Shown: one piece after another, positions 1 through 64,000 of the stretch
Position numbering within the stretch: the stretch's first letter is position 1
How the letters are laid out: each line of letters begins with the position of its first letter
NCBI GenBank assembly: GCA_020744425.1
Contig: JAGMUV010000023.1
Coordinates: 1,149,915 to 1,213,914, forward strand
Direction of reading: 5' to 3'
DNA: 64,000 nt
Source of the DNA: Dactylonectria macrodidyma
Taxonomy: Eukaryota > Ascomycota > Sordariomycetes > Hypocreales > Nectriaceae
Made by a program: the position numbers and the translations under genes
Notes under the pieces: generated by a model
Told to the model about the DNA's origin: nothing
Seen by the model: the letters and a program-made list of their open reading frames with translations, nothing else
Database searches by the model: none

Positions 1-3000
1 AAGTAGAAAAATCCTTACTATAGTTAAGAAAGGCAATAAATGTATATAATTCATATCTATTCTAGAAGATAGCGAATCCTACTAATATAAGGTTAAGGAA
101 GAAATTCCTAATAGATAGCTAAACTAGGTTAAGGTAGACTATAGCTAGGTAAGAAACGCGTTTAACACAACCTTTTAACTACTTAAGACCTAAGCTATAT
201 AAATAAATAATAACTATAATTATTAATAAGTTAGGTATACTAAGAATGAGTGTTTAGTATTGTTTTCTAAGAAAGGTAAATAGATCTAGAATAAGCTCTA
301 TAATAATAAAAAACCTAAGTAAGGTAGCAAATAATAAAACACTAGTACTAATAAGTACTATGAACCTTTATAAAATAGGACTACAAAAGGCAGATAATGC
401 CTAAAGACCTATCGCTTTTTAAATGAACTTAGTTAAGAACTAGAGCCTATCCTTATACTTATAAATAAATACTCAGATAGTAATAATAATAAACAGACAG
501 ACCCCTATTATGAGAAATATAGGGAATCCCTAATAGAAGCAAAGGAATAGTAGAATATAGTAAAAATCGACTTATAAGGAATCTATATATAGTTAAATAA
601 CGAAGATTAATATTAGTAGATAGTTAGAAAAAGATAAGAACCTTAAGCTAAAGAAGACCTCTATATTTATACTAGATTAAGACTTAAAGCATAAAGTAAT
701 AAAGAAATACCTTAAGGAGAGTTCTTAGATGACTCTTATATTAGAATGAATAACTCTTAATACTATAAACTTATATAGATTTTATACTATAATCTATATT
801 ATAAGAAGCATATTTATAATAAATAGAAGAATAATTACTTCTTTATATAACTAAAAGATTACCTAGTATTTATACTATACCTTTATAATAAAATCAAGGG
901 CTACTAAATGAGGAGTTTTAAACCTATTAATAGAATTGTAATCTTAGAATATTCTAATAAGTTTTTCCTCTTAGAATATATTAAAAGACTAATGAATCTA
1001 ATATAGTATAATAAAGAAGACTGCTTAATTTATACTTAAGCTAAGATTAACTTATAGTATATATAATAAAATAAATAGAAAGACCTAATAGCTAACTATA
1101 CTAAGTAAATATAAGTACTATAAATAAAAAATAATAAATACTATTTATAGAAGAGCGATAGGCAAGTAATAATATAATAAGAAAATCACTTCTATTAAAA
1201 GCTCTATATATAGTATAGATAGTAATAAAACGAAAGACACTTAAGCTAAAAGTGCGAATTAATAGTATATAACTTACTATATTAATAAATAGCAGAGCTA
1301 AAGTAGATTATATTAATCTGAAGGTAATTAATAAGCTAAAGCTATTATAAAAGTATAAGAAGGAAGCTTACATATTATATAACCTTAAAAGCAATATTTT
1401 TAATTATAAAGATAGATAGATTACTAAAGAACTTAATTACTTAAAGGTTTTTATTAATAGAAAGAACTAAAGCATTATCCTTAATATTATTCTAATAAAA
1501 TATTATAATATTATACTTAGGTATCTATAACTAAGAAAATATAATCTATATATTAACTAGAGAACTAGCTAAGTACTAGTTAATAATAATAATATACTCT
1601 ATAGTAATAATAAAAATAACTTAGAAAAAGGAGAATCTTTAATCTTAATCCCTAAAGATAGTAAGAGTAAGACTTTATATAAGGAAATGATAGATACTTT
1701 ATTACTCTTAATAAGAATATAATATAAGCATTAGAAAAGTAAGAAAAATATACTCTAAAGAATGATTAAATGCCTTTAATAATAGTTTAAAGAAATAAAT
1801 AAAGACTTTAAGAAATAGAAAAGAGAATAATAAGGAAATCCTAAAGATAATAGGCTTAAAAACGTACTAGTATAGTACTATATCTATAAAAAGCTCTTCA
1901 TAAAAGAACTTAAGATAGGACTACTAGAATTTAGTTAATAAGACTATAAAATTATACTAAAAGATAGAACGTTACTTATATTCTATAAGATTTTTAATCT
2001 TAATAAAATATAATTATAAATACTTAAAGAATATATTAAAGACATACTATATAAAGGATATATTAGAATATTAAAGTCCTTAGCTAACTATTTAGTTATA
2101 TTTATTCTTAAAAAGAATAGTAAACTCTGACTTATTATAGATTACTACTATTTAAATAATATTATATTAAAAGATTAAACCCTATTATTACTTATTATAG
2201 AGCTTAAGGACTGACTCTATAGAATAAAGTTCTTTATAGTATTAAATCTTAAAAATGCATATAGCCTTATTTACATTAAGGAAGGATATGAATAGAAAAC
2301 TGCCTTTAGAATGAAGTTTAAACTATATAAATACCTTATTATACCTTTTAGACTTATAAATGCACTAGTTATATTTTAATGAATAATTAATAATATACTA
2401 TAAAAGTACTTTAATATATTTATTATATATTACTTAGATAATATCCTTATCTTCTTTAAAATAAAAGAAGAATATACTAAGTATATTTATAAAATACTAT
2501 AAGTATTATAAGACTATAGGTTATTAGTTAAACTAGAGAAAAGTCATTTCTATACTCTAAAAGTAGAATTTCTTAAATATATAATCTCTTATAATAAGAT
2601 TAAAATAAATCTAAAGAAAATTGCTATAGTTAGTAAATAGCTAAAACTAATAAATATTATAAAAGTATAAGCCTTCTTTAGATTTACTAATTACTATTAA
2701 AAATTCATTAAAAGGTTTAGTAAATATACTATATTATTTACTAACTTTATATAAAAAGGAATAGAATTTAAATAGAATACTACTATAGAAAATGCATTTA
2801 ATAAAATTAAAGAGATTATATTAAGTAAACCTATTTTAATAACTTTCGACCTTAAATAAGAAATCAAGTTAGAAATAGACTCTTTAGACTTCATATAAAG
2901 TACTTAGATTAGATAATAAGATAATAATAGAGTATTATACCCTATTGCCTTCTTTTCTTATAAAATGCATAGCGCAGAACTTAACTACTCTATTTATAAT

Positions 3001-5278
3001 AAAGAATTCTTTATAATTATTAATACCTTTAAGGAATTCTAATACTATTTCTTAAGAAATAAATATAAGATTAAAGTCTATATAGACTATAAGAATATCT
3101 TATACTTTACTATTACTTAAGAACTTAGTAGATAATAATTATAATATACTAAATACTTTTTAAAATTCGACTATACTATTATCTATTATAAAGGCTCAGA
3201 GAATAGAAGAGCTAATACTATTAGTTAATAATATAACTTTAATAATAGTAAAAGAATAGTTAATAAATAACTCTTATACTTTATACTTAAAGGATACTTA
3301 AAATAGAAATTTATTATAAAAGTCTAGAAAGGAATAATACCTCTATAGCCAGAACACTTAGAACTAATCCAGAACGACAGACTAGCACTCTATTAGATAG
3401 ACTGGGCCTAAGGTTATACTAAGAAAGTTATATATAAAAATAGACTTATTATTGTCCTTAATAGCTTCTAATACTAGATAGTATAAGACTTACACATAGA
3501 AGGACTATATAATAGAGATATTAACATACTATACTAATATATTATAAAAACATACTAAACCTATAGCCTTAATAAAGCGCTCTATAATGCAATCGAAGAA
3601 TGCCTAAAGTATTACCTGCTAAAATAACTACTAGTAGAATACTTAAAGAAGCTAGAAGAACTAGATGACTACTGATTTAACTAAGTTACTAATAACCACT
3701 CCTAAAAAAGGCATATTAAGCGAAGTAAAGACAGTAGAATTATTATACTAGATAATATAAAGAATTACCTCGCATAATACTATCACAACCTAGCATATAA
3801 TAGAACACCTGCCTAAGCCATTATGCAAATAGAGGAGTTCTATATAATAGAAAATATATATAGAATTATAAGGGACTTAATAGCATAATGCTCTAAATGC
3901 TCTAAAGACTAATTATATATCTCTAGAATGATTACTATAATATAGCACTTAGTAGAATAAGGAAACCTACTACTTAAATAAATTTAGGAATATAATAATA
4001 TATTACCTAAAGGCAGACGAATAAAGAAATAGTAAGTTCTTAAAGAATTGTAATACAAACTTATATAGGAAATATACAAATACTTACTATACAGATACTA
4101 GAGAGTTAATAAAACCCTTAATAGAGTTAGAATGACTTATAAATTTCCTAAGATAAAGATAGTAATTTGAACTATTATTTAATAATATAATCTTTATATA
4201 AAAACCAAGGTATAATACTATAAATTATATAAAGAATTATAATCCCTATTAGTTATAACCTGACTATAGGACTCTATTATAATGGATTTCATTATGAAAC
4301 TACTCTTATTAAAGGACCCTGCAATCAGAACCCTTTATAATAGTATTCTTATTATTATAAATAGACTTATGAAATTTTCCTATTTTATATTTTATTAAGA
4401 ATCGATAGATATAGAGCAGTTTGCTTATATCTTCCTAAGAAATATTATTAATACTTATAGGCTACTCTTAGAAATTCTCTTTAATAAAGGACCTCTATTT
4501 GCTTCTAAATTTTAGTAAGTACTAATAGACTATTTAGAATTAAACTACTAACTCTTTACAGCTTTCTAACTATAGACTGATAGTTAGATAGAATAAATAA
4601 ACTAAATATTAGAATAATACCTTTAATACTATATTAATTATAAATAAAATGATTAAGTTAAGAAACTACTAACTATATAATTAAGCTATAATATAGCTAT
4701 TTATAAAAGCACGAAACTCACTCTAATATATACTAACTTTAGATTTACTTCTAATGCTTATAAAGTAAGCTAAAATAGACTAATTATCTTTAAAGCCATC
4801 CTTATATTAGAAAAATTAAAAAATCTATATAAAGAAATAAAGACTAAACTCAAATTTATTAGAAATCAGATAAAAAAATACTATAATAAAAAATGGATAA
4901 AGGGACTATCCTTCTAAAAGGGAGATATAGTATACCTTACTATAAAAAATATTAAAATAAAACAAGAAAATAAAAAACTAGACTATAAATACATTAGACC
5001 TTATAAAATTATTAAAAAAATCTTAGAAAATAACTACTAATTAGACTTATTACTAAAAGTCAGACTTTATTCAGTCTTCTATATCTTACTTCTTAAGACT
5101 ATAAAAGATACGATTTATACTAAGTATAGTAATAAATATAAGACTAAGGTTAAAAGAATAGAGGAATATAAAATTAAAGAGATCTATAATATATAAGTTA
5201 GGAATAATAAGACTAAATACCTTATTAAATAGAAAAACTACCCTAAAAGTAGCAATTAATAGGAACCCGCTAAAAACC

Positions 5279-5950
5279 TTACCTATATATAATGCTTACT
5301 AAAGAACTTTTACTAATAACACTAGGTTTGATTAAAGACCTAACGTTACTAAAATCGCCCCTAAGACTAAAAGTAGACCAATCAGTCTCCTCTAGGACGC
5401 CTAATAACCTTAGGTTATAAACCACCCATTTTTCATAAGCCTTTAATATAAGAAGGACCCTATCCTCCTTATCTAACTCCTGCATCCTCTGCTTAAATAA
5501 ATTAGAACCCCGCTCCTTCACTTTCTTCTTAATCTTCTTAATCTAAGCTAAGTAATTTACTACTATTACTAGAAATGCTTACAGTTCAGCTAGCTAGTTA
5601 TAGATAAGTATAATTTAATTACTAGCTTCCTCCTCCTTTTATATAAGCTTTTTCTATTAATTAATCAGCCTATTTACTAAGGTAATATTAGTATAAATCC
5701 ACTAAGGAAGGAAGGAATACCTTATATAAAGATACTATATAGATACTATTATAAGACTGATTATAATAAATACATTCTTTATAATAATTAGAATAACTAG
5801 TATTCTCTATCTAATACTTAATCTTATGCTTAAAGCAATAAGTATAAGGCATATTAGTAATATAGCTATTAAGCTTAGTAAAAGTTTAAAGAGATTTGCA
5901 CTTAGTTATCTTTTTCATTTTTTTAATTACTTTCTTTACCTTCTGCTTTA
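5279..5950 (-). pseudogene. Antisense Zn2Cys6/coiled-coil accessory gene relic of family 2 copy A
   Basis: Between pol and the 3' LTR the minus strand keeps an 80-residue open stretch (5279-5521). Upstream of it, at about 5735-5852, is a ghost zinc cluster. Reading TAT (Tyr) as mutated TGT (Cys), the spacing is Cx2Cx6Cx10Cx2Cx6C, with two cysteines still present and four turned to tyrosine. G-to-A change on this strand is what RIP produces. Position, orientation and domain order match the intact antisense gene at 59379-59983 of family 1. Start and end are approximate because of stops. Confidence 0.6.
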
Positions 5951-6079
5951 TTATATACTATAGCATTATATTAGTATATCTACGAATATTTACAGAAAGA
6001 AGTTATAGACTAATATTAGAAATTATATAAGGCCTACTTATATAGCCTTAAGGATAAGACTAATAAAGGGGAGATATTA

Positions 6080-6462
6080 TATTATAACCCGGTCTGTATA
6101 GACTATATAATGTTAATTAGAGCATACTTACCTTACTAATTTCTAACTAATCCTATTAGATTATGATTTTAAACTATAATCCTAGTAATAGATTATGATC
6201 TTTAACTATAATCCTAAAGAATAAATTACGATTCTAAACCGTAATCTATTAGAATTATCTTAGTATATAAGTACATTCATTTAGCACTTTTATAAAGATA
6301 GCCTTACTAGCTATTAATACACTTGGTTATATTAAATCTACTATTCTACTATTACTAGACCGTAACTTATATTACTTACTATGATATCCTTAATTCACTT
6401 AATTATAAATATTACATGCCTTGGACCTACCCTAGAGCCCTAGTGTAAGCCCGACCGTTATA
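6080..6462 (+). repeat. 3' LTR of family 2 copy A
   Basis: 383 bp, matching the two LTRs of copy B (384 bp each). It begins with a RIP-altered TGTCACAG (read as TATTATAA) directly after a purine-rich GGGGAGA stretch and ends CCGTTATA, equivalent to CCGTTACA. It contains the AGCTATTAA motif discussed under self-priming. The flank after it cannot be tested for a target duplication because the 5' end is outside the window. Confidence 0.88.
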
Positions 6463-6703
6463 TGTAATATATACTTGTTTGTAACATAAGCTTATCATAC
6501 ACGTTATAATAGATTTATAAAGATAAAAGCATGCCTTATTATATATAGAGACTAGTAAGTAATAGATAGTTAAGAGACTTATATAATAACTTTAGTAAGC
6601 ATATTATTTAGAACCCTTATAGCCTTAGCTAACTGATTTAACTATAATATACTATAATATAATATAGTTAATGCATTTATATATATAAAGCTAGATAAGG
6701 ATA

Positions 6704-7128
6704 ACGTATATATCACTCATGCATCGCATCCAAGCATGCGTCGCACCTATACTATACACTTAAAATTAAAAACCTTAATTTTCTAAAAGTTTATATATAA
6801 TTATAGGATTTTTAAAAAAATTAATTTTAGATATTTAACTAAGAAGTTAATAAATTAGTAATTTCTTAAGATTTTTAAAAAAATTATTAAGCTAGTTATA
6901 AATAAAAATAGTAAAAAGTACAGTGCGAATTTAATAGCGCTAGCGTTATTAATATATAAAACTTAAAAGAATTCTTAAAAATAAGTTATATTATAAATAA
7001 TTTAATTTAAAAATCCTAGCTATTTTAGGCTTAATTTAAATTCTTTAGGATTTTTTAAAAATTGCGATTTAAGGTGAAAATCTTACTGTAACGCATGGTT
7101 GGATGCGACGCATGAGTGATATATACGT
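6704..7128. mobile_element. 425-bp MITE with 38-bp terminal inverted repeats and TA duplication
   Basis: Positions 6704-6741 and 7091-7128 are inverted repeats of 38 bp with two mismatches, beginning ACGTATATATCACTCATGC. The element is flanked on both sides by TA (6702-6703 and 7129-7130). The interior is AT-rich without coding capacity. TA duplications and ACGT termini are typical of fungal Tc1/mariner (pogo/Fot1) elements, so this is probably a non-autonomous derivative of one. The inverted repeats keep several GC-rich bases while the interior does not. Confidence 0.8.
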
Positions 7129-8424
7129 TATTTATATATAAATGCTTATAAAATATAGGAAGCTAAGAAGGATCCTAAAGCTATAGAAAGCTCTTTATAG
7201 TCTTTAGTAATTATTATTACTATAGTAAAAGCACTTTAAAAAGGGCTTACTATAAGTAGGCTTTTGCTAAGTGCTTAGTAAAGACTGCTATTAGCTTTAT
7301 AGAGATATTATCTTCTTCTTCTATATAAATAACTATATCTTCTATTTCTCTAAGTATATTAAGAGTAAGGCAATATTACTAATAGTAGAACTATAGAAAA
7401 TATATAATATTATAAGTAATAAGCTGCTTTAATAGTTCTTAGGGATTGAGATTATCTAGAATTGTAAAATAAGAAAGCTATAGTTATTATAAGCTATTTA
7501 TATTAATAAAATATACTGCCTGCTCTCTAAAGACTTACTAAACCTAATATTAATAACTTTAATAATTTATAAAGAACTTCTACTATATAATATAATAATA
7601 AGCCCTAATAGTATTAACCTATACTTTAGGAAGATTAGTACTATTATATATATAATAGTAATAACTTAACTAAATATAGCTTTTACTATAAGCTAACTAA
7701 CTAGGTTTAATCAAAACCCTAGACTATAGTAATAAAGAGCTATAAACAGAGCCTTATAATACTTTATATAAATAAAGAGTTTCTATTTTAAATATAGAGC
7801 TATAACTAATAATAAAGAAAATAGACTATAAGTCGCTTTAAATACTAGCTTTATTAATAACTTAATAAATCATTAGAGTTCTTAAGTATTTATTATAAAG
7901 CTCTTTAGTAGGATCACTTCTTAAAGAGCTAATAAGTAGAATATAGTCATAATATTAATAATAAAAGTAGAGCTTCTAGTGCTTTCTTAAGTAGCTAAGG
8001 AAGCTCTCTTTATAAGCTGATTTATCTCTATATTAAAAGTTAACTTAAACTCTCTAATAACTTATTAAATAGCTATAATAATAATAAGGATTATAATTAA
8101 ATATAATAATAAGTAAACTATCTGCTTTATTACTATAGAATTAGTATAACTATATATAAAGCTTAAATATATTAATATTTATAACTATTAGCTATACTAA
8201 GAAATCATTAAAAAGAGAATTAATATTATCTATATACTTATTACTTAAATGCTTACTAACAGATTAATAAAGAACTTATTAAAAGAAGGTTACTTAAGCT
8301 TCCTTAAGTAGCTAAAGCTAATCGACTTAATAGATAAGATTAAATAGAGAAGAAATAAAGAAAAGGCAAAGAAGCTATAAAGCAAAGTGCAGCTTAGCAG
8401 AAGGACTGCGAAGCTGAAGGGGCG
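7129..8424 (+). pseudogene. RIP-degraded Ty1/copia reverse transcriptase-RNase H end
   Basis: Reading through TAA/TAG stops on the plus strand gives an ordered series of copia hallmarks: FLGIEII (7440-7460), then YINKIY about 45 bp later, NPR near 7720, a DN-type RNase H stretch near 8100-8130, YWLYQEI-like sequence near 8190-8210, and a C-terminus resembling LTKxLPxxxFxxFLxQLGL near 8255-8320. A purine run AGCTGAAGGGG then leads into the LTR, as a polypurine tract should. Most stops sit where CAG or CAA (Gln) would be expected, consistent with C-to-T RIP. Only the 3' part of pol is recognisable; the left boundary is obscured by the MITE. It is inactive. Confidence 0.8.
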
Positions 8425-8844
8425 TGTTAGAATAGATCGTACGCATAGTTATGCATATAATCAGGTGACTTCAGTCAGGCGTATGATTACTAAAGGCATA
8501 CTAAGCATAGCCCGAATAGGAAGGCGGTGAATGCTGCATATAATACCCCTGACTGCTGCAGGGTCAGCCTAGATAACGAGATATACAATACACACACATG
8601 TGGGCTCTCAATGACTAAGGTGCTATGCATGCTGCCTAAATCTAACATGACTTCCTTTACGCAGCAGCTAAGGTCACAGCCTAAGGGCTCTGGCCACGAT
8701 CGAAGCCTGCTGCCCTGACTAGCTGGGCAGCTAAGATAGCAGCAGGGTCACAGCACGGCTTGCGGGGGCTAACGACACCGCTATGGCTCTTATACATACT
8801 ATAATGCTGGTTCAGACCTCATAGCAGGTATAGCTATTACAGCC

Positions 8845-9391
8845 TGTAAAGTTCTTATATATAAAATATATAACTGATAAGGAAATATCTCCTTTAGCTC
8901 TTATTAGATAAGACTGTAAATAACATATTCAAAATCTCCTGATTTTTAGCTTTATAATAGTATATATTATGCCTCAGAAAGCCTATCTTCCTTATACTAT
9001 AACCACAAAAGACATCTATAATAAGAACCTTCAATAAGGTTAGAGTTCAAGCATCAGACATACGTCCAACAGTCCTAAAACTCGGGACACGTCTTACCCG
9101 GTTTTACTATGACAAATTGTCCAAATCCCCTGTTAGATTGGACATGTGACTGGATAGCAATCTCTCTATAAAGCTGGGGCTTTTCTCTAGCCAGTCTAGA
9201 AGGATTATCATTATCAATATATGCATTTCTCAACCAATCACATCAAACTGACTACCTTTCTAATCGTCTTTTCCTGCTCTTTCTGAATCTTCAATCCCTT
9301 TTCTGATTGGTCAATTCCTTGACCCACAATCGCCGAGTTCCACCAATAACCTTCCACTCCTTCCACTCCTTCCACTACTATAGCCTTTACA
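8845..9391 (-). repeat. 547-bp solo LTR, copy C, inside the copia LTR
   Basis: Reverse-complement of the elements at 47961-48507 and 50891-51437, with the same length and the same ends TGTAAAG..CTTTACA. It is flanked by the 5-bp duplication CAGCC (8840-8844 and 9392-9396), which fits LTR integration. It differs from the other two copies at a scattering of bases, mostly C/T or G/A. It carries the tandem GGAAGGAGT repeat near one end. No internal region is present, so it is either a solo LTR left by recombination or a very short non-autonomous element. Confidence 0.88.
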
Positions 9392-9494
9392 CAGCCAATA
9401 GTAATCACAACACTAGCTTCAATCTAAGTAGGTATTGACCTTTGCTCTGATCTCTGCGATTTAGCACTTAGGTATATAAGGCTATATCTTAGTC

Positions 9495-9685
9495 TTAGTA
9501 CCTGCTTAGGCCTCCAGGCCTGAGCTGCTATAGCCTCTGCCTCAGCACCTGCTTAGGCCTCCAGGCCTAAGCTGCCCTGACCTCTACGTCTTAGCCCTTA
9601 GGTACATAAGGCTACCGCGTCTTAGCACCTGCCTCAGCCTCCGGGCCTAGGCTACTATAACCTCCGGGTCTTAGATGCCTTAATT
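9495..9685. repeat. Short imperfect tandem repeats within the copia LTR
   Basis: A module around AGCACCTGCTTAGGCCTCC followed by AGGCCTAAGCTGC occurs three times (near 9499, 9546 and 9626), the last copy diverged. A second module, CCCTTAGGTACATAAGG, occurs twice (near 9468 and 9596). They lie in the right half of the copia LTR and may be promoter repeats of that LTR. Confidence 0.6.
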
Positions 9686-9958
9686 TACGGATCTTGGCTA
9701 TTAATCTAGGTCTATAAGAAGTCACAGAATCAGGCTACTTATAGGCATTAGGGTTCTGGCTTAATGGCCCTGATCAATAGATGCTAGCTGCAGTGGTTTT
9801 TACCTCTATAAGCTCCCGCGAGGTTTTCCTATCTGCAGTTTTTCCTATCATATGGATCTCGATTTCTGGAGGTTTTGAATGCTAGCAAGCAGGAATAGGA
9901 ATACTAGAGAATTCCAAGCTGGTTAATAAATATGGGTATGCCGACACCCGCCCTAACA

Positions 9959-10594
9959 ATCCGCTGACGGATATCGGGCTCGAAATCATAAGTTAAATAG
10001 GGCTGCTTAATTGCTAGATAGAAGAGGAAGAAGGATTGCAGTCTAGGATGGATTGTAGGCCCGAGCTATAGGCCAGTTATGCCTATAGCCCCGGCCCCGG
10101 GTTATTGTACTTAGGTTTCTTCAGCTATTAACACCAGCCTAGCACGTCATCTTACCCTTAGGGGATTCTATAGATGTCTCTAGTAGATGTCTTCATGACG
10201 ATAATAAATCAACAACAACAACAACAACAATGTCACATGCCCTAGAGGCGGCACTAGCTTGCGCCGGGCGAGTCACTGGCCCAGCACTGGAATGGAGGCT
10301 TTTATAGCGGACCTAAGCCCTAGGAACGAGGACCAGAGATTAATCTTACACCTACATGACCCCTACCAGTCAGTCTACAGCTATTGACCTGCGTCTCTCA
10401 CTCTTCTCAATAGGCAACTTACACTTACCCTATTCTAGAGGTTAAAAAAGAAAATGGTGTGGCATAGAATGAAAGCTTATCCGTCCGATTTAGTCCATCT
10501 CTACAATATCCAGAAACGAAAGCAGGCAACTTAAAGGACGTGCCAATTAGATAGTATACCACCTCCCACTTCTGACTACATCTTCGCAATACGC
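9959..10594. other. Intergenic spacer with a CAA trinucleotide run
   Basis: No gene is visible between the copia LTR and the stop of the permease. A (CAA)7 run occupies 10210-10230. Just after the LTR there is a stretch containing GGGCTCGAAATC that could be either ordinary flank or the leader of a second copia element joined at this LTR; the sequence does not decide. Confidence 0.6.
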
Positions 10595-12395
10595 TTATAC
10601 AGAAACACCGCCCTCAACGACATGCATCTCCGTCAACGGCCCGACGTACCGTTTCCTCGCTCGCAGAGGCCAATAAACTATGCCAAACAACAGCGTCGCC
10701 CCCAAGACCACTGGTGCATAATTCATGTTGACTGCGGTGACGGGTTGGTAGGGAGGGAGGAGTAGAAATACACTGGTGAATATGAGATACATGGTGGCGA
10801 TGACGTTGACGGCAATTCCAAGTCTGCCAAGGCGCCATGGGCCCCAGGTAAGTGTTTCTGGGGAGGTGAGTCGGCGCCATAGCAAGAGGAGGATGGGGAA
10901 GAGATATGACAGCTGGAGGCTCACTACGGCGAGGGATAGAATGGCATTGAAGGCTGTCGTGGAGCCGATGTTGATGAGTCCAACGAGAATAAGAAGCGCA
11001 GTCGTAACAAGGATGGCAACGGTAGGGATCCCACGCTTTCGCTCCACCCTGGAGACGAAACCAGAAAACGGCAGTCCTAAACGAGGCATAAGTCAGATTC
11101 CCGAGGAAATCAGGCTGCACTAACCTTGGTCTCTTGCAAACGCCCACATCACCCGCGCCGCGGAAGTAATCAGCGGGATGGTGGAGATGATCGCCATGAT
11201 GGTCACGGCAGCGGCAAGCGTATTTGTAGCAGCCAAGCTCCTCGTAATGTTGTAAAACACCTGGATGATGGGGAAACCAGTCGGTGTGTTGAGGGCTGAG
11301 GCAATATCACCCATGCAGAACAGCAGCGTGATCAAGAATGCGAACCCGAGTGCCCCGTTGACAACCACACAACCGACCATGGCACGGGGCACGCCGACCT
11401 CAGCCTTTTCCATCTCCTCGCTAAGATGTGTGGCTCCGTCATATCCTATAAGCACGTAGCAGCAGCTCAGGAGGCCGATACACCATGCGATGCCATCATT
11501 AGACCAACCTGAGTTGTTCTCAAATGTCGCAAAGACAAATGTGGGTGAATGCTTTGTCGGCGATACAACAGCCATCACGATAAGGATGATAAGGAAGAAA
11601 CCGACATGGAGCGCCATGGTTATCTTCTCCAACAGAGGTAAAATGTGGCTGCAGTAGATACAGACACAGGCAGAGCCCAAGAGGATAGCCCAATAGAGAA
11701 GGGTACCATGCCATCTTTCGAAGGCGTACGACTCGGGGTAGTTTAGGACCAGGAGGCCCTGGATTTGAGTTCCGGCGAGAAATGGCGCGCTCCCGGCCAG
11801 AGAAATCCATCCAACGATTCTAGGGACTTGAAGTCAACAACGGCCGTGCACTCTAGGAGGATCCTTACGTGATGTAGCCTGCGAACCAACTGCTCACCGG
11901 ACCGTTCTTCTTCGGGATCAGATTGGCGACAAAGTGGTATTGCCCTCCAGCTGTGGGATGGCTATACAAATCCATTCTCGTCAGCAGCCGTACTTCATAG
12001 AGATCCAGGTCATGTTACCTCGATGCCAGCTCAGCAAGGGACATGGCCGAACATAACGACCCGACAAAGGCAATGATGGCTCCGTAGACAAGCGAGGACG
12101 GGCCTCCGCTGATCAATCCAGTGGCCATTGTGCTATCGACTAGTTAGCATCTTCAATCAAGCATCACGTGGATCCGTCGTACCTGCATAGGGCTTCCCAT
12201 GTCGCCATCAAAGAGACACAAGTCGCTAGTATAGCAGTTGGAGAGAAGTTGCGCTGTCTGTTGCTCAGTTTTATTGTGGATGCAAGTAGGTAGGGCATAT
12301 ACCTTGACCTCCTGGACATATCCCAGGCGTGCGAGCTGCTCCTCGCCTGCGACAGAAGGCATGGCCTGCTTCTCCAAGGATGGCTGTGGCGTCAT
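10595..12395 (-). CDS. APC-superfamily amino acid/choline/GABA-type permease (six exons)
   Basis: A plasma-membrane transporter of the amino acid-choline transporter branch of the APC superfamily; the substrate cannot be read from the sequence. Proposed exons, from the start: 12303-12395, 12183-12253, 12019-12132, 11869-11961, 11125-11819, 10595-11076. Every intron is 48-57 bp with GT..AG ends, the lengths sum to 1548 bp, and the joined frame has no stop, giving 515 residues, a normal length for the family. The N-terminal RNFSPTAILATCVSLMATW, the SGGPSSLVYG stretch and AELAS..YPTAGGQYH-like region (here SSHPTAGGQYH) are typical. The conserved YDGATHLSEEM segment lies in exon 5. About 12 hydrophobic segments are visible. 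It faces the copia LTR with its 3' end. The intact reading frame over six exons argues that it is functional. Confidence 0.88.
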
Positions 12396-13210
12396 GGGGA
12401 CTTTGGCTCACGAGGAGTCTTCAAAAAGCAACGAATAGTAGTGTAACTAGGCAAGGTAACTTGACGGAGCTTGCAAATGTAGAAGCGTATGAGGATTCAT
12501 CTCAAACTTTGCAGACACTCAACGTCTGTTAAATATGTTCCTTATCTCAAATCTGAGGGATCCATATTGACACCACCACGGGACTTTGAAATCTTTGGAG
12601 CTAGCCCTTAAGGTCCCACCATACCCTAAGTAGAAGAAAAATGCGAGGTGTGGCGCCCAAGAGCCCATGCACCCCGCGTTCTAGTGAGATAATGGGATCG
12701 GAGTTGCTGATACGACGCTAAATCGTGCGAGGTATGAACATGGGGTTTGATAGCAGCTGGCCCAGGCAACCGCCTTCCAATCTTGCCGAGTCTCGGAAAG
12801 AAATGTAGGACTTCCGAGCAGCCAGGTTGGGCAATGGCAGCTTGTTTTCTCTTGAGCTGAGGTACCTTAACCCTTCGCTCCATACCTTGCTCCACTCACC
12901 CCCTATGACGATGCGAGGACGAGCGCAGTACTAAAGGGGCTTAACTTCGTCATCACTGGTTCTTCCAATCATCTGATCAGCTTTGTACATTCTCATTCTC
13001 GCTAAATCAATGCTACTATAAGGCAGTGACGATGAAGGCACTATGGTCTCGCACTCATTCAATCACAGCTCTCTTGGCTATGGCTTATGTTGGAGCACAG
13101 ATACGTTGAGAAAAGACATGAAATACTATCCTGGGGCCTAGAGTCTGACTCGCCTTGTGTTCTCTCCCTTGGACCCAGTTCATACTCATCTAACTGTGAA
13201 ACTAGAGAAC
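12396..13210. other. Intergenic region upstream of the permease
   Basis: No convincing gene. The 12626-12895 minus-strand frame has no family features and no splice partner. This stretch should contain the permease promoter and the 3' end of the MoaF-like transcript. Confidence 0.5.
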
Positions 13211-14041
13211 TCAAATTCTTCCATTGGGGACCGGCTTTGCAAGAACATCGGCAGCGGTTGTTTCCGCAAGGACAGTAGCATACGAGCCAAACTGTACATG
13301 AACAGTCCGCTGTGGCTTAGGATCCCAGCAGAAAAATCGCCCAGCGGAACGCATCGCCTCTAGATCCACCACAATGAATGATTCAACGGGCATGATGGTC
13401 TCAGTCCAGAACAAGAGGTAGAGACTGTCCCGTAGCTTCAACATCTTGCACGGCTCCGCATCAGCGAGACCCTTTTCGGTGCCGCTGAGACAGTGCCAGA
13501 GGAAGGTTCCTTTGTTTAAATAGACGTGCTCGTAGGCGTCGCGAGGGGTGTATCGGTACAAAACGTGCTTGCCGATGAGCTCCTCGGTGGGTTGGTAAGG
13601 ATCGACGGCGCCACGCTGGTCCTCGATGGCGTTGAAGAACTTGGTCCATGTTCTGCGCTCCTTGCCTTGGTCGCTGAAGCCCGAAACGCCCACGACTGCT
13701 TGGCCCGTGATGACGTCAAGGACCAGGCTGACCTGTTCATTATAATCGGGCTTGTAGAAATCCACGAAAAAAATGTCCGACCGCACTTCGTAAGCCTTGT
13801 ACTGGGCATTCCCAGACAACCCGGTTTGGTCTCCCCCTTCGAGCACCTTCCAGTCAAGGGTTTCCCCATCGACAAAGTGATGGGAAATTTTAAAGCCGTT
13901 GTCAAAAAAGTGCTGGAACCTTTTGCCATGGAGCATGGAAGATTGGGGCATCAAGTGTTCGCTATACCCAGCAGCGAGCTCCTCGAGGGTGGGCCAGTTT
14001 GAGACGGGAACAAAGCCAGGTGTTTCAGTTGGAGTGGCCAT
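13211..14041 (-). CDS. MoaF-like (lipocalin-fold) protein
   Basis: Single-exon gene of 276 residues. The sequence resembles MoaF-domain proteins: an N-terminal half with FDNGFKISHHF, an acidic FFVDFYKPDYNEQVSLVLD strand pair and the VGVSGF stretch, then a C-terminal half with LYRYTP..EHVYLN, FLWHCLSG and ESFIVVDLE. MoaF was named from a bacterial molybdenum operon, but fungal homologues are often enzymes or accessory proteins in small-molecule pathways, so no specific reaction is claimed. The start is the only ATG giving the complete N-terminus, and a TATA-like box lies about 95 bp upstream. No membrane segment or signal peptide is seen. Family assignment is from memory of sequence style and is moderately secure. 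Confidence 0.68.
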   Translation of the reverse strand: MATPTETPGFVPVSNWPTLEELAAGYSEHLMPQSSMLHGKRFQHFFDNGFKISHHFVDGETLDWKVLEGGDQTGLSGNAQYKAYEVRSDIFFVDFYKPDYNEQVSLVLDVITGQAVVGVSGFSDQGKERRTWTKFFNAIEDQRGAVDPYQPTEELIGKHVLYRYTPRDAYEHVYLNKGTFLWHCLSGTEKGLADAEPCKMLKLRDSLYLLFWTETIMPVESFIVVDLEAMRSAGRFFCWDPKPQRTVHVQFGSYATVLAETTAADVLAKPVPNGRI

Positions 14042-14133
14042 TGTAAAGAGTTGAGAATAAGATAAACTGCTAGAATCTGGAAACAGAAGTGGTAATTCTT
14101 TTCATACATCGAGATCAAGATAACTCGTCCCCC

Positions 14134-14141
14134 TTTATATA
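14134..14141 (-). promoter_or_regulatory. TATA-like box of the MoaF-like gene
   Basis: TATATAAA on the minus strand, about 95 bp upstream of the ATG at 14041. Position and sequence fit a fungal core promoter; function is inferred. Confidence 0.45.
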
Positions 14142-14607
14142 TTACAAAACTGCGCCAAGCGTTTCTCACGACGTCCCCTCCTATCTGTCCAGTCTGGGAC
14201 TTAAACTGCTGCGGCTCGGGTTATTTTCCTGAAACTAGTTTAGCGCCCAGCGTCGGAAATTCGGAGTCTTAGCTGGCAGCGGATTAGAAGGTAAGCTGCT
14301 TACTAACTTCATCCTCAGCTCAGTTTTTGAAACTCTTCTTGTTTTTTAGTAAGCCATATTATTTAATATATGGCAACGTAGTGTGCATTTACTAGGCTAG
14401 GGTTCATTTATGTAAGCTAGTTACATGCCCTTGGGTCCTTGACTCAAGGTCACCACATCCCGCCTGGCAGCTCGGTCCTTCCAATCCTGTCCATATTAGT
14501 TAATTCATATCACAGGCTGGACCTGGGGTAAAGATCCACTATAGTAATTGCAGAAGCGCCACGCCGAACGTACTACAATCTCGAAACACAGCCCTTCCGA
14601 CGCTCAG

Positions 14608-14968
14608 TGTCACGGCGTGGCCGCGACCTGCATCAGGTCCCAGGAGGCGCCCCACATTTTCTTTGCACCTAGGAATGGGAGACCGTTTAATCCGGCCTTA
14701 ATCACTTCGTAATCGCTCCTGATTACCAGCAATTACGATTACTATAATAGTGATCACCCCGGATCACTAGGATATATATATATACTCATTAAGCACTTTC
14801 ATAAATAGATAGCTCGACAGCTATTAATATAACTTAGTTATATTGAATCTACTATTCTACCACTACTAGATGTGACCTACATTACTTACCTTAACGTCCT
14901 AATCTATTAGATCATATATACCACATCATGTGCCTACCTATAGCCCTCGGATAAGCCCAGCCGTCACA
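14608..14968 (+). repeat. Solo LTR related to gypsy family 2, little affected by RIP
   Basis: 361 bp from TGTCACGGCGTGG to CCGTCACA. The right half aligns with the family 2 LTRs (AGCTATTAATATAACTTAG-like segment at about 14820, ATCTACTATTCTACCAC at about 14850, AAGCCCAGCCGTCACA at the end) but retains many G and C bases. It contains a TATATATA box near 14772. The flanks (CTCAG and GTTGT) do not form a target duplication. It sits within the gene island between the MoaF-like gene and the pseudogene at 15251. Confidence 0.75.
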
Positions 14969-15250
14969 GTTGTTAGCAAGTAAGGTAAGTGGAATACCTC
15001 TCGATCTTATCTGTCTAGATGTTATCGTACTTAAAAAGCTGGCAATAACTAGGCTTATTAAAAAGATTAGAAAATCTACTTTAATTCTTAATTAGTTATA
15101 TCTCCTCTATAGTATTTTATCGGATCCTGAATACTCTTTTCTTCGCTTTTAAGAAGAGGTTAGAAGATGTAAAGAAGATAAATCAAAATCAAAATCAACG
15201 TTCCTACTATTATATCAATAGTTTCAGAGTCCGGGTGCCTCCCTTGAACA

Positions 15251-17350
15251 TTACATGCACAGCCTAGGATGAAAGACAAGACAAAATAATATGATCTTCT
15301 GTCTGGTCTTGGTGGGCGTCTCTGGCTCTGACATTGCCTTGCCCCTTTCTTCCCTGTTTGGCGGACCTTCTAACACTGTCTCATCCTTTGGGGACAGGTC
15401 CGTCTCACCAGATGGACTCTGGAGCTCTGTTTGGTGGCCTTGGCTTGTAGTTTTGGTTTCGGTTCTAGGCCGTACTGGAGAGTCGCCGGTTTGGGCTGAC
15501 TCGCTTGGCTCTACAGCAATAGCTCTAAGTTCGCATACCGCTTGGGGATCCGCTTGTGCTGCGCCTTGAATTGGAATGGCAGTGTCAGACCTGGGCGAAA
15601 CTGGCTGATAGGGCATTTTCCCCGGGTATATGACATATTCGAATGGTTCGCGGGGCCCCTTTGCTCCCGTGATTGCAGTTGAGGTAGTAGTGTCTTTCGG
15701 TTCCGCAATCTTTTTGGATTCAAGTCCCTCCTCCCGTCCATGTGGCTTGGTCGCCAAGGGAATCTCGGCCGTTTCCTGGATGGGTGATGACGGCTTGGAG
15801 TTGTTGGCGGGGGAAACCTAGGGAGGTGGAATTGTTGGCTTTTCATGCTGTTCTCCATCGCCGACTGGTTCTCGCTCAATGGCATCAAGACAAGACCGCG
15901 CGACCTGAGATAGCTGGGGTTCGCTCCTTTGGGGATGATCCGTGTCTGATGGTCGAGGGCCAGACTTCTCGGTCAAGGAGTATGCAAAACCTGGTCTTTG
16001 TTGACGCTGGTCGTCGTGATAATGACCAAAGGAGCTGTTGTAGAACGATCCTCTGCCAAAGGACCTATTTCTAGATAACTCGTCCTCACAGATTCCGTAA
16101 TCAAAGCTCGCTGAACCAGCGGTCTGAGACAGAATCAGGTTCGGTCCTGACAGAACCTCTGTCGAATTGCCGATGACCGTAGTCTTGGCGGCCATCGGGC
16201 CAGTGATGTTCTTCGACAGAGTCATTGCCCAGTGGTTCTTCGCAACCCCGTTGCGCGAGGTACCAGCGCTGGAGGATTCCCTGATATAATACTCCACTGG
16301 GTCGGGGAGATATCTATCGTCTCGGAAATAGTGGTGGAACCAGCGGGAGTCGTTCCAATGCCAGCCATAACTATCGTCCTTGTGGTAACCTCCCCCACAG
16401 CCCATGCATACCGTCGGAGTTCCCTGGACATTTGGAACACCACCATTCTGAGCCTCGGCGGCGATCTTTTTGGAAGTTGAAGTCTGGGGAGGTGTCGGGA
16501 CTGTGCCCGACTGTTCAACGCTCTTCCCTAATGCGGATAAATCCTGGTAATGTAAAGGCAAGGAGCGAGGAGCATCTTGGGGGGGCGTGTGTCTTGACCT
16601 TGGCGCCTGCAACTGTTCCAACTTCTCGCCCTGCCAGCGTATCGTTTCAGTCTGACTCTTGATGGTTTCCTTTATCAGTTCCCTATAAGAGCCCTGTATT
16701 AGAATGGCTGCCGCGTACTGTCGTTGGCTTTCGGCTCGTCACTCACATGTCATCTTTCAGCTCTTTCGTCTCTGCCTGTGAGCTGAGCGGGTTCTTCTGG
16801 CTCTCTTGCAACAGCAGTTTTAATAGTTCGAACTAAGCGACGGCAAGGATTAGACTGAGAGTGCTCTTAATACTCTCCATCCTGGTAACCAGCCTACTAA
16901 AGTAATCCTTCTAGAGTAGCCATTTTATAGCTGTATATAGCCTAATCCTGCGCTTCTCATTTGCCTTTACCTAGTGGAGAGCAGACTTTAAGTATTTAAA
17001 GAGGCTATTAGCTTCAGCTCGGATCCCGACGAGGATACGATTAGATGAGAGGTAGATGAGTACGGGGAATTTTTTATGCTCTCTGTTGTGGTGGCGGAGC
17101 GAGATGATAAGGTACTTAACTGTCTGCATTAAGGCAAGGGCGCAGGTGGAGAAGGATTCCATTTCCTGTGTTGCGACGCTGACGTCTTAGGATATCTTAT
17201 ATAGTTCTGTTGCGAAAGTCTTTTTGTATTCGACGAGTTGGGCGAGGGCGATAATTTCAAGGCCACTTGTTGCTAGAACTTAGATGCAGATGAACATAGC
17301 AGAGGACACAAGCGGTGCTAAGACGCACCAGGCTGCCTTTATAGTGCTAA
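15251..17350 (-). pseudogene. Large fungal protein gene broken by CAG-to-TAG stops
   Basis: From high to low coordinates the minus strand reads as a helical N-terminal region (about 17350-16810, resembling fungal Helo-like/STAND-associated N-terminal domains: LAQLVEYKKTFATELYKIS, then a run to KSTLSLILAVA and LLKLLLQES). A low-complexity, proline- and serine-rich region follows (16621-15251) with a CMGCGGGYHKDDSYGW patch. The frame is interrupted by TAG codons after KSALH, after KWLL, after LILAVA and at 15818-15820 after PTIPPP. Each lies where a Gln CAG is plausible, and the frame resumes without shift on both sides. That pattern is CpA-to-TpA mutation rather than random decay. An intron probably separates 16625-16740 from the upstream part. 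The family assignment of the N-terminus is tentative; the broken state is clear. Confidence 0.55.
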
Positions 17351-18543
17351 GGAAACCCCCAATAGCGAACTGGTGTCAGCCTCACGGCTTAGAAACTGCC
17401 TAAAGATAGCATATAGAACAGCTGGTCATTGGATGGTTTCGAGAAGGCCCATTTTGAAAGCTTCCCGTTTAGAAACTAGCGCGCAGGAAGGGCTGAAAAT
17501 ACCACCTTTTGTCGAATGGGTAGGCTGAGTCGATACGAGGGGCAAGCCAATAATATGCAAGCCACTTGATACCAGACTTGCCTATCCCCAGAGCTCAGAC
17601 AGGGCGCTCTAAGAATGTGGCTATCCTTGACTTAACAATGTCTCTATGGTGAACAAGATCCCTTACATAGTCAACTGATGTCTCTTCAGCTACGAATATG
17701 CTTGAATACAGGTGCCAATCCTGTGGTGCCTGTGGTGGGAACCTGATGCTCACATTGCCCCGTACAACAATTCCTCCTTTTCAAACGCTAAGTATGATGG
17801 ATAGCATATGTTTGTGCCAGCTCACCCTGTCAATGACACAGCAAATCTTTGTGATTTTTCCAGAAATAATGGCCTGACACTTGGGGTGGTGCTGAACCCT
17901 CTGAGTATCTCCGACGCGAACCTATAGATCCTGGGATGTTGTTTCTCTGGGATAAAGGAGGTAAATGGAATTTCAACGCGAGATTGTCGAATATTGTCGG
18001 AAAGCTAGCGTGGCATTCAAATGACCCGATCGTGTGTATTCCGTGTGTGCGGCCGGGGGTTCTCCCAGCCTTGCCTCCTAAGTGTGCATATCAAGACTAA
18101 AGTAGGGCCTGAGGCATCTACAGATGAACCACGTAAACATTAAATTCAGACTTGGAGTTCATTATCGCATCATTAAACCATAGTGCGGAGTTAAGCGCCA
18201 GTAACTGCGATAAAATCTGCATAGTGCATACACATATGTGCGGAGTTATTACTCTCAAGGCCCAGATGCACTAGGGGGTGCTAGCAAGGGAGTTCAACAT
18301 TCCGACGGAGCCTCGGCAGAAACTTGATCGGACGTCGGTGTAATTAATAACCAGCACGGAAATAAGCGATCCCCTGGCATGTCCCTCGAGACTCAAATTG
18401 TACACTGCCTCTTTTTATAAAAGGCCGAGCTTTGTGACGTTTAGAGGTTAGGAACGCTTTCGCTAGACATCTATTTTCAATTTCGAACTCGTCAGCGATC
18501 TTAGAAGCGAGCTGTGCCAAAACACAACTCATCACAATCCACT
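17351..18543. other. Intergenic region before the flavin oxidoreductase
   Basis: About 1.2 kb without a supportable gene. Short frames here have no family resemblance. It should contain the promoter of the plus-strand oxidoreductase at 18544. Confidence 0.5.
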
Positions 18544-20008
18544 ATGACAGTGTCGAAATTGCACCTCGCACAGCCACTCACGCTCAAATGTGGCCTCACA
18601 TTACCGAATCGCCTTGTCAAGGCGGCAATGGCCGAGAACATGGCCGATAAGCTCGGTCTTCCAACCAAAGGCTTGTTGTCCTCGTATGAGCAGTGGGCTG
18701 ATGGAGAATGGGGCATGATTATCACAGGTTTGTAGATGAACAAATACCATAAAAACCAACTCCTACTGACCAGCGACATTCTAGGGAACGTCCAAGTGGA
18801 CCTGAGATATCTCGGCGGACCATCTGACGTTGCATTTAATGGCACAATTGGGCATAATAAACAGCTCGAGGCATGGAAGCCTTGGGCTGCTACATGTCGT
18901 CGCAACGGCACTCCTACCATTGTCCAGATCAATCACCCTGGAAGACAGTCTCCAGTTGGGGCTGGAACGCGTGGTTTCTTTGAGAAGAGCATTGCTCCTA
19001 GTGCTATCCCCATGGACTTCGGCGGGGGATTCCTCGCTTGCGCATTCAGCCACATGATCTTTGGAACACCCAAGGAAATGTCCACCCAGGAGATCAAGCA
19101 CGTTATCTCTCGGTTTGTAGATACTGCCCATCTGTCAGCAGAAGCAGGCTTCTCGGGAGCCGAATTACATGCTGCCCACGGGTACTTGCTGGCACAGTTC
19201 CTATCGAACAAGTCGAACAAGCGAACAGACGAATATGGTGGATCTCCAGCAGCCCGAACGAAAATTGTTTTGGACATCATCAGTGGGATCCGCGCTGTTG
19301 TCCCAAAAAGCTTTTGCCTTGGCATTAAGCTCAATTCGGTTGATCATCAATCCCCAACCGAGTTTAGTGATTGCATGGAACAGCTGAAGCTCATCACCGC
19401 CGCCGGAGTGGATTTCGTGGAAGTCAGTGGCGGAACCTACGAAAAACCAACAGTACGTCGTCTCCATTTTTGTGTCATTACTTCTAACCAAAGAAAATAT
19501 CTTGTGTTCTTTCTGGTTTGCTGACCAAGGCAGATGATGCTGGGTGTGACCGACATGAAAAACGAGAAATCAACTCGGACAAAAGCACGTGAAGCATTTT
19601 TCCTAGACTTCGCGGCTGCAGTTCGAAAAGAGATCCCCGATGTTCCCTTGATGGTGACGGGCGGCTTTCGTTCTCGACAAGGCATAGATGCCGCTATTGA
19701 AAACGGCGGATGCGAAATGGCTGGCATCGCTAGACCATCCGTTTTGAATCCTAAGCTACCTAAAAATGTTGTTCTGAGTCCGAAAACACAGGACCAGGAG
19801 GCGAAGTTGTACGCTCGGAGAATTCGTCAAACTTGGTTCGCTAGATTTGTTGGCGCGCAAGCAATCGGTGCTAGCGCTGAAACAGTGAGATTTTTCATTT
19901 TATTTTATCGCAAATCCCTTTCGTTTTCCGGGCCAAAGGTTGATGATTTGCTAATGAAATTCGCAGTCTTGGTACGGTGAACAGATTCGGAAAATGGCGA
20001 GATCTTAG
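18544..20008 (+). CDS. NADH:flavin oxidoreductase, Old Yellow Enzyme family (four exons)
   Basis: FMN-dependent TIM-barrel reductase that would reduce activated C=C bonds with NAD(P)H; the substrate is unknown. Proposed exons 18544-18727, 18785-19452, 19534-19884 and 19967-20008; introns of 57, 81 and 82 bp with GT..AG ends, the last with a CTAATG branch-like site. They sum to 1245 bp, 414 residues, normal for the family. The N-terminus [12 protein letters not shown], the INHPGRQ segment (QxxHxGRQ motif), [13 protein letters not shown] starting near residue 190 (active-site His pair), the DEYGGS motif that follows, and VTGGFRS and GIARPSV near the C-terminus are all diagnostic. ATG 18544 is chosen because it precedes the first conserved strand; ten codons of open frame upstream lack an ATG. 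Its neighbours are two further reductases on the other strand. Confidence 0.9.
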
Positions 20009-20843
20009 GTTATTTTACGGAAGGCAAGACGGTCATTGGAAGCATCATCAACTGAGAGGATGACTCTTGATGTGTTATTTTTTGAATGATAGACGTGACG
20101 GTTGTACCTATACTGTTTGATGGGGCCTAAGCTCAGCAATTGATCGCAATCCTAGCACGCCGTTTCGAGTTGAACTAATTTACTTGCCCAACGTGTTGTA
20201 TGGAAAAAAAAAAAAAATTTTTAATAAACCCGATATAGCACATAATTCCGTTTTTCTATCGAGCACGTTCACTACATAGAGTCAGATGGTTTGATAAGCC
20301 GTCGGTGTACCAGTATTGTTTGCTACATTGCCATCGACCGTCCGATCTTGTATCCTATTCGAACGGAAGTGTCCTTTTTGAAGGCAACACCTGAGTCGCG
20401 AGCAGGGAATCAGCGAACCAATAGGTAATTACCGAAGTACAGGTACATCCGTAGTCAATGGATGTAGGCAGCCATGATGCACTCGAATCGTACAATCTAA
20501 GCCGCCCCGTGGACCTAATCTATAATTAAACATCTCTTGTCTATACATTCCTCAGTTCCGGAGGTATACTATAATGTGCATTAAGTTTTCGAGCACGTGC
20601 CTATTCATTGTCTCTGCCACGAAAGGGGCTTGTCGCGTGGGGTGAGTGCGAAGGTATTCCCATACAACACTCAAGAGGGATGAATGCCACTCTCACATGG
20701 ACGTTACGTGGTGGTTTTTGTTTTCGGCTCCGCTTAATATTAACTCCAAATTGGATCCAGACATCTATAATAACTAACTATACAGGGATCTGCAAATATT
20801 CCATAACATGAACGTCTACAGAGCATCTTTGCCATATGGGAAT
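20009..20843. other. Intergenic region between convergent reductase genes
   Basis: Convergent 3' ends of the flavin oxidoreductase and the SDR. An A/T run lies at about 20203-20222. The frame at 20608-20811 shows no family features. Confidence 0.5.
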
Positions 20844-21776
20844 TCACAGCTCGATATGGTCTTGAAGCTCCTTCGAAGTCCAACTCCACAACTTCTGTCG
20901 CTGTTCCTCGTTCTCGCTCAGCTTTGACCCTTTACCAGTCACCCCAACCGGGTAGTAGAAGACACCACTCTTCGCTTCAGCACTAGTTGCTGCCCAAAGC
21001 TGGTTCAAAGCACCTTTGTCAACAGTTACAGAAGCCGCTTTCAAGCCCAGTGCAATGCCCTTACGAACAAGTCCGGGATAGCTGTCGAGCAACGGCCCGG
21101 TGAGATTTGTTAGGACAATGCCAGGATGCATACTGATGCACTTCAGCTCCCTGTGTCTCTCGGCAAAGGCAGCGGCGTAGTGGATGTTTGCAACTTTAGA
21201 AATACCATAGCGGTGCCTAGTTGCGATGTCGGGCATAGTAGTCTTCAGATCTTCGAGCTGATAGGTGTTTTTAGGTGCGGAATCCGACAGATTCGACGAG
21301 AGGAAAATGACGCGTACGTCATGGTTGATAGTAGCGGTATGCTTCAACGTTGGAAGCAGGAGTTGGGTAAAGAGAGCAGGGCCCATGTGGTTGGTTCCAA
21401 ACTGAATCTCATACCCTTCTTCCGTGAGGCCTTCTGGTGTCATCATGATCCCAGCATTGTTGATAAGGATATCGAGCCGATCGGATGCTTGGCGAAAGGT
21501 CCGGGCTGCAGCTTTAATGCTGTCGAACGAGGCGAGGTCCAGGCTAAGAAATGTGATCGGTGGGGCTTTGGGATTCAGTTCGTTGAGTTTCTTGACAGCT
21601 TCCTCTCCCTTTGCTTGAGATCGCGCCGCGAGATAGATGTGTGCCGGGCTGTGTTTTGACAGCTGCCGGATAGTCTCGAATCCTAGGCCAGCATTGCCTC
21701 CGGTTACGAGGACAACCTTCCCGGAGAGGTCAGGGATGTCCTTATCGGGGTTAAACAAGACGCCGGAGCAAGACAT
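20844..21776 (-). CDS. Short-chain dehydrogenase/reductase (retinol dehydrogenase/WWOX-like)
   Basis: NAD(P)-dependent oxidoreductase with a Rossmann fold, 310 residues in one exon. The cofactor motif TGGNAGLG is at residues 25-32, NNAG at 106-109, an active-site serine in FLSSN at about 157-161, and YGISK at 190-194 gives the catalytic Tyr and Lys. The Arg after the second strand (LAARSQAKG) favours NADP. The C-terminal region FYYPVGVTGKGS is typical of the fungal retinol dehydrogenase-like branch; the true substrate is unknown. A TATA-like TATATA lies about 105 bp upstream of the ATG. All key residues are present, so it is probably active. Confidence 0.92.
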   Translation of the reverse strand: MSCSGVLFNPDKDIPDLSGKVVLVTGGNAGLGFETIRQLSKHSPAHIYLAARSQAKGEEAVKKLNELNPKAPPITFLSLDLASFDSIKAAARTFRQASDRLDILINNAGIMMTPEGLTEEGYEIQFGTNHMGPALFTQLLLPTLKHTATINHDVRVIFLSSNLSDSAPKNTYQLEDLKTTMPDIATRHRYGISKVANIHYAAAFAERHRELKCISMHPGIVLTNLTGPLLDSYPGLVRKGIALGLKAASVTVDKGALNQLWAATSAEAKSGVFYYPVGVTGKGSKLSENEEQRQKLWSWTSKELQDHIEL

Positions 21777-22779
21777 GTTGTGCAGGAGTGGGTAAAAATA
21801 AGATTTCGTGATGTACTTGGGGGTAGAACGGAGGTTTGGTGCGAGAGATAGATTACGACGAGGTGCACAAGCTACTTCTATATATGTTTTTCCTCCGTTA
21901 AAATAAAAAAGAGGATTGACGCAAACGCAGTATTATACCTAACTACCGGCCCTCCCTGCGCCGGCTGCTGGAAAAATCGAAGAAAATGTCAACAGTGACG
22001 TATTCGCTGCAGATACACTCTGGCACAAAGTTAAGCCGACGGCCTAACACAAGGGCTCTCCTGCTCCGCGCCAAAACTCATCAAACCCAGAGTGGCAAGG
22101 AGAAAGCGGACGGTTGAGAGCCCCGAACAGTCTCGAATGGAGCTGAGGACTAGGTTATCGGTCCGGCCGTGAACCTTAGTGCACGGAAATAAGGGTCGTG
22201 AAGTCCGTCCACCGACATATCGCGCCCCAGCCGGGGCTCGAGTGGGCTTGAATGAGTGTGGAGTGACTTAAGTTAGGGTTGGCTAATCCCAATTCATTCA
22301 AGTCCGAGGACCCCACGATCGAGATTGGGCACAGCTTACATGGTGCTTTGTCCTTGTTGTTGGATACCGTACGATTAATTCGATGACAGGGATAGGGTTG
22401 AATATAGAGTGGATTCTAACTCTGATGACTGGTTGATTGCATTGATGTGGAGAGCCTCTGTCAGGTTCTGGGGGTGAAGATGCGAGCTGCCTTGTTTAAC
22501 TTCTCCACTGGGAACCTGGTCTTGTGGGCAGAACTTAAAGAACCTACTTGTGCCGGCAACCTTCGTACATATTATTAAGCCTATTATACTATTGTTTTAG
22601 ATATTACTTCTTTAGTTTATTTTTAATTATTCAACTTCTAGCACCTCTCTAAGTACATACTACTAAGGACCTTGATTTAAATAAAAACTAAATATATTTA
22701 AGATAAATTATTTAAAACAAAAACCTGAATAACTTTATTTCTTAGTATGCCACTGTAACTTATTAATACAACATTTCTT
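21777..22779. other. Intergenic region with an AT-rich block
   Basis: The first 780 bp are of ordinary composition and hold the SDR promoter. From about 22560 to 22779 the sequence becomes strongly AT-rich without coding potential, ending at the stop of the MDR gene. This may be a small RIP-affected repeat fragment, but no match to the other repeats in the window was seen. Confidence 0.45.
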
Positions 22780-23802
22780 TTAAACCTGTACTACCAATTT
22801 CAGTCCTGACACTCCTTTTCTCATCCTATTAACTGTAACTTCCACATACTCCAAACCATGTCCAACAATTTCTGGCTTTGGCATTGGTATAAATCTCTTC
22901 TTTTCCAAGGCTTCTGGCAAATACTGGTGAAAGATAACTTTACCAGTGGCAGAGTTCTGAAGGCCAAAACACCATGCTGCGCTCCCCTTTATACCTAAGG
23001 GTAACCCCGTGGGGAAAGATCCTTCCAAGGGTCGAACGCTAGTAATGAAACCGCCTCCAACCCGGTTTAAAATCTCCACGCATGGCTTGAGGCTGACAGG
23101 AAGTCCGACGCAGTCAAAGCAGCGAGGGGTGTGTGTGCCTTGCATCTCGCGCACGATATCTTCAATAACAGTTGAACTGTGGTAGTCAAACACAACTCTG
23201 GCACCAAGCCCCTTAACAAGTTTGAAGTTGTGTTTCGATGCTGTTGCGATGACGTCTAGCCCCGATGCTACCGCTAGCTGGACTGCGGAACAGCCAATTG
23301 ACGAGCTCCCGCCCCAGACCAGAATCTTCCCGCCAGTCGGTGTGGGGATGAGTCTAGGAAGAGAAACTCTCAGTGCATCCTCGCTGTACAATCCAGAAGC
23401 TGCTGTTCCAACTGACATTGGAATCACGGCTGCATCCGACATCGGTATACCCTCCCGTAGTTGGACTAGAAACTTGGCATCGATGGATGTATACAGTTGG
23501 AACCCCGCTCCATCAAGACACCCAGTTAGATATGACGTAGAAAGTCCCGCAACCTTTTGCCCTTTGCGGAAACCAGTTACGCCGTCGCCGATTTCGTAGA
23601 TCTCACCAGCGACATCGCTGCCAAGGATAGTAGGCCAGGATTTCACTTGAGCGCCACTATCGTGAACAAGATAATCCGCTGGGTTAATAGCCAACGCGAA
23701 GTTTTTGACCACAACGAAACCTGGTAAAGCTTGAGGCATCGGTGCGTGATTAACGATGATAGGGCCTGCCTTGGCAGTAGAGTAGGCGGCTTGATTGTCC
23801 AT
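22780..23802 (-). CDS. Zinc-independent MDR oxidoreductase (enoyl reductase/quinone reductase-like)
   Basis: Medium-chain dehydrogenase/reductase of 340 residues, single exon. The N-terminal GroES-like part has ALAINPADY (residues 37-44) and GSDVAGEI (61-68). The nucleotide-binding motif is WGGSSSIG at 163-170, followed by GLDVIATAS. The catalytic zinc ligands and the cysteine cluster of alcohol dehydrogenases are absent, placing it with quinone oxidoreductases and the trans-acting enoyl reductases of polyketide clusters (LovC-like). No polyketide synthase is present here, so a role in secondary metabolism is only a possibility. The ATG at 23802 gives a standard N-terminus. Confidence 0.88.
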   Translation of the reverse strand: MDNQAAYSTAKAGPIIVNHAPMPQALPGFVVVKNFALAINPADYLVHDSGAQVKSWPTILGSDVAGEIYEIGDGVTGFRKGQKVAGLSTSYLTGCLDGAGFQLYTSIDAKFLVQLREGIPMSDAAVIPMSVGTAASGLYSEDALRVSLPRLIPTPTGGKILVWGGSSSIGCSAVQLAVASGLDVIATASKHNFKLVKGLGARVVFDYHSSTVIEDIVREMQGTHTPRCFDCVGLPVSLKPCVEILNRVGGGFITSVRPLEGSFPTGLPLGIKGSAAWCFGLQNSATGKVIFHQYLPEALEKKRFIPMPKPEIVGHGLEYVEVTVNRMRKGVSGLKLVVQV

Positions 23803-24654
23803 TTCGTAGGTGGAAAAGGATCAGGTAAGAGAAAATTCGTGACAGTTGAGAGAAACACTCGCAGTGATATAGCGAAGATTGACCGTGGAAGATAACCCAG
23901 TACACTTCATGCTCTGCTAATATAGGCTACACCTCCGTTTTATATTCAAGTGTCAGTTACATGTTGCGGACTTATGAGTGTCTGTGCAACGGAACGATTT
24001 TTCAGAAAGCGGAACTCCGCCTTCATATCACGCTCGGGAATAATGCGAAAATTCGCGGGCATGTCTGGACCCGCAGTAGTAACCAAAACTATGCCCAGGG
24101 CCACGTCCTAGTAACTGTACGGGGAATTGATTACACCCGAGCCCGAGATTGCATGGCTGTTCCTGCGGAGCGGAGTTATTTACCAGTACCCTTGAATAAA
24201 ACGATGGGGCCACAATGTTGCATCTGATAGGAAGGGTGCATTGTGATGTGAATAGAAGCTCTTGATTTCTATCTAACTGAGGGCTCGCGGCAGACCTATT
24301 TGTAGGTTGCCCTCATAGCTATGATAAGGTTCTCGGTAGACCGGATCCCAAGGGATCCGGGTCTTCGAGACCGGCTTGTTAGGAAGCCGGGTCTTCGAGA
24401 CCGGCTTGTTAGGAAGCCGGGTCTTTGAGACCGGTTTACTAGAGATCCGAGCCTTTGAGACTTTATCTTCAGTCTCAACAGTTGATAGATGTGACACACA
24501 ATCTCGGTGTCTTCTTTGAACCTGAGCTGGAATAAATGAGTAATTTACATTTGAAGACTGGGATAAATGGGGAGTAGCGCCTCAAGGAAACGATGATAAA
24601 ATGAGTAAGAAAAGACATATATATTGCTGAAAGCTACCTCACTGGAAACTGAAG
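23803..24654. other. Intergenic region between MDR and Nudix genes
   Basis: Holds the MDR promoter and, at 24353-24470, a hairpin-forming minisatellite described separately. No other gene could be supported; the frames at 23961-24227 and 24273-24499 are respectively featureless and made of the repeat. Confidence 0.5.
24353..24470. repeat. 30-bp minisatellite, each unit with a small inverted repeat
   Basis: Units start at 24353, 24383 and 24413, with a decayed fourth at 24443. Copies 1 and 2 are nearly identical; copy 3 has C-to-T changes. Each unit contains GGTCTTCGAGACC (a 5-bp stem with a TCG loop), so a single strand could form a row of hairpins. The period is a multiple of three, so it yields spurious repetitive frames. 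Confidence 0.85.
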
Positions 24655-25614
24655 TCAGCGATGTAGCCTAGATACAATCTCTAAGTAGTTTTCCTCATTC
24701 TCTGGTGATACAACTCCATGACGAATGAGAAAGTTCAACATGACACGCGCCGAATTAGGCTTGAACTCTCCGCTTGCTATCCTTTGCCTGATCTCCGTAG
24801 TGTTCCACAGAAGAAATTCATCCACCTCGTCGTCGTTCTTCTTGCAGCATACATGTGGCGGCAGCGGAAGGTCGTATACGTATTGGCATTCTGGTTGGAG
24901 GAGTTTTATCTCGCCTCCAGGTCGTCCATCGTGTACATAGAAATGCGTCACAACTCCGGACGCCTTTGTATGCTTCAACACCATTTCTGACGTGAGGGAG
25001 GCCTCTTGCTCACATTCTTTGACCAGTGTTTCGAGCGGCGACTCCCCGGATGTCATGCCTCCAGCCGATGTGCTATCCAGCATGCCTCCATATGTCTGTT
25101 TGGTTTTGGCTCTCCGTGACACCCACACTTTCAACTCGTCGTCCTCTGACTGAGGTGGCACGTATGCCAGAGCATGGACGCCGTAGGTGACTACACCGAA
25201 GAGCGGACACGCACTTCGCTCGAGATGGAATAGGATCTCCTTCTTCGGTCCATAGATCGGAAATGTCTCGTTCCTCCACTGCGCTAAGATGTCAAAGCGG
25301 CCTCTATCCTGGATGGCGAAGACGGCTTGTTCCATCAACACGCTCCGCTGCCGTATGTCACTGCCATTCATGAGCCATATGGCATGAGTTGCATCATCCA
25401 CAAGCCATTCTGGAAGGTTGCGTAGAACATCTACCACAGTACATGTAACATACCCGATAACAGCAGATACGTTGGCGACCTGGAAATGATAGTAGGTAAA
25501 GCTGTCGGGTGCTTTTTGATCGATAGTGTAAGGGAACGAGTCGCCGTTGGTGACAATTGCGAGATTGGGGACCATTTTGAGATAAAAGGAGTCAGCTTTT
25601 GAGAAGGGGTACAT
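24655..25614 (-). CDS. DUF4743/Nudix hydrolase, thiamine pyrophosphokinase-related
   Basis: Single exon, 319 residues from the ATG at 25614; twenty more codons of open frame lie upstream but contain no ATG. The N-terminal half (NLAIVTNGDSFPYT, LPEWLVDD) is the DUF4743-type domain found in front of Nudix domains in fungal and plant proteins. The Nudix part begins around FGVVTYGVHALAYV and contains the box GGMTSGESPLETLVKEC then EQEASL, a slightly atypical Nudix signature that retains the metal-binding glutamates. Yeast homologues (YJR142W type) hydrolyse damaged thiamine diphosphates such as oxo-thiamine diphosphate; that function is inferred from the family. Cytosolic, with no targeting signal seen. 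Confidence 0.85.
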   Translation of the reverse strand: MYPFSKADSFYLKMVPNLAIVTNGDSFPYTIDQKAPDSFTYYHFQVANVSAVIGYVTCTVVDVLRNLPEWLVDDATHAIWLMNGSDIRQRSVLMEQAVFAIQDRGRFDILAQWRNETFPIYGPKKEILFHLERSACPLFGVVTYGVHALAYVPPQSEDDELKVWVSRRAKTKQTYGGMLDSTSAGGMTSGESPLETLVKECEQEASLTSEMVLKHTKASGVVTHFYVHDGRPGGEIKLLQPECQYVYDLPLPPHVCCKKNDDEVDEFLLWNTTEIRQRIASGEFKPNSARVMLNFLIRHGVVSPENEENYLEIVSRLHR

Positions 25615-26239
25615 TTTTAAGAAGCTCTGTTTCGTGCACCAGCTGACTGAGTTTGCTTTTAAACTCTCAAGCAATCACAATGCCAAAGTGCCGAGGTTGA
25701 GAAAATTCCTTCTTTTAACGTGGGGTAAGAGGGGGGGTTGTTCAACTCAAGGAGGCCTGTTGGCCCGGATTCTCAGTTTATTTCGGCTCAGACTCGGTAG
25801 ACCTTCGGGTCCAATATTAGTGTGTTTACTGTCTAGTTTATCGACGGCGAGCTGCTGCTTGTAAAGAGTCCAAGAAAGAGCACAAGTTTCTTCATAGTTT
25901 AAGCATCGCAGTGTCTTGATGTCAAATCGACTGTCGCTCATCTTGTAGTCGTCGAGAAGTCGAGGTCTCAACGTCCGTGTTTTGTGATTGTCTTACGAAG
26001 GATGGGAAAATATTTTTCAACACAGTAAGCTCGATAACGCCCAGAACCCTGTTATCTGTGACTAATTGTACAATGTTCAATCCAAATGTAGATCTAGACC
26101 ACATTCAAGTCTGTCCAACTCCATGCCCACAGCGTATCATTTGAGCCTAATCCGGTTATTATACAATCCCGCCTTCCCTTGGCTCTGCCTGAACCTATTC
26201 GACATGGCTTTCATTTGCATTGTTTCCCTCGCTCCAAGG
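25615..26239. other. Intergenic region upstream of the Nudix gene
   Basis: No gene recognised. Short frames on both strands have no family features. Confidence 0.45.
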
Positions 26240-27630
26240 TTCACCTCTGAGCCCAAACCCGCTGGCTGCATGGCGTACATCTCTACAATCGCCAACCTCA
26301 TTCCTCAAACCTGCCTGTAACGGTCTCGAAGTCACTGATAAATCACGGCTGGTTCCGTTCCCCAGAGCCCACATTCTTCTTCCCAAAATAAGGTCGCAAA
26401 TACGGCAAGCATGCAACAAGAATGCCGATGTTGCAGTCTAGATTGCTTAGAAGTACTATGAGAGTCAGCTCGTTCTCCGACAGGATGTGATTGTTAGAAT
26501 ATGGTAAGAATCACAGAGCTTACTCAGTGTGCTAATGGGGACTGGTCCACTTCGTAGTACCACCGCTATCGCAGCAAAGCGGAATACATCGAACGCGATG
26601 GTAATTAACCACAGAAGAAACGTGCAGTACATCCCAATTTTTAACGTCCTTTTCATGTTCAATCCAGTATGATAAGCCAGGGCAGGCCAGAGACTGAATT
26701 CGTTAGTGTAATTTCACTCCCCATGTCAACATATGTGCGTTTGTGAATGGCTTGCTCAGAAGGTTGCTCAGAAACTGGAGGGGCCAGGGAATATAGAAGA
26801 TCAAGTTAGTGATTGAAACTGGATATTTGGTGTCGGGATTGAGGTCCCTGGTTTAATCTGTTAGTCGAAAATCATTTTGCACGCAATAGCGACTTACCAA
26901 TATGACCTGACCGGTATACAAATGCAAAACATCATGACAATACTACCCACGTACACCAGTGTGGTTTATACTATTGTCGCCCAGAGGAAAATTCTCCGTT
27001 TCCGCATAAACTCTGGGAATATTTACAACTATGTGGCAAGTAGTGCCGCTTTAGACAAATAACAAGCAGACCAGAAAGGGAGTTGCGTTAGCCACAAGGT
27101 CCGAGAGTGGACTTGTTAGCTAGTCTTCAGTTGCTCCAGGTGTTATCACAGAGTTATCAAGTAGTAGAAAGACGCACCTTGAGGACCTTTCTGATCGCAT
27201 CTTCGTCACCAGGGTAATTGACCAATGTGGGTAACACCTGGGGATCAAGAGCGCCAAGTATCACGAATACAATGTCCAGTGATGTGTTGGCGAGACCAGC
27301 CACCCATGCAGCGCATATCAGGCTGGCAAACTGGACATGCCTTGGCTAACGAAGGCAGGCTCTAGACCCCAGCCTTAAAACAAGCCATGAATGCGATTGG
27401 TCTCTCCTCTATACTGAGCACGGATAAACCCGAGCGGTGAGTCCGACAGTAGACTTGTTAGAGTGAATGCAATAATTGTGGCACTAGAATAAGCAAAGAA
27501 AGCAACACGGGTTAGTAAGGTATCCTCCAGTGCGCCGGTGTACAAACGACGGCTCAGACTAAGACCGTTGGCTTAGCGGCCTACTTACAACTCTCGGAAC
27601 AACACTCTCTAGGGATTGCTCCCTATCCAT
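26240..27630 (-). pseudogene. Pth11/SAT4-like (rhodopsin-domain) membrane protein pseudogene
   Basis: Pieces of a fungal seven-helix protein can be read in order on the minus strand: a short first exon from an ATG near 27630 (MDREQSLESVV), SATIIAFTLTSLLSDSPLGF near 27480, a hydrophobic stretch ICAAWVAGLANTSLDIVFV near 27300, then IFPEFMRKRRIFLWATIV and YVGSIVMMFCICIPVRSYW between 27020 and 26900, LKIGMYCTFLLWLITIAF near 26600, and GILVACLPYLRPYFGKK near 26400. The last motif is characteristic of the family's seventh helix. Introns with GTAAGT and CTAAC signals remain (for example 26845-26895), but in-frame stops interrupt the helices. An intact relative lies at 29314. Exon limits are approximate. 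Confidence 0.5.
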
Positions 27631-29313
27631 GGTGGCTATCTTCCGAAGGATAACAGATGATATTTCTGTAGGTAGACGTTGTGGGTATCGTCTGAGGTTT
27701 ACATATTTCTCGCGGTGCCCACGGATTGCATGGAATCCATGGAACGCGCGAGGACCCACTTGGCATCATCATGCCGTGACATTGCCTCGAGTGGGTTGCG
27801 TTGGGCTTACCCTGTGCTTGGAGGCGGGGTACCATGCGTCGACGGCACTGGCTGGCTGGCTGGCTCTTAGCGGGATTCGAAACATTGGGCGTGGAGCGTG
27901 TCCTTTTTGGTGGAAAGTTTATTGGAATTGGGCAAGTCTCGCTCTGGTCTTGTAATTACCATTCGTAATAATACCAGCAAACGCCAGGGAACGTGAGATT
28001 GGTGCAGCTTGCATTGCGGTGGCTTTTCTATTTCTGGAGAAGAATGGTAAGTGGCATGTATAACGGGAGATTGCGCTACATAAGATTGGAGATAAATAAT
28101 TAAGCAAGTATATAGCGTGTTTATTGTTGAATTGGACCATGTTGGAACACCTGGCGCAGGGTGGTCACGTGAGAATAGGTGGCCTCTTGGGGGCCAATCG
28201 GGGAGGCTCAGGTACTCAAAGCCAAAGGCTAGTAATAAATAGCGTGCTATAATCTCTGAGCTTTCAAGGCTTGTAACAGAATAGATGTACTTAATATATT
28301 TATCCTTGGATTAATTAGTTGCCTCGATCTCTTTGCTTTTTCTACAGTAAAGACTTTTAAAATGAACCTCCGTATATCATCTAATCTAACAAATATGCCC
28401 ACATGCTACATTGAAGATAGCGGGACTCTCGTTGCGAAACGTGTGTTCCCTGCGATCTACTGCATCGTCGTTAGCTGCTAGCAAGGCAAGAAAGTTACTT
28501 GCCCAAGATCACACATTCCCTCTCAACGCTCATAACCCACGGTCCTCGCAGATCAAACGTCCTATCCTAACCAAACGGAAGCTAACTCGAACCGAAGGGG
28601 CCGTCCCACACACCTGTCAACCTAGGCTACAGTTGCCAGATCTAGGCTCCAGCTGTCATCGCACAAACCGTCCTCAGCTAGGACCACTAGCGTGTGCTCA
28701 TTAAAGCGCATCTTAATCCGAGCTGGCACTAGTAGGGATGGACAGAGAGCGGGGACCAATCACAACATCGCATCTTCACCTTTCGCTCTTGGAACACGGA
28801 TGCACAAGGGTAGCAAACCCGAAGGTTCCCACAGTTGATAATTATGCATGCAATGATGTGGTACCTCACCGGGGAAAGAAATTAGGACTGGCAAATGCCG
28901 GCCCTAAGTACGTTGAGAATCGACGATGGGATCAGGTCTAGACCAGGCACTTCGCGCCCAATGCTGGTCCGATTTGCGTCACGCGGCGGGAACTTATGGG
29001 AACGATAGATCTCTCAGCAAGGATGGGACGGCAGTGTCCATAGGAAAATCGAGCCGTCCTTGTTAGCGCCCCATCTGAGTTCGCTAAAGCGAGACGGGCC
29101 CAACTCAAAGTGGATACTCGTCCGATGGCATGGGCAAAGCGGGTGATTGTGATATTGACCCTCCTAGGGGCCCGGGACAGGGAAAAATCTTGAGGAAAGC
29201 TGTGAATGCATCATAAAGACTCCGGTTTCCTCTCTCTCTCGACAGCAAAGCTCGCGTCCCACCATCCCCACAGGAAACGGTCTAGAGCCCGGGCCCCTAC
29301 CTACCTCTCCACC
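27631..29313. other. Intergenic region between the two Pth11-like genes
   Basis: No supportable gene in about 1.7 kb. Several short frames (for example 28411-28704 and 28738-28941) have no recognisable domains or codon structure. Confidence 0.45.
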
Positions 29314-30709
29314 ATGTACATACGTCGTGCTGACGCGAACCATGGTGAGGGGACGGTGGTTAACCATTCCTTGGACGGCGAGTCTCGCTCTGCAGAGCTT
29401 TGCATCATTCTTTCCATCTTCTGCCTTATATCGACAATAGCCGTTGTGCTTCGGTCTTACATACGACTGGTGCTGCTTCGCGCGTTCGGCTTTGACGATG
29501 GAATTATGGTGGTCGCCCAGTTGCTCACTATTGGAACTACAGTGGCGATTGGCGTTGGTGCGTATTCTATGATCGCCAAGGAGAGGAACAAGGAGTGCTA
29601 ACCTAATTCGCAGAGACCAAGTACGGACTCGGATTTCACACATGGCTTCAGCCTCAGGAACATTTTATTCCCTACATGCAGGTACGAAACGTCGAGGTCT
29701 AGGTTTAGAATCATTCGCTAATATTGTATAACAGGCCTTCTATAGCTCTATCGTCATTTATAACATCGCTATATGTGCTGTTAAAATCGCTATATTGCTT
29801 CAGTACGGTCGAATCTTTGCTGTACGGATAATGCAGCTCATTACCTTTTATGGAGTTATATTTATGGTTGCTTGGACTATTATGCTCTGCTTCCTTCTTA
29901 CCCTTATGTGTATCCCAGTCGCCAAGTTCTGGGATAGTACTATTCCTGGCCAGTGCCTTAATTCTTTGATAATTTGGTATGTTATGGCTGGATTCAATCT
30001 GGCTACTGATGTGGCTATCTTTTGTCTGCCCTTGCCTATGATACGATCACTTCAGCTGCCCCAAAAACAGAAGATTATGCTCTTTATAATCTTTGGGCTC
30101 GGATTCTTGTAAGCACTCCTACTTTTAGCCTCAGTTCGTTTGATTAGTACTAACTTAACTCAACCTAGTACTTGCATTATCTCTATTATTCGTATCCAGA
30201 CCCTGAAGATTGCAGCTTCTACTAAAGACCCTAACTGGGATAATGTAGATGCTGCAATATGGTCATTCCTTGAACTTAGTATTGCTATTATAGCAACCTG
30301 TCTGCCAACCCTCCGACCGATCTTCTCCAAGATAATGCCCCGTGTGTTCGGCTCCTCCCTGGGGCGGAGCCAGGGCCGATCCGGGTATGGAGCATACGTC
30401 CAAGCCCCTAGCAACCGCTCCTTGGCGAACTCAACCAAAAAGTCCACGCTTGGCGGATCAGAGAGCACAGGGTCTCTCCAAGAACATGAGAGCACCGACG
30501 CATCGACGCATGACTTCAATACAACGTCACCTCCTGGCGATTACAACATCAGCGTTAGCATTGCTGGAGGTGAGAAGCAGCACCAGTTTCCCAAGGAGGC
30601 AGAATTACGGTATTTCAGGAAGGAGGACGAGGTGGTCAGAGGGGGCATTCAGGCGAGAACGGTTATCATACAACAGATCGCCAATAAGGCAGAGAAGCAG
30701 GAGAAGTGA
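29314..30709 (+). CDS. Pth11/SAT4-like seven-transmembrane protein (four exons)
   Basis: Integral membrane protein of the fungal rhodopsin-domain family, which includes putative G-protein-coupled receptors of the Pth11 type. Proposed exons 29314-29557, 29614-29681, 29735-30108 and 30169-30709; introns of 56, 53 and 60 bp, the last with a perfect TACTAAC branch site. They sum to 1227 bp, 408 residues. Landmarks: RSYIRLVLLRAFGFDDGIMV (loop 1 and helix 2), KYGLGFHTW, the central KIAILLQYGRIF, FWDSTIPGQCLN, FCLPLPMIRSL, and the end-of-domain signature IATCLPTLRPIFSK. A serine-rich cytoplasmic tail of about 130 residues follows. An upstream in-frame ATG at 29206 would add 36 low-complexity residues; 29314 is preferred. 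There is no CFEM domain, so it is a short-type Pth11-like protein; its ligand is unknown. Confidence 0.85.
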
Positions 30710-30854
30710 AGGCGATTTAACCCTTGTAACGGCTCTCACTCCGTTGTAACATTGATTAATTTTTTCACACCATTTAATTCCACCACTTTATCCCTGATTT
30801 GTCATCGACATCTAATCATATCAGTTATCCAAATGTTTATAGGTTGCTAAGAAT

Positions 30855-31739
30855 CTACAGCTTGCTGTCCTTCCAACATGGTGCTCTCACTTGCGAGAAC
30901 GCGTCTAGACCTTCCTGCTTGTTGTGTCCATCGTAAATACGGTTGCTCCAGCCCTCTAGGAAAATCTGGCTTGCATCTGCGACTCCCAAGGACTCCCAAC
31001 CGAGCTTCAGTCCCTCCCTAGTCACTATTATCGCATCGGGGCTGTTTCCCGCTATCATTTTAGCATATTCAATAGCCTTGTCAACAACTGACACTCCCTC
31101 ATCGACTACGAAGTTGCAAAGACCCCAATTTCTGAATTCGCGGGCCGTCACAATTCGACCAGTCAATGCCATCTCAGTCGCCCGTTGACGGCCAGCAGCC
31201 TTCATGATCCTTGGAAGTGCTCCGCCGAACGGCGTGACACCCCGTTGCACTTCTGGCAAGCTAAAGGTCGACGTTGACGATTCGACAACCATGTCGCAGT
31301 TCGCGACAATCTCGCACCCACCTCCATAAGCAGGACCGTTGACTGCCGCGATAACGGGCTTTCTGCCACTTCTAAAAGACAAACCGCCAAATCCGTTCTC
31401 CGGAAGCTTTATACGAAGACGTTTCTTGTTGTTTTCCATCCACTCTGAATACACCTCGACGTTAATCCGCGCGCATCACTGCGAGTAGAATAGTCATGTA
31501 CCGTTACGATCAGCGCCTACGCAAAACGCCTTTCCCACTCCACTCAAGACAGCCACTCGACAGTTGGGCTCTTGATCAAACTGTTGAAAGATAGATTCAA
31601 GCACTTTTCTTGCATCCACGGATAGTGAATTCAGACTGCGAGGTCTATTAATAAGAACAAGCAGAATCCCAGGACTAGGGAAAGATATCTGTGTGTGGGT
31701 CGTCCCAGGAGGTGGGCTAGGAAATGAATTTTGAGCCAT
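30855..31739 (-). CDS. Enoyl-CoA hydratase/isomerase (two exons)
   Basis: Crotonase-fold enzyme that hydrates or isomerises enoyl-CoA thioesters. Exons 31502-31739 and 30855-31444 with a 57-bp GT..AG intron sum to 828 bp, 275 residues, the usual length. FCVGAD and VNGPAYGGGCE form the oxyanion hole region; the Glu in GGGCE and the Glu in LPEVQRG correspond to the two catalytic glutamates of mitochondrial hydratase, so hydratase activity is plausible. No obvious peroxisomal PTS1 is present, although the C-terminus SKL-like KDSKL does end in SKL, which is the canonical peroxisomal signal, so peroxisomal location is likely. It is divergently arranged with an acyl-CoA ligase remnant, suggesting a former CoA-thioester catabolic pair. 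Confidence 0.88.
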
Positions 31740-32085
31740 TGTTGGTGTGGTGGCGAAAAGCGAACCGGTTTGGGAAGAAAATAGAGAGTAATGGACTACA
31801 ACCAAATTTAATTCAGTGAAAGTACCTTGGTTGATATGGAAATAGTGTTGTTTCTCATAATCGATGCTCGGGCTTACAAGCCCGTGTTTGATTCCACCCG
31901 AAATTGACCACGGCGATTTAGCCGGAAACATAACCGTGTACATAGCCGCCCACCAAGTGACGACAGCATGGAGCCTTATATCTATAGTCAATAGGATGTC
32001 AAGAATTCAGAGAGACAAGCTTTATTCAATCTCTTTGTTGGGGATAATTGCAGAATACAACGCCGTGTAACCTTTGAGGACGGAC
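31740..32085. promoter_or_regulatory. Divergent promoter region, hydratase / acyl-CoA ligase remnant
   Basis: 346 bp separate the two divergent start codons, so both promoters must lie here. No definite TATA box or regulator site was assigned. Confidence 0.45.
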
Positions 32086-32725
32086 ATGTTATCAAGTTCT
32101 TTGTCGCTAGTCAGCGGTTCACGTGAGCCCAAGCTCATGCGACTGACTCTTGGCCAGTTGTTGGAACGACAAGCTGAGACATATGGTTCCAAGGATGCTC
32201 TCCTAGTGGGCTGGACCAAGGCTCGGCTAAGCTTTCAGGAATTGAGCAGTCGGACTAAAGTACTGGCGAGAGCGTTACTGGTTAATGGCGTCCGCAAGGG
32301 AGATCAAATAGCCATCCTTTCCGGCGATGATGAAAGATTCATCAAGCTATTCTTCGCCGTTGGCCGCATCGGCGCTATTCTTGTCATCCTCAACAAAACA
32401 TACACTCTTTCAGAGTGTGTCCGAGCACTGGAGCACACAGGTCTGAAACTCCAGACTACACCCCTGTTGCAGAGGACCTGCGCGAAAATTCTGTGAACTT
32501 GCTACTAATACATACTGAGTAACAGAGCCGTTGATGATATTCATCTCCGACGAGTTGAACCGGAAGCCGGTCACTCCTATTCTCAACCACTTAAAGGCTA
32601 ACGATTATGGAATGAAACATGTGGTGTTGACGAGATCGACAGTTGTTTCAAATCGGACCGAGCCTATATGGGACGACATTCTGCAAGCCGCAAACAGAGG
32701 GCAACATGAATCAGCGGCATCCTGA
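32086..32725 (+). pseudogene. Acyl-CoA synthetase (AMP-binding) N-terminal remnant
   Basis: From ATG 32086 the frame gives an N-terminal AMP-binding enzyme region: LTLGQLLERQAETYGSKDAL, FQELSSRTKVLARALL, VRKGDQIAILSGDDERF and FFAVGRIGAILVILNKTYT are typical of medium-chain acyl-CoA ligases. The frame breaks near 32450-32530, and the next segment (MIFISDELNRKPVTPILNHL to 32725) is in another frame and then stops. The AMP-binding P-loop and the whole C-terminal two thirds are missing, so only about 200 of some 550 residues remain. It is a dead fragment, divergent from the enoyl-CoA hydratase. Confidence 0.75.
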
Positions 32726-32880
32726 TCAAAATAGTCGCCAGTAAAAGATGCAAGAGCAGGTGCTTCTTCGATCTAACCCTCTCTGAATGCAGGCTCAGAA
32801 CACGGCAGCTGTATTTTACACTCCTCATCGCGAAGCATAGGGAACCGCTCTTTTGAAAGAGAGATCAGTTTGTCCTGGAG

Positions 32881-34270
32881 TTATAGGGACCAAAAATTTC
32901 TTTTTCTCTCCTCTCGCATAGTTGGTGACAAATCTGGTTCCGCTTCTATGTGAAGCTTTCCAAGAAGCGCAAGGCGAAGGGCGAATCCTAGTTTCAGAAA
33001 TGAAGAGGTGTAATTACCAGCTTGTTCCAGTACATCAGCAATTAGGGGCATGGCCTGACAGAAGCAACTCGACTCACCAGGGTGTTCAATGTTTATGATT
33101 AAAACGATCGTTTGTATGGTGGGAACAATCTCTTCATCCCCGAATGACAGAGTTCCATGGCAACTTGAGACTTTCCCAAGCTCGTTTCGAATAGACCATG
33201 GCATCGTCAGTAGCATTGAATTGGAGATCCGGAAGGGTAGAATATCGGTGTGCGGTAGCGAGCACGGCCCACATCAAATAGGTTGGCAATTCACCAGATA
33301 CTAGCCGCCGACGAAATGTTGCCACGTGAAAGAGGGAGTTTGGTTGGTTGTGACAGAATCGAAAATATATATCGGCGGCGAAGAGGAGTGTCTGAACTGG
33401 GGGTAGTGGGTATGGAACGTGAGGTTCTGATATAGAAGTAGCCAAGCCGGGAACGCCCGCTTCGGTGCCTTCGCGTGAGGCATAATAAACAGTCAAATCT
33501 GGCAGCCGTCGTGACTCTTGTGTCGGAATATGATTAGGCACCGCGCCCATCGAGGATAGTATCAGACAGGATGGAATAGTTAAGACAGCTTGGTGACGAT
33601 GGAAGATCTTGTCTTTTCTCTCTGTCTAGGAGGAAAGAAAGCTAGCTATTTATCCCTAGGGATCCGGCTGATCTGGACACCCTTGAACTGAGAATGCCGT
33701 CACAAGCTGTCTATCTAGGCGTTGAGGGTCATCTAGGATGTTGAGGCCTGTCTAGGTTGTTGGGGGTGGACTAGGTTTGAAGTCTCGTTCTATGTTCGAA
33801 GGAAAACACTATATCGATCCGGTCCTATGCACAGCCAGCTTTTCTATCGGTCCGTCTGACAGATACTGTCAATGCAAGTCTATTGTGAATGTAAGCACTC
33901 GAACTTTGGGTTGATTACTTGTGGTATCGTGGGGCCATACCTCTCGATTGCGCTCTCAATACGAGACGGACGATCTTCGACGTTTACTTCTAGTGCGGAA
34001 AACCTCGAGTTGATAGTTTCCTAAATGACACGTGTCAATCTCTATCACGTACTGCGTGGTAGCATGAGAAGATGAGTGTGTTACCAAGACTGACTCCGAT
34101 AACTCGTCATATGCGCCCATGTAGGATAAGGAGCCTCTCCGCAGACTGCGACTATCCTCTGTGTAAATGCAGGTTTGTGACAGCCGACTGCAGAAGGTGC
34201 AGATTGGCTTTGTACCCCCGCAGCGGACCTTCTTTCTCCTACAGCTCAGTATCTCCTTATTAGCAATCAT
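32881..34270 (-). pseudogene. Zn2Cys6 fungal transcription factor, degraded
   Basis: The minus strand starts with MIANKEILSCRRKKVRCGG followed by TKPICTFCSRLSQTC: five of the six zinc-cluster cysteines are present with correct spacing, but the first is missing. About 400 bp further on, 33134-33550 encodes the start of the fungal-specific regulatory domain (QTLLFAADIYFRFC, LPTYLMWAVLATAHRYS). After KLPWNS the continuation (DEEIVPTIQTIVLIINIEH) is in another frame, and the protein ends after REERKRNFWSL at 32881, several hundred residues short of the family norm. A possible 59-bp intron (GTGAGT..CAAG) lies within the second half. The missing Cys, frameshift and truncation together indicate a pseudogene. 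It may once have regulated the adjacent ligase/hydratase pair. Confidence 0.68.
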
Positions 34271-36023
34271 TATTCTTAGTTATCACAAGACTCCAGAAAC
34301 AAGGGGAGGGGATGCGGGGTTCCGAGATTTGGCGACGGTGCACTGGCTCGTTCCACAATTGAGATGGTTACTGTTGGTGGCTATAACGCACATTAATCCA
34401 TGCAATCTGTATGGGGCTCCTATTCTGCAGATTTCAACAGTTACGGACCTGCAGTTTAAACATGCCTGTCGGATTCGCTTCCGACGGCTTTCGGGGCCGT
34501 CAGAATCGTCTGCTGCGTCTGATATTGTGATGCGTAAGAAGATGGGGTTTGTTGAATCTTTAATCTAAGTATCCACTGATGAATTGGGATACCAAAGAGT
34601 GAAGGCGGCACTGTATAGAAAAGAGAAGAGATATCATGTTCACTGGACTCGGAGTCGACATTTTCCCGGATCAGAGAATGCGGGGAAAGTGGAGAATGCA
34701 GCTGACGGAGTTTGTGTTGATGGGCGGAACCAGGCTTGGGTGGCGTTGCTTATTCTCCACGACTGACTCAACGGAAGGGCTCTTCTTGAGGGAGGCTTGA
34801 CGCTATTCCTAGTCCAACAACCTTGACTACGGGGCTGATAGCCCCCCAAAAAAATACACAAGACAGGTATTCTCTGTTTTCTACAAGAAGGGTGCCCATA
34901 GTTCGCCATTTGTAATACTACCCATTTCTGGACGATATGGCGAAGATGAACTGTGCTCTGCCGTCCGCACCAGTTGATACTTTCAAAACACCAGGTAGCT
35001 CATATGGGCTTGTACATCAGCTTCCTTCGTCCTAACACCGGGAGATTGATCACGTACTCACTCCGAAGCGAGGCGCACTAGGGATGATAATGGTGAATCC
35101 GCGGTCGGATGTTGGAGGCGAGGGCCTGACGATTTCGGCATAGCCACACGGAGGGCCGACATTATTTAGCCGTGGGTGTGGGCCCATAGTCCGATAAAGA
35201 CGGCTCACACGGTGGATTGAACCGTGCGGGCGGCGTTCTCGTCGAATGACTGCACTGAAAGTTGGACATTCACTTTCTTGAAAAGTATCAAAAATAGACG
35301 CGTTGATAATCTCTGTGGCCTGCCCCGTGCGCCCTAGTTACATATCGACTCCACCCTAGGTCCAGCACTCCAGACGTTCCCGTCATAAAGAAGGTTGATT
35401 GATTTCTATCTAAGTCCAGGCAGCCTCAGTTTTTTATCTTCGGCCGCTACAGGTCTCCCTTATCGATAGCTAACTGTCGGACTCGCCGTGGGTCACGTAC
35501 GGTCCTTAGCGGCCCGAGTTGGTATTATTAGATTGATTATCTATTCAATCTTTTTTCTGTTTTCTAAGACCATTATTGATCCTTTTATAGATGATCCTTT
35601 ATTTCTCGAAGATTCATCTCTCTTCTGTTTGTTTCAGGTCATCTACGACAAAGGGACTAAGAAGGTTGGAAGCAGGCGATTCGTATGAGCCCGGCACCAA
35701 GCTGCATCGGTCTTATATACGCACGTTCCAGCGCTGGGAAGACGTTGACGATGACGTCAATAAGGAATTTGAATGCCCTGATAGCAGTCCCTCTATCGAG
35801 GTATTAGGTGGTTAGGTATTTCTAGAAGAACAGGTTCAACGCATGCACTCTCAAGCTCTCATAGTAAATTTGGTGTGAGCTGCAGAATCGGAAGGAAGGT
35901 GGGGTGCAGCCACAAAATGGGTGCCCGTTAAGCCAGAGTGGTTGCTTTTTAATCACGCCCTATTCTTAAGAATACAAGAATTATGTATTCATTAGCAACC
36001 TCTATATTCTTATCCTCCCTCAT
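34271..36023. other. Long intergenic stretch without a clear gene
   Basis: Frames here are short and featureless. The 35488-35815 region has coding-like stretches on the plus strand (for example WEDVDDDVNKEFECP) but no family resemblance and no ATG in place. Confidence 0.4.
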
Positions 36024-36248
36024 ATGCTAAAGAATGAATATGCTCCTAAGAATGGATATATATTCATTACTAGGATGTCTAATGGATTTTCCAGGCATTT
36101 CCAATGCAGAACTACAGGGCTGCCTTTGGTAGAGACCCGTATTGATGGTATTGAACTCACTGGCTGTTGGTCAATCTTTACTAAGGATGCATCGATCGTT
36201 GATGCACTAGAAGCCCTTAATGGGGCATATGAAAAACTAGACAAATAG
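36024..36248 (+). CDS. Small hypothetical protein, possibly a gene fragment
   Basis: 74 residues from an ATG, with fairly normal amino-acid composition (FITRMSNGFSRHFQCRTTG; DALEALNGAYEKLDK at the end). I do not recognise it. It could be the last exon of an eroded gene whose earlier part lies at 35600-35820, but no splice chain could be established. A minus-strand 61-residue frame nearby (36300-36485) is equally anonymous. Confidence 0.25.
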   Translation: MLKNEYAPKNGYIFITRMSNGFSRHFQCRTTGLPLVETRIDGIELTGCWSIFTKDASIVDALEALNGAYEKLDK

Positions 36249-37022
36249 AACTATGGTGCTATGTACGACCAGGAGCTGGACCAGCGGTATAGCCATCAGT
36301 CACCGAGAGTGATTCTTTCGTTCTACAGGAATTTTGGTAGACTTAAATACAGCCCTGATCAAGGCTTGTGCCCCAGTCAAGAAATTTTCGTATTGTCTCA
36401 CGTCAGCCTTGCTCCATCGTTTGAGGACCACTAGCTGCAGGCATTTCGGCCCATTAGTTATGGCCAGCCCTACCATGGTATTCATGTGCCGTCAATAGCA
36501 TCACTGCTCGCTTGTCACTACCGGGTTTTCCATCTCACCCTCCTCTTTCTGTTCCCTCCTGCCTGTATTAGGTCTATGACTACCTTTAGCAACGACTACG
36601 CGGCGATGAATGCTGCCCCGGCTATTACAATTGGCGCCAACGGCGTTCTCGCCGGTAAACACGAAGTACAGGACGTCTGACCTCCATTAAAGCTATTTAG
36701 TGTAAAAAAGAAATCAATAGTCAAGTCTAGATCGCAATCAGGAGTACGATGATAGAAAAGAGCTGCTTATATGCAGACTTCTTTACTTCGGGCTTTAAGA
36801 CAGCGACTTGCAGAAGGCGTATCACGGGAACTTAGCCCATTAATTTATTCAATTTTCTCCGTCTTCTCCTTGGCCCAGATCTTACCTATCTTGTACCTAT
36901 CTAGAAGTGTCAAACCTCTCGTATCTTTCGAAGCTGTGTTGACGTGGGCCGTGAGCAGCAGCTGTACTGCTTTCTTGTGCCATTTCTTTACCGCCTTTCA
37001 GCTTGGGCTGTGACACATTAAC
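36249..37022. other. Intergenic region downstream of the patatin gene
   Basis: No convincing gene; contains only short anonymous frames (36300-36485 minus, 36771-37013 plus). Confidence 0.4.
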
Positions 37023-40000
37023 TCAGCGGCGATCCCAGTACTCCTTCAGCATCTACAACCAAGGCCTTAGTACACTCAATAGAAGAAAGTGGGAGTATTC
37101 GCAAGGCGATAGACTTACCTTGAGCGTCATAGGGAACCCGCTGATGGCCCCATAGCATGAATGGTCGTGAAACTTAACATCAAGCCGAATCGGCTTCATA
37201 TCATCAGAAGCTTGCTGTTGGAAGGATACCTCAATCACGAGTCTCCTATCTCCGTCGAACAGAGGCTTGAAGGACTCTTGGCCGTTGACGTTGAAGTGAT
37301 CAGTTTGCTGTATCAGTTTGCTGAAAGACTTCATCGATGGACGGAGGCGGCAGCATATCCAACCCTTAACGATGGACACATCATCCTGGACAATCAGTTC
37401 CTTCATTTCGAAGAAGTAGAGAGACACTTTCAGGCGCACGGCCAGCACCTCTAACAAGTCGACGGGGACATCACCGCCCTGGTACTCAACTATGGGCATG
37501 AACTGGTTTTTGGACGGGCAGTACAGGGACTTCGCTTCCTCGGCGTCCCGCTCCATATGCGGTATGGCGCCCACGTTGTCCAGCTCAGGCTCATATTTTC
37601 CCTTGAATGCGATAGTGATGCGCTCAGAGCGAGACTGAAGGACTGGGTCGCCAACCTCTGCGTTCTTGGTAAACTTAGCCCACGTGATCTGTCCGTTCAT
37701 GGTTTCAATCAAGGTCGAGAAAAGGCCTTGTAGCCACTCAGGAAGAGGGATATCTGATGGTTTGGATGACGAGTGCTTGGCATGTCCGGAGCCAACAGAC
37801 AGCAAGAGGTCAAAAGTTGGAGTGGTGTTCCACAAGCTCCGTGCCTAATTCACCGCCAGTTGAACGGGATTGTTTTCTCTCAAGCCTCCATCTCTGCATG
37901 CGTGGCCGTCATGGTTCATTGGTTCAAAATACATCGGAGCCGCCGAAGTGCATCTTGCGCTGTCGAATGACCACCAGTTAGTTTATGCGGATAACTGATG
38001 GGTAGTAAGTATAGAAAGTTTTGGAAACTTACGCTGCCCATATGGAGATGTTGGAATCCAAGTAGTGCTTTTCATCCCCCCAGTTATAATTAGCCAGAAG
38101 CCGGCTGTCCGTGTCCACCGTGGTCGTGACTGCGATTCTGGAGGTGTTTCCTTCATGCCCAAATAACTTTTCTGATCCGAAGACTCCCCGAAGAAAAAGC
38201 TCCAAGGGTTCAGTCTTGTAAATAGAAGACTTGAAGAGCCGAGCCAAAAACTCGATGAACCTAGTCTTCGTGAACCACTTATTTTCGAGTCCGGTCTGGC
38301 ATATGCGTTTATACTCATCCAAACATTGGTCAACAGTGAACTTATTTGAACCGAGTCCAAGAGCAATCATTCCGCCTATCCGATAAGTTAGACCAGCCAA
38401 TCCTGAATGAAAGACTCAAAGGGAAAAATTGGGAAACGTGTGAACTCACCAGCACTAGTGCCAACCATGAGATCAAAAAATTCCCCTAAAGGCATCTCTA
38501 TATTTAGTAGTTTCTCTAAACGAGAAAGAATTGAGAGCTGGATGACACCGCGGACGCCACCGCCATCCAGCGACATGACTCGAATGCCACTCAAGTCCGG
38601 CAGGTATTGTAATTCGCAAGGCCAAGTGTCTTGTTTGCTAGACCCGCAAAGTATGCAGGAAGTGTGGATGGCGAGACCGGGATACTTCTTGTCCCGCAGA
38701 GACTTGTCGAACTCGCGGACGCAGCTGACACAGATAACATGGCCACACGGCAGCTTGTACTCAGGTCGGCCGAAGAGGCAGCCGTAGCAGACACTGGCTC
38801 TAGCTGGTTGGGCATATCCCATAACCTTGGACTCCAAAGTACTGGTCCAAAATTCCTTCAGCGGAACAGACTCCATGATGGTTGCATGCGTCATAGTCGC
38901 GCTCAGTCTTCTCTCCGCCCGGTCTGGCTCAAGGTCGTTGATAGTCTTCAGTATATCAACTATACGAGCCTCCACCAGACGAACGAACCTAGAGGAGTCG
39001 AAATTGCCGGTCACAAACCCCCCGTCCGCAAGTGGCAAGCCTGAAGCGTCTTGATGTCCCTGGGCGTGTCCGGAGCTCGTGTTGACGCACTTGTCCCCAG
39101 TTTCGGGGTGGATATATGAACATTGCAAGGATCTGAGTAAGAACTGATCTGCAGCACGAGTGCAGATGACATGGAAATGTTTGTCGAATACGGCAGACGG
39201 GTAGATAAAATCTATTTGATTGAAAATGAAGGTTAGTGTACTCGATGTTATTTTTCCAAACTCAGAACGGTTCCGCTCTAGGATATTGGACTCTTTCTAC
39301 TCACCTGAGCGTCAAACTTCAAGGAATTTCGCACGATACAGGATCCAACAAGGGATGCTGCCGCTTCAAAGTTTTCTTCGACTCCGTGTTGCCAGCATTT
39401 GGCCAAAAACTTAGTGATGTGGCCTTCAATTGATTCGGGTAGCGACATCTGCTGACGACATCGGCTAAAATCAAAGGCTTCCTCTGTTCCTGATTGGAGA
39501 TGTCTGAACGCATAGTCAAATACCATGCCCAACTGTCGAGAATCAAACAGTGTCCAGTTTTTGTGTCTCTCTTCTTGGACCCGTCTCGCATCCGACTTGA
39601 TTCGGGTTGCCAATCGTTCAATCTGAGACAGGATGAGACGCGAATTCCCGAGGTTCTTGAAACCTTCGAGGGGAATGTAGTGAACGTGAATACTAGAAAA
39701 GTTTCGCATAAAAAGCTCTCGGATAGTCTTGTCCCCATGCTAGACAAATTGATTAGTTGGAACCCCTCAAAAGGCAACGCATGTTTAGAAAATCTTTCAT
39801 ACCTTCTCTGCCATCTTTCGCATAGTGACATTCTCACTAATCTCCCTCTCAATGGACATGAAGAAGGCTCCCGTGGCTGAGTCGTGGTTGTCTGATATCC
39901 ACTCCTCATTCTCGATGCTTGGGCCATTGAGATTGATTATCAAGGTTGGCAGCGCATATTGATTAATAGTGTTGTGAGCACCAACGAGACTCCAGTCGAG

Positions 40001-40885
40001 CAACTTTGCGGCAGAGTCCGCCCAGGCCTTCTGGTTCCTCGTGACCATACAAATAACATCCACTAAAGATGTAGAGGAACCGCGGGCATATGGTCATGAC
40101 AGTAGTCTTGCGGTCAATGGGCTTTCCGTCTTTCGATTTAAGCAAGTACCTCCTCCCATACTTCGCCCATTCTTTCTGATATTGTGCAGCATCAGGCTCG
40201 GCCCCGAGCATGCCCTCGCAGTCAGCGTAGAAGTGTGGGGTTTGAGTTCCGAAAGAGTCTGGATCCGTGTACAGGTTAACTTCGCCGGTTGTTGGAATGC
40301 AGATGGAGGGTGCAGTTTGTGCGCCTGGGATAGGTGCTTCCAGGCAGCTGAAGGACTGGGAGCTTTTTGCGTGGAATATCAACGACCGAACTGGACGGGA
40401 AGCGGAGTATTAGCAACTGGGCGGGGGGTGAGATGAAGGAAGCAATGGCTTGCCCGACTTACTTAAAGTGGATTTCCCAGCTCCAGTCTCACCGACAAAG
40501 GAAGTAATGCTAGGAAACTGTCGCCGAGGGCTGTCGGAAAAGCGATGCCTTGATTCCTGCATTAGCGACGAAAACCTGCTCGTCTCAACAAGCCTAGTGA
40601 CTCTGTCCTGCCCCAAACGCTCCACATGCAGGCCAAACCATTTCGTCACCTCATCTTGTTGAAAATGCCTTGCTCTAGACGCTGTATCGGAGAGGCTCGC
40701 AATCTTGCCCGAGACCCAGGCCCAAGCCTTGTCGGTGGTCGTTGTGCCCCCTCTCTGATGTGTTGGCTGCTTCTTGAGGTGGACCGGTCGAAGTGGTCTT
40801 CACAGTACCAATTTCCGCAAGAGCACTTGACATCTGCTGGTTCATCGCATAGTTCGCAAGTTTCGATCTCGTCGGTAATTATCAT
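37023..40885 (-). pseudogene. Zinc-finger / GBP-like GTPase / RING / patatin phospholipase gene, multiply broken
   Basis: A roughly 1,150-residue modular protein read over about seven exons (bounds 40463-40885, 39803-40390, 39305-39739, about 38450-39215, 38033-38402, 37119-37959, 37023-37052). In order: a B-box-like zinc finger (CELCDE..CSCGNWYC), a P-loop GETGAGKSTL spliced to IRSLIFH with FYADCEGML as a GBP-like DxEG switch and VTRNQKAW as a later GTPase motif, a RING-like finger (CYGCLF..CGHVICVSC..CILCG), and a patatin domain with DGGGVRG, nucleophile GTSAG and dyad Asp in RDGGLRENNP. Lesions: a frameshift near 40785 right after HFDR, a frameshift near 40067 after FLYIFS, an acceptor near 39212-39216 where AG appears lost, and a TAG at 37846-37848 where Glu is expected. 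The family resembles fungal STAND/patatin non-self recognition proteins; that role is inferred. Confidence 0.72.
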
Positions 40886-41894
40886 ATTGGCCGTTCAGGA
40901 ATCTGAAGGCTTCGGAGCAGTCAATTGTGATGTTGTAAAAATTCGATCGTAAAGATGCGAGAGCACAACCCAACTGCAAACCTAGGGCTAGTTTATATAC
41001 TTCCTGGAAGAAGGCTCGCGAGGGAGGTCCTGGAGAAACGTTAGCCGCTAGCTACTATGGGACAACCATATGCTCAAGCTTTCGCAAGGGCCAAGGAATT
41101 GTTAGGCTTGAATGTGCAGAAATTTTGTCAAGGCTGGGCTTTGTTGTCACTAAACTATTGGCAAGTAGGTTGAAAAGATGCAAGCCACGGCGTCAAGATT
41201 TGGACCCCAACTGTGAAGCCGAACTGGCATTCATTAGCTGCGCGATTTAAACCAATTGATTTAAGCTCTTCAGGTTATTCATAGTGTAAAGTGTTACGGC
41301 CTGGTCCTCCGGAACAGCGATTGGCTTAAAAGAGCAGTTAGTGTGCCCAATAGTTGCTGCAATAGCGATTATTGACCAATCTTTTGCCCTATGGTACAGC
41401 GGTCTAGCACAACCGCGCCAGCCCGGGCCTGAAGATATAGGCCGGGCTAATAGGAAAGCCTGAGCAACCTAAAGAGGACGGAAAATATATAAAACCCTAA
41501 CGAAGAAAAATATATATAACTATAAAGAAGAAAAACACATAAAATCCTAAAGAAGAAAACATATATAACCTAACTAATTAATAACTGGCTTCTTTAAAAA
41601 AAAAAATCCACAGCCTCTTAATTTTTAGATCTTATAGACTAAGGGCTAAGAAGACCGGGCCGAGACCTCGCCGAGAGGTTAATAAATAGTCGGCAAGTTA
41701 GAGAGTTAGAGACTAGTTAATTAACTGGATCTTTCCTAGCTGCTGTCTTAGAGACCTAGGGCTAGGGAGAGGAGTCTAGCAGAGATTGGATTCCTCCCCA
41801 GCTATGAGGTCTCAAGAGACTGACAGCTGGGGGGGGGGCTGGCAGGGAGGTTGGATTTCTCCTTAGCTTGAAGGTCTTAGAGACTTATAGCAAG
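40886..41894. other. Intergenic region grading into AT-rich repeats
   Basis: No gene. 41479-41575 holds an imperfect repeat of a CCTAAAGAAGAAAA-type unit followed by ATATATAAC. 41725-41894 contains two diverged copies of an about 75-bp unit (GGATTCCTCCCCAGCT versus GGATTTCTCCTTAGCT). The RIP-degraded LTR starts directly afterwards. Confidence 0.55.
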
Positions 41895-42330
41895 TGTAAC
41901 GGTCGTGTTCCCAGGCTAGGCTATACGGGGTATAGAGTAGCTCAGAAAGGGTTCCTAAGGGATAGACCAGGGTCTATATTAGTAGAACGGTTAAGTCACA
42001 CTTACTAAGCAGTAGTCATAGTATTACATTAGGTAATGGTTAATATATGATGATATATAGTAATTAGAGTAGATTAAAGTAACTAAGTTATATTAATAGC
42101 TAGGGAGCTAGTATTTTAATAATAGCCAGTTCTTTAGGTTTATATACTATATAATATAAGGTTTGATTACCTTAGTTATAAGGGCGATTATAGTAATTAT
42201 AGAAGTGATTATAGTAATTATAAGAGTGATTATAGTAATTATTCTATATTTTATAGTAATTATTTATAATTAATAAGAAATTTATAGGGGCTATATAATA
42301 CTAGGCGTTTATAATGTATGGATTATAATA
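41895..42330 (-). repeat. LTR of the degraded family 1 element
   Basis: Reverse-complement begins TGTAACGGTCGTGTTCCCAG and is 436 bp long, exactly the length of the intact LTRs. The left 110 bp are almost unchanged while the right part is TA-saturated. The GATCAC-rich array of the intact LTR survives as GATTATAGTAATTATA-type repeats. Confidence 0.88.
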
Positions 42331-42445
42331 TAATGTCTTCCTTTTATTAGTCCTTATTCTTAAGGCTTATAAGTTAGTTATTCTAAGTTTTTCTTTAGTT
42401 TATTTAACCTTCTTTTATAATTATTTTTTTATAATACTAATAGTA

Positions 42446-43047
42446 TGTTAAAAGTGAAATTACAGTCTGCTATATACTATTACTATCTTTATAAACTTAT
42501 TAAAGAAATAGGCTCTAAGGTTATTAAGTGCTTAAATTATACTTAGTAAAAGCTAAAGTATAAAATGCTTAAAAGCATTTCTTATTATTCTGAATGCATT
42601 TATTATAGATATTCTTATAATAGTTTAGAAGAGTCGATCTCTATATATAAGTGCTTATTCTTACTTCTTCTGATTTTTGCTTATACTAACTGAGCAGCTT
42701 CCCATTTAATAGCTAAGAAATATCACTTAGAGTCTAAAGAGGAATAAGTAGAAGAAGAGTTAATAGAGTTATAATAGTAAATAAATAAGCATTTATCTTA
42801 TCTAATATAGCTTTATTATTAATAAAAATAGCTTTAAGAAAGAGGTATAGAGATAGTGCATTAGGATCTTCATTCTCTAAACGAGCTAGATAAGGCAGAG
42901 TGCTAAAAGGTTAAGGCAGTCATTAAGGTCTAGGCCTATAGTAAAGTAAATACAATTAATTAGTTTACTATATTTAATGTTAGTATTACTTCTTTATCTT
43001 CTAGTATTATGCATAGAATGTCTTTAGTAAATGCTATATATAAATAA
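42446..43047 (+). pseudogene. Antisense Zn2Cys6/coiled-coil gene relic in degraded family 1 copy
   Basis: Starts at an ATG and reads through stops as MLKVKLQSAIYYYYLYKLI, then EIGSKVIKCLNYT, YKMLKSISYYSECIYYRYS and, later, EEELIEL. Residue for residue this follows the intact antisense gene (59379-59983). Some zinc cysteines are now tyrosine (TGT to TAT). The intron is still there: the donor GTGAGT has become ATAAGT and the acceptor GAGCAG remains. The stop TAA is at the position of the intact TGA. Length 602 bp against 605 bp. The gene therefore predates the RIP of this copy. Confidence 0.75.
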
Positions 43048-44773
43048 GGTTTTCTAGTAATTACTATAATATTTCGCTTTTAAAATAGTCTTTTTACTTT
43101 ATAAAATATATTATTTTTTTATTGATTTTCTTTATATTATAGATTTCTTTAATATAATACTCTTTTAAATCTTTTACTACTAGTTTATAACTTTGTCTAT
43201 TATTAACTAGAATAGTGTTTTCTATTAATTCTAGTAATAAGATATAAAAAACTGAGTAATATTATATTTTTAAGTCCAGTTTATAGTTATTTTTTAAGAT
43301 TTTCTTTAAAACTTCATAAGGTTTAATATATTTATAGTTAAGTTTTTTACTTAATCTGTCTATTAATAGGTTTTTTATTACTAATAGGACTATATCTCCT
43401 TTTAAAAAGGATAGTCCCTTTAGCCTTTTCTGATTGTAGTACTTTTTTATTTATCCTTATATAAACTCAAGTTCAGTTTTCATTTCTTCATAGAGATTTT
43501 TTAGTTAATCCGATATTAAGATTGCTTTTAAGTTAATAATTCTATTATACTATTATTAATATGCGTTTAGTATAAATCTGAAATTAGTATAGTATAGTAT
43601 AAGCTTAGTGCTTTTATTAGTTATAGTATTATAGCTTAGCTATACTATAAGTAACTTTTTTATTTAATTATTTTATTTATAGTTAATATAGTATTATAAG
43701 TACTATTTAAGTATTTAATTTATACATTCTATCTGTCTATTAACCTATAATCAGAATGCTATTATAAGCTAGTAGTTTAATTCTAATTAGGCTATTAAGG
43801 CTTACTAGAACTTAGATATAAACAGGGGTCTTCTATTACTTAGGATCTCTATTAATAAGCTATATATACTAATAATATTCTATAAGAATAAGTAAGCAAA
43901 CTGCTTAGTATCTATTAACTCTTAATATAATATAAAATAGGAAAATTTTATAAATCTATTTATAATAATAAGAATACTATTATAGAATGCGCTATTTATA
44001 AAGTCTTTTAATAAGAGTAGTTTTATAATAAAATCTATTATAATAGAGTCCTATAATCACTTAGTAACTAGTAAGGATTATAATTCTTTATACAGTTTAT
44101 AGTATTATGCTTTGGTTTTATTATATAATTCGTAAGATTTAATAACTTCTATAATTATTCTTTTTATATTAGGAAATGTATATACTATTTTAACTCATTT
44201 AATAGTTTTATTAATTCTTAAGTATTTATATAAGGAGTAGTTATAAATATCTTATACTAAGTGTTCTTATAGTTCTAGAAGGATTCATAACCTTTATAAT
44301 CTAAGTTATAATTTAAGAATTAAGTAAGGTACTTCTATTACTCTATCTATTTTATATATCTAATTGTATTCCTTTATCTATTTATAGAGTGTTTTTTAAA
44401 ATACTATTACTACGATTTATGCTGTTTTATTAAGCTTGTTAGCCTATTTAAGTTTTTTTTATATTTTATTAAATTCGCAGTTTTAATAATTAATTATTTT
44501 CTAATATTCTCTTATATATTACTTAATAAGATCTTATAAGTATTAGTTATATTATTCTATATAAGTAATATATGCTTTTATAAAGTTATTATAGAAGTAC
44601 TAGTAGAGTTTCTTAGCTAAGGTCTAGGGGTTCTTATAGTAATTGCCTTAGTAAAAGTAAGTAACTACTTAAGGTCCTTAGGATCCAGTTAAGGCTGCTT
44701 TTCCTTCTTACTATAGTAGTTTCTTTAAGGCTAGGTATTTATTATATATCTATTATTTAAAGCTCTATTCTAG

Positions 44774-45157
44774 TGTCACAGCCTGGTCTGCACAGACCAC
44801 ATAACATTAACTAAAGCATACTTACCTTACTAATTTCTAACTAATTCCATTAGATTATAATTCCGAACCGTAATCCTAGTAATAGATTACGATCTTTAAT
44901 TATAATCCTAAGGGATAGATTATAATCTTAAACCGTAATCTAGTAAGAATACTATTAGTATATAAGTACACTTATTTAGTACTTTTATAGAGATAGCCTT
45001 ACTAGCTATTAATATACTTAGTTATATTAAATCTACTATTTTACTATTACTAGACTATGACTTATATTATTTATTATAATATCCTTAATCTACTTAATTA
45101 TAAATACTATATGTTTTAGACTTATTCTAAAGCCTTAGTATAAGCCTGACTATTATA
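44774..45157 (+). repeat. 5' LTR of family 2 copy B
   Basis: 384 bp, TGTCACAGCCTGG to a RIP-altered CTATTATA. It is directly followed by TATTAATAGCTCTTATTCAG, the G-to-A version of the primer-binding region found in the intact family 1 element. Confidence 0.88.
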
Positions 45158-47960
45158 TATTAATAGCTCTTATTCAGTATATTATTATATTAACCTAAGT
45201 AATACTCTATACTATTAGTATATTTAAAATAAACCGAACTCTTATTATTCTAAGTAGTATGCTTATACTCTTAGTATATATAACCCTACTAAGTAATACT
45301 AAAATAGTAATAGAGGTTTAGTAACTTTACGCTCTTATTTAAACTCTATAGTGATAAGTATAGAACTAACTAGCTATAGTAATTACTATAATTATAAATA
45401 ATAACCGCAACCTAGGAGAAATAATTAAGCTACTAAAGCTTAAACTATTTAACGGTTTATTAAGTAATATAATTCTATTTATTACTAGGATGAAGGGATA
45501 CTTCTAATTCTTTTTATAATATCTTATATTATCTAAAGTGCGTTTATTATTTATAAATAACCTAATAATTAAGAATGCTAAAGACTGGTTTAAATTAATT
45601 ATAAAAGACTTCTTAAATAATAATAAAGCAAGCTAAGACTAAGATACTATTAATATCTTTATAGACTAAGAGAATTTTAAAGAAGTAATTAAAGATACTT
45701 TTAGTATAATTAATAAAGAAAGGCAGGTAATAACTAAGATTTATAAGATTAAGTAAATCTAATTTACTACTACTTATACTATTATATTTTAATAAATCGC
45801 TTCTAAATTAGAATAGAATAATAATATATTTATAAAAATCTTTTATTAAAGACTTAAAGAAGAAGTTAAGAATAAGCTATATAAAACTAACTGACCTAAT
45901 ATACTTACTAAGTATATTACTATAGCTATTAAAATTAATGAATAATAGTATAAAAGATGAAAGGAGAAAGCTAAGAATTAATAAAAAGGCTGAAGAAATA
46001 ACTATAATCCGTACTACCTTAAGAACTAAGATAATTAGAAAAATAAAAACTAGGTTAATACTTCTTATAGAACTCGAGCTAGACTTATAGAACTTAGAGC
46101 AGCCTAATAGGACTACTCTAAGGTTAAGTATTAGAATTATAGTAAGATAGAATACTTTAAGAATAAGTATTAGAGCCTTAAGATAAATTAGAAGTATAAG
46201 CCTATACTAAAAAGTAAGAACCTCTGATTTACTAACTATTAGTACTTATTTAAGACCCTTATTATAATTAGAAGCGGCTATTATAGTATGTTTAGTAGAG
46301 TTAGGGAAGATATAATTAACTCTGAGTCTAAACCTAAGACTACTAAATAATAAGATAAAATCGAAGCTAGAAGAGAAGCCTGCTAAAGCGAATAGGTATA
46401 ACGATTAGTAAAGGAAATACTAGAAGAAAAGTAAGCACGCTTAGTATATAAAGGCAAAAGCGCTTGAAGATATTATACTAAGCATAAGGCAGCTAAGGAA
46501 GCTAATAAGTAATAGGACCCTATCTTAAAAGGCTGACTCTTAAAAAACATAGTAAATAGAAAAATCCTTACTATAGTTAAGAAAGGTAATAAATATATAT
46601 AATTTATACTTATTTTAAAAGATAGCGAATTCTATTAATAGAAGGTTAAGGAAGAAATCCTTAATAGATAGCTAAGCTAGGTTAAGATAAACTATAGCTA
46701 AGTAAGAAATGCATTTAGTATAACCTTCTAATTACTTAAGACCCGAACTATATAAATAAATAATAACTATAACTACTGATAAGTCAGCTATATAAAGAAT
46801 GAGTGCTTAGTATTATTTTCTAAGAAAGGCAAATAGATCTAGAATAAGCTCTATAATAATAAAAAACCTAAGTGAAGTAATAAATAATAAAACACTAGTA
46901 TTAATAAGCATTACAAACCTTTATAAGATAGAATTACAGAAGGCAAATAATGCTTAAAGACTTATTGCTTTTTAAATGAACTTAGTTAAGAACTAGAGCT
47001 TATCTTCATACTTACGGATAAATACTTAGATAATAGTAATAATAAATAGGCAGATCCTTACTATAAGGAATATAGAGAGTCCTTAATAGAAGTAAAGGAA
47101 TAGTAAAATATTATAGAAATCGACTTATAAAAAATCCATATATAGATAAGTAATGAAGATCGATACTAGTAAATAGTTAGAGAAAGATAAGAACCTTAAG
47201 CTAAGGAGGACTTTTATATCTATACTTAATTAAAACTTAAAGTATAAAGTAATAAAGAAATACCTTAAGGAGAATTTCTAAATGACCCTTATATTAGAAC
47301 GGATGACCTTTAATATTATAAACTTATATAGATCTTATATTATAATTTATATTATAAAAAGTATATTTATAGTAAATAGAAGAATGATTATTTTCTTATA
47401 TAATTAGAAGATTATTTAATACTTATATTATACCTTTATAATGAAATTAAGGGCTATTGAATGAGGAGCTTTAGACCTATTAATAGGATTGTGATTCTAG
47501 AGTATTTTAATAAGTTTTTCTTCTTAGAGTATATTAAAGGACTAATAAACCTAATATAGTATAATAAAGAAGACTGCTTAATTTATACTTAAGCTAAGAT
47601 TGACTTATAGTATATATAATAAGATAAATAGAAAGACTTAATAGCTGACTATACTAAGTAAATATAAGCATTACTAATAAAAAACGATAAATACTACTTA
47701 TAGAAGAGTAATAGGCGAGTGATAATATAATAAGAAAATCACCTCTATCGAAAGCTCTATGTATAGTATAAATAGTAATAAAATAAAAGATATTTAAGCT
47801 AAAAGTATGAGTTAATAGTATATAACTTACTGCATTAGTAAATAGTGGAGCTAAAGCAGATTATATTAACCTAAGGGTAGTTAATAAGCTAAAGCTACTA
47901 TAGAAGTATAAGAAGGAAGCTTATATATTATATAATCTTAAAAGCAATATATTTAATTAT

Positions 47961-48507
47961 TGTAAAGGCTACAGCAGTGGAAGGAGTGGAAGGAGTGGAA
48001 GGTTATTGGTAGAACTCGGCGATTGTGGGTCAAGGAATTGACCAATCAGGAAAGGGATTGAAGATTCAGAAAGAGCAGGAAAAGACGATTAGAAAGGTAG
48101 TCAGTTTGAAGTGATTGGTTGAGAAATGCATGTATTGATGATAATAATCCATCTGGACTGGCTAGAGAAAAGCCCCAGCTTTATAGAGAGATTGCTGTCC
48201 AGTCACATGTCCAATCTAACAGGGGATTTGGACAATTTGTCATAGTAAAACCGGGTAAGACATGTCCCGAGTTTTAGGACTGTTGGACGTATGTCTGATG
48301 CTTGAACTCTAACCTTATTGAAGGTTCTTATTATAGATGTCTTTTGTAGTTATAATATAAGGAAGATAGGCTTTCTGAGGCATAATATATACCGTTATAA
48401 AGCTAAAAATCAGGAGATTATGAATATGTTATTTATAGTCTTATCTAGTAAGAGCTAAAGGAGATATTTCCTTATCAGTTATATATTTTATATATAAGGA
48501 CTTTACA
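47961..48507 (+). repeat. 547-bp solo LTR, copy A, inside family 2 copy B
   Basis: TGTAAAG..CTTTACA ends, flanked by the 5-bp duplication ATTAT. It contains three copies of GGAAGGAGT near its start. It keeps many CpG and CpA sites while its host is RIP-saturated, so it arrived after the RIP of the host. The uninterrupted site is seen in copy A of family 2 near 1400. Confidence 0.9.
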
Positions 48508-50890
48508 ATTATAAAGATAGATAGATTACTAAAGAACTTAATTATTTAAAGGTTTTTATTAATAGAAAGAATTAAAGTATTACTTTTAATATTATTCTAA
48601 TAAAGTATTATAATATTATGCTTAAGTATCTATAGCTAAGAAAATACAATCTATATATTAACTAAAGAACTAGCTAAGTATTAATTAATAATAATAATAT
48701 ACTCCTTAGTAATAATAAAAGTAATTTAAAAGAAAGAGAATCTCTAATCTTAATTTCTAAAGATAGTAAGGGCAAGATATTGCATAAGGAAATAATAGAT
48801 ACTTTATTACTTCTAATAGAAATATAATATAAATATTAAAAAGGTAAGAAAAATATACTCTAAAGAATGATTAGATGCTTATAATAATAGTTTAAAGAAA
48901 TGAATAAAGACTTTAAGAAATAGAGAAAAGAATGCTAAGAAAATCCTAAAGATAATAAGCTTAAGAACATACTAGTATAATACTGAATTTATGAAAAGCT
49001 CTTTATAAAAGAACTCAAGATAGGACTACTAGAATTCAGTTAATAGGATTATAAAATTATACTAAAAGATAGAGTATTACTTACATTCTATAAGATTTTT
49101 AACCTTAATAAAATATAACTATAAACACTTAAGGAATATATTAAAGATATACTATATAAAGGATATATTAAGATATTAAAGTCCTTAGCTAGCTATCTAG
49201 TTATATTCGTTCTTAAAAAGAATAATAAACTCTAACTTATTATGGATTATTATTGCTTAAATAATATTATACTAAAAGATCGAACCCTATTACTACTTAT
49301 TATAAAGCTTAAGGACTGACTCTATAGAATGAAGTTCTTTATAGTATTAGATCTTAAAAATGCATATAGCTTTATTTATATTAAAGAAGGATATAAATAG
49401 AAAACTGCCTTTAGAATAAAGTTTAGACTATATAAATACTTTATTATGCTTTTTAGACTTATAAATATACTAACTATATTTTAATGAATAATTAATAATA
49501 TACTATAAGAATACTTTAATATATTTATTATATACTATTTAAATAATATTCTTATCTTTTTTAAAATAGAAGAAGAATATACTAAGTATGTCTATAAAGT
49601 ACTATAAGTATTATAAGACTATAGGTTATTAGTTAAACCAGAAAAAAGTCATTTCTATACTCTAAAAGTAGAATTTTTTAAATATATAATCTCTTATAAT
49701 AAGATTAAAATAGATCTAAAGAAAATCACTACAATTAGTAAATAGTTAAAATTAATAAATATTATAGAAGTATAAGCCTTCTTTAGATTCGCTAATTACT
49801 ATTAAAAATTTATTAAAGGGTTTAGTAAATATACTATATTACTTACTAACCTTATATAAAAAAGAGTAAAATTCAAATAAGACACTACTATAAAAAATGC
49901 ATTTAATAAAATTAAAGAGATTATATTAAGTAAACCTATCTTAATAACTTTTAATCCTAAATAAGAAATCGAGTTAAAAATAGACTCTTCAGACTTTATA
50001 TAAAGCGCTTAGATTAGATAATAAGATAATAATAGAATATTACACTCTATTGCCTTCTTCTCTTATAAAATGCATAATATAGAACTTAACTACCCTATTT
50101 ATAATAAAGAATTCTTTATAATTATTAATACTTTTAAAGAATTCTAATACTACTTCTTAAGAAGTAAATATAAGATTAAGGTCTATATAGATTATAAGAA
50201 TATCTTATACTTTACTACTACTTAAGAACTTAGTAGATAATAATTATAGTATGCTAAATACCTTTTAGAATTTAACTATACTATTATCTATTATAAAAGC
50301 TTAGAGAATAAAAGAGCTAATACTATTAGTTAATAATATAACTTTAATAATAGTAAAAGAATAGTTAATAAATAATTCCTATACTTTATACTTAAAGGAT
50401 ACTTAAAATAGAAATTTATTATAAGAGTTTAGAAGGGAATAATACTTTTATAGCTAGAATACTTAGAACTAATCTAAAATGACGGACTAGTACTTTACTG
50501 AATAGACTGGGCTTAAGGGCATACTAGAAAAATCATATATAAGGATGGACTTATTATTATCCTTAATAGTTTCTAATACTAGATAGTGCAAGACTTATAT
50601 ATAGAAGGACTATATAATAGAGATATTAATATACTATACTAATATGTTATAAAAACGTACTAAACCTACGGACTTAATAAAGCGCTCTATAATATAATCA
50701 AAGAATGCCCAAAGTATTACCTACTAAAACAACTACTAGTAGAACACCTAGAAAAGCTAGAAGAACCAGATGACTACTGATTTAACTAAGTTACTAGCAG
50801 CCACCCCTAAAAAAGGCATATTAAGCGAAGTAAAGATAGCAGAATCATTATACTTAATAACATAAAGAATTACCTCGCATAATACTATTA

Positions 50891-51437
50891 TGTAAAGGCT
50901 ACAGCAGTGGAAGGAGTGGAAGGAGTGGAAGGTTATTGGTAGAACTCGGCGATTGTGGGTCAAGGAATTGACCAATCAGGAAAGGGATTGAAGATTCAGA
51001 AAGAGCAGGAAAAGACGATTAGAAAGGTAGTCAGTTTGAAGTGATTGGTTGAGAAATGCATGTATTAATGATAATAATCCTTCTGGACTGGCTAGAGAAA
51101 AGCCCCAGCTTTATAGAGAGATTGCTGTCCAGTCACATGTCCAATCTAACAGGGGATTTGGACAATTTGTCATAGTAAAACCGGGTAAGACATGTCCCGA
51201 GTTTTAGGACTGTTGGACGTATGTCTGATGCTTGAACTCTAACCTTATTAAAGGTTCTTATTATAGATGTCTTTTGTAGTTATAATATAAAGAAGATAGG
51301 CTTTCTGAGGCATAATATATACTGTTATAAAGCTAAAAATCAGGAGATTATGAATATGTTATTTATAGTCTTATCTAGTAAGAGCTAAAGGAGATATTTC
51401 CTTATCAGTTATATTTTTTATATATAAGGACTTTACA
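50891..51437 (+). repeat. 547-bp solo LTR, copy B, inside family 2 copy B
   Basis: Same length and ends as the element at 47961, flanked by TATTA on both sides. Differences from copy A are few and mainly G-to-A or C-to-T, several of them in CpA context on one strand. The empty site is represented in family 2 copy A near 3780. Confidence 0.9.
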
Positions 51438-52447
51438 TATTATAACTAAGTACATAATAGCACGCTTACCCGAACTACTATGTAAATAGAGGAATTCTAT
51501 AAAATAGAAAATATATACAGAACTATAAGGGACTTAATAGTATAATGCTCTAAATGCCTTAAGAACTAACTATATATCTCTAGAATAATTACTATAATAT
51601 AACACTTAGTAGAATAAGGAAATCCACTACTTAAACAAATCTAGGAGTATAATGACATACTACTTAAAGAAGAATGAATAAAGAAGTAATAAGTTCTTAA
51701 AGAATTGCAGTATAGACTTATATAAGAAATTTATAAATACTCACTATATAGACATTAGAGAGTCTATAAAACCCTTAATAGAGTTAGAATAACTTACTAA
51801 TTTCCTAAGATAAAGATAGTAATTACTACTATTATTTAATAATATAACCTTTATATAAAAACTAAGGCATAATACTATAAACTATATAAAGAATTATAAC
51901 CCTTATTAATCATAACCTAACTATAAGACTCTATTATAATGGATTTTATTATAAAGCTACTCCTATTAGAGGACTCTACAACTAGAACCCTCTATAATAG
52001 CATTCTTATTATTATAAATAGACTTATGAAATTTTCTTATTTTATACTCTATTAGGAATTAATAAATATAGAGCAGTTTGCTTATATCTTTCTAAGAAAT
52101 ATTATTAGTACTTATAGGCTACTTTTAGAAATTCTTTCTAATAGAGGACCCCTATTTACTTCTAAGTTTTAGTAAGTACTAATAGACTATTTAGGATTAA
52201 ACTACTAACTCTTTACAGCTTTCTAACTATAGACTGATAGTTAGATAGAATAAATGAATTAAATACTAGAATAATACTTCTAATACTATATTAATTATAA
52301 ATAAAACGATTAGGTTAAGAAGCTACTAACTGCATAGTTGAGCTATAATATAGCTATTTATAAAAGTATGAAGCTTATTCTAGCCTATGCTAATTTTAGA
52401 TTCACTTCTAATGCTTATAATGTCACGACCCGTGCAACGTAGACGCC

Positions 52448-52459
52448 TGACGTCACGTG
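52448..52459 (+). promoter_or_regulatory. Overlapping CRE-like TGACGTCA and E-box CACGTG
   Basis: TGACGTCACGTG combines a palindromic CRE (52448-52455), the site of ATF/CREB-type bZIP factors, with a CACGTG box (52454-52459). It lies about 150 bp upstream of the TATA box, so stress-responsive bZIP control of the retrotransposon is plausible but unproven. The site is duplicated in the 3' LTR. Confidence 0.5.
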
Positions 52460-52604
52460 GCCCCCACAAATTTCTCACCAATTACGAGCGATCACAGCGA
52501 ACTGTGGAGCGATCACCGCGATCACTCCCGTGATCACCGTGATCACTTCTGTGATCACTGCGATCACCCCTGTAACTAAGGTGATCGAACCTCATACTAC
52601 ATAG

Positions 52605-52612
52605 TATATAAA
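52605..52612 (+). promoter_or_regulatory. LTR TATA box
   Basis: TATATAAA in the middle of the 5' LTR; transcription would begin some 30-50 bp downstream, around 52635-52655, which defines the start of the R region. Confidence 0.6.
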
Positions 52613-52858
52613 CCCGAGGAACTGGCTGTCACTAGGACACCAGCTCCTCAGCTATCAATACAACTTGGTTACCTCAATCTACTCTGACTGCTACGCATCA
52701 TCGTACATTGACTATTACCTAACGTAACACTACGACTACCGCTCAGTAAGTGTGACCTAACCGTTCTGCTAACATAGACCCTGGTCTATCCCTTAGGAAC
52801 CCTTTCCGAGCTACCCTATACCACGTACAGGTTAGCCTGGGAACACGACCGTTACACG

Positions 52859-52876
52859 TTGATAGCTCTTGTTCAG
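52859..52876 (+). other. Primer-binding region, probable self-priming
   Basis: TTGATAGCTCTTGTTCAG begins two bases after the LTR. Its first nine bases are the perfect reverse complement of AGCTATCAA at 52650-52658 in the R/U5 part of the LTR. It does not start with TGG, so it does not look like a normal tRNA 3'-end site. The Tf1/sushi branch of chromoviruses is known to prime by folding back its own RNA 5' end. Family 2 has the corresponding RIP-altered pair TTAATAGCT and AGCTATTAA. Confidence 0.6.
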
Positions 52877-52916
52877 ACGGTTACCTTATACGCTGAGCAA
52901 TAACCGACAAGCTGTT

Positions 52917-55433
52917 ATGGCACCCGCAACTCCCACTACCAGCTCTGGCTCCTCCAAGGGCAAGGGACCCGCTACTCAGCGTAGGGCCCAGGACCCAGAC
53001 GGAGACCGAGACATGGACTCGTCCGGAGACGAGGATGAAGAGATCATCGCACTTCGTGCTGAGAACCAACGCCTCAGCAACGAAATGATCAACATGTCTA
53101 AGCTGAACCACGAAGCGCACGAGCACTACGAAGCGCAGTTCGCGGCTCTTCGAACTCAACAGGAGAACCCTGTTCGAGACCCGAACGTCGCAAACACCAT
53201 CGCTGCTCTTGAAGCACGAATCGTGGAGTTGTCTACAGCTCAAACCGCTGCTAGGAACGAACAGCAGCGCCAGGCGGAACAATTCACCGGGTTTAACGCA
53301 CCAGCCCAGCAGGCACGACCTCGTGACGCTGGAGAAACCCTCAAACCGCCAATGCCAACTAAGTTCGACGGTACCCCCAAGGACCTTCGCGAGCACCTCA
53401 CGCAGCTCAAATCATACTTCATGTACTACCCTACCATGTTCGCGAACGAAGAACTGAAGGTCAGACATGCAATGAGCCTGCTCGAAGGAAAGGCCCTACG
53501 CGGACTCGAACCAATCTTGAGAGACTTCGTCGAGAACCCCTACGATAGTCGCCGTGTCGAAACCAAGGAGCTCTTTGGGAACTTCAGACTGTACGAAGAA
53601 AAACTCATCGACACTTACGGCGAATGGGACGAGAAACACGACGCTCTCAAAGCGATCCGGAAACTGGATCAAAAGCGAGCAATGTCGGAATATCTCACGG
53701 AATTTCGATACCACTTGGCCAAGCTCAGTTGGGACGAAGAAACAACAATCGATGAGTTCTACAGAGGAATGAAGGATGAGGTCAAAGACGAAGTGTCCAA
53801 GATCCTGACACTACCCACCACCTTCAACGCTTACGCCAAACTGTGCGTCACCATCGATAATCGACTCTTCGAACGACGAATGGAAAAACGAAACGGCAAC
53901 GCCAGCAGTAGCGGCTGGAGAAAGAAGAACTATGCCAACCAGGGGAAACAACGAACCCCCAACACTTCTTACGGTACTGCAGCAGGACCAATGGAACTCG
54001 GAGCGGTGCAGCAACGTCACCAGCAGGGAAAGAAGACGTTCAAATGCTACAACTGCGACGAACCAGGACACCTTTCACGCGACTGCAAAAAACCAAGGAG
54101 GGAAAAGAAACCATTCAAGCCCATCACCACGCCTACCCGCAACATCAATTCAGTCAAGATGCAAAAGGACGACGAACTCCCAGTCCGATCCATCAACATG
54201 ACCCGAAGCGGCTTCGACGGAACCTTCAACGGCGCAGCCCCACCGTGGGACTGGATGGAAGACCTGAAATACACCGACAACCCCAGAACAAAGGAACTTC
54301 TGGAACCAGGAGCGATCAGGCCAGGCACAAACTCAAACCTGACCGGATGGAAGCAAATACGAGAACAGGAGGAAAAGAATCCTGACAGACGAGAGCACCG
54401 CCTGCGAATAAAGCGAGACAGCTACCACAGGCATAAGGACGAGCATAAGGAGAAAAGGGATCAAAAGAATGGGAAGAAACCTGCCAAGCAATGGACAGCC
54501 ATCCCAGGCACACAAGCCACAGGATACCCACCTATCGCGCCCCGGCCTAACAACGAAAGTCATACCATCGCTATGGTCCGACAACTCAGGGAGAATCCAA
54601 CGCAAATGGAAGATTTCGACGACTTCGAGATCCCAGACCGACAACCCGATCACGAATGGACCGACACGAACAGGCCACAAATGCGACCTGCCATGATGGA
54701 CAGCGGTGCAACACGCAGCTACTTTCCACGACAAGTTAGCGCAGGACGAGACGTACACCAGGCAAGGGAAGCCGGGTACAACATCGAGGACGAAGACATC
54801 CTCGCACCAGCAGACGAATACCCGGAATCCGATGATGACCTTCGAAGCATCACTCCGGAAGAACAAGACGCGCTAGTACGCGTGATGGAAGACGTCCAAA
54901 TCGAACAGTTCGCCAGGGAAACACAGGACCCTACGGAAGAAGCGGACATATACATCCGAGCTCTACATCGGAACGACGGACGAAATCCACGAAACCCAAC
55001 CGAACGACGACTCAGGGGAGACGACCCTCGAGTACACTGGGAACACCGGAAACACAAGGAAATCTCATGGGCTTCGTGCATCTACCAACAATGCACCACG
55101 CACCTCGCGGAGAAGCTCAAGCAAGACTGTTTCCCGGTACGAGTAAATGGTCAACCAGTGATGAAACCCTACGAGGTAGAAGATATGGAAGACTACCGAG
55201 TAAGGAAATGGTACGAAAACCTAGGGATCGCACAACTCATGGAGTACGATGAGGATTACCCTACGAAGTGTCAACACCTCGATGCCAAATTCACCGATTG
55301 CCAACGACCCGAATGCCAGATACATGTATACGACAAGGTCAATGCGTGGCACGAGCACAATCGCAGACCGACATTTCGACCCTCACGAGACGGAACAACG
55401 GAGAATACAAAAAACTCCCGACGCCATCTGTAA
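52917..55433 (+). CDS. Gag polyprotein of the intact chromovirus
   Basis: 838 residues from the ATG at 52917, the first ATG downstream of the LTR in this frame. An N-terminal disordered, acidic part and a short coiled coil (IALRAENQRLSNEMI) lead to a retrotransposon Gag domain at about residues 145-310 (LREHLTQLKSYFMYY; LLEGKALRGLEPIL; MSEYLTEFRYHLAKLSW). A CCHC zinc knuckle, CYNCDEPGHLSRDC, lies at residues 377-390. A long acidic tail of about 440 residues follows, unusually long for Gag, and includes MMDSGATRSYF with a protease-like DSGA at residue 595. The ORF ends 16 bases after the slippery site that gives access to pol. It would form the virus-like particle shell and bind the RNA. Confidence 0.92.
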   Translation: MAPATPTTSSGSSKGKGPATQRRAQDPDGDRDMDSSGDEDEEIIALRAENQRLSNEMINMSKLNHEAHEHYEAQFAALRTQQENPVRDPNVANTIAALEARIVELSTAQTAARNEQQRQAEQFTGFNAPAQQARPRDAGETLKPPMPTKFDGTPKDLREHLTQLKSYFMYYPTMFANEELKVRHAMSLLEGKALRGLEPILRDFVENPYDSRRVETKELFGNFRLYEEKLIDTYGEWDEKHDALKAIRKLDQKRAMSEYLTEFRYHLAKLSWDEETTIDEFYRGMKDEVKDEVSKILTLPTTFNAYAKLCVTIDNRLFERRMEKRNGNASSSGWRKKNYANQGKQRTPNTSYGTAAGPMELGAVQQRHQQGKKTFKCYNCDEPGHLSRDCKKPRREKKPFKPITTPTRNINSVKMQKDDELPVRSINMTRSGFDGTFNGAAPPWDWMEDLKYTDNPRTKELLEPGAIRPGTNSNLTGWKQIREQEEKNPDRREHRLRIKRDSYHRHKDEHKEKRDQKNGKKPAKQWTAIPGTQATGYPPIAPRPNNESHTIAMVRQLRENPTQMEDFDDFEIPDRQPDHEWTDTNRPQMRPAMMDSGATRSYFPRQVSAGRDVHQAREAGYNIEDEDILAPADEYPESDDDLRSITPEEQDALVRVMEDVQIEQFARETQDPTEEADIYIRALHRNDGRNPRNPTERRLRGDDPRVHWEHRKHKEISWASCIYQQCTTHLAEKLKQDCFPVRVNGQPVMKPYEVEDMEDYRVRKWYENLGIAQLMEYDEDYPTKCQHLDAKFTDCQRPECQIHVYDKVNAWHEHNRRPTFRPSRDGTTENTKNSRRHL
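55409..55415 (+). promoter_or_regulatory. -1 ribosomal frameshift slippery heptamer A AAA AAC
   Basis: The gag frame reads AAA at 55410-55412 and AAC at 55413-55415, so the heptamer is in the exact phase X XXY YYZ. A -1 slip moves ribosomes into the pol frame, where the next codon is CTC at 55415. The gag stop is 16 bases downstream (55431-55433). No strong hairpin lies at the usual 5-9 base spacing; a possible nested stem (55453-55491) is about 37 bases away. Confidence 0.8.
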
Positions 55434-58400
55434 CAGAGCAACAGATAGGCACAGAGCTAGGGGAAGCGGAACCCCTCGAAACAAGAGCTCTATGTGCGAC
55501 CAAAAGCGCACAAACGACAAAACGGTACCTAGAAATACAGGTACGAATCAAGGGAAACTGGCTGCCCGCCTTGGTAGACAGCGGCGCAGAATTCAATTAC
55601 ATCCACCCCGCAGTGGTGAATACATTGAAACTTCCATGGAAGGACAAAGCAAATCCGTACAGAGTACAAAACCTCGAAGGATCCCCGTTCGCTTACGACA
55701 GCGGAAGAATAACCAAAGAGCTTGATCATCTCAAGGTTTTCGTTGAAGGACGAAACGAAGGAATCTCGTTCGATGTTATACCTGTTGCGCACCACGCTTT
55801 GGTTCTAGGGTACCCATGGTTGAAACGAGTTAACCCAATGATAAACTGGAGGACTGGCCAAGTGAACTTCGACGACGTCGATGATCACTCCTCTTGGGAA
55901 TCAGATTCAGACGACGACACGAGATCTCAAACTTCGACTGACCACGGCACCAGCGAAGTATCGGCGAAAGAAACGACAGAAACTTTCCCACCCCGAGGCA
56001 CGAAATACAAACACCGCAAAGCCCGACGAAGCAAGACACGCCGCACCATCGCCTTTGTACGAAGTCAACTGACAAAACTCGACAAAGACCTTGCAGAAAT
56101 GAAGAAACAATCGGAAGCAGACGACAGGCTGAAAAACATACCACCTGCTTACCGCATCTATGAGAAACTGTTTGCCGAAGAACTGGAAACAGGTCTACCC
56201 GAACACAGTGAATGGGACCACGACATTGTGTTGAAAGACGGAACTTCACCCAAGTTCTTCAAACTTTACAACCTCAACGAAGTTCAGCTTCAAGCGCTAA
56301 AGGAATACCTCGAAGAAATGCTACGAAAAGGATACATCAGGATATCAAAATCCTCCGCAGGTTACCCTGTCATGTTCGTTCCCAAGAAGAACGGCAAACT
56401 CCGACTAGTTGTGGATTTCCGACAGTTGAACGCCATCACGAACAAAGACCGAACACCGTTACCCCTGATTACCGAACTGAGGGATCGCCTTCACGGTAAG
56501 AAGTGGTTTACGGCGCTCGACCTAAAAGGCGCTTACAACTTGGTCCGCATCAAGCCTGGAGACGAATGGAAGACAGCGTTTCGAACCAAGTTTGGATTGT
56601 TCGAATACCTGGTAATGCCTTTCGGACTCACAAACGCACCGGCGACCTTCCAACGGATGATCACCAACGTTTTGAGAGAACACCTCGACATTTTCGTCGT
56701 ATGCTATCTAGACGACATCCTGATCTTCTCCGACACGGAAGAAGAGCACACGGAACACGTCCACAAGGTGTTGCAAAAGCTGCAAGACGCAAAACTACTC
56801 GTTGAACCAGAGAAGAGTAAGTTCCACGCACAGGAAGTGGACTTCCTCGGACATACCATCCGACCAAACGAGATCCGAATGGACAAAAAGAAAATCGAAG
56901 CTGTCAAGGATTGGCCGAGACCTGACAAGAGTGTCAAGGAAGTACAGAGCTTCCTAGGATTCGCCAATTACTACCGAAGGTTCATTCGCGGATTCAGCAA
57001 AATCGCGAAACCCTTGACAGAACTCACGAAGAAAGAAGTAGAATTCAGATGGAACCCAAAGGCCCAGAAAGCCTTCAACGACTTGAAACAAGCCATCCTC
57101 AGTGAACCCGTTTTGGCAACCTTTGACCCAAAACGACCGATCGAATTGGAAACCGACGCTTCCAACTTCGCCCTGGGAGCCCAGATTGGACAACGGGACG
57201 ACGAAGGAAACCTACACCCGATCGCGTTCTACTCATGCACACTGAAGGGAGCTGAACTCAACTACCCCATCTACGACAAGGAATTCTTGGCGATAGTCAA
57301 TTCTTTCAAAGAATTCCGACACTACCTCTTAGGAAGCGAACACCAGGTCACCGTGTACACGGACCACAAGAACATTTCACACTTCGCTACCACCCAAGAG
57401 CTCAGTGGAAGGCAACTTCGCTACGCGGAGTACCTATCAGAATTTGACTACGTCATCATCCACAAGAAAGGCTCAGAAAACGGACGAGCCGACGCGATAA
57501 GTAGACGACCCGACTTCGAAATAGACATACCCAAGGTCAACGAACAGGTATTGACCTACACCCCCGAAGGACATCTGAAGCAGAAGTACATTGCGGCAGT
57601 AAGCGAGTCCAGGCTACCGGAGGACTTGCTGGAACGACTACAGACGCCCGAACAAAGCTTCGAACAATGGATACACGACATTCAACCAGCCCCGAGAGAA
57701 CTACTGTGGCAGGAAGGAAAAGCAGTCTTGACAGGATCACAAGGATCCCAAGCAATCGCTTACTTCCATCAGGGCAACCACCACGGGAACCCTTGGACCC
57801 TAGCCAAGAAACTCAGCCAGTATTTCCACGGCGACCTCACATCAGCATGCATCAGTCACATGGGACAATGCAATCGATGCCCCCACGATCTCATCGACCA
57901 ACACGCAAAGGAGTGCTGGGAGATAGGCGATCACCGAAACTGCGAACCCAACAAGGTACGAAAGAAACTCAAATGGGTCGACGAACTCGACAAAACAGTC
58001 CAAGTCGCAGCAACAGTGTCCCAAGAAACACTTCACGAACGAATACGGGAATACAATCAGACATACGAGATGGACAGAGTAACAGGAGCACCCTGCCCAA
58101 TTCCCGAATCACAACTCGAACCACGGAGGCTACGAGTTCCCCCGGAATTACAGAAACCGCTAGTACGAGATATGCATGTACATCTCCTACACGGACACCA
58201 AGGAATCAACAAAACCCTTAAACGAGTCAAAACGACATACACTTTTCCTAGAATGAAGAAAATCGTCACGGAAGTCATCAAGGAATGCTTACCATGCGAT
58301 AAAACAAAGGCACGACGCCACAAACCATATGGAGAGCTACAACCCCTACCAGTCGCTGAGCGACCATGGGACTCCATCACTATGGATTTCATTACGAAGT

Positions 58401-59458
58401 TACCCCTGTCAGAAGACCCAGCGAATGGTACCTTCTATGACAGCATTCTTGTCATCGTGGACAGACTCACGAAATTTTCCTATTTTATACCTTATCACGA
58501 ATCAACGGATGCCGAACAATTCGCCTACCTGTTCCTACGGAACATCGTCAGCGTACACGGCTTACCAACGGAGATCCTAAGCGACAGAGGACCCCCGTTT
58601 GCATCCAAATTCTGGCAAGCCTTGATGGCCCAGATGGGATTGAATCACCGCCTTACAACGGCATTCCGACCACAGGTCGATGGACAGACGGAACGCACAA
58701 ATCAGATACTCGAGCAGTATCTTCGATGCTACATCAACTACGAACAAAACGATTGGGTAGAAAAGTTACCAACGGCACAGCTAAGTTACAATACTTCGGT
58801 ACATGAAAGCACCAAGCTCACGCCATCCTACGCCAATTTCGGATTCACACCTGACGCGTACCACACGCCACGCGACGGAATCATCAACCCGAAAGCAATC
58901 CTGACGTCAGACAAGTTGAAGAATCTCCACGAAGAAATGAAAACCGAACTCGAATTTGTACGAAACCAAATGAAAAAATATTACGACCAGAAAAGGCTGG
59001 AGGGACCATCCTTCTCGGAAGGGGACATGGTCCTGTTAGCAACAAAAAATCTCACAACGGACAGACCAAGCAAAAAACTCGACTACAAATTCATCGGCCC
59101 CTACAAGGTTCTGGAGAAAATCTCAAAAAACAACTACAGGTTAGACCTACCACCAAAGGTCAAGGTACACCCCGTTTTCCACGTATCACTACTGGAACCT
59201 ACGAAAGGAACCATCATGGTCAACAACGGCTACAACCACGAACCGGAAGTCGAATCACCAGAAGAGTACCACGTCGAAGAAATCCGCGACATGAAGAGAA
59301 TCGACGGTAAAACAATGTACCTCATAAAGTGGAAAGACTACCCTGAAAGCGAAACATCGTGGCAACCACCGGAAAACCTCATCCACGCGCAACGTCTACT
59401 GAAGACGTTCCATGCGCAACGCCGGAAGATGAAGAAGCAGCACCAAAATCAAACATAG
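55415..59458 (+). CDS. Pol polyprotein: protease, reverse transcriptase, RNase H, integrase, chromodomain
   Basis: Open from 55268, but expected to be made by -1 frameshifting at 55409-55415, giving 1,347 residues after the slip. Protease: LVDSGAEFNYI at about residue 53 with LGYPWL further on. Reverse transcriptase: PEHSEWDHDI onwards, active site YLDD encoded at 56705-56716. RNase H: ELETDASNF near 57150, then TDHKN and GRADAISRRP. Integrase: zinc domain HLLHGHQG to CLPC near 58170-58300, catalytic core with MDF near 58384, SDRGPPF near 58584 and QTERTNQ near 58690. The GPY-like GPYKVL is followed by a C-terminal chromodomain (YHVEEIRDMKR..YLIKWKDYPESETSWQP). No frame break was found. The chromodomain is expected to guide integration to methylated-histone heterochromatin, which fits insertion into an older repeat. 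Confidence 0.94.
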   Translation, partial: LPTPSVTEQQIGTELGEAEPLETRALCATKSAQTTKRYLEIQVRIKGNWLPALVDSGAEFNYIHPAVVNTLKLPWKDKANPYRVQNLEGSPFAYDSGRITKELDHLKVFVEGRNEGISFDVIPVAHHALVLGYPWLKRVNPMINWRTGQVNFDDVDDHSSWESDSDDDTRSQTSTDHGTSEVSAKETTETFPPRGTKYKHRKARRSKTRRTIAFVRSQLTKLDKDLAEMKKQSEADDRLKNIPPAYRIYEKLFAEELETGLPEHSEWDHDIVLKDGTSPKFFKLYNLNEVQLQALKEYLEEMLRKGYIRISKSSAGYPVMFVPKKNGKLRLVVDFRQLNAITNKDRTPLPLITELRDRLHGKKWFTALDLKGAYNLVRIKPGDEWKTAFRTKFGLFEYLVMPFGLTNAPATFQRMITNVLREHLDIFVVCYLDDILIFSDTEEEHTEHVHKVLQKLQDAKLLVEPEKSKFHAQEVDFLGHTIRPNEIRMDKKKIEAVKDWPRPDKSVKEVQSFLGFANYYRRFIRGFSKIAKPLTELTKKEVEFRWNPKAQKAFNDLKQAILSEPVLATFDPKRPIELETDASNFALGAQIGQRDDEGNLHPIAFYSCTLKGAELNYPIYDKEFLAIVNSFKEFRHYLLGSEHQVTVYTDHKNISHFATTQELSGRQLRYAEYLSEFDYVIIHKKGSENGRADAISRRPDFEIDIPKVNEQVLTYTPEGHLKQKYIAAVSESRLPEDLLERLQTPEQSFEQWIHDIQPAPRELLWQEGKAVLTGSQGSQAIAYFHQGNHHGNPWTLAKKLSQYFHGDLTSACISHMGQCNRCPHDLIDQHAKECWEIGDHRNCEPNKVRKKLKWVDELDKTVQVAATVSQETLHERIREYNQTYEMDRVTGAPCPIPESQLEPRRLRVPPELQKPLVRDMHVHLLHGHQGINKTLKRVKTTYTFPRMKKIVTEVIKECLPCDKTKARRHKPYGELQPLPVAERPWDSITMDFITKLPLSEDPANGTFYDSILVIVDRLTKFSYFIPYHESTDAEQFAYLFLRNIVSVHGLPTEILSDRGPPFASKFWQALMAQMGLNHRLTTAFRPQVDGQTERTNQILEQYLRCYINYEQNDWVEKLPTAQLSYNTSVHESTKLTPSYANFGFTPDAYHTPRDGIINPKAILTSDKLKNLHEEMKTELEFVRNQMKKYYDQKRLEGPSFSEGDMVLLATKNLTTDRPSKKLDYKFIGPYKVLEKISKNNYRLDLPPKVKVHPVFHVSLLEPTKGTIMVNNGYNHEPEVESPEEYHVEEIRDMKRIDGKTMYLIKWKDYPESETSWQPPENLIHAQRLLKTFHAQRRKMKKQHQNQT

Positions 59459-59983
59459 TGGACCAATCGATCGCATCCACCCCACCATGGGCCTGAACCT
59501 CGATGACCGCATCAGCCTCTTGGCGCTCCGCCTCATCCAACTCGTCCAGGGAACGAAGCCCCCGACGCACCATCTCCACGCCTCTCTCTTGAAGCTGTTT
59601 TCGTTGACGACGAAGCCGCATCAGACGAGACAAACGCTCATTCATTTGCTGTTGCAATTCTATCAACTCCTCTTCCGCTTGTTCCTCCTCGGACTCTAAA
59701 CGGCGCTTTTCAGCCGTCAGACGGGAAGCTGCCCGGTCAACACAAAAACACAAAATTTGTCAAGCAGGAACAGACACTCACATACGGAGATCGACTCCCC
59801 CGAGCCGTCACAAGAACGTCCGCGACGAACGCACTCAGAACAGCGGGAAATGCCCTCGAGCATTTTGCACTTCAACTTCCGTTGAGCGCAATTTGAGCAC
59901 TCGATAACCTCGGAGCCCATTTCTTCAATAAGTTCGTAGAGACGATGACGACGCGCGGCGGATTGCGATTTCACCTTCGACAT
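59379..59983 (-). CDS. Antisense spliced gene: Zn2Cys6 plus coiled-coil protein
   Basis: Located between pol and the 3' LTR on the opposite strand. Exon 1 59782-59983, intron 59729-59781 (53 bp, GTGAGT..GGGCAG), exon 2 59379-59728; 552 bp, 183 residues. Splicing is the only way to join the two frames, and the phase fits exactly. Residues 28-58 form CSNCAQRKLKCKMLEGISRC followed by SECVRRGRSC, spacing Cx2Cx6Cx8Cx2Cx6C, the binuclear zinc cluster pattern of fungal DNA-binding proteins. Exon 2 opens with a strongly charged coiled coil (EEEQAEEELIELQQQMNERL). It ends 80 bp inside pol, tail to tail. It is probably transcribed from the 3' LTR or its flank. The intron survives retrotransposition because the genomic RNA is the other strand. 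Function unknown: perhaps a regulator or silencing antagonist. Confidence 0.78.
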
Positions 59984-60082
59984 GCTGTCAGCATTACGGA
60001 AAAATAATTACAGGGGAAGGTTGGACAAACCAGGGAGAAACTTGGGACGGCCGACTTGTAGGCCTTGGGGACAAGGACCAAC

Positions 60083-60092
60083 GGAGGGGAGA
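60083..60092 (+). other. Polypurine tract before the 3' LTR
   Basis: GGAGGGGAGA five bases before the 3' LTR; the same GGGGAGA stands at this position in both family 2 copies. It is the expected plus-strand primer. Confidence 0.65.
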
Positions 60093-60097
60093 CATCG

Positions 60098-60533
60098 TGT
60101 CACGACCCGTGCAACGTAGACGCCTGACGTCACGTGGCCCCCACAAATTTCTCACCAATTACGAGCGATCACAGCGAACTGTGGAGCGATCACCGCGATC
60201 ACTCCCGTGATCACCGTGATCACTTCTGTGATCACTGCGATCACCCCTGTAACTAAGGTGATCGAACCTCATACTACATAGTATATAAACCCGAGGAACT
60301 GGCTGTCACTAGGACACCAGCTCCTCAGCTATCAATACAACTTGGTTACCTCAATCTACTCTGACTGCTACGCATCATCGTACATTGACTATTACCTAAC
60401 GTAACACTACGACTACCGCTCAGTAAGTGTGACCTAACCGTTCTGCTAACATAGACCCTGGTCTATCCCTTAGGAACCCTTTCCGAGCTACCCTATACCA
60501 CGTACAGGTTAGCCTGGGAACACGACCGTTACA
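60098..60533 (+). repeat. 3' LTR of the intact element
   Basis: 436 bp, no difference from the 5' LTR found by eye. It is followed by the TATAA target duplication and the continuation of family 2 copy B. Confidence 0.95.
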
Positions 60534-61059
60534 TATAAAGCAAGTTATAATAGATTGATTATCCCTAAAGCTATCCTTATATTAGAAAAATTGAAAAATC
60601 TATATAAAGAAATAAGGACTGAACTCGAATTTATTAGAAACTAAATAAAAAAATACTATAATAAGAAATGGATAAAAGGACTATCCTTTTAGAAAGGAGA
60701 TATAGTATACCTTACTATAAAAAATATTAAAATAAAATAAGAAAATAAAAAACTGGACTATAAATATATTAGAACTTATAAAATTATTAAAAAAATCTTA
60801 GAAAATAACTACTAGTTAGACTTACTACTAAAAGTCAGACTTTACTTAGTCTTTTATATTTTACTCCTTAAGATTACAAAAGATATAATTCATACTAAGT
60901 ATAATAATAAATATAAGACTAAGGTTAAAGGACTAAAGGAATATAAAGTTAAAAAGATCTATAATATATAAGTTAAGAATAATAAGACTAAATACTTTAT
61001 TAAATAGAAAAACTACTCTAAAAGCAGCAATCAATAGGAACCTGCTAAAAACCTTACTT

Positions 61060-61690
61060 ATATATAGCGCCTACTAAAGAACTTTTACTAATAATACTAG
61101 GTTTAATTAAAGACCTAATATTACTAAAATCACCTTTAAGACTAAAAGTAGACTAATTAGTCTCCTCTAGAATACCTAATAACCTTAGGTTATAAACTAC
61201 CTATTTCTTATAAGCCTCTAATGTAAGAAGGACCCTATCCTCTTTATCTAATTCCTATATCTCCTGCTTAAATAAATCAGAACCCTGCTCTTTTACTTTC
61301 TTCTTAATCTTCTTAATCTAAGCTAAACGGTTTACTACTATTGCTAAAGATGCTTATAGTTTAGCTAGCTAGTTATAGATAAGTATGATTTAATTACTAG
61401 CCTCCTCTTCCTCTTATATAAGCTTTTTCTACTAATTAATCAGCCTATTTACTAAAGAAATATTAGTATAAATTTACTAAGTAAGAAAGGGATATCTTAT
61501 ATAAAGATATTATATAAATACTATTATAAGACTAACTATAATAAATACATTCTTTATAATAATTAGAATAATTAGTATTCTCTATCTGATATTTAATCTT
61601 ATGCTTAAAGTAATAAGTATAAGGCATATTAGCGATATAGCTATTAAGCTTAGTAAAATTCTAAAGAGATTTACATTTAATTATCTTTTT
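61060..61690 (-). pseudogene. Antisense Zn2Cys6/coiled-coil gene relic of family 2 copy B
   Basis: Counterpart of 5279-5950. The minus strand still shows the ghost zinc cluster at about 61507-61624 with cysteines changed to tyrosine and one stop added. Boundaries are approximate. Confidence 0.55.
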
Positions 61691-61854
61691 CGTTTTTTTA
61701 ATTACTTTCTTCGCCTTTTACTTTATTACGCACTATAGTATTATATTAGTATACCTATAAATATTTATAGAAGGAAGTTACGGACTAATATTAGAAATTA
61801 TATAAGGCTTACTTATATAGTCTTAAGAATAAGACTAATAGAAGGGAGATATTA

Positions 61855-62238
61855 TATTATAGCCCGGTTTATATAGACTATATAATGTTAACTAAAGCAT
61901 ACTTACTCTACTAATTTCTAACTAATTCTATTAGATTATGATTCTGAACTGTGATCCTAATAATAGATTATAATCTCTAATTATAATCCTAAGGGATAGA
62001 TTACGATCTTAAACTGTAATCTAGTAAGAACACTATTAGTATATAAGCATACTTATTTAGCACTTTTATAGAAATAGCCTTACTAGCTATTAATACACTT
62101 AGTTATATTAAATCTACTATTCTACTATTACTAGATTATAACTTATATTACTTACTATAATGTCCTTAATCTACTTGATTATAAACACTACACGCCTTAG
62201 ACCTACCCTAGAGCCCTAGTATAAGCCTGACCGTTACA
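61855..62238 (+). repeat. 3' LTR of family 2 copy B
   Basis: 384 bp, aligned with 44774-45157 with only C/T and G/A differences noticed. Ends CCGTTACA, followed by TCTAG. Confidence 0.9.
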
Positions 62239-63400
62239 TCTAGCTTCTATAATCACTCTAGTAAGTCATTAAATAACTATAACTTATTTATAACTATAAT
62301 ATATTTTTATTTAAAATATCTTTTAAAGGTATAAGCTAATATTTACTTATTAGTTTTTAGTATATTAACCTTAAAGTTAGGTTATTAACTTATTATATTA
62401 GCTCTTCCGTTTTCTAAGCCTTTCTTATAAATAATAATATAATTAAATTCTAATAGGTATTTTATATAGTAGAGTTATCTTTTACTAAGCTTTTATATAG
62501 TTATAAAGTATAATATATTCTTATAGTCTATATATATAGTGACTTAGTATTCGCTTCTTAAGAAGTAGTATTAGAATTCTTTAAAAGAGTTAATTATTAC
62601 TAAGAATTCTTTATTATAAATAGAGTAGTTAAGTTCAGCTCCCTTTAGTATATATAAGTAGAATGCGATTAGATATAGGTTCCTTTTATTATCCTATTAT
62701 CTAATCTAAACTCTTAGGGCAAAGTTAGAAGCATTAGTTTCTAATTCAATCGATTATCTTAGGTTAAAGGTTATTAAAATGGGTTTACTAAGGATAGCTC
62801 GTTTTAAGTTATTAAAGGCTTTCTAGGCTTTAGTGTTTTATCTAAAGTTTATATCTTTCTTTATAAGTTCTATTAAAGGTTTTATAATTTTACTAAATCT
62901 GTAAATAAACCTTTAGTAGTAATTAGTAAACCCTAAGAAGCTTTATACTTCTTTAATACTTTTATCTAGTTTTAGCTAATCTTTAATAGCTTTAATTTTC
63001 TTTTTATTTATTTAGATCTTATTTAATTAGATAGTATATCTAAGAAAGTTTACTTCCTATGCGTAGAACTTGCTTTTTATTAGTTCTATAAGTAGTTTTA
63101 TATCTTATAGTTTTTATAGGATTATATGTATGTATTTTGTATATTCTTCTTCTATTTTTAAAAAGATTAAAATATTATTAAAATAGTATATAATAAAGAT
63201 ATTTAAATATTCTTTTAGAATATTAGTAATTATTTATTAGAATATTACTAATGCGTTTATAAGTCTAAAGGGCATTATTAAATATTTAAATAGTCTGAAT
63301 TTAGTTCTGAATATAGTCTTCTATTTATCTTTAGGTTTTATATAGATTAGGCTATAAGCATTTTTTAAGTTAAGTACTATAAACCACTTTTTACTATTAT
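62239..63400 (-). mobile_element. RIP-degraded gypsy family 1 element, right part
   Basis: Continuation of the element interrupted at 44773: the sequences on either side of copy B join into one stretch matching about 57570-57680 of the intact element. On the minus strand RNase H and then reverse transcriptase follow, with the YLDDILIF region visible near 63130-63200. The match ends abruptly near 63400 at the position equivalent to about 56495 of the intact copy, so its 5' half (gag, protease, start of reverse transcriptase) is gone or displaced beyond the window. Confidence 0.83.
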
Positions 63401-64000
63401 GTGTCGATTTGGGGGTCAGGTTTAGGTCGCAGACGGCTGTGGGTGGGGTACACTTTTTTAGAAAACAATATGGAAAAATGGATATTGATTTAAAAAGAAT
63501 TAATAGAAAGCTATGAGAGGTTTCCTAAGCACGGTGGCTATTTTATAGAGTTAGTTATGGAATTTAGAAGAAAGAAAGAGGAAAATAGAGTGGATGGGAG
63601 GGCGGACCCACAGTAAAGTCTTGGCTCACGATTAATTCAATGGGGCATAGTGCGAGGCCCACTTAAAAGTCTTGGCTCACGATTAATTCAATGCGGTATA
63701 GCGCGAGGACGGATGGGCTTACCTAAGCCGCTTTTTCGCACAGGTCGGTCGGAGTTGAGAGGTTCGGCCGAAAGAAGCGCCCAACCAAGCCTCAAGGACG
63801 GACGACATCACCGCTACCCTGTAGCTGGTCAAAACATCGCCAACGGGTTCCAAGTAAAGTGACGGAATAATAGACTCCTAGGGTTATCTTGCGTAGAGAG
63901 TATTCCGTTAACTTGTGAAGCTATTAGAAGTAGCACTTTTCCCCCGAGAACTAATAACGAAGGCGTGTTTGACGGGTGGCTGGGCGAATACTTTGTATTA
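63401..64000. other. Unidentified GC-richer sequence with a 51-bp tandem repeat
   Basis: Composition changes abruptly at the end of the degraded gypsy. 63615-63660 and 63666-63711 are two copies of a repeat beginning AAAGTCTTGGCTCACG, period 51 bp. The open frame 63650-63862 crosses the repeat and is unlikely to be a protein. The block may be the terminus of another mobile element that begins TGTGTCGATTTGG and continues to the right; this cannot be decided here. Confidence 0.5.

Follow-up and report, generated by a model that had tools for sequence, protein, structure and literature searches.

The original paper on brtn, a gene of the Boty-like Ty3/Gypsy elements of Botrytis and Sclerotinia, is said to be that of Zhao et al. 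in 2011 (Virology 417:248). In HTLV-1, HBZ is a bZIP protein whose mRNA is spliced and transcribed from the 3' LTR, and the U3 of the virus has repeated response elements. Antisense genes lying between pol and the 3' LTR are known from brtn and the Boty-like elements of Botrytis (PMC8365987, PMC7264820, PMC4227169, PMC5987419), and there is a BRTN-like transcript in Monilinia (PMC5987419). In plants, antisense ORFs occur in the elements Grande, RIRE2 and Retand. The TRP28 domain of Retand was predicted to bind DNA and suggested to be a regulator, and the same paper names HBZ as an antisense nuclear protein (PMC11963269). In crapaud, an LTR element of Podospora, the variation among subfamilies was concentrated in the U3 upstream of the TATA box, and the authors suggested selection on the promoter (PMC10787394).

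We analysed a stretch of 64,000 nucleotides (the window) in which a retrotransposon of the family F1 carries such an antisense gene. It resembles brtn in that a chromodomain gag-pol element has an extra antisense gene between pol and the 3' LTR, the likeness being one of position and element type. The preliminary description suspected that its novelty would be limited, and rightly so, since antisense genes in this place have been published for Boty-like elements. Unlike in the passages on brtn, which do not mention U3 arrays, such arrays varied here together with the gene. The plant ORFs are also antisense, located between pol and the 3' LTR and conserved within a lineage (PMC11963269), whereas they belong to other protein families and to another lineage of elements. 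As in crapaud, the U3 upstream of the TATA box was the variable part (PMC10787394); unlike here, the word "antisense" is absent from the main text of that paper. A literature search (full texts, titles and abstracts, thin on subscription papers) did not find a fungal antisense retrotransposon gene combined with a zinc cluster or with U3 arrays. The family-specific U3 array upstream of the TATA box, which was present in each of F1, F3, F4 and F5, is a new observation.

The F1 element (52421-60533) is a complete Ty3/Gypsy chromovirus with gag-pol between two identical LTRs of 436 bp (52421-52856 and 60098-60533, plus strand), and the 5-bp direct repeat TATAA flanks it. The gag ORF (52917-55433, plus strand) has a CCHC zinc knuckle and matched Pfam zf-CCHC and Retrotrans_gag above the cut-off. 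The pol ORF (55253-59458, plus strand, taken from stop to stop) is in a different reading frame and encodes, according to Pfam, reverse transcriptase, RNase H, integrase and a C-terminal chromodomain. The insertion with its target site duplication (52416-60538) sits in an AT-rich, RIP-damaged family 2 element, and its flanks (51438-52402 and 60534-60833) repeat 3781-4931. The start of the F1 LTR has TGACGTCACGTGG at 60115-60140, a CRE adjoining a CACGTG box upstream of the array; we take the two to be possible sites of host factors.

The antisense gene occupies 59983-59379 on the minus strand between pol and the 3' LTR and consists of two exons and one intron. The coordinates, the strand, the 53-bp intron and the small product given in the preliminary description all agreed with our gene model, the product of which has 183 aa. 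Exon 1 (59782-59983, minus strand) starts with the ATG at 59983 and encodes a six-cysteine, Zn2Cys6-like domain. Its motif, C-x2-C-x6-C-x8-C-x2-C-x6-C at 59810-59899, was the single match of a Zn2Cys6-type pattern scan in the six frames of the window, and none was found in 20 of 20 block-shuffled windows. The predicted intron (59729-59781, minus strand, 53 nt) has the signals GTGAGT, TTGAC and CAG (end GGGCAG). Exon 2 (59379-59728, minus strand, including the stop at 59379) probably encodes a coiled coil, as suggested by the coiled-coil proteins that were weak neighbours in PDB and Pfam, and an acidic tail with a DAIDW motif. The last 80 bp of exon 2 overlap the 3' end of pol, and the pol stop and the LTR enclose the remainder of the gene. 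Without splicing, the exon 1 frame reads through the intron and ends 26 codons past the donor, so a truncated product with the cysteine domain and without the coiled coil is possible. The leader (59984-60097, minus strand) extends from the antisense ATG to the 3' LTR and holds the polypurine tract of the plus strand. At 59983-60000, another ATG (ATGCTGACAG...) immediately ahead of the antisense one opened a short overlapping frame in F1 and F3; in F4, the upstream ATG frame ended at once, in TAATG.

Comparison of the copies argued for selection on the antisense frame. A DNA search of the genome assembly (77.3 Mb in 77 contigs) with a 719 bp query revealed F1-type matches in 22 places, 13 of them identical over 719 bp and 9 at 68-90% identity. 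The copy on contig C13 (L039), 90% identical to F1, had both antisense exons open. Between F1 and this copy, dN was 0.010 and dS 0.402 in exon 2 outside pol (ratio 0.02, 89 codons), and dN was 0.040 and dS 0.392 in exon 1 (ratio 0.10, 67 codons). Eight of the other 10 frame readings of both exons had a ratio of at least 0.71 or no synonymous change; the remaining two low-ratio readings, one per exon, were the sense frame that shares wobble positions, with 4 and 5 stop-bearing codons. In the whole CDS, 15 of the 49 differences were nonsynonymous, whereas 32.9 ± 3.1 were expected at random placement, and none of 20,000 random placements was as low as 15.

RIP makes transitions only, never transversions, and for this reason transversions were counted separately. 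In the alignment of 20 F1-type copies, of which two (L051 and L056) align only partially, transversions occurred at 13 of 53 sites in the intron and, not counting the overlap with pol, at 12 of 472 in the exons (Fisher p 5.5e-8). Within the exons they fell on 8 of 157 third codon positions versus 4 of 315 first and second positions (p 0.025). Alignment gaps followed the same boundary: 36 of 37 were in the intron, one was in the leader and none in the exons. The copies share descent and cell counts overstate their independence; we therefore relied on distinct sites and on the one pairwise comparison. The selection on the antisense gene proposed in the preliminary description was thus supported by the dN/dS ratios and by the concentration of transversions and gaps in the intron, and, judging from these substitution patterns, the antisense frame of F1 almost certainly encodes a protein. 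RIP-damaged copies of F4 were rejected as evidence of selection. Where exon 2 does not overlap pol, C/T polymorphism at CpA affected 0 of 16 sites in these copies, compared with 12 of 24, 8 of 20 and 9 of 23 sites elsewhere, which looks like purging of stops; it was set aside because the F4 intron has the same strand bias (0 C/T, 10 G/A).

RIP is strong in the host, many copies carrying 5-20 stops, and three antisense copies in the window are damaged by it. In the F1-type copy at 42445-43029 (plus strand, the element being reversed), identified by alignment to F1, the preliminary description reported the start, the cysteine scaffold, the intron position and the stop as kept. The ATG, the exon/intron layout and the cysteine positions were indeed kept, but four of the six cysteine codons are TAT, the donor is ATAAGT, and the alignment ends 18 nt before the stop; the positions were retained and the function was lost. 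The zinc-cluster ghost reported in both family 2 copies (5279-5950 and 61060-61690, both minus strand) was confirmed. These copies were aligned in purine/pyrimidine code, which RIP transitions cannot alter, with 100 shuffles. In antisense orientation they matched F1 with z 7.2 and 7.4, and in the opposite orientation no match to F1 was found. The matches were weaker to F3 (z 4.6 and 4.1) and marginal to F4 (z 2.5 and 2.6). Both copies have TGY or TAY at all six cysteine columns, the products expected of TGY under RIP, and the family profile matched 5282-5542 of the first copy at E 0.00015. The RIP-damaged family 2 LTR at 61861-62242 seems, by eye, to hold repeated GATTR-YAATC-like palindromes.

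The preliminary description also proposed conservation across two families, and this turned out to be wider, since F3, F4 and F5 carry the gene as well. These families were found by protein search of this genome, and the counts of places are lower bounds: at least 20 places with exon 1 and without stop for F3, at least 10 with exon 2 for F4 (6 without stops), and at least one locus, degraded, for F5. The 13 identical F1 copies and the stop-free F3 places imply a recent spread with the gene intact. At the pol C-terminus, identity to F1 was 59-60% for F3 and 68-77% for nine of the ten F4 places (50% in the tenth). The antisense proteins were 38% (F3-F1), 40% (F4-F1) and 30% (F3-F4) identical, and the six cysteines were invariant in all four family proteins. 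An acidic tail with D-x-I-D-W (12-14 D/E versus 2 K/R in 57-60 residues, with aromatic residues) ends the F1, F3 and F4 proteins, and the F5 protein stops before the tail. Gene models were drawn by hand from one F3 locus, seven of ten F4 loci and the F5 locus (L065-L068 were left out). In these models the introns were 53 nt in F1, 51 in the C13 copy, 53 in F4, 52 in F5 and 58 in F3; they lay a few to about 20 codons past the last cysteine, and all had TGAC or TGAT 8-20 nt upstream of the acceptor. The donors of F1, F4 and F5 were GTGAGT or GTGGGT in phase 1. The best donor of F3 was GTGTCC in phase 2, a poor one, so the F3 exon junction is uncertain.

Other families differed in the space after pol. 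In F7 (C29 and relatives), whose pol is 32-33% identical to that of F1, a 172-bp LTR follows directly after the pol stop and the polypurine tract, leaving no space for an antisense gene between pol and LTR. F10 (C4 and C42, pol 31% identical to F1) had no room for it either, with the LTR start read by eye. In F6 (C8 and C27, pol 42% identical to F1), pol and LTR are about 1.3 kb apart, and the family profile weakly matched an antisense fragment with CSRCSKNGKPC (E 0.0014 and 0.009 at L069 and L070); no canonical gene model could be drawn for it. The F6 LTR had at least 40 scored matches elsewhere in the genome, mostly of the LTR alone. Just beyond an F7-related element, at C4:410900-412800 (L072), there was an open frame of 369 codons resembling WD40 repeats. 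Outside this genome, viral contigs scanned twice yielded no relative.

The next-best matches in the genome were host-like ORFs of 165 to 684 aa, the better ones at E 0.005-0.03, and capture from a host Zn2Cys6 gene is thus a plausible origin of the antisense gene. It could also be argued that the element just holds a zinc-cluster fragment captured from the host, or produces an antisense RNA, the reading frame being a passenger. Those host-like ORFs agree with this, as does the leader, where transversions were likewise scarce (4 of 114 sites), indicating that the constraint is not wholly coding. However, selection was specific to the antisense frame in both exons and homologues occur in five families, and we consider a mere passenger very improbable.

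The zinc cluster named in the preliminary description stood up in its cysteine spacing and not in profile searches. C-x2-C-x6-C-x5-12-C-x2-C-x6-9-C fitted F1, F3 and F4, the F1 spacing being canonical and the others near-canonical, and F5 has x7 in the first loop. With this spacing, followed by a coiled coil and then an acidic tail, the proteins are like Gal4-type Zn2Cys6 factors (PF00172). Unlike those factors, they are small and encoded by a mobile element, and in the HMM search against Pfam Zn_clus F1 scored 18.7 bits, below the curated cut-off of 21, while F3, F4 and F5 had no match at E <= 1. A four-family profile against PDB sequences retrieved no Zn2Cys6 chain at E <= 1, and two coiled-coil chains alone at E about 0.5. 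The AlphaFold2 model of F1 exon 1 (pLDDT 79.7) has two helices following the CxxC pairs, and its sole Foldseek match in PDB, a weak one (E 1.1, probability 0.54), was the Zn2Cys6 factor Pho7 on DNA; the model of F3 exon 1 (pLDDT 70.1) had no match among PDB structures. Because Pfam matched one of the four families below cut-off, the PDB profile was negative and the structure match weak, the domain is called Zn2Cys6-like and is not a proven member of Zn2Cys6. The antisense protein is nevertheless quite probably a DNA-binding regulator.

Candidate targets were found in the U3. F1 has eight GCGATCAC-like sites at 60165-60265 (5' LTR copy 52488-52588), seven of them exact GYGATCAC and one with a mismatch, just upstream of a TATA box read from the sequence at 60282-60287 (plus strand; 5' LTR copy 52605-52610). 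Their spacings of 21, 9, 12, 9, 12, 9 and 21 bp indicate that the array is partly a 21-bp tandem repeat. A triple-site F1 pattern had 180 matches in the genome on both strands, those listed being in F1-type LTRs, and its reversed control had none. The U3 of F3 has eight CGCTCCC-like sites, that of F4 seven GTGAGCG-like sites and that of F5 five TGTTCGAC-like sites. The arrays were noticed by eye before testing, the LTR families compared were few, seven in total, and the LTRs of F3-F5 were delimited manually at their 3' ends. With both strands counted and one mismatch allowed, the U3 number was reached in 0 (F1), 0 (F3), 0 (F4) and 1 (F5) of 200 dinucleotide shuffles each, whereas in the R-U5 of the same LTRs at least 147 of 200 shuffles reached the count. 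The comparison LTRs of F6, F7 and F10 had no array (49 to 200 of 200 shuffles reached the count), F6 being counted as array-negative despite its weak antisense profile match. Typical Zn2Cys6 factor sites contain a CGG triplet, and none of the F1, F3, F4 and F5 array motifs is one.

The U3 and exon 1 diverged together. In DNA alignments between families (30 shuffles per pair), the U3 and exon 1 each had an identity below the shuffle maximum in all six pairs and exon 2 in 1 of 3, whereas the leader (61-75% among F1, F3, F4 and F5) and R-U5 (66-94%) were above it in all six pairs. F3 and F5, for example, are 94% identical in R-U5 and 75% in the leader, and their U3 and exon 1 are unlike at the DNA level. 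Exon 1 and the U3 thus seem to turn over together, as co-evolution of a factor with its promoter predicts. A plainer alternative is exchange of a neighbouring cassette, as the antisense gene adjoins the U3 and a recombination-like break lies near 59300. The break comes from the C13 copy, in which, per 100 bp and as averages of bins, transitions relative to F1 numbered about 17 at 57900-59299 and about 8 at 59300-60499, and transversions about 4 and about 1. Its pol had 79% protein identity to F1 (dN 0.117, dS 0.770) and contained 20 stop codons in addition to the 502 codons compared. To judge by this step the copy is a mosaic, and the lower divergence beyond about 59300 indicates that the block of antisense gene and LTR has a younger common ancestor than pol. 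This mosaic, at C13:4871-8218 (L023), joins a diverged, stop-filled pol to an antisense gene and LTR near F1, both exons being open.

The protein could instead act after transcription, by binding RNA or cDNA, in nuclear import or in integration targeting, and the U3 arrays would then serve host factors. A role in nuclear import has been suggested for antisense ORFs in a review (PMC7264820), cysteine domains bind several kinds of nucleic acid, and the fold evidence for Zn2Cys6 was weak. This explanation fails to predict that the U3 and exon 1 are both unalignable while R-U5 stays alignable, or that arrays mark the gene-carrying families, and it seems unlikely to us.

Our best model, to which we give a probability of roughly 55%, is that the element encodes an antisense regulator of its own LTR. 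In this model a clade of fungal chromodomain Ty3/Gypsy elements would carry a small transcription factor of its own, encoded antisense. Transcription would begin in or beside the 3' LTR and run back into the end of pol, and the antisense mRNA would be spliced once, joining the six-cysteine domain to the coiled coil and the short acidic, aromatic tail. The protein would most likely dimerize, enter the nucleus and bind the family-specific U3 array. In the 5' LTR this array precedes the gag-pol TATA box, and in the 3' LTR it lies upstream of the antisense gene; as it precedes both units, one factor could drive or tune both gag-pol and the antisense gene. The intron would not be lost in retrotransposition, since it is the sense strand that is packaged as RNA, and there it is no intron. 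In laboratory antisense-intron reporters, an antisense intron likewise persists through the RNA intermediate. The data show the gene, the selection on it, its conservation among families and the arrays; we infer that the gene is transcribed and spliced, that the protein binds zinc and DNA, that the array is its target and that it activates rather than represses. Counting against the model are the poor F3 donor, the weak fold and Pfam matches, the lack of a CGG motif, and the fact that LTRs can have tandem enhancers for host factors. If the model holds, the gene product would be like HBZ a spliced antisense nuclear factor from a 3' LTR with U3 repeats, the intron here being predicted; unlike HBZ, a bZIP protein, it has a cysteine cluster, and the two are unrelated by descent.

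An acidic tail with aromatic residues, such as that of F1, F3 and F4, suits activation. The protein might otherwise be a repressor, a means of copy-number control or a counter to host silencing. A nuclear protein that binds DNA and is read antisense to the element can act against sense expression; HBZ is named as an antisense nuclear protein of this kind (PMC11963269). An antagonist of silencing would pay because host RIP is strong. However, the carriers are the numerous intact copies of F1 and F3, and the tail composition also speaks against repression; we regard these roles as doubtful compared with activation of the element's own LTR. A bolder proposal is that intron-bearing antisense factors occur throughout the clade, each co-evolving with its own U3 array, and that a new family comes into being when factor and enhancer are replaced together, giving a private circuit insulated from other families and from the host. 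We put this forward tentatively, at somewhat less than even odds.

If true, fungal LTR retrotransposons would bring their own promoter-specific antisense factor, beyond being read by host factors. This would offer a mechanism for the fast turnover of the U3 in fungal elements such as crapaud (PMC10787394), and a testable reason for the persistence of antisense genes in Boty-like and plant elements, the function of which is called unknown in the literature. The four families would be ready pairs of factor and site for studying how a DNA-binding domain co-evolves with its sites.
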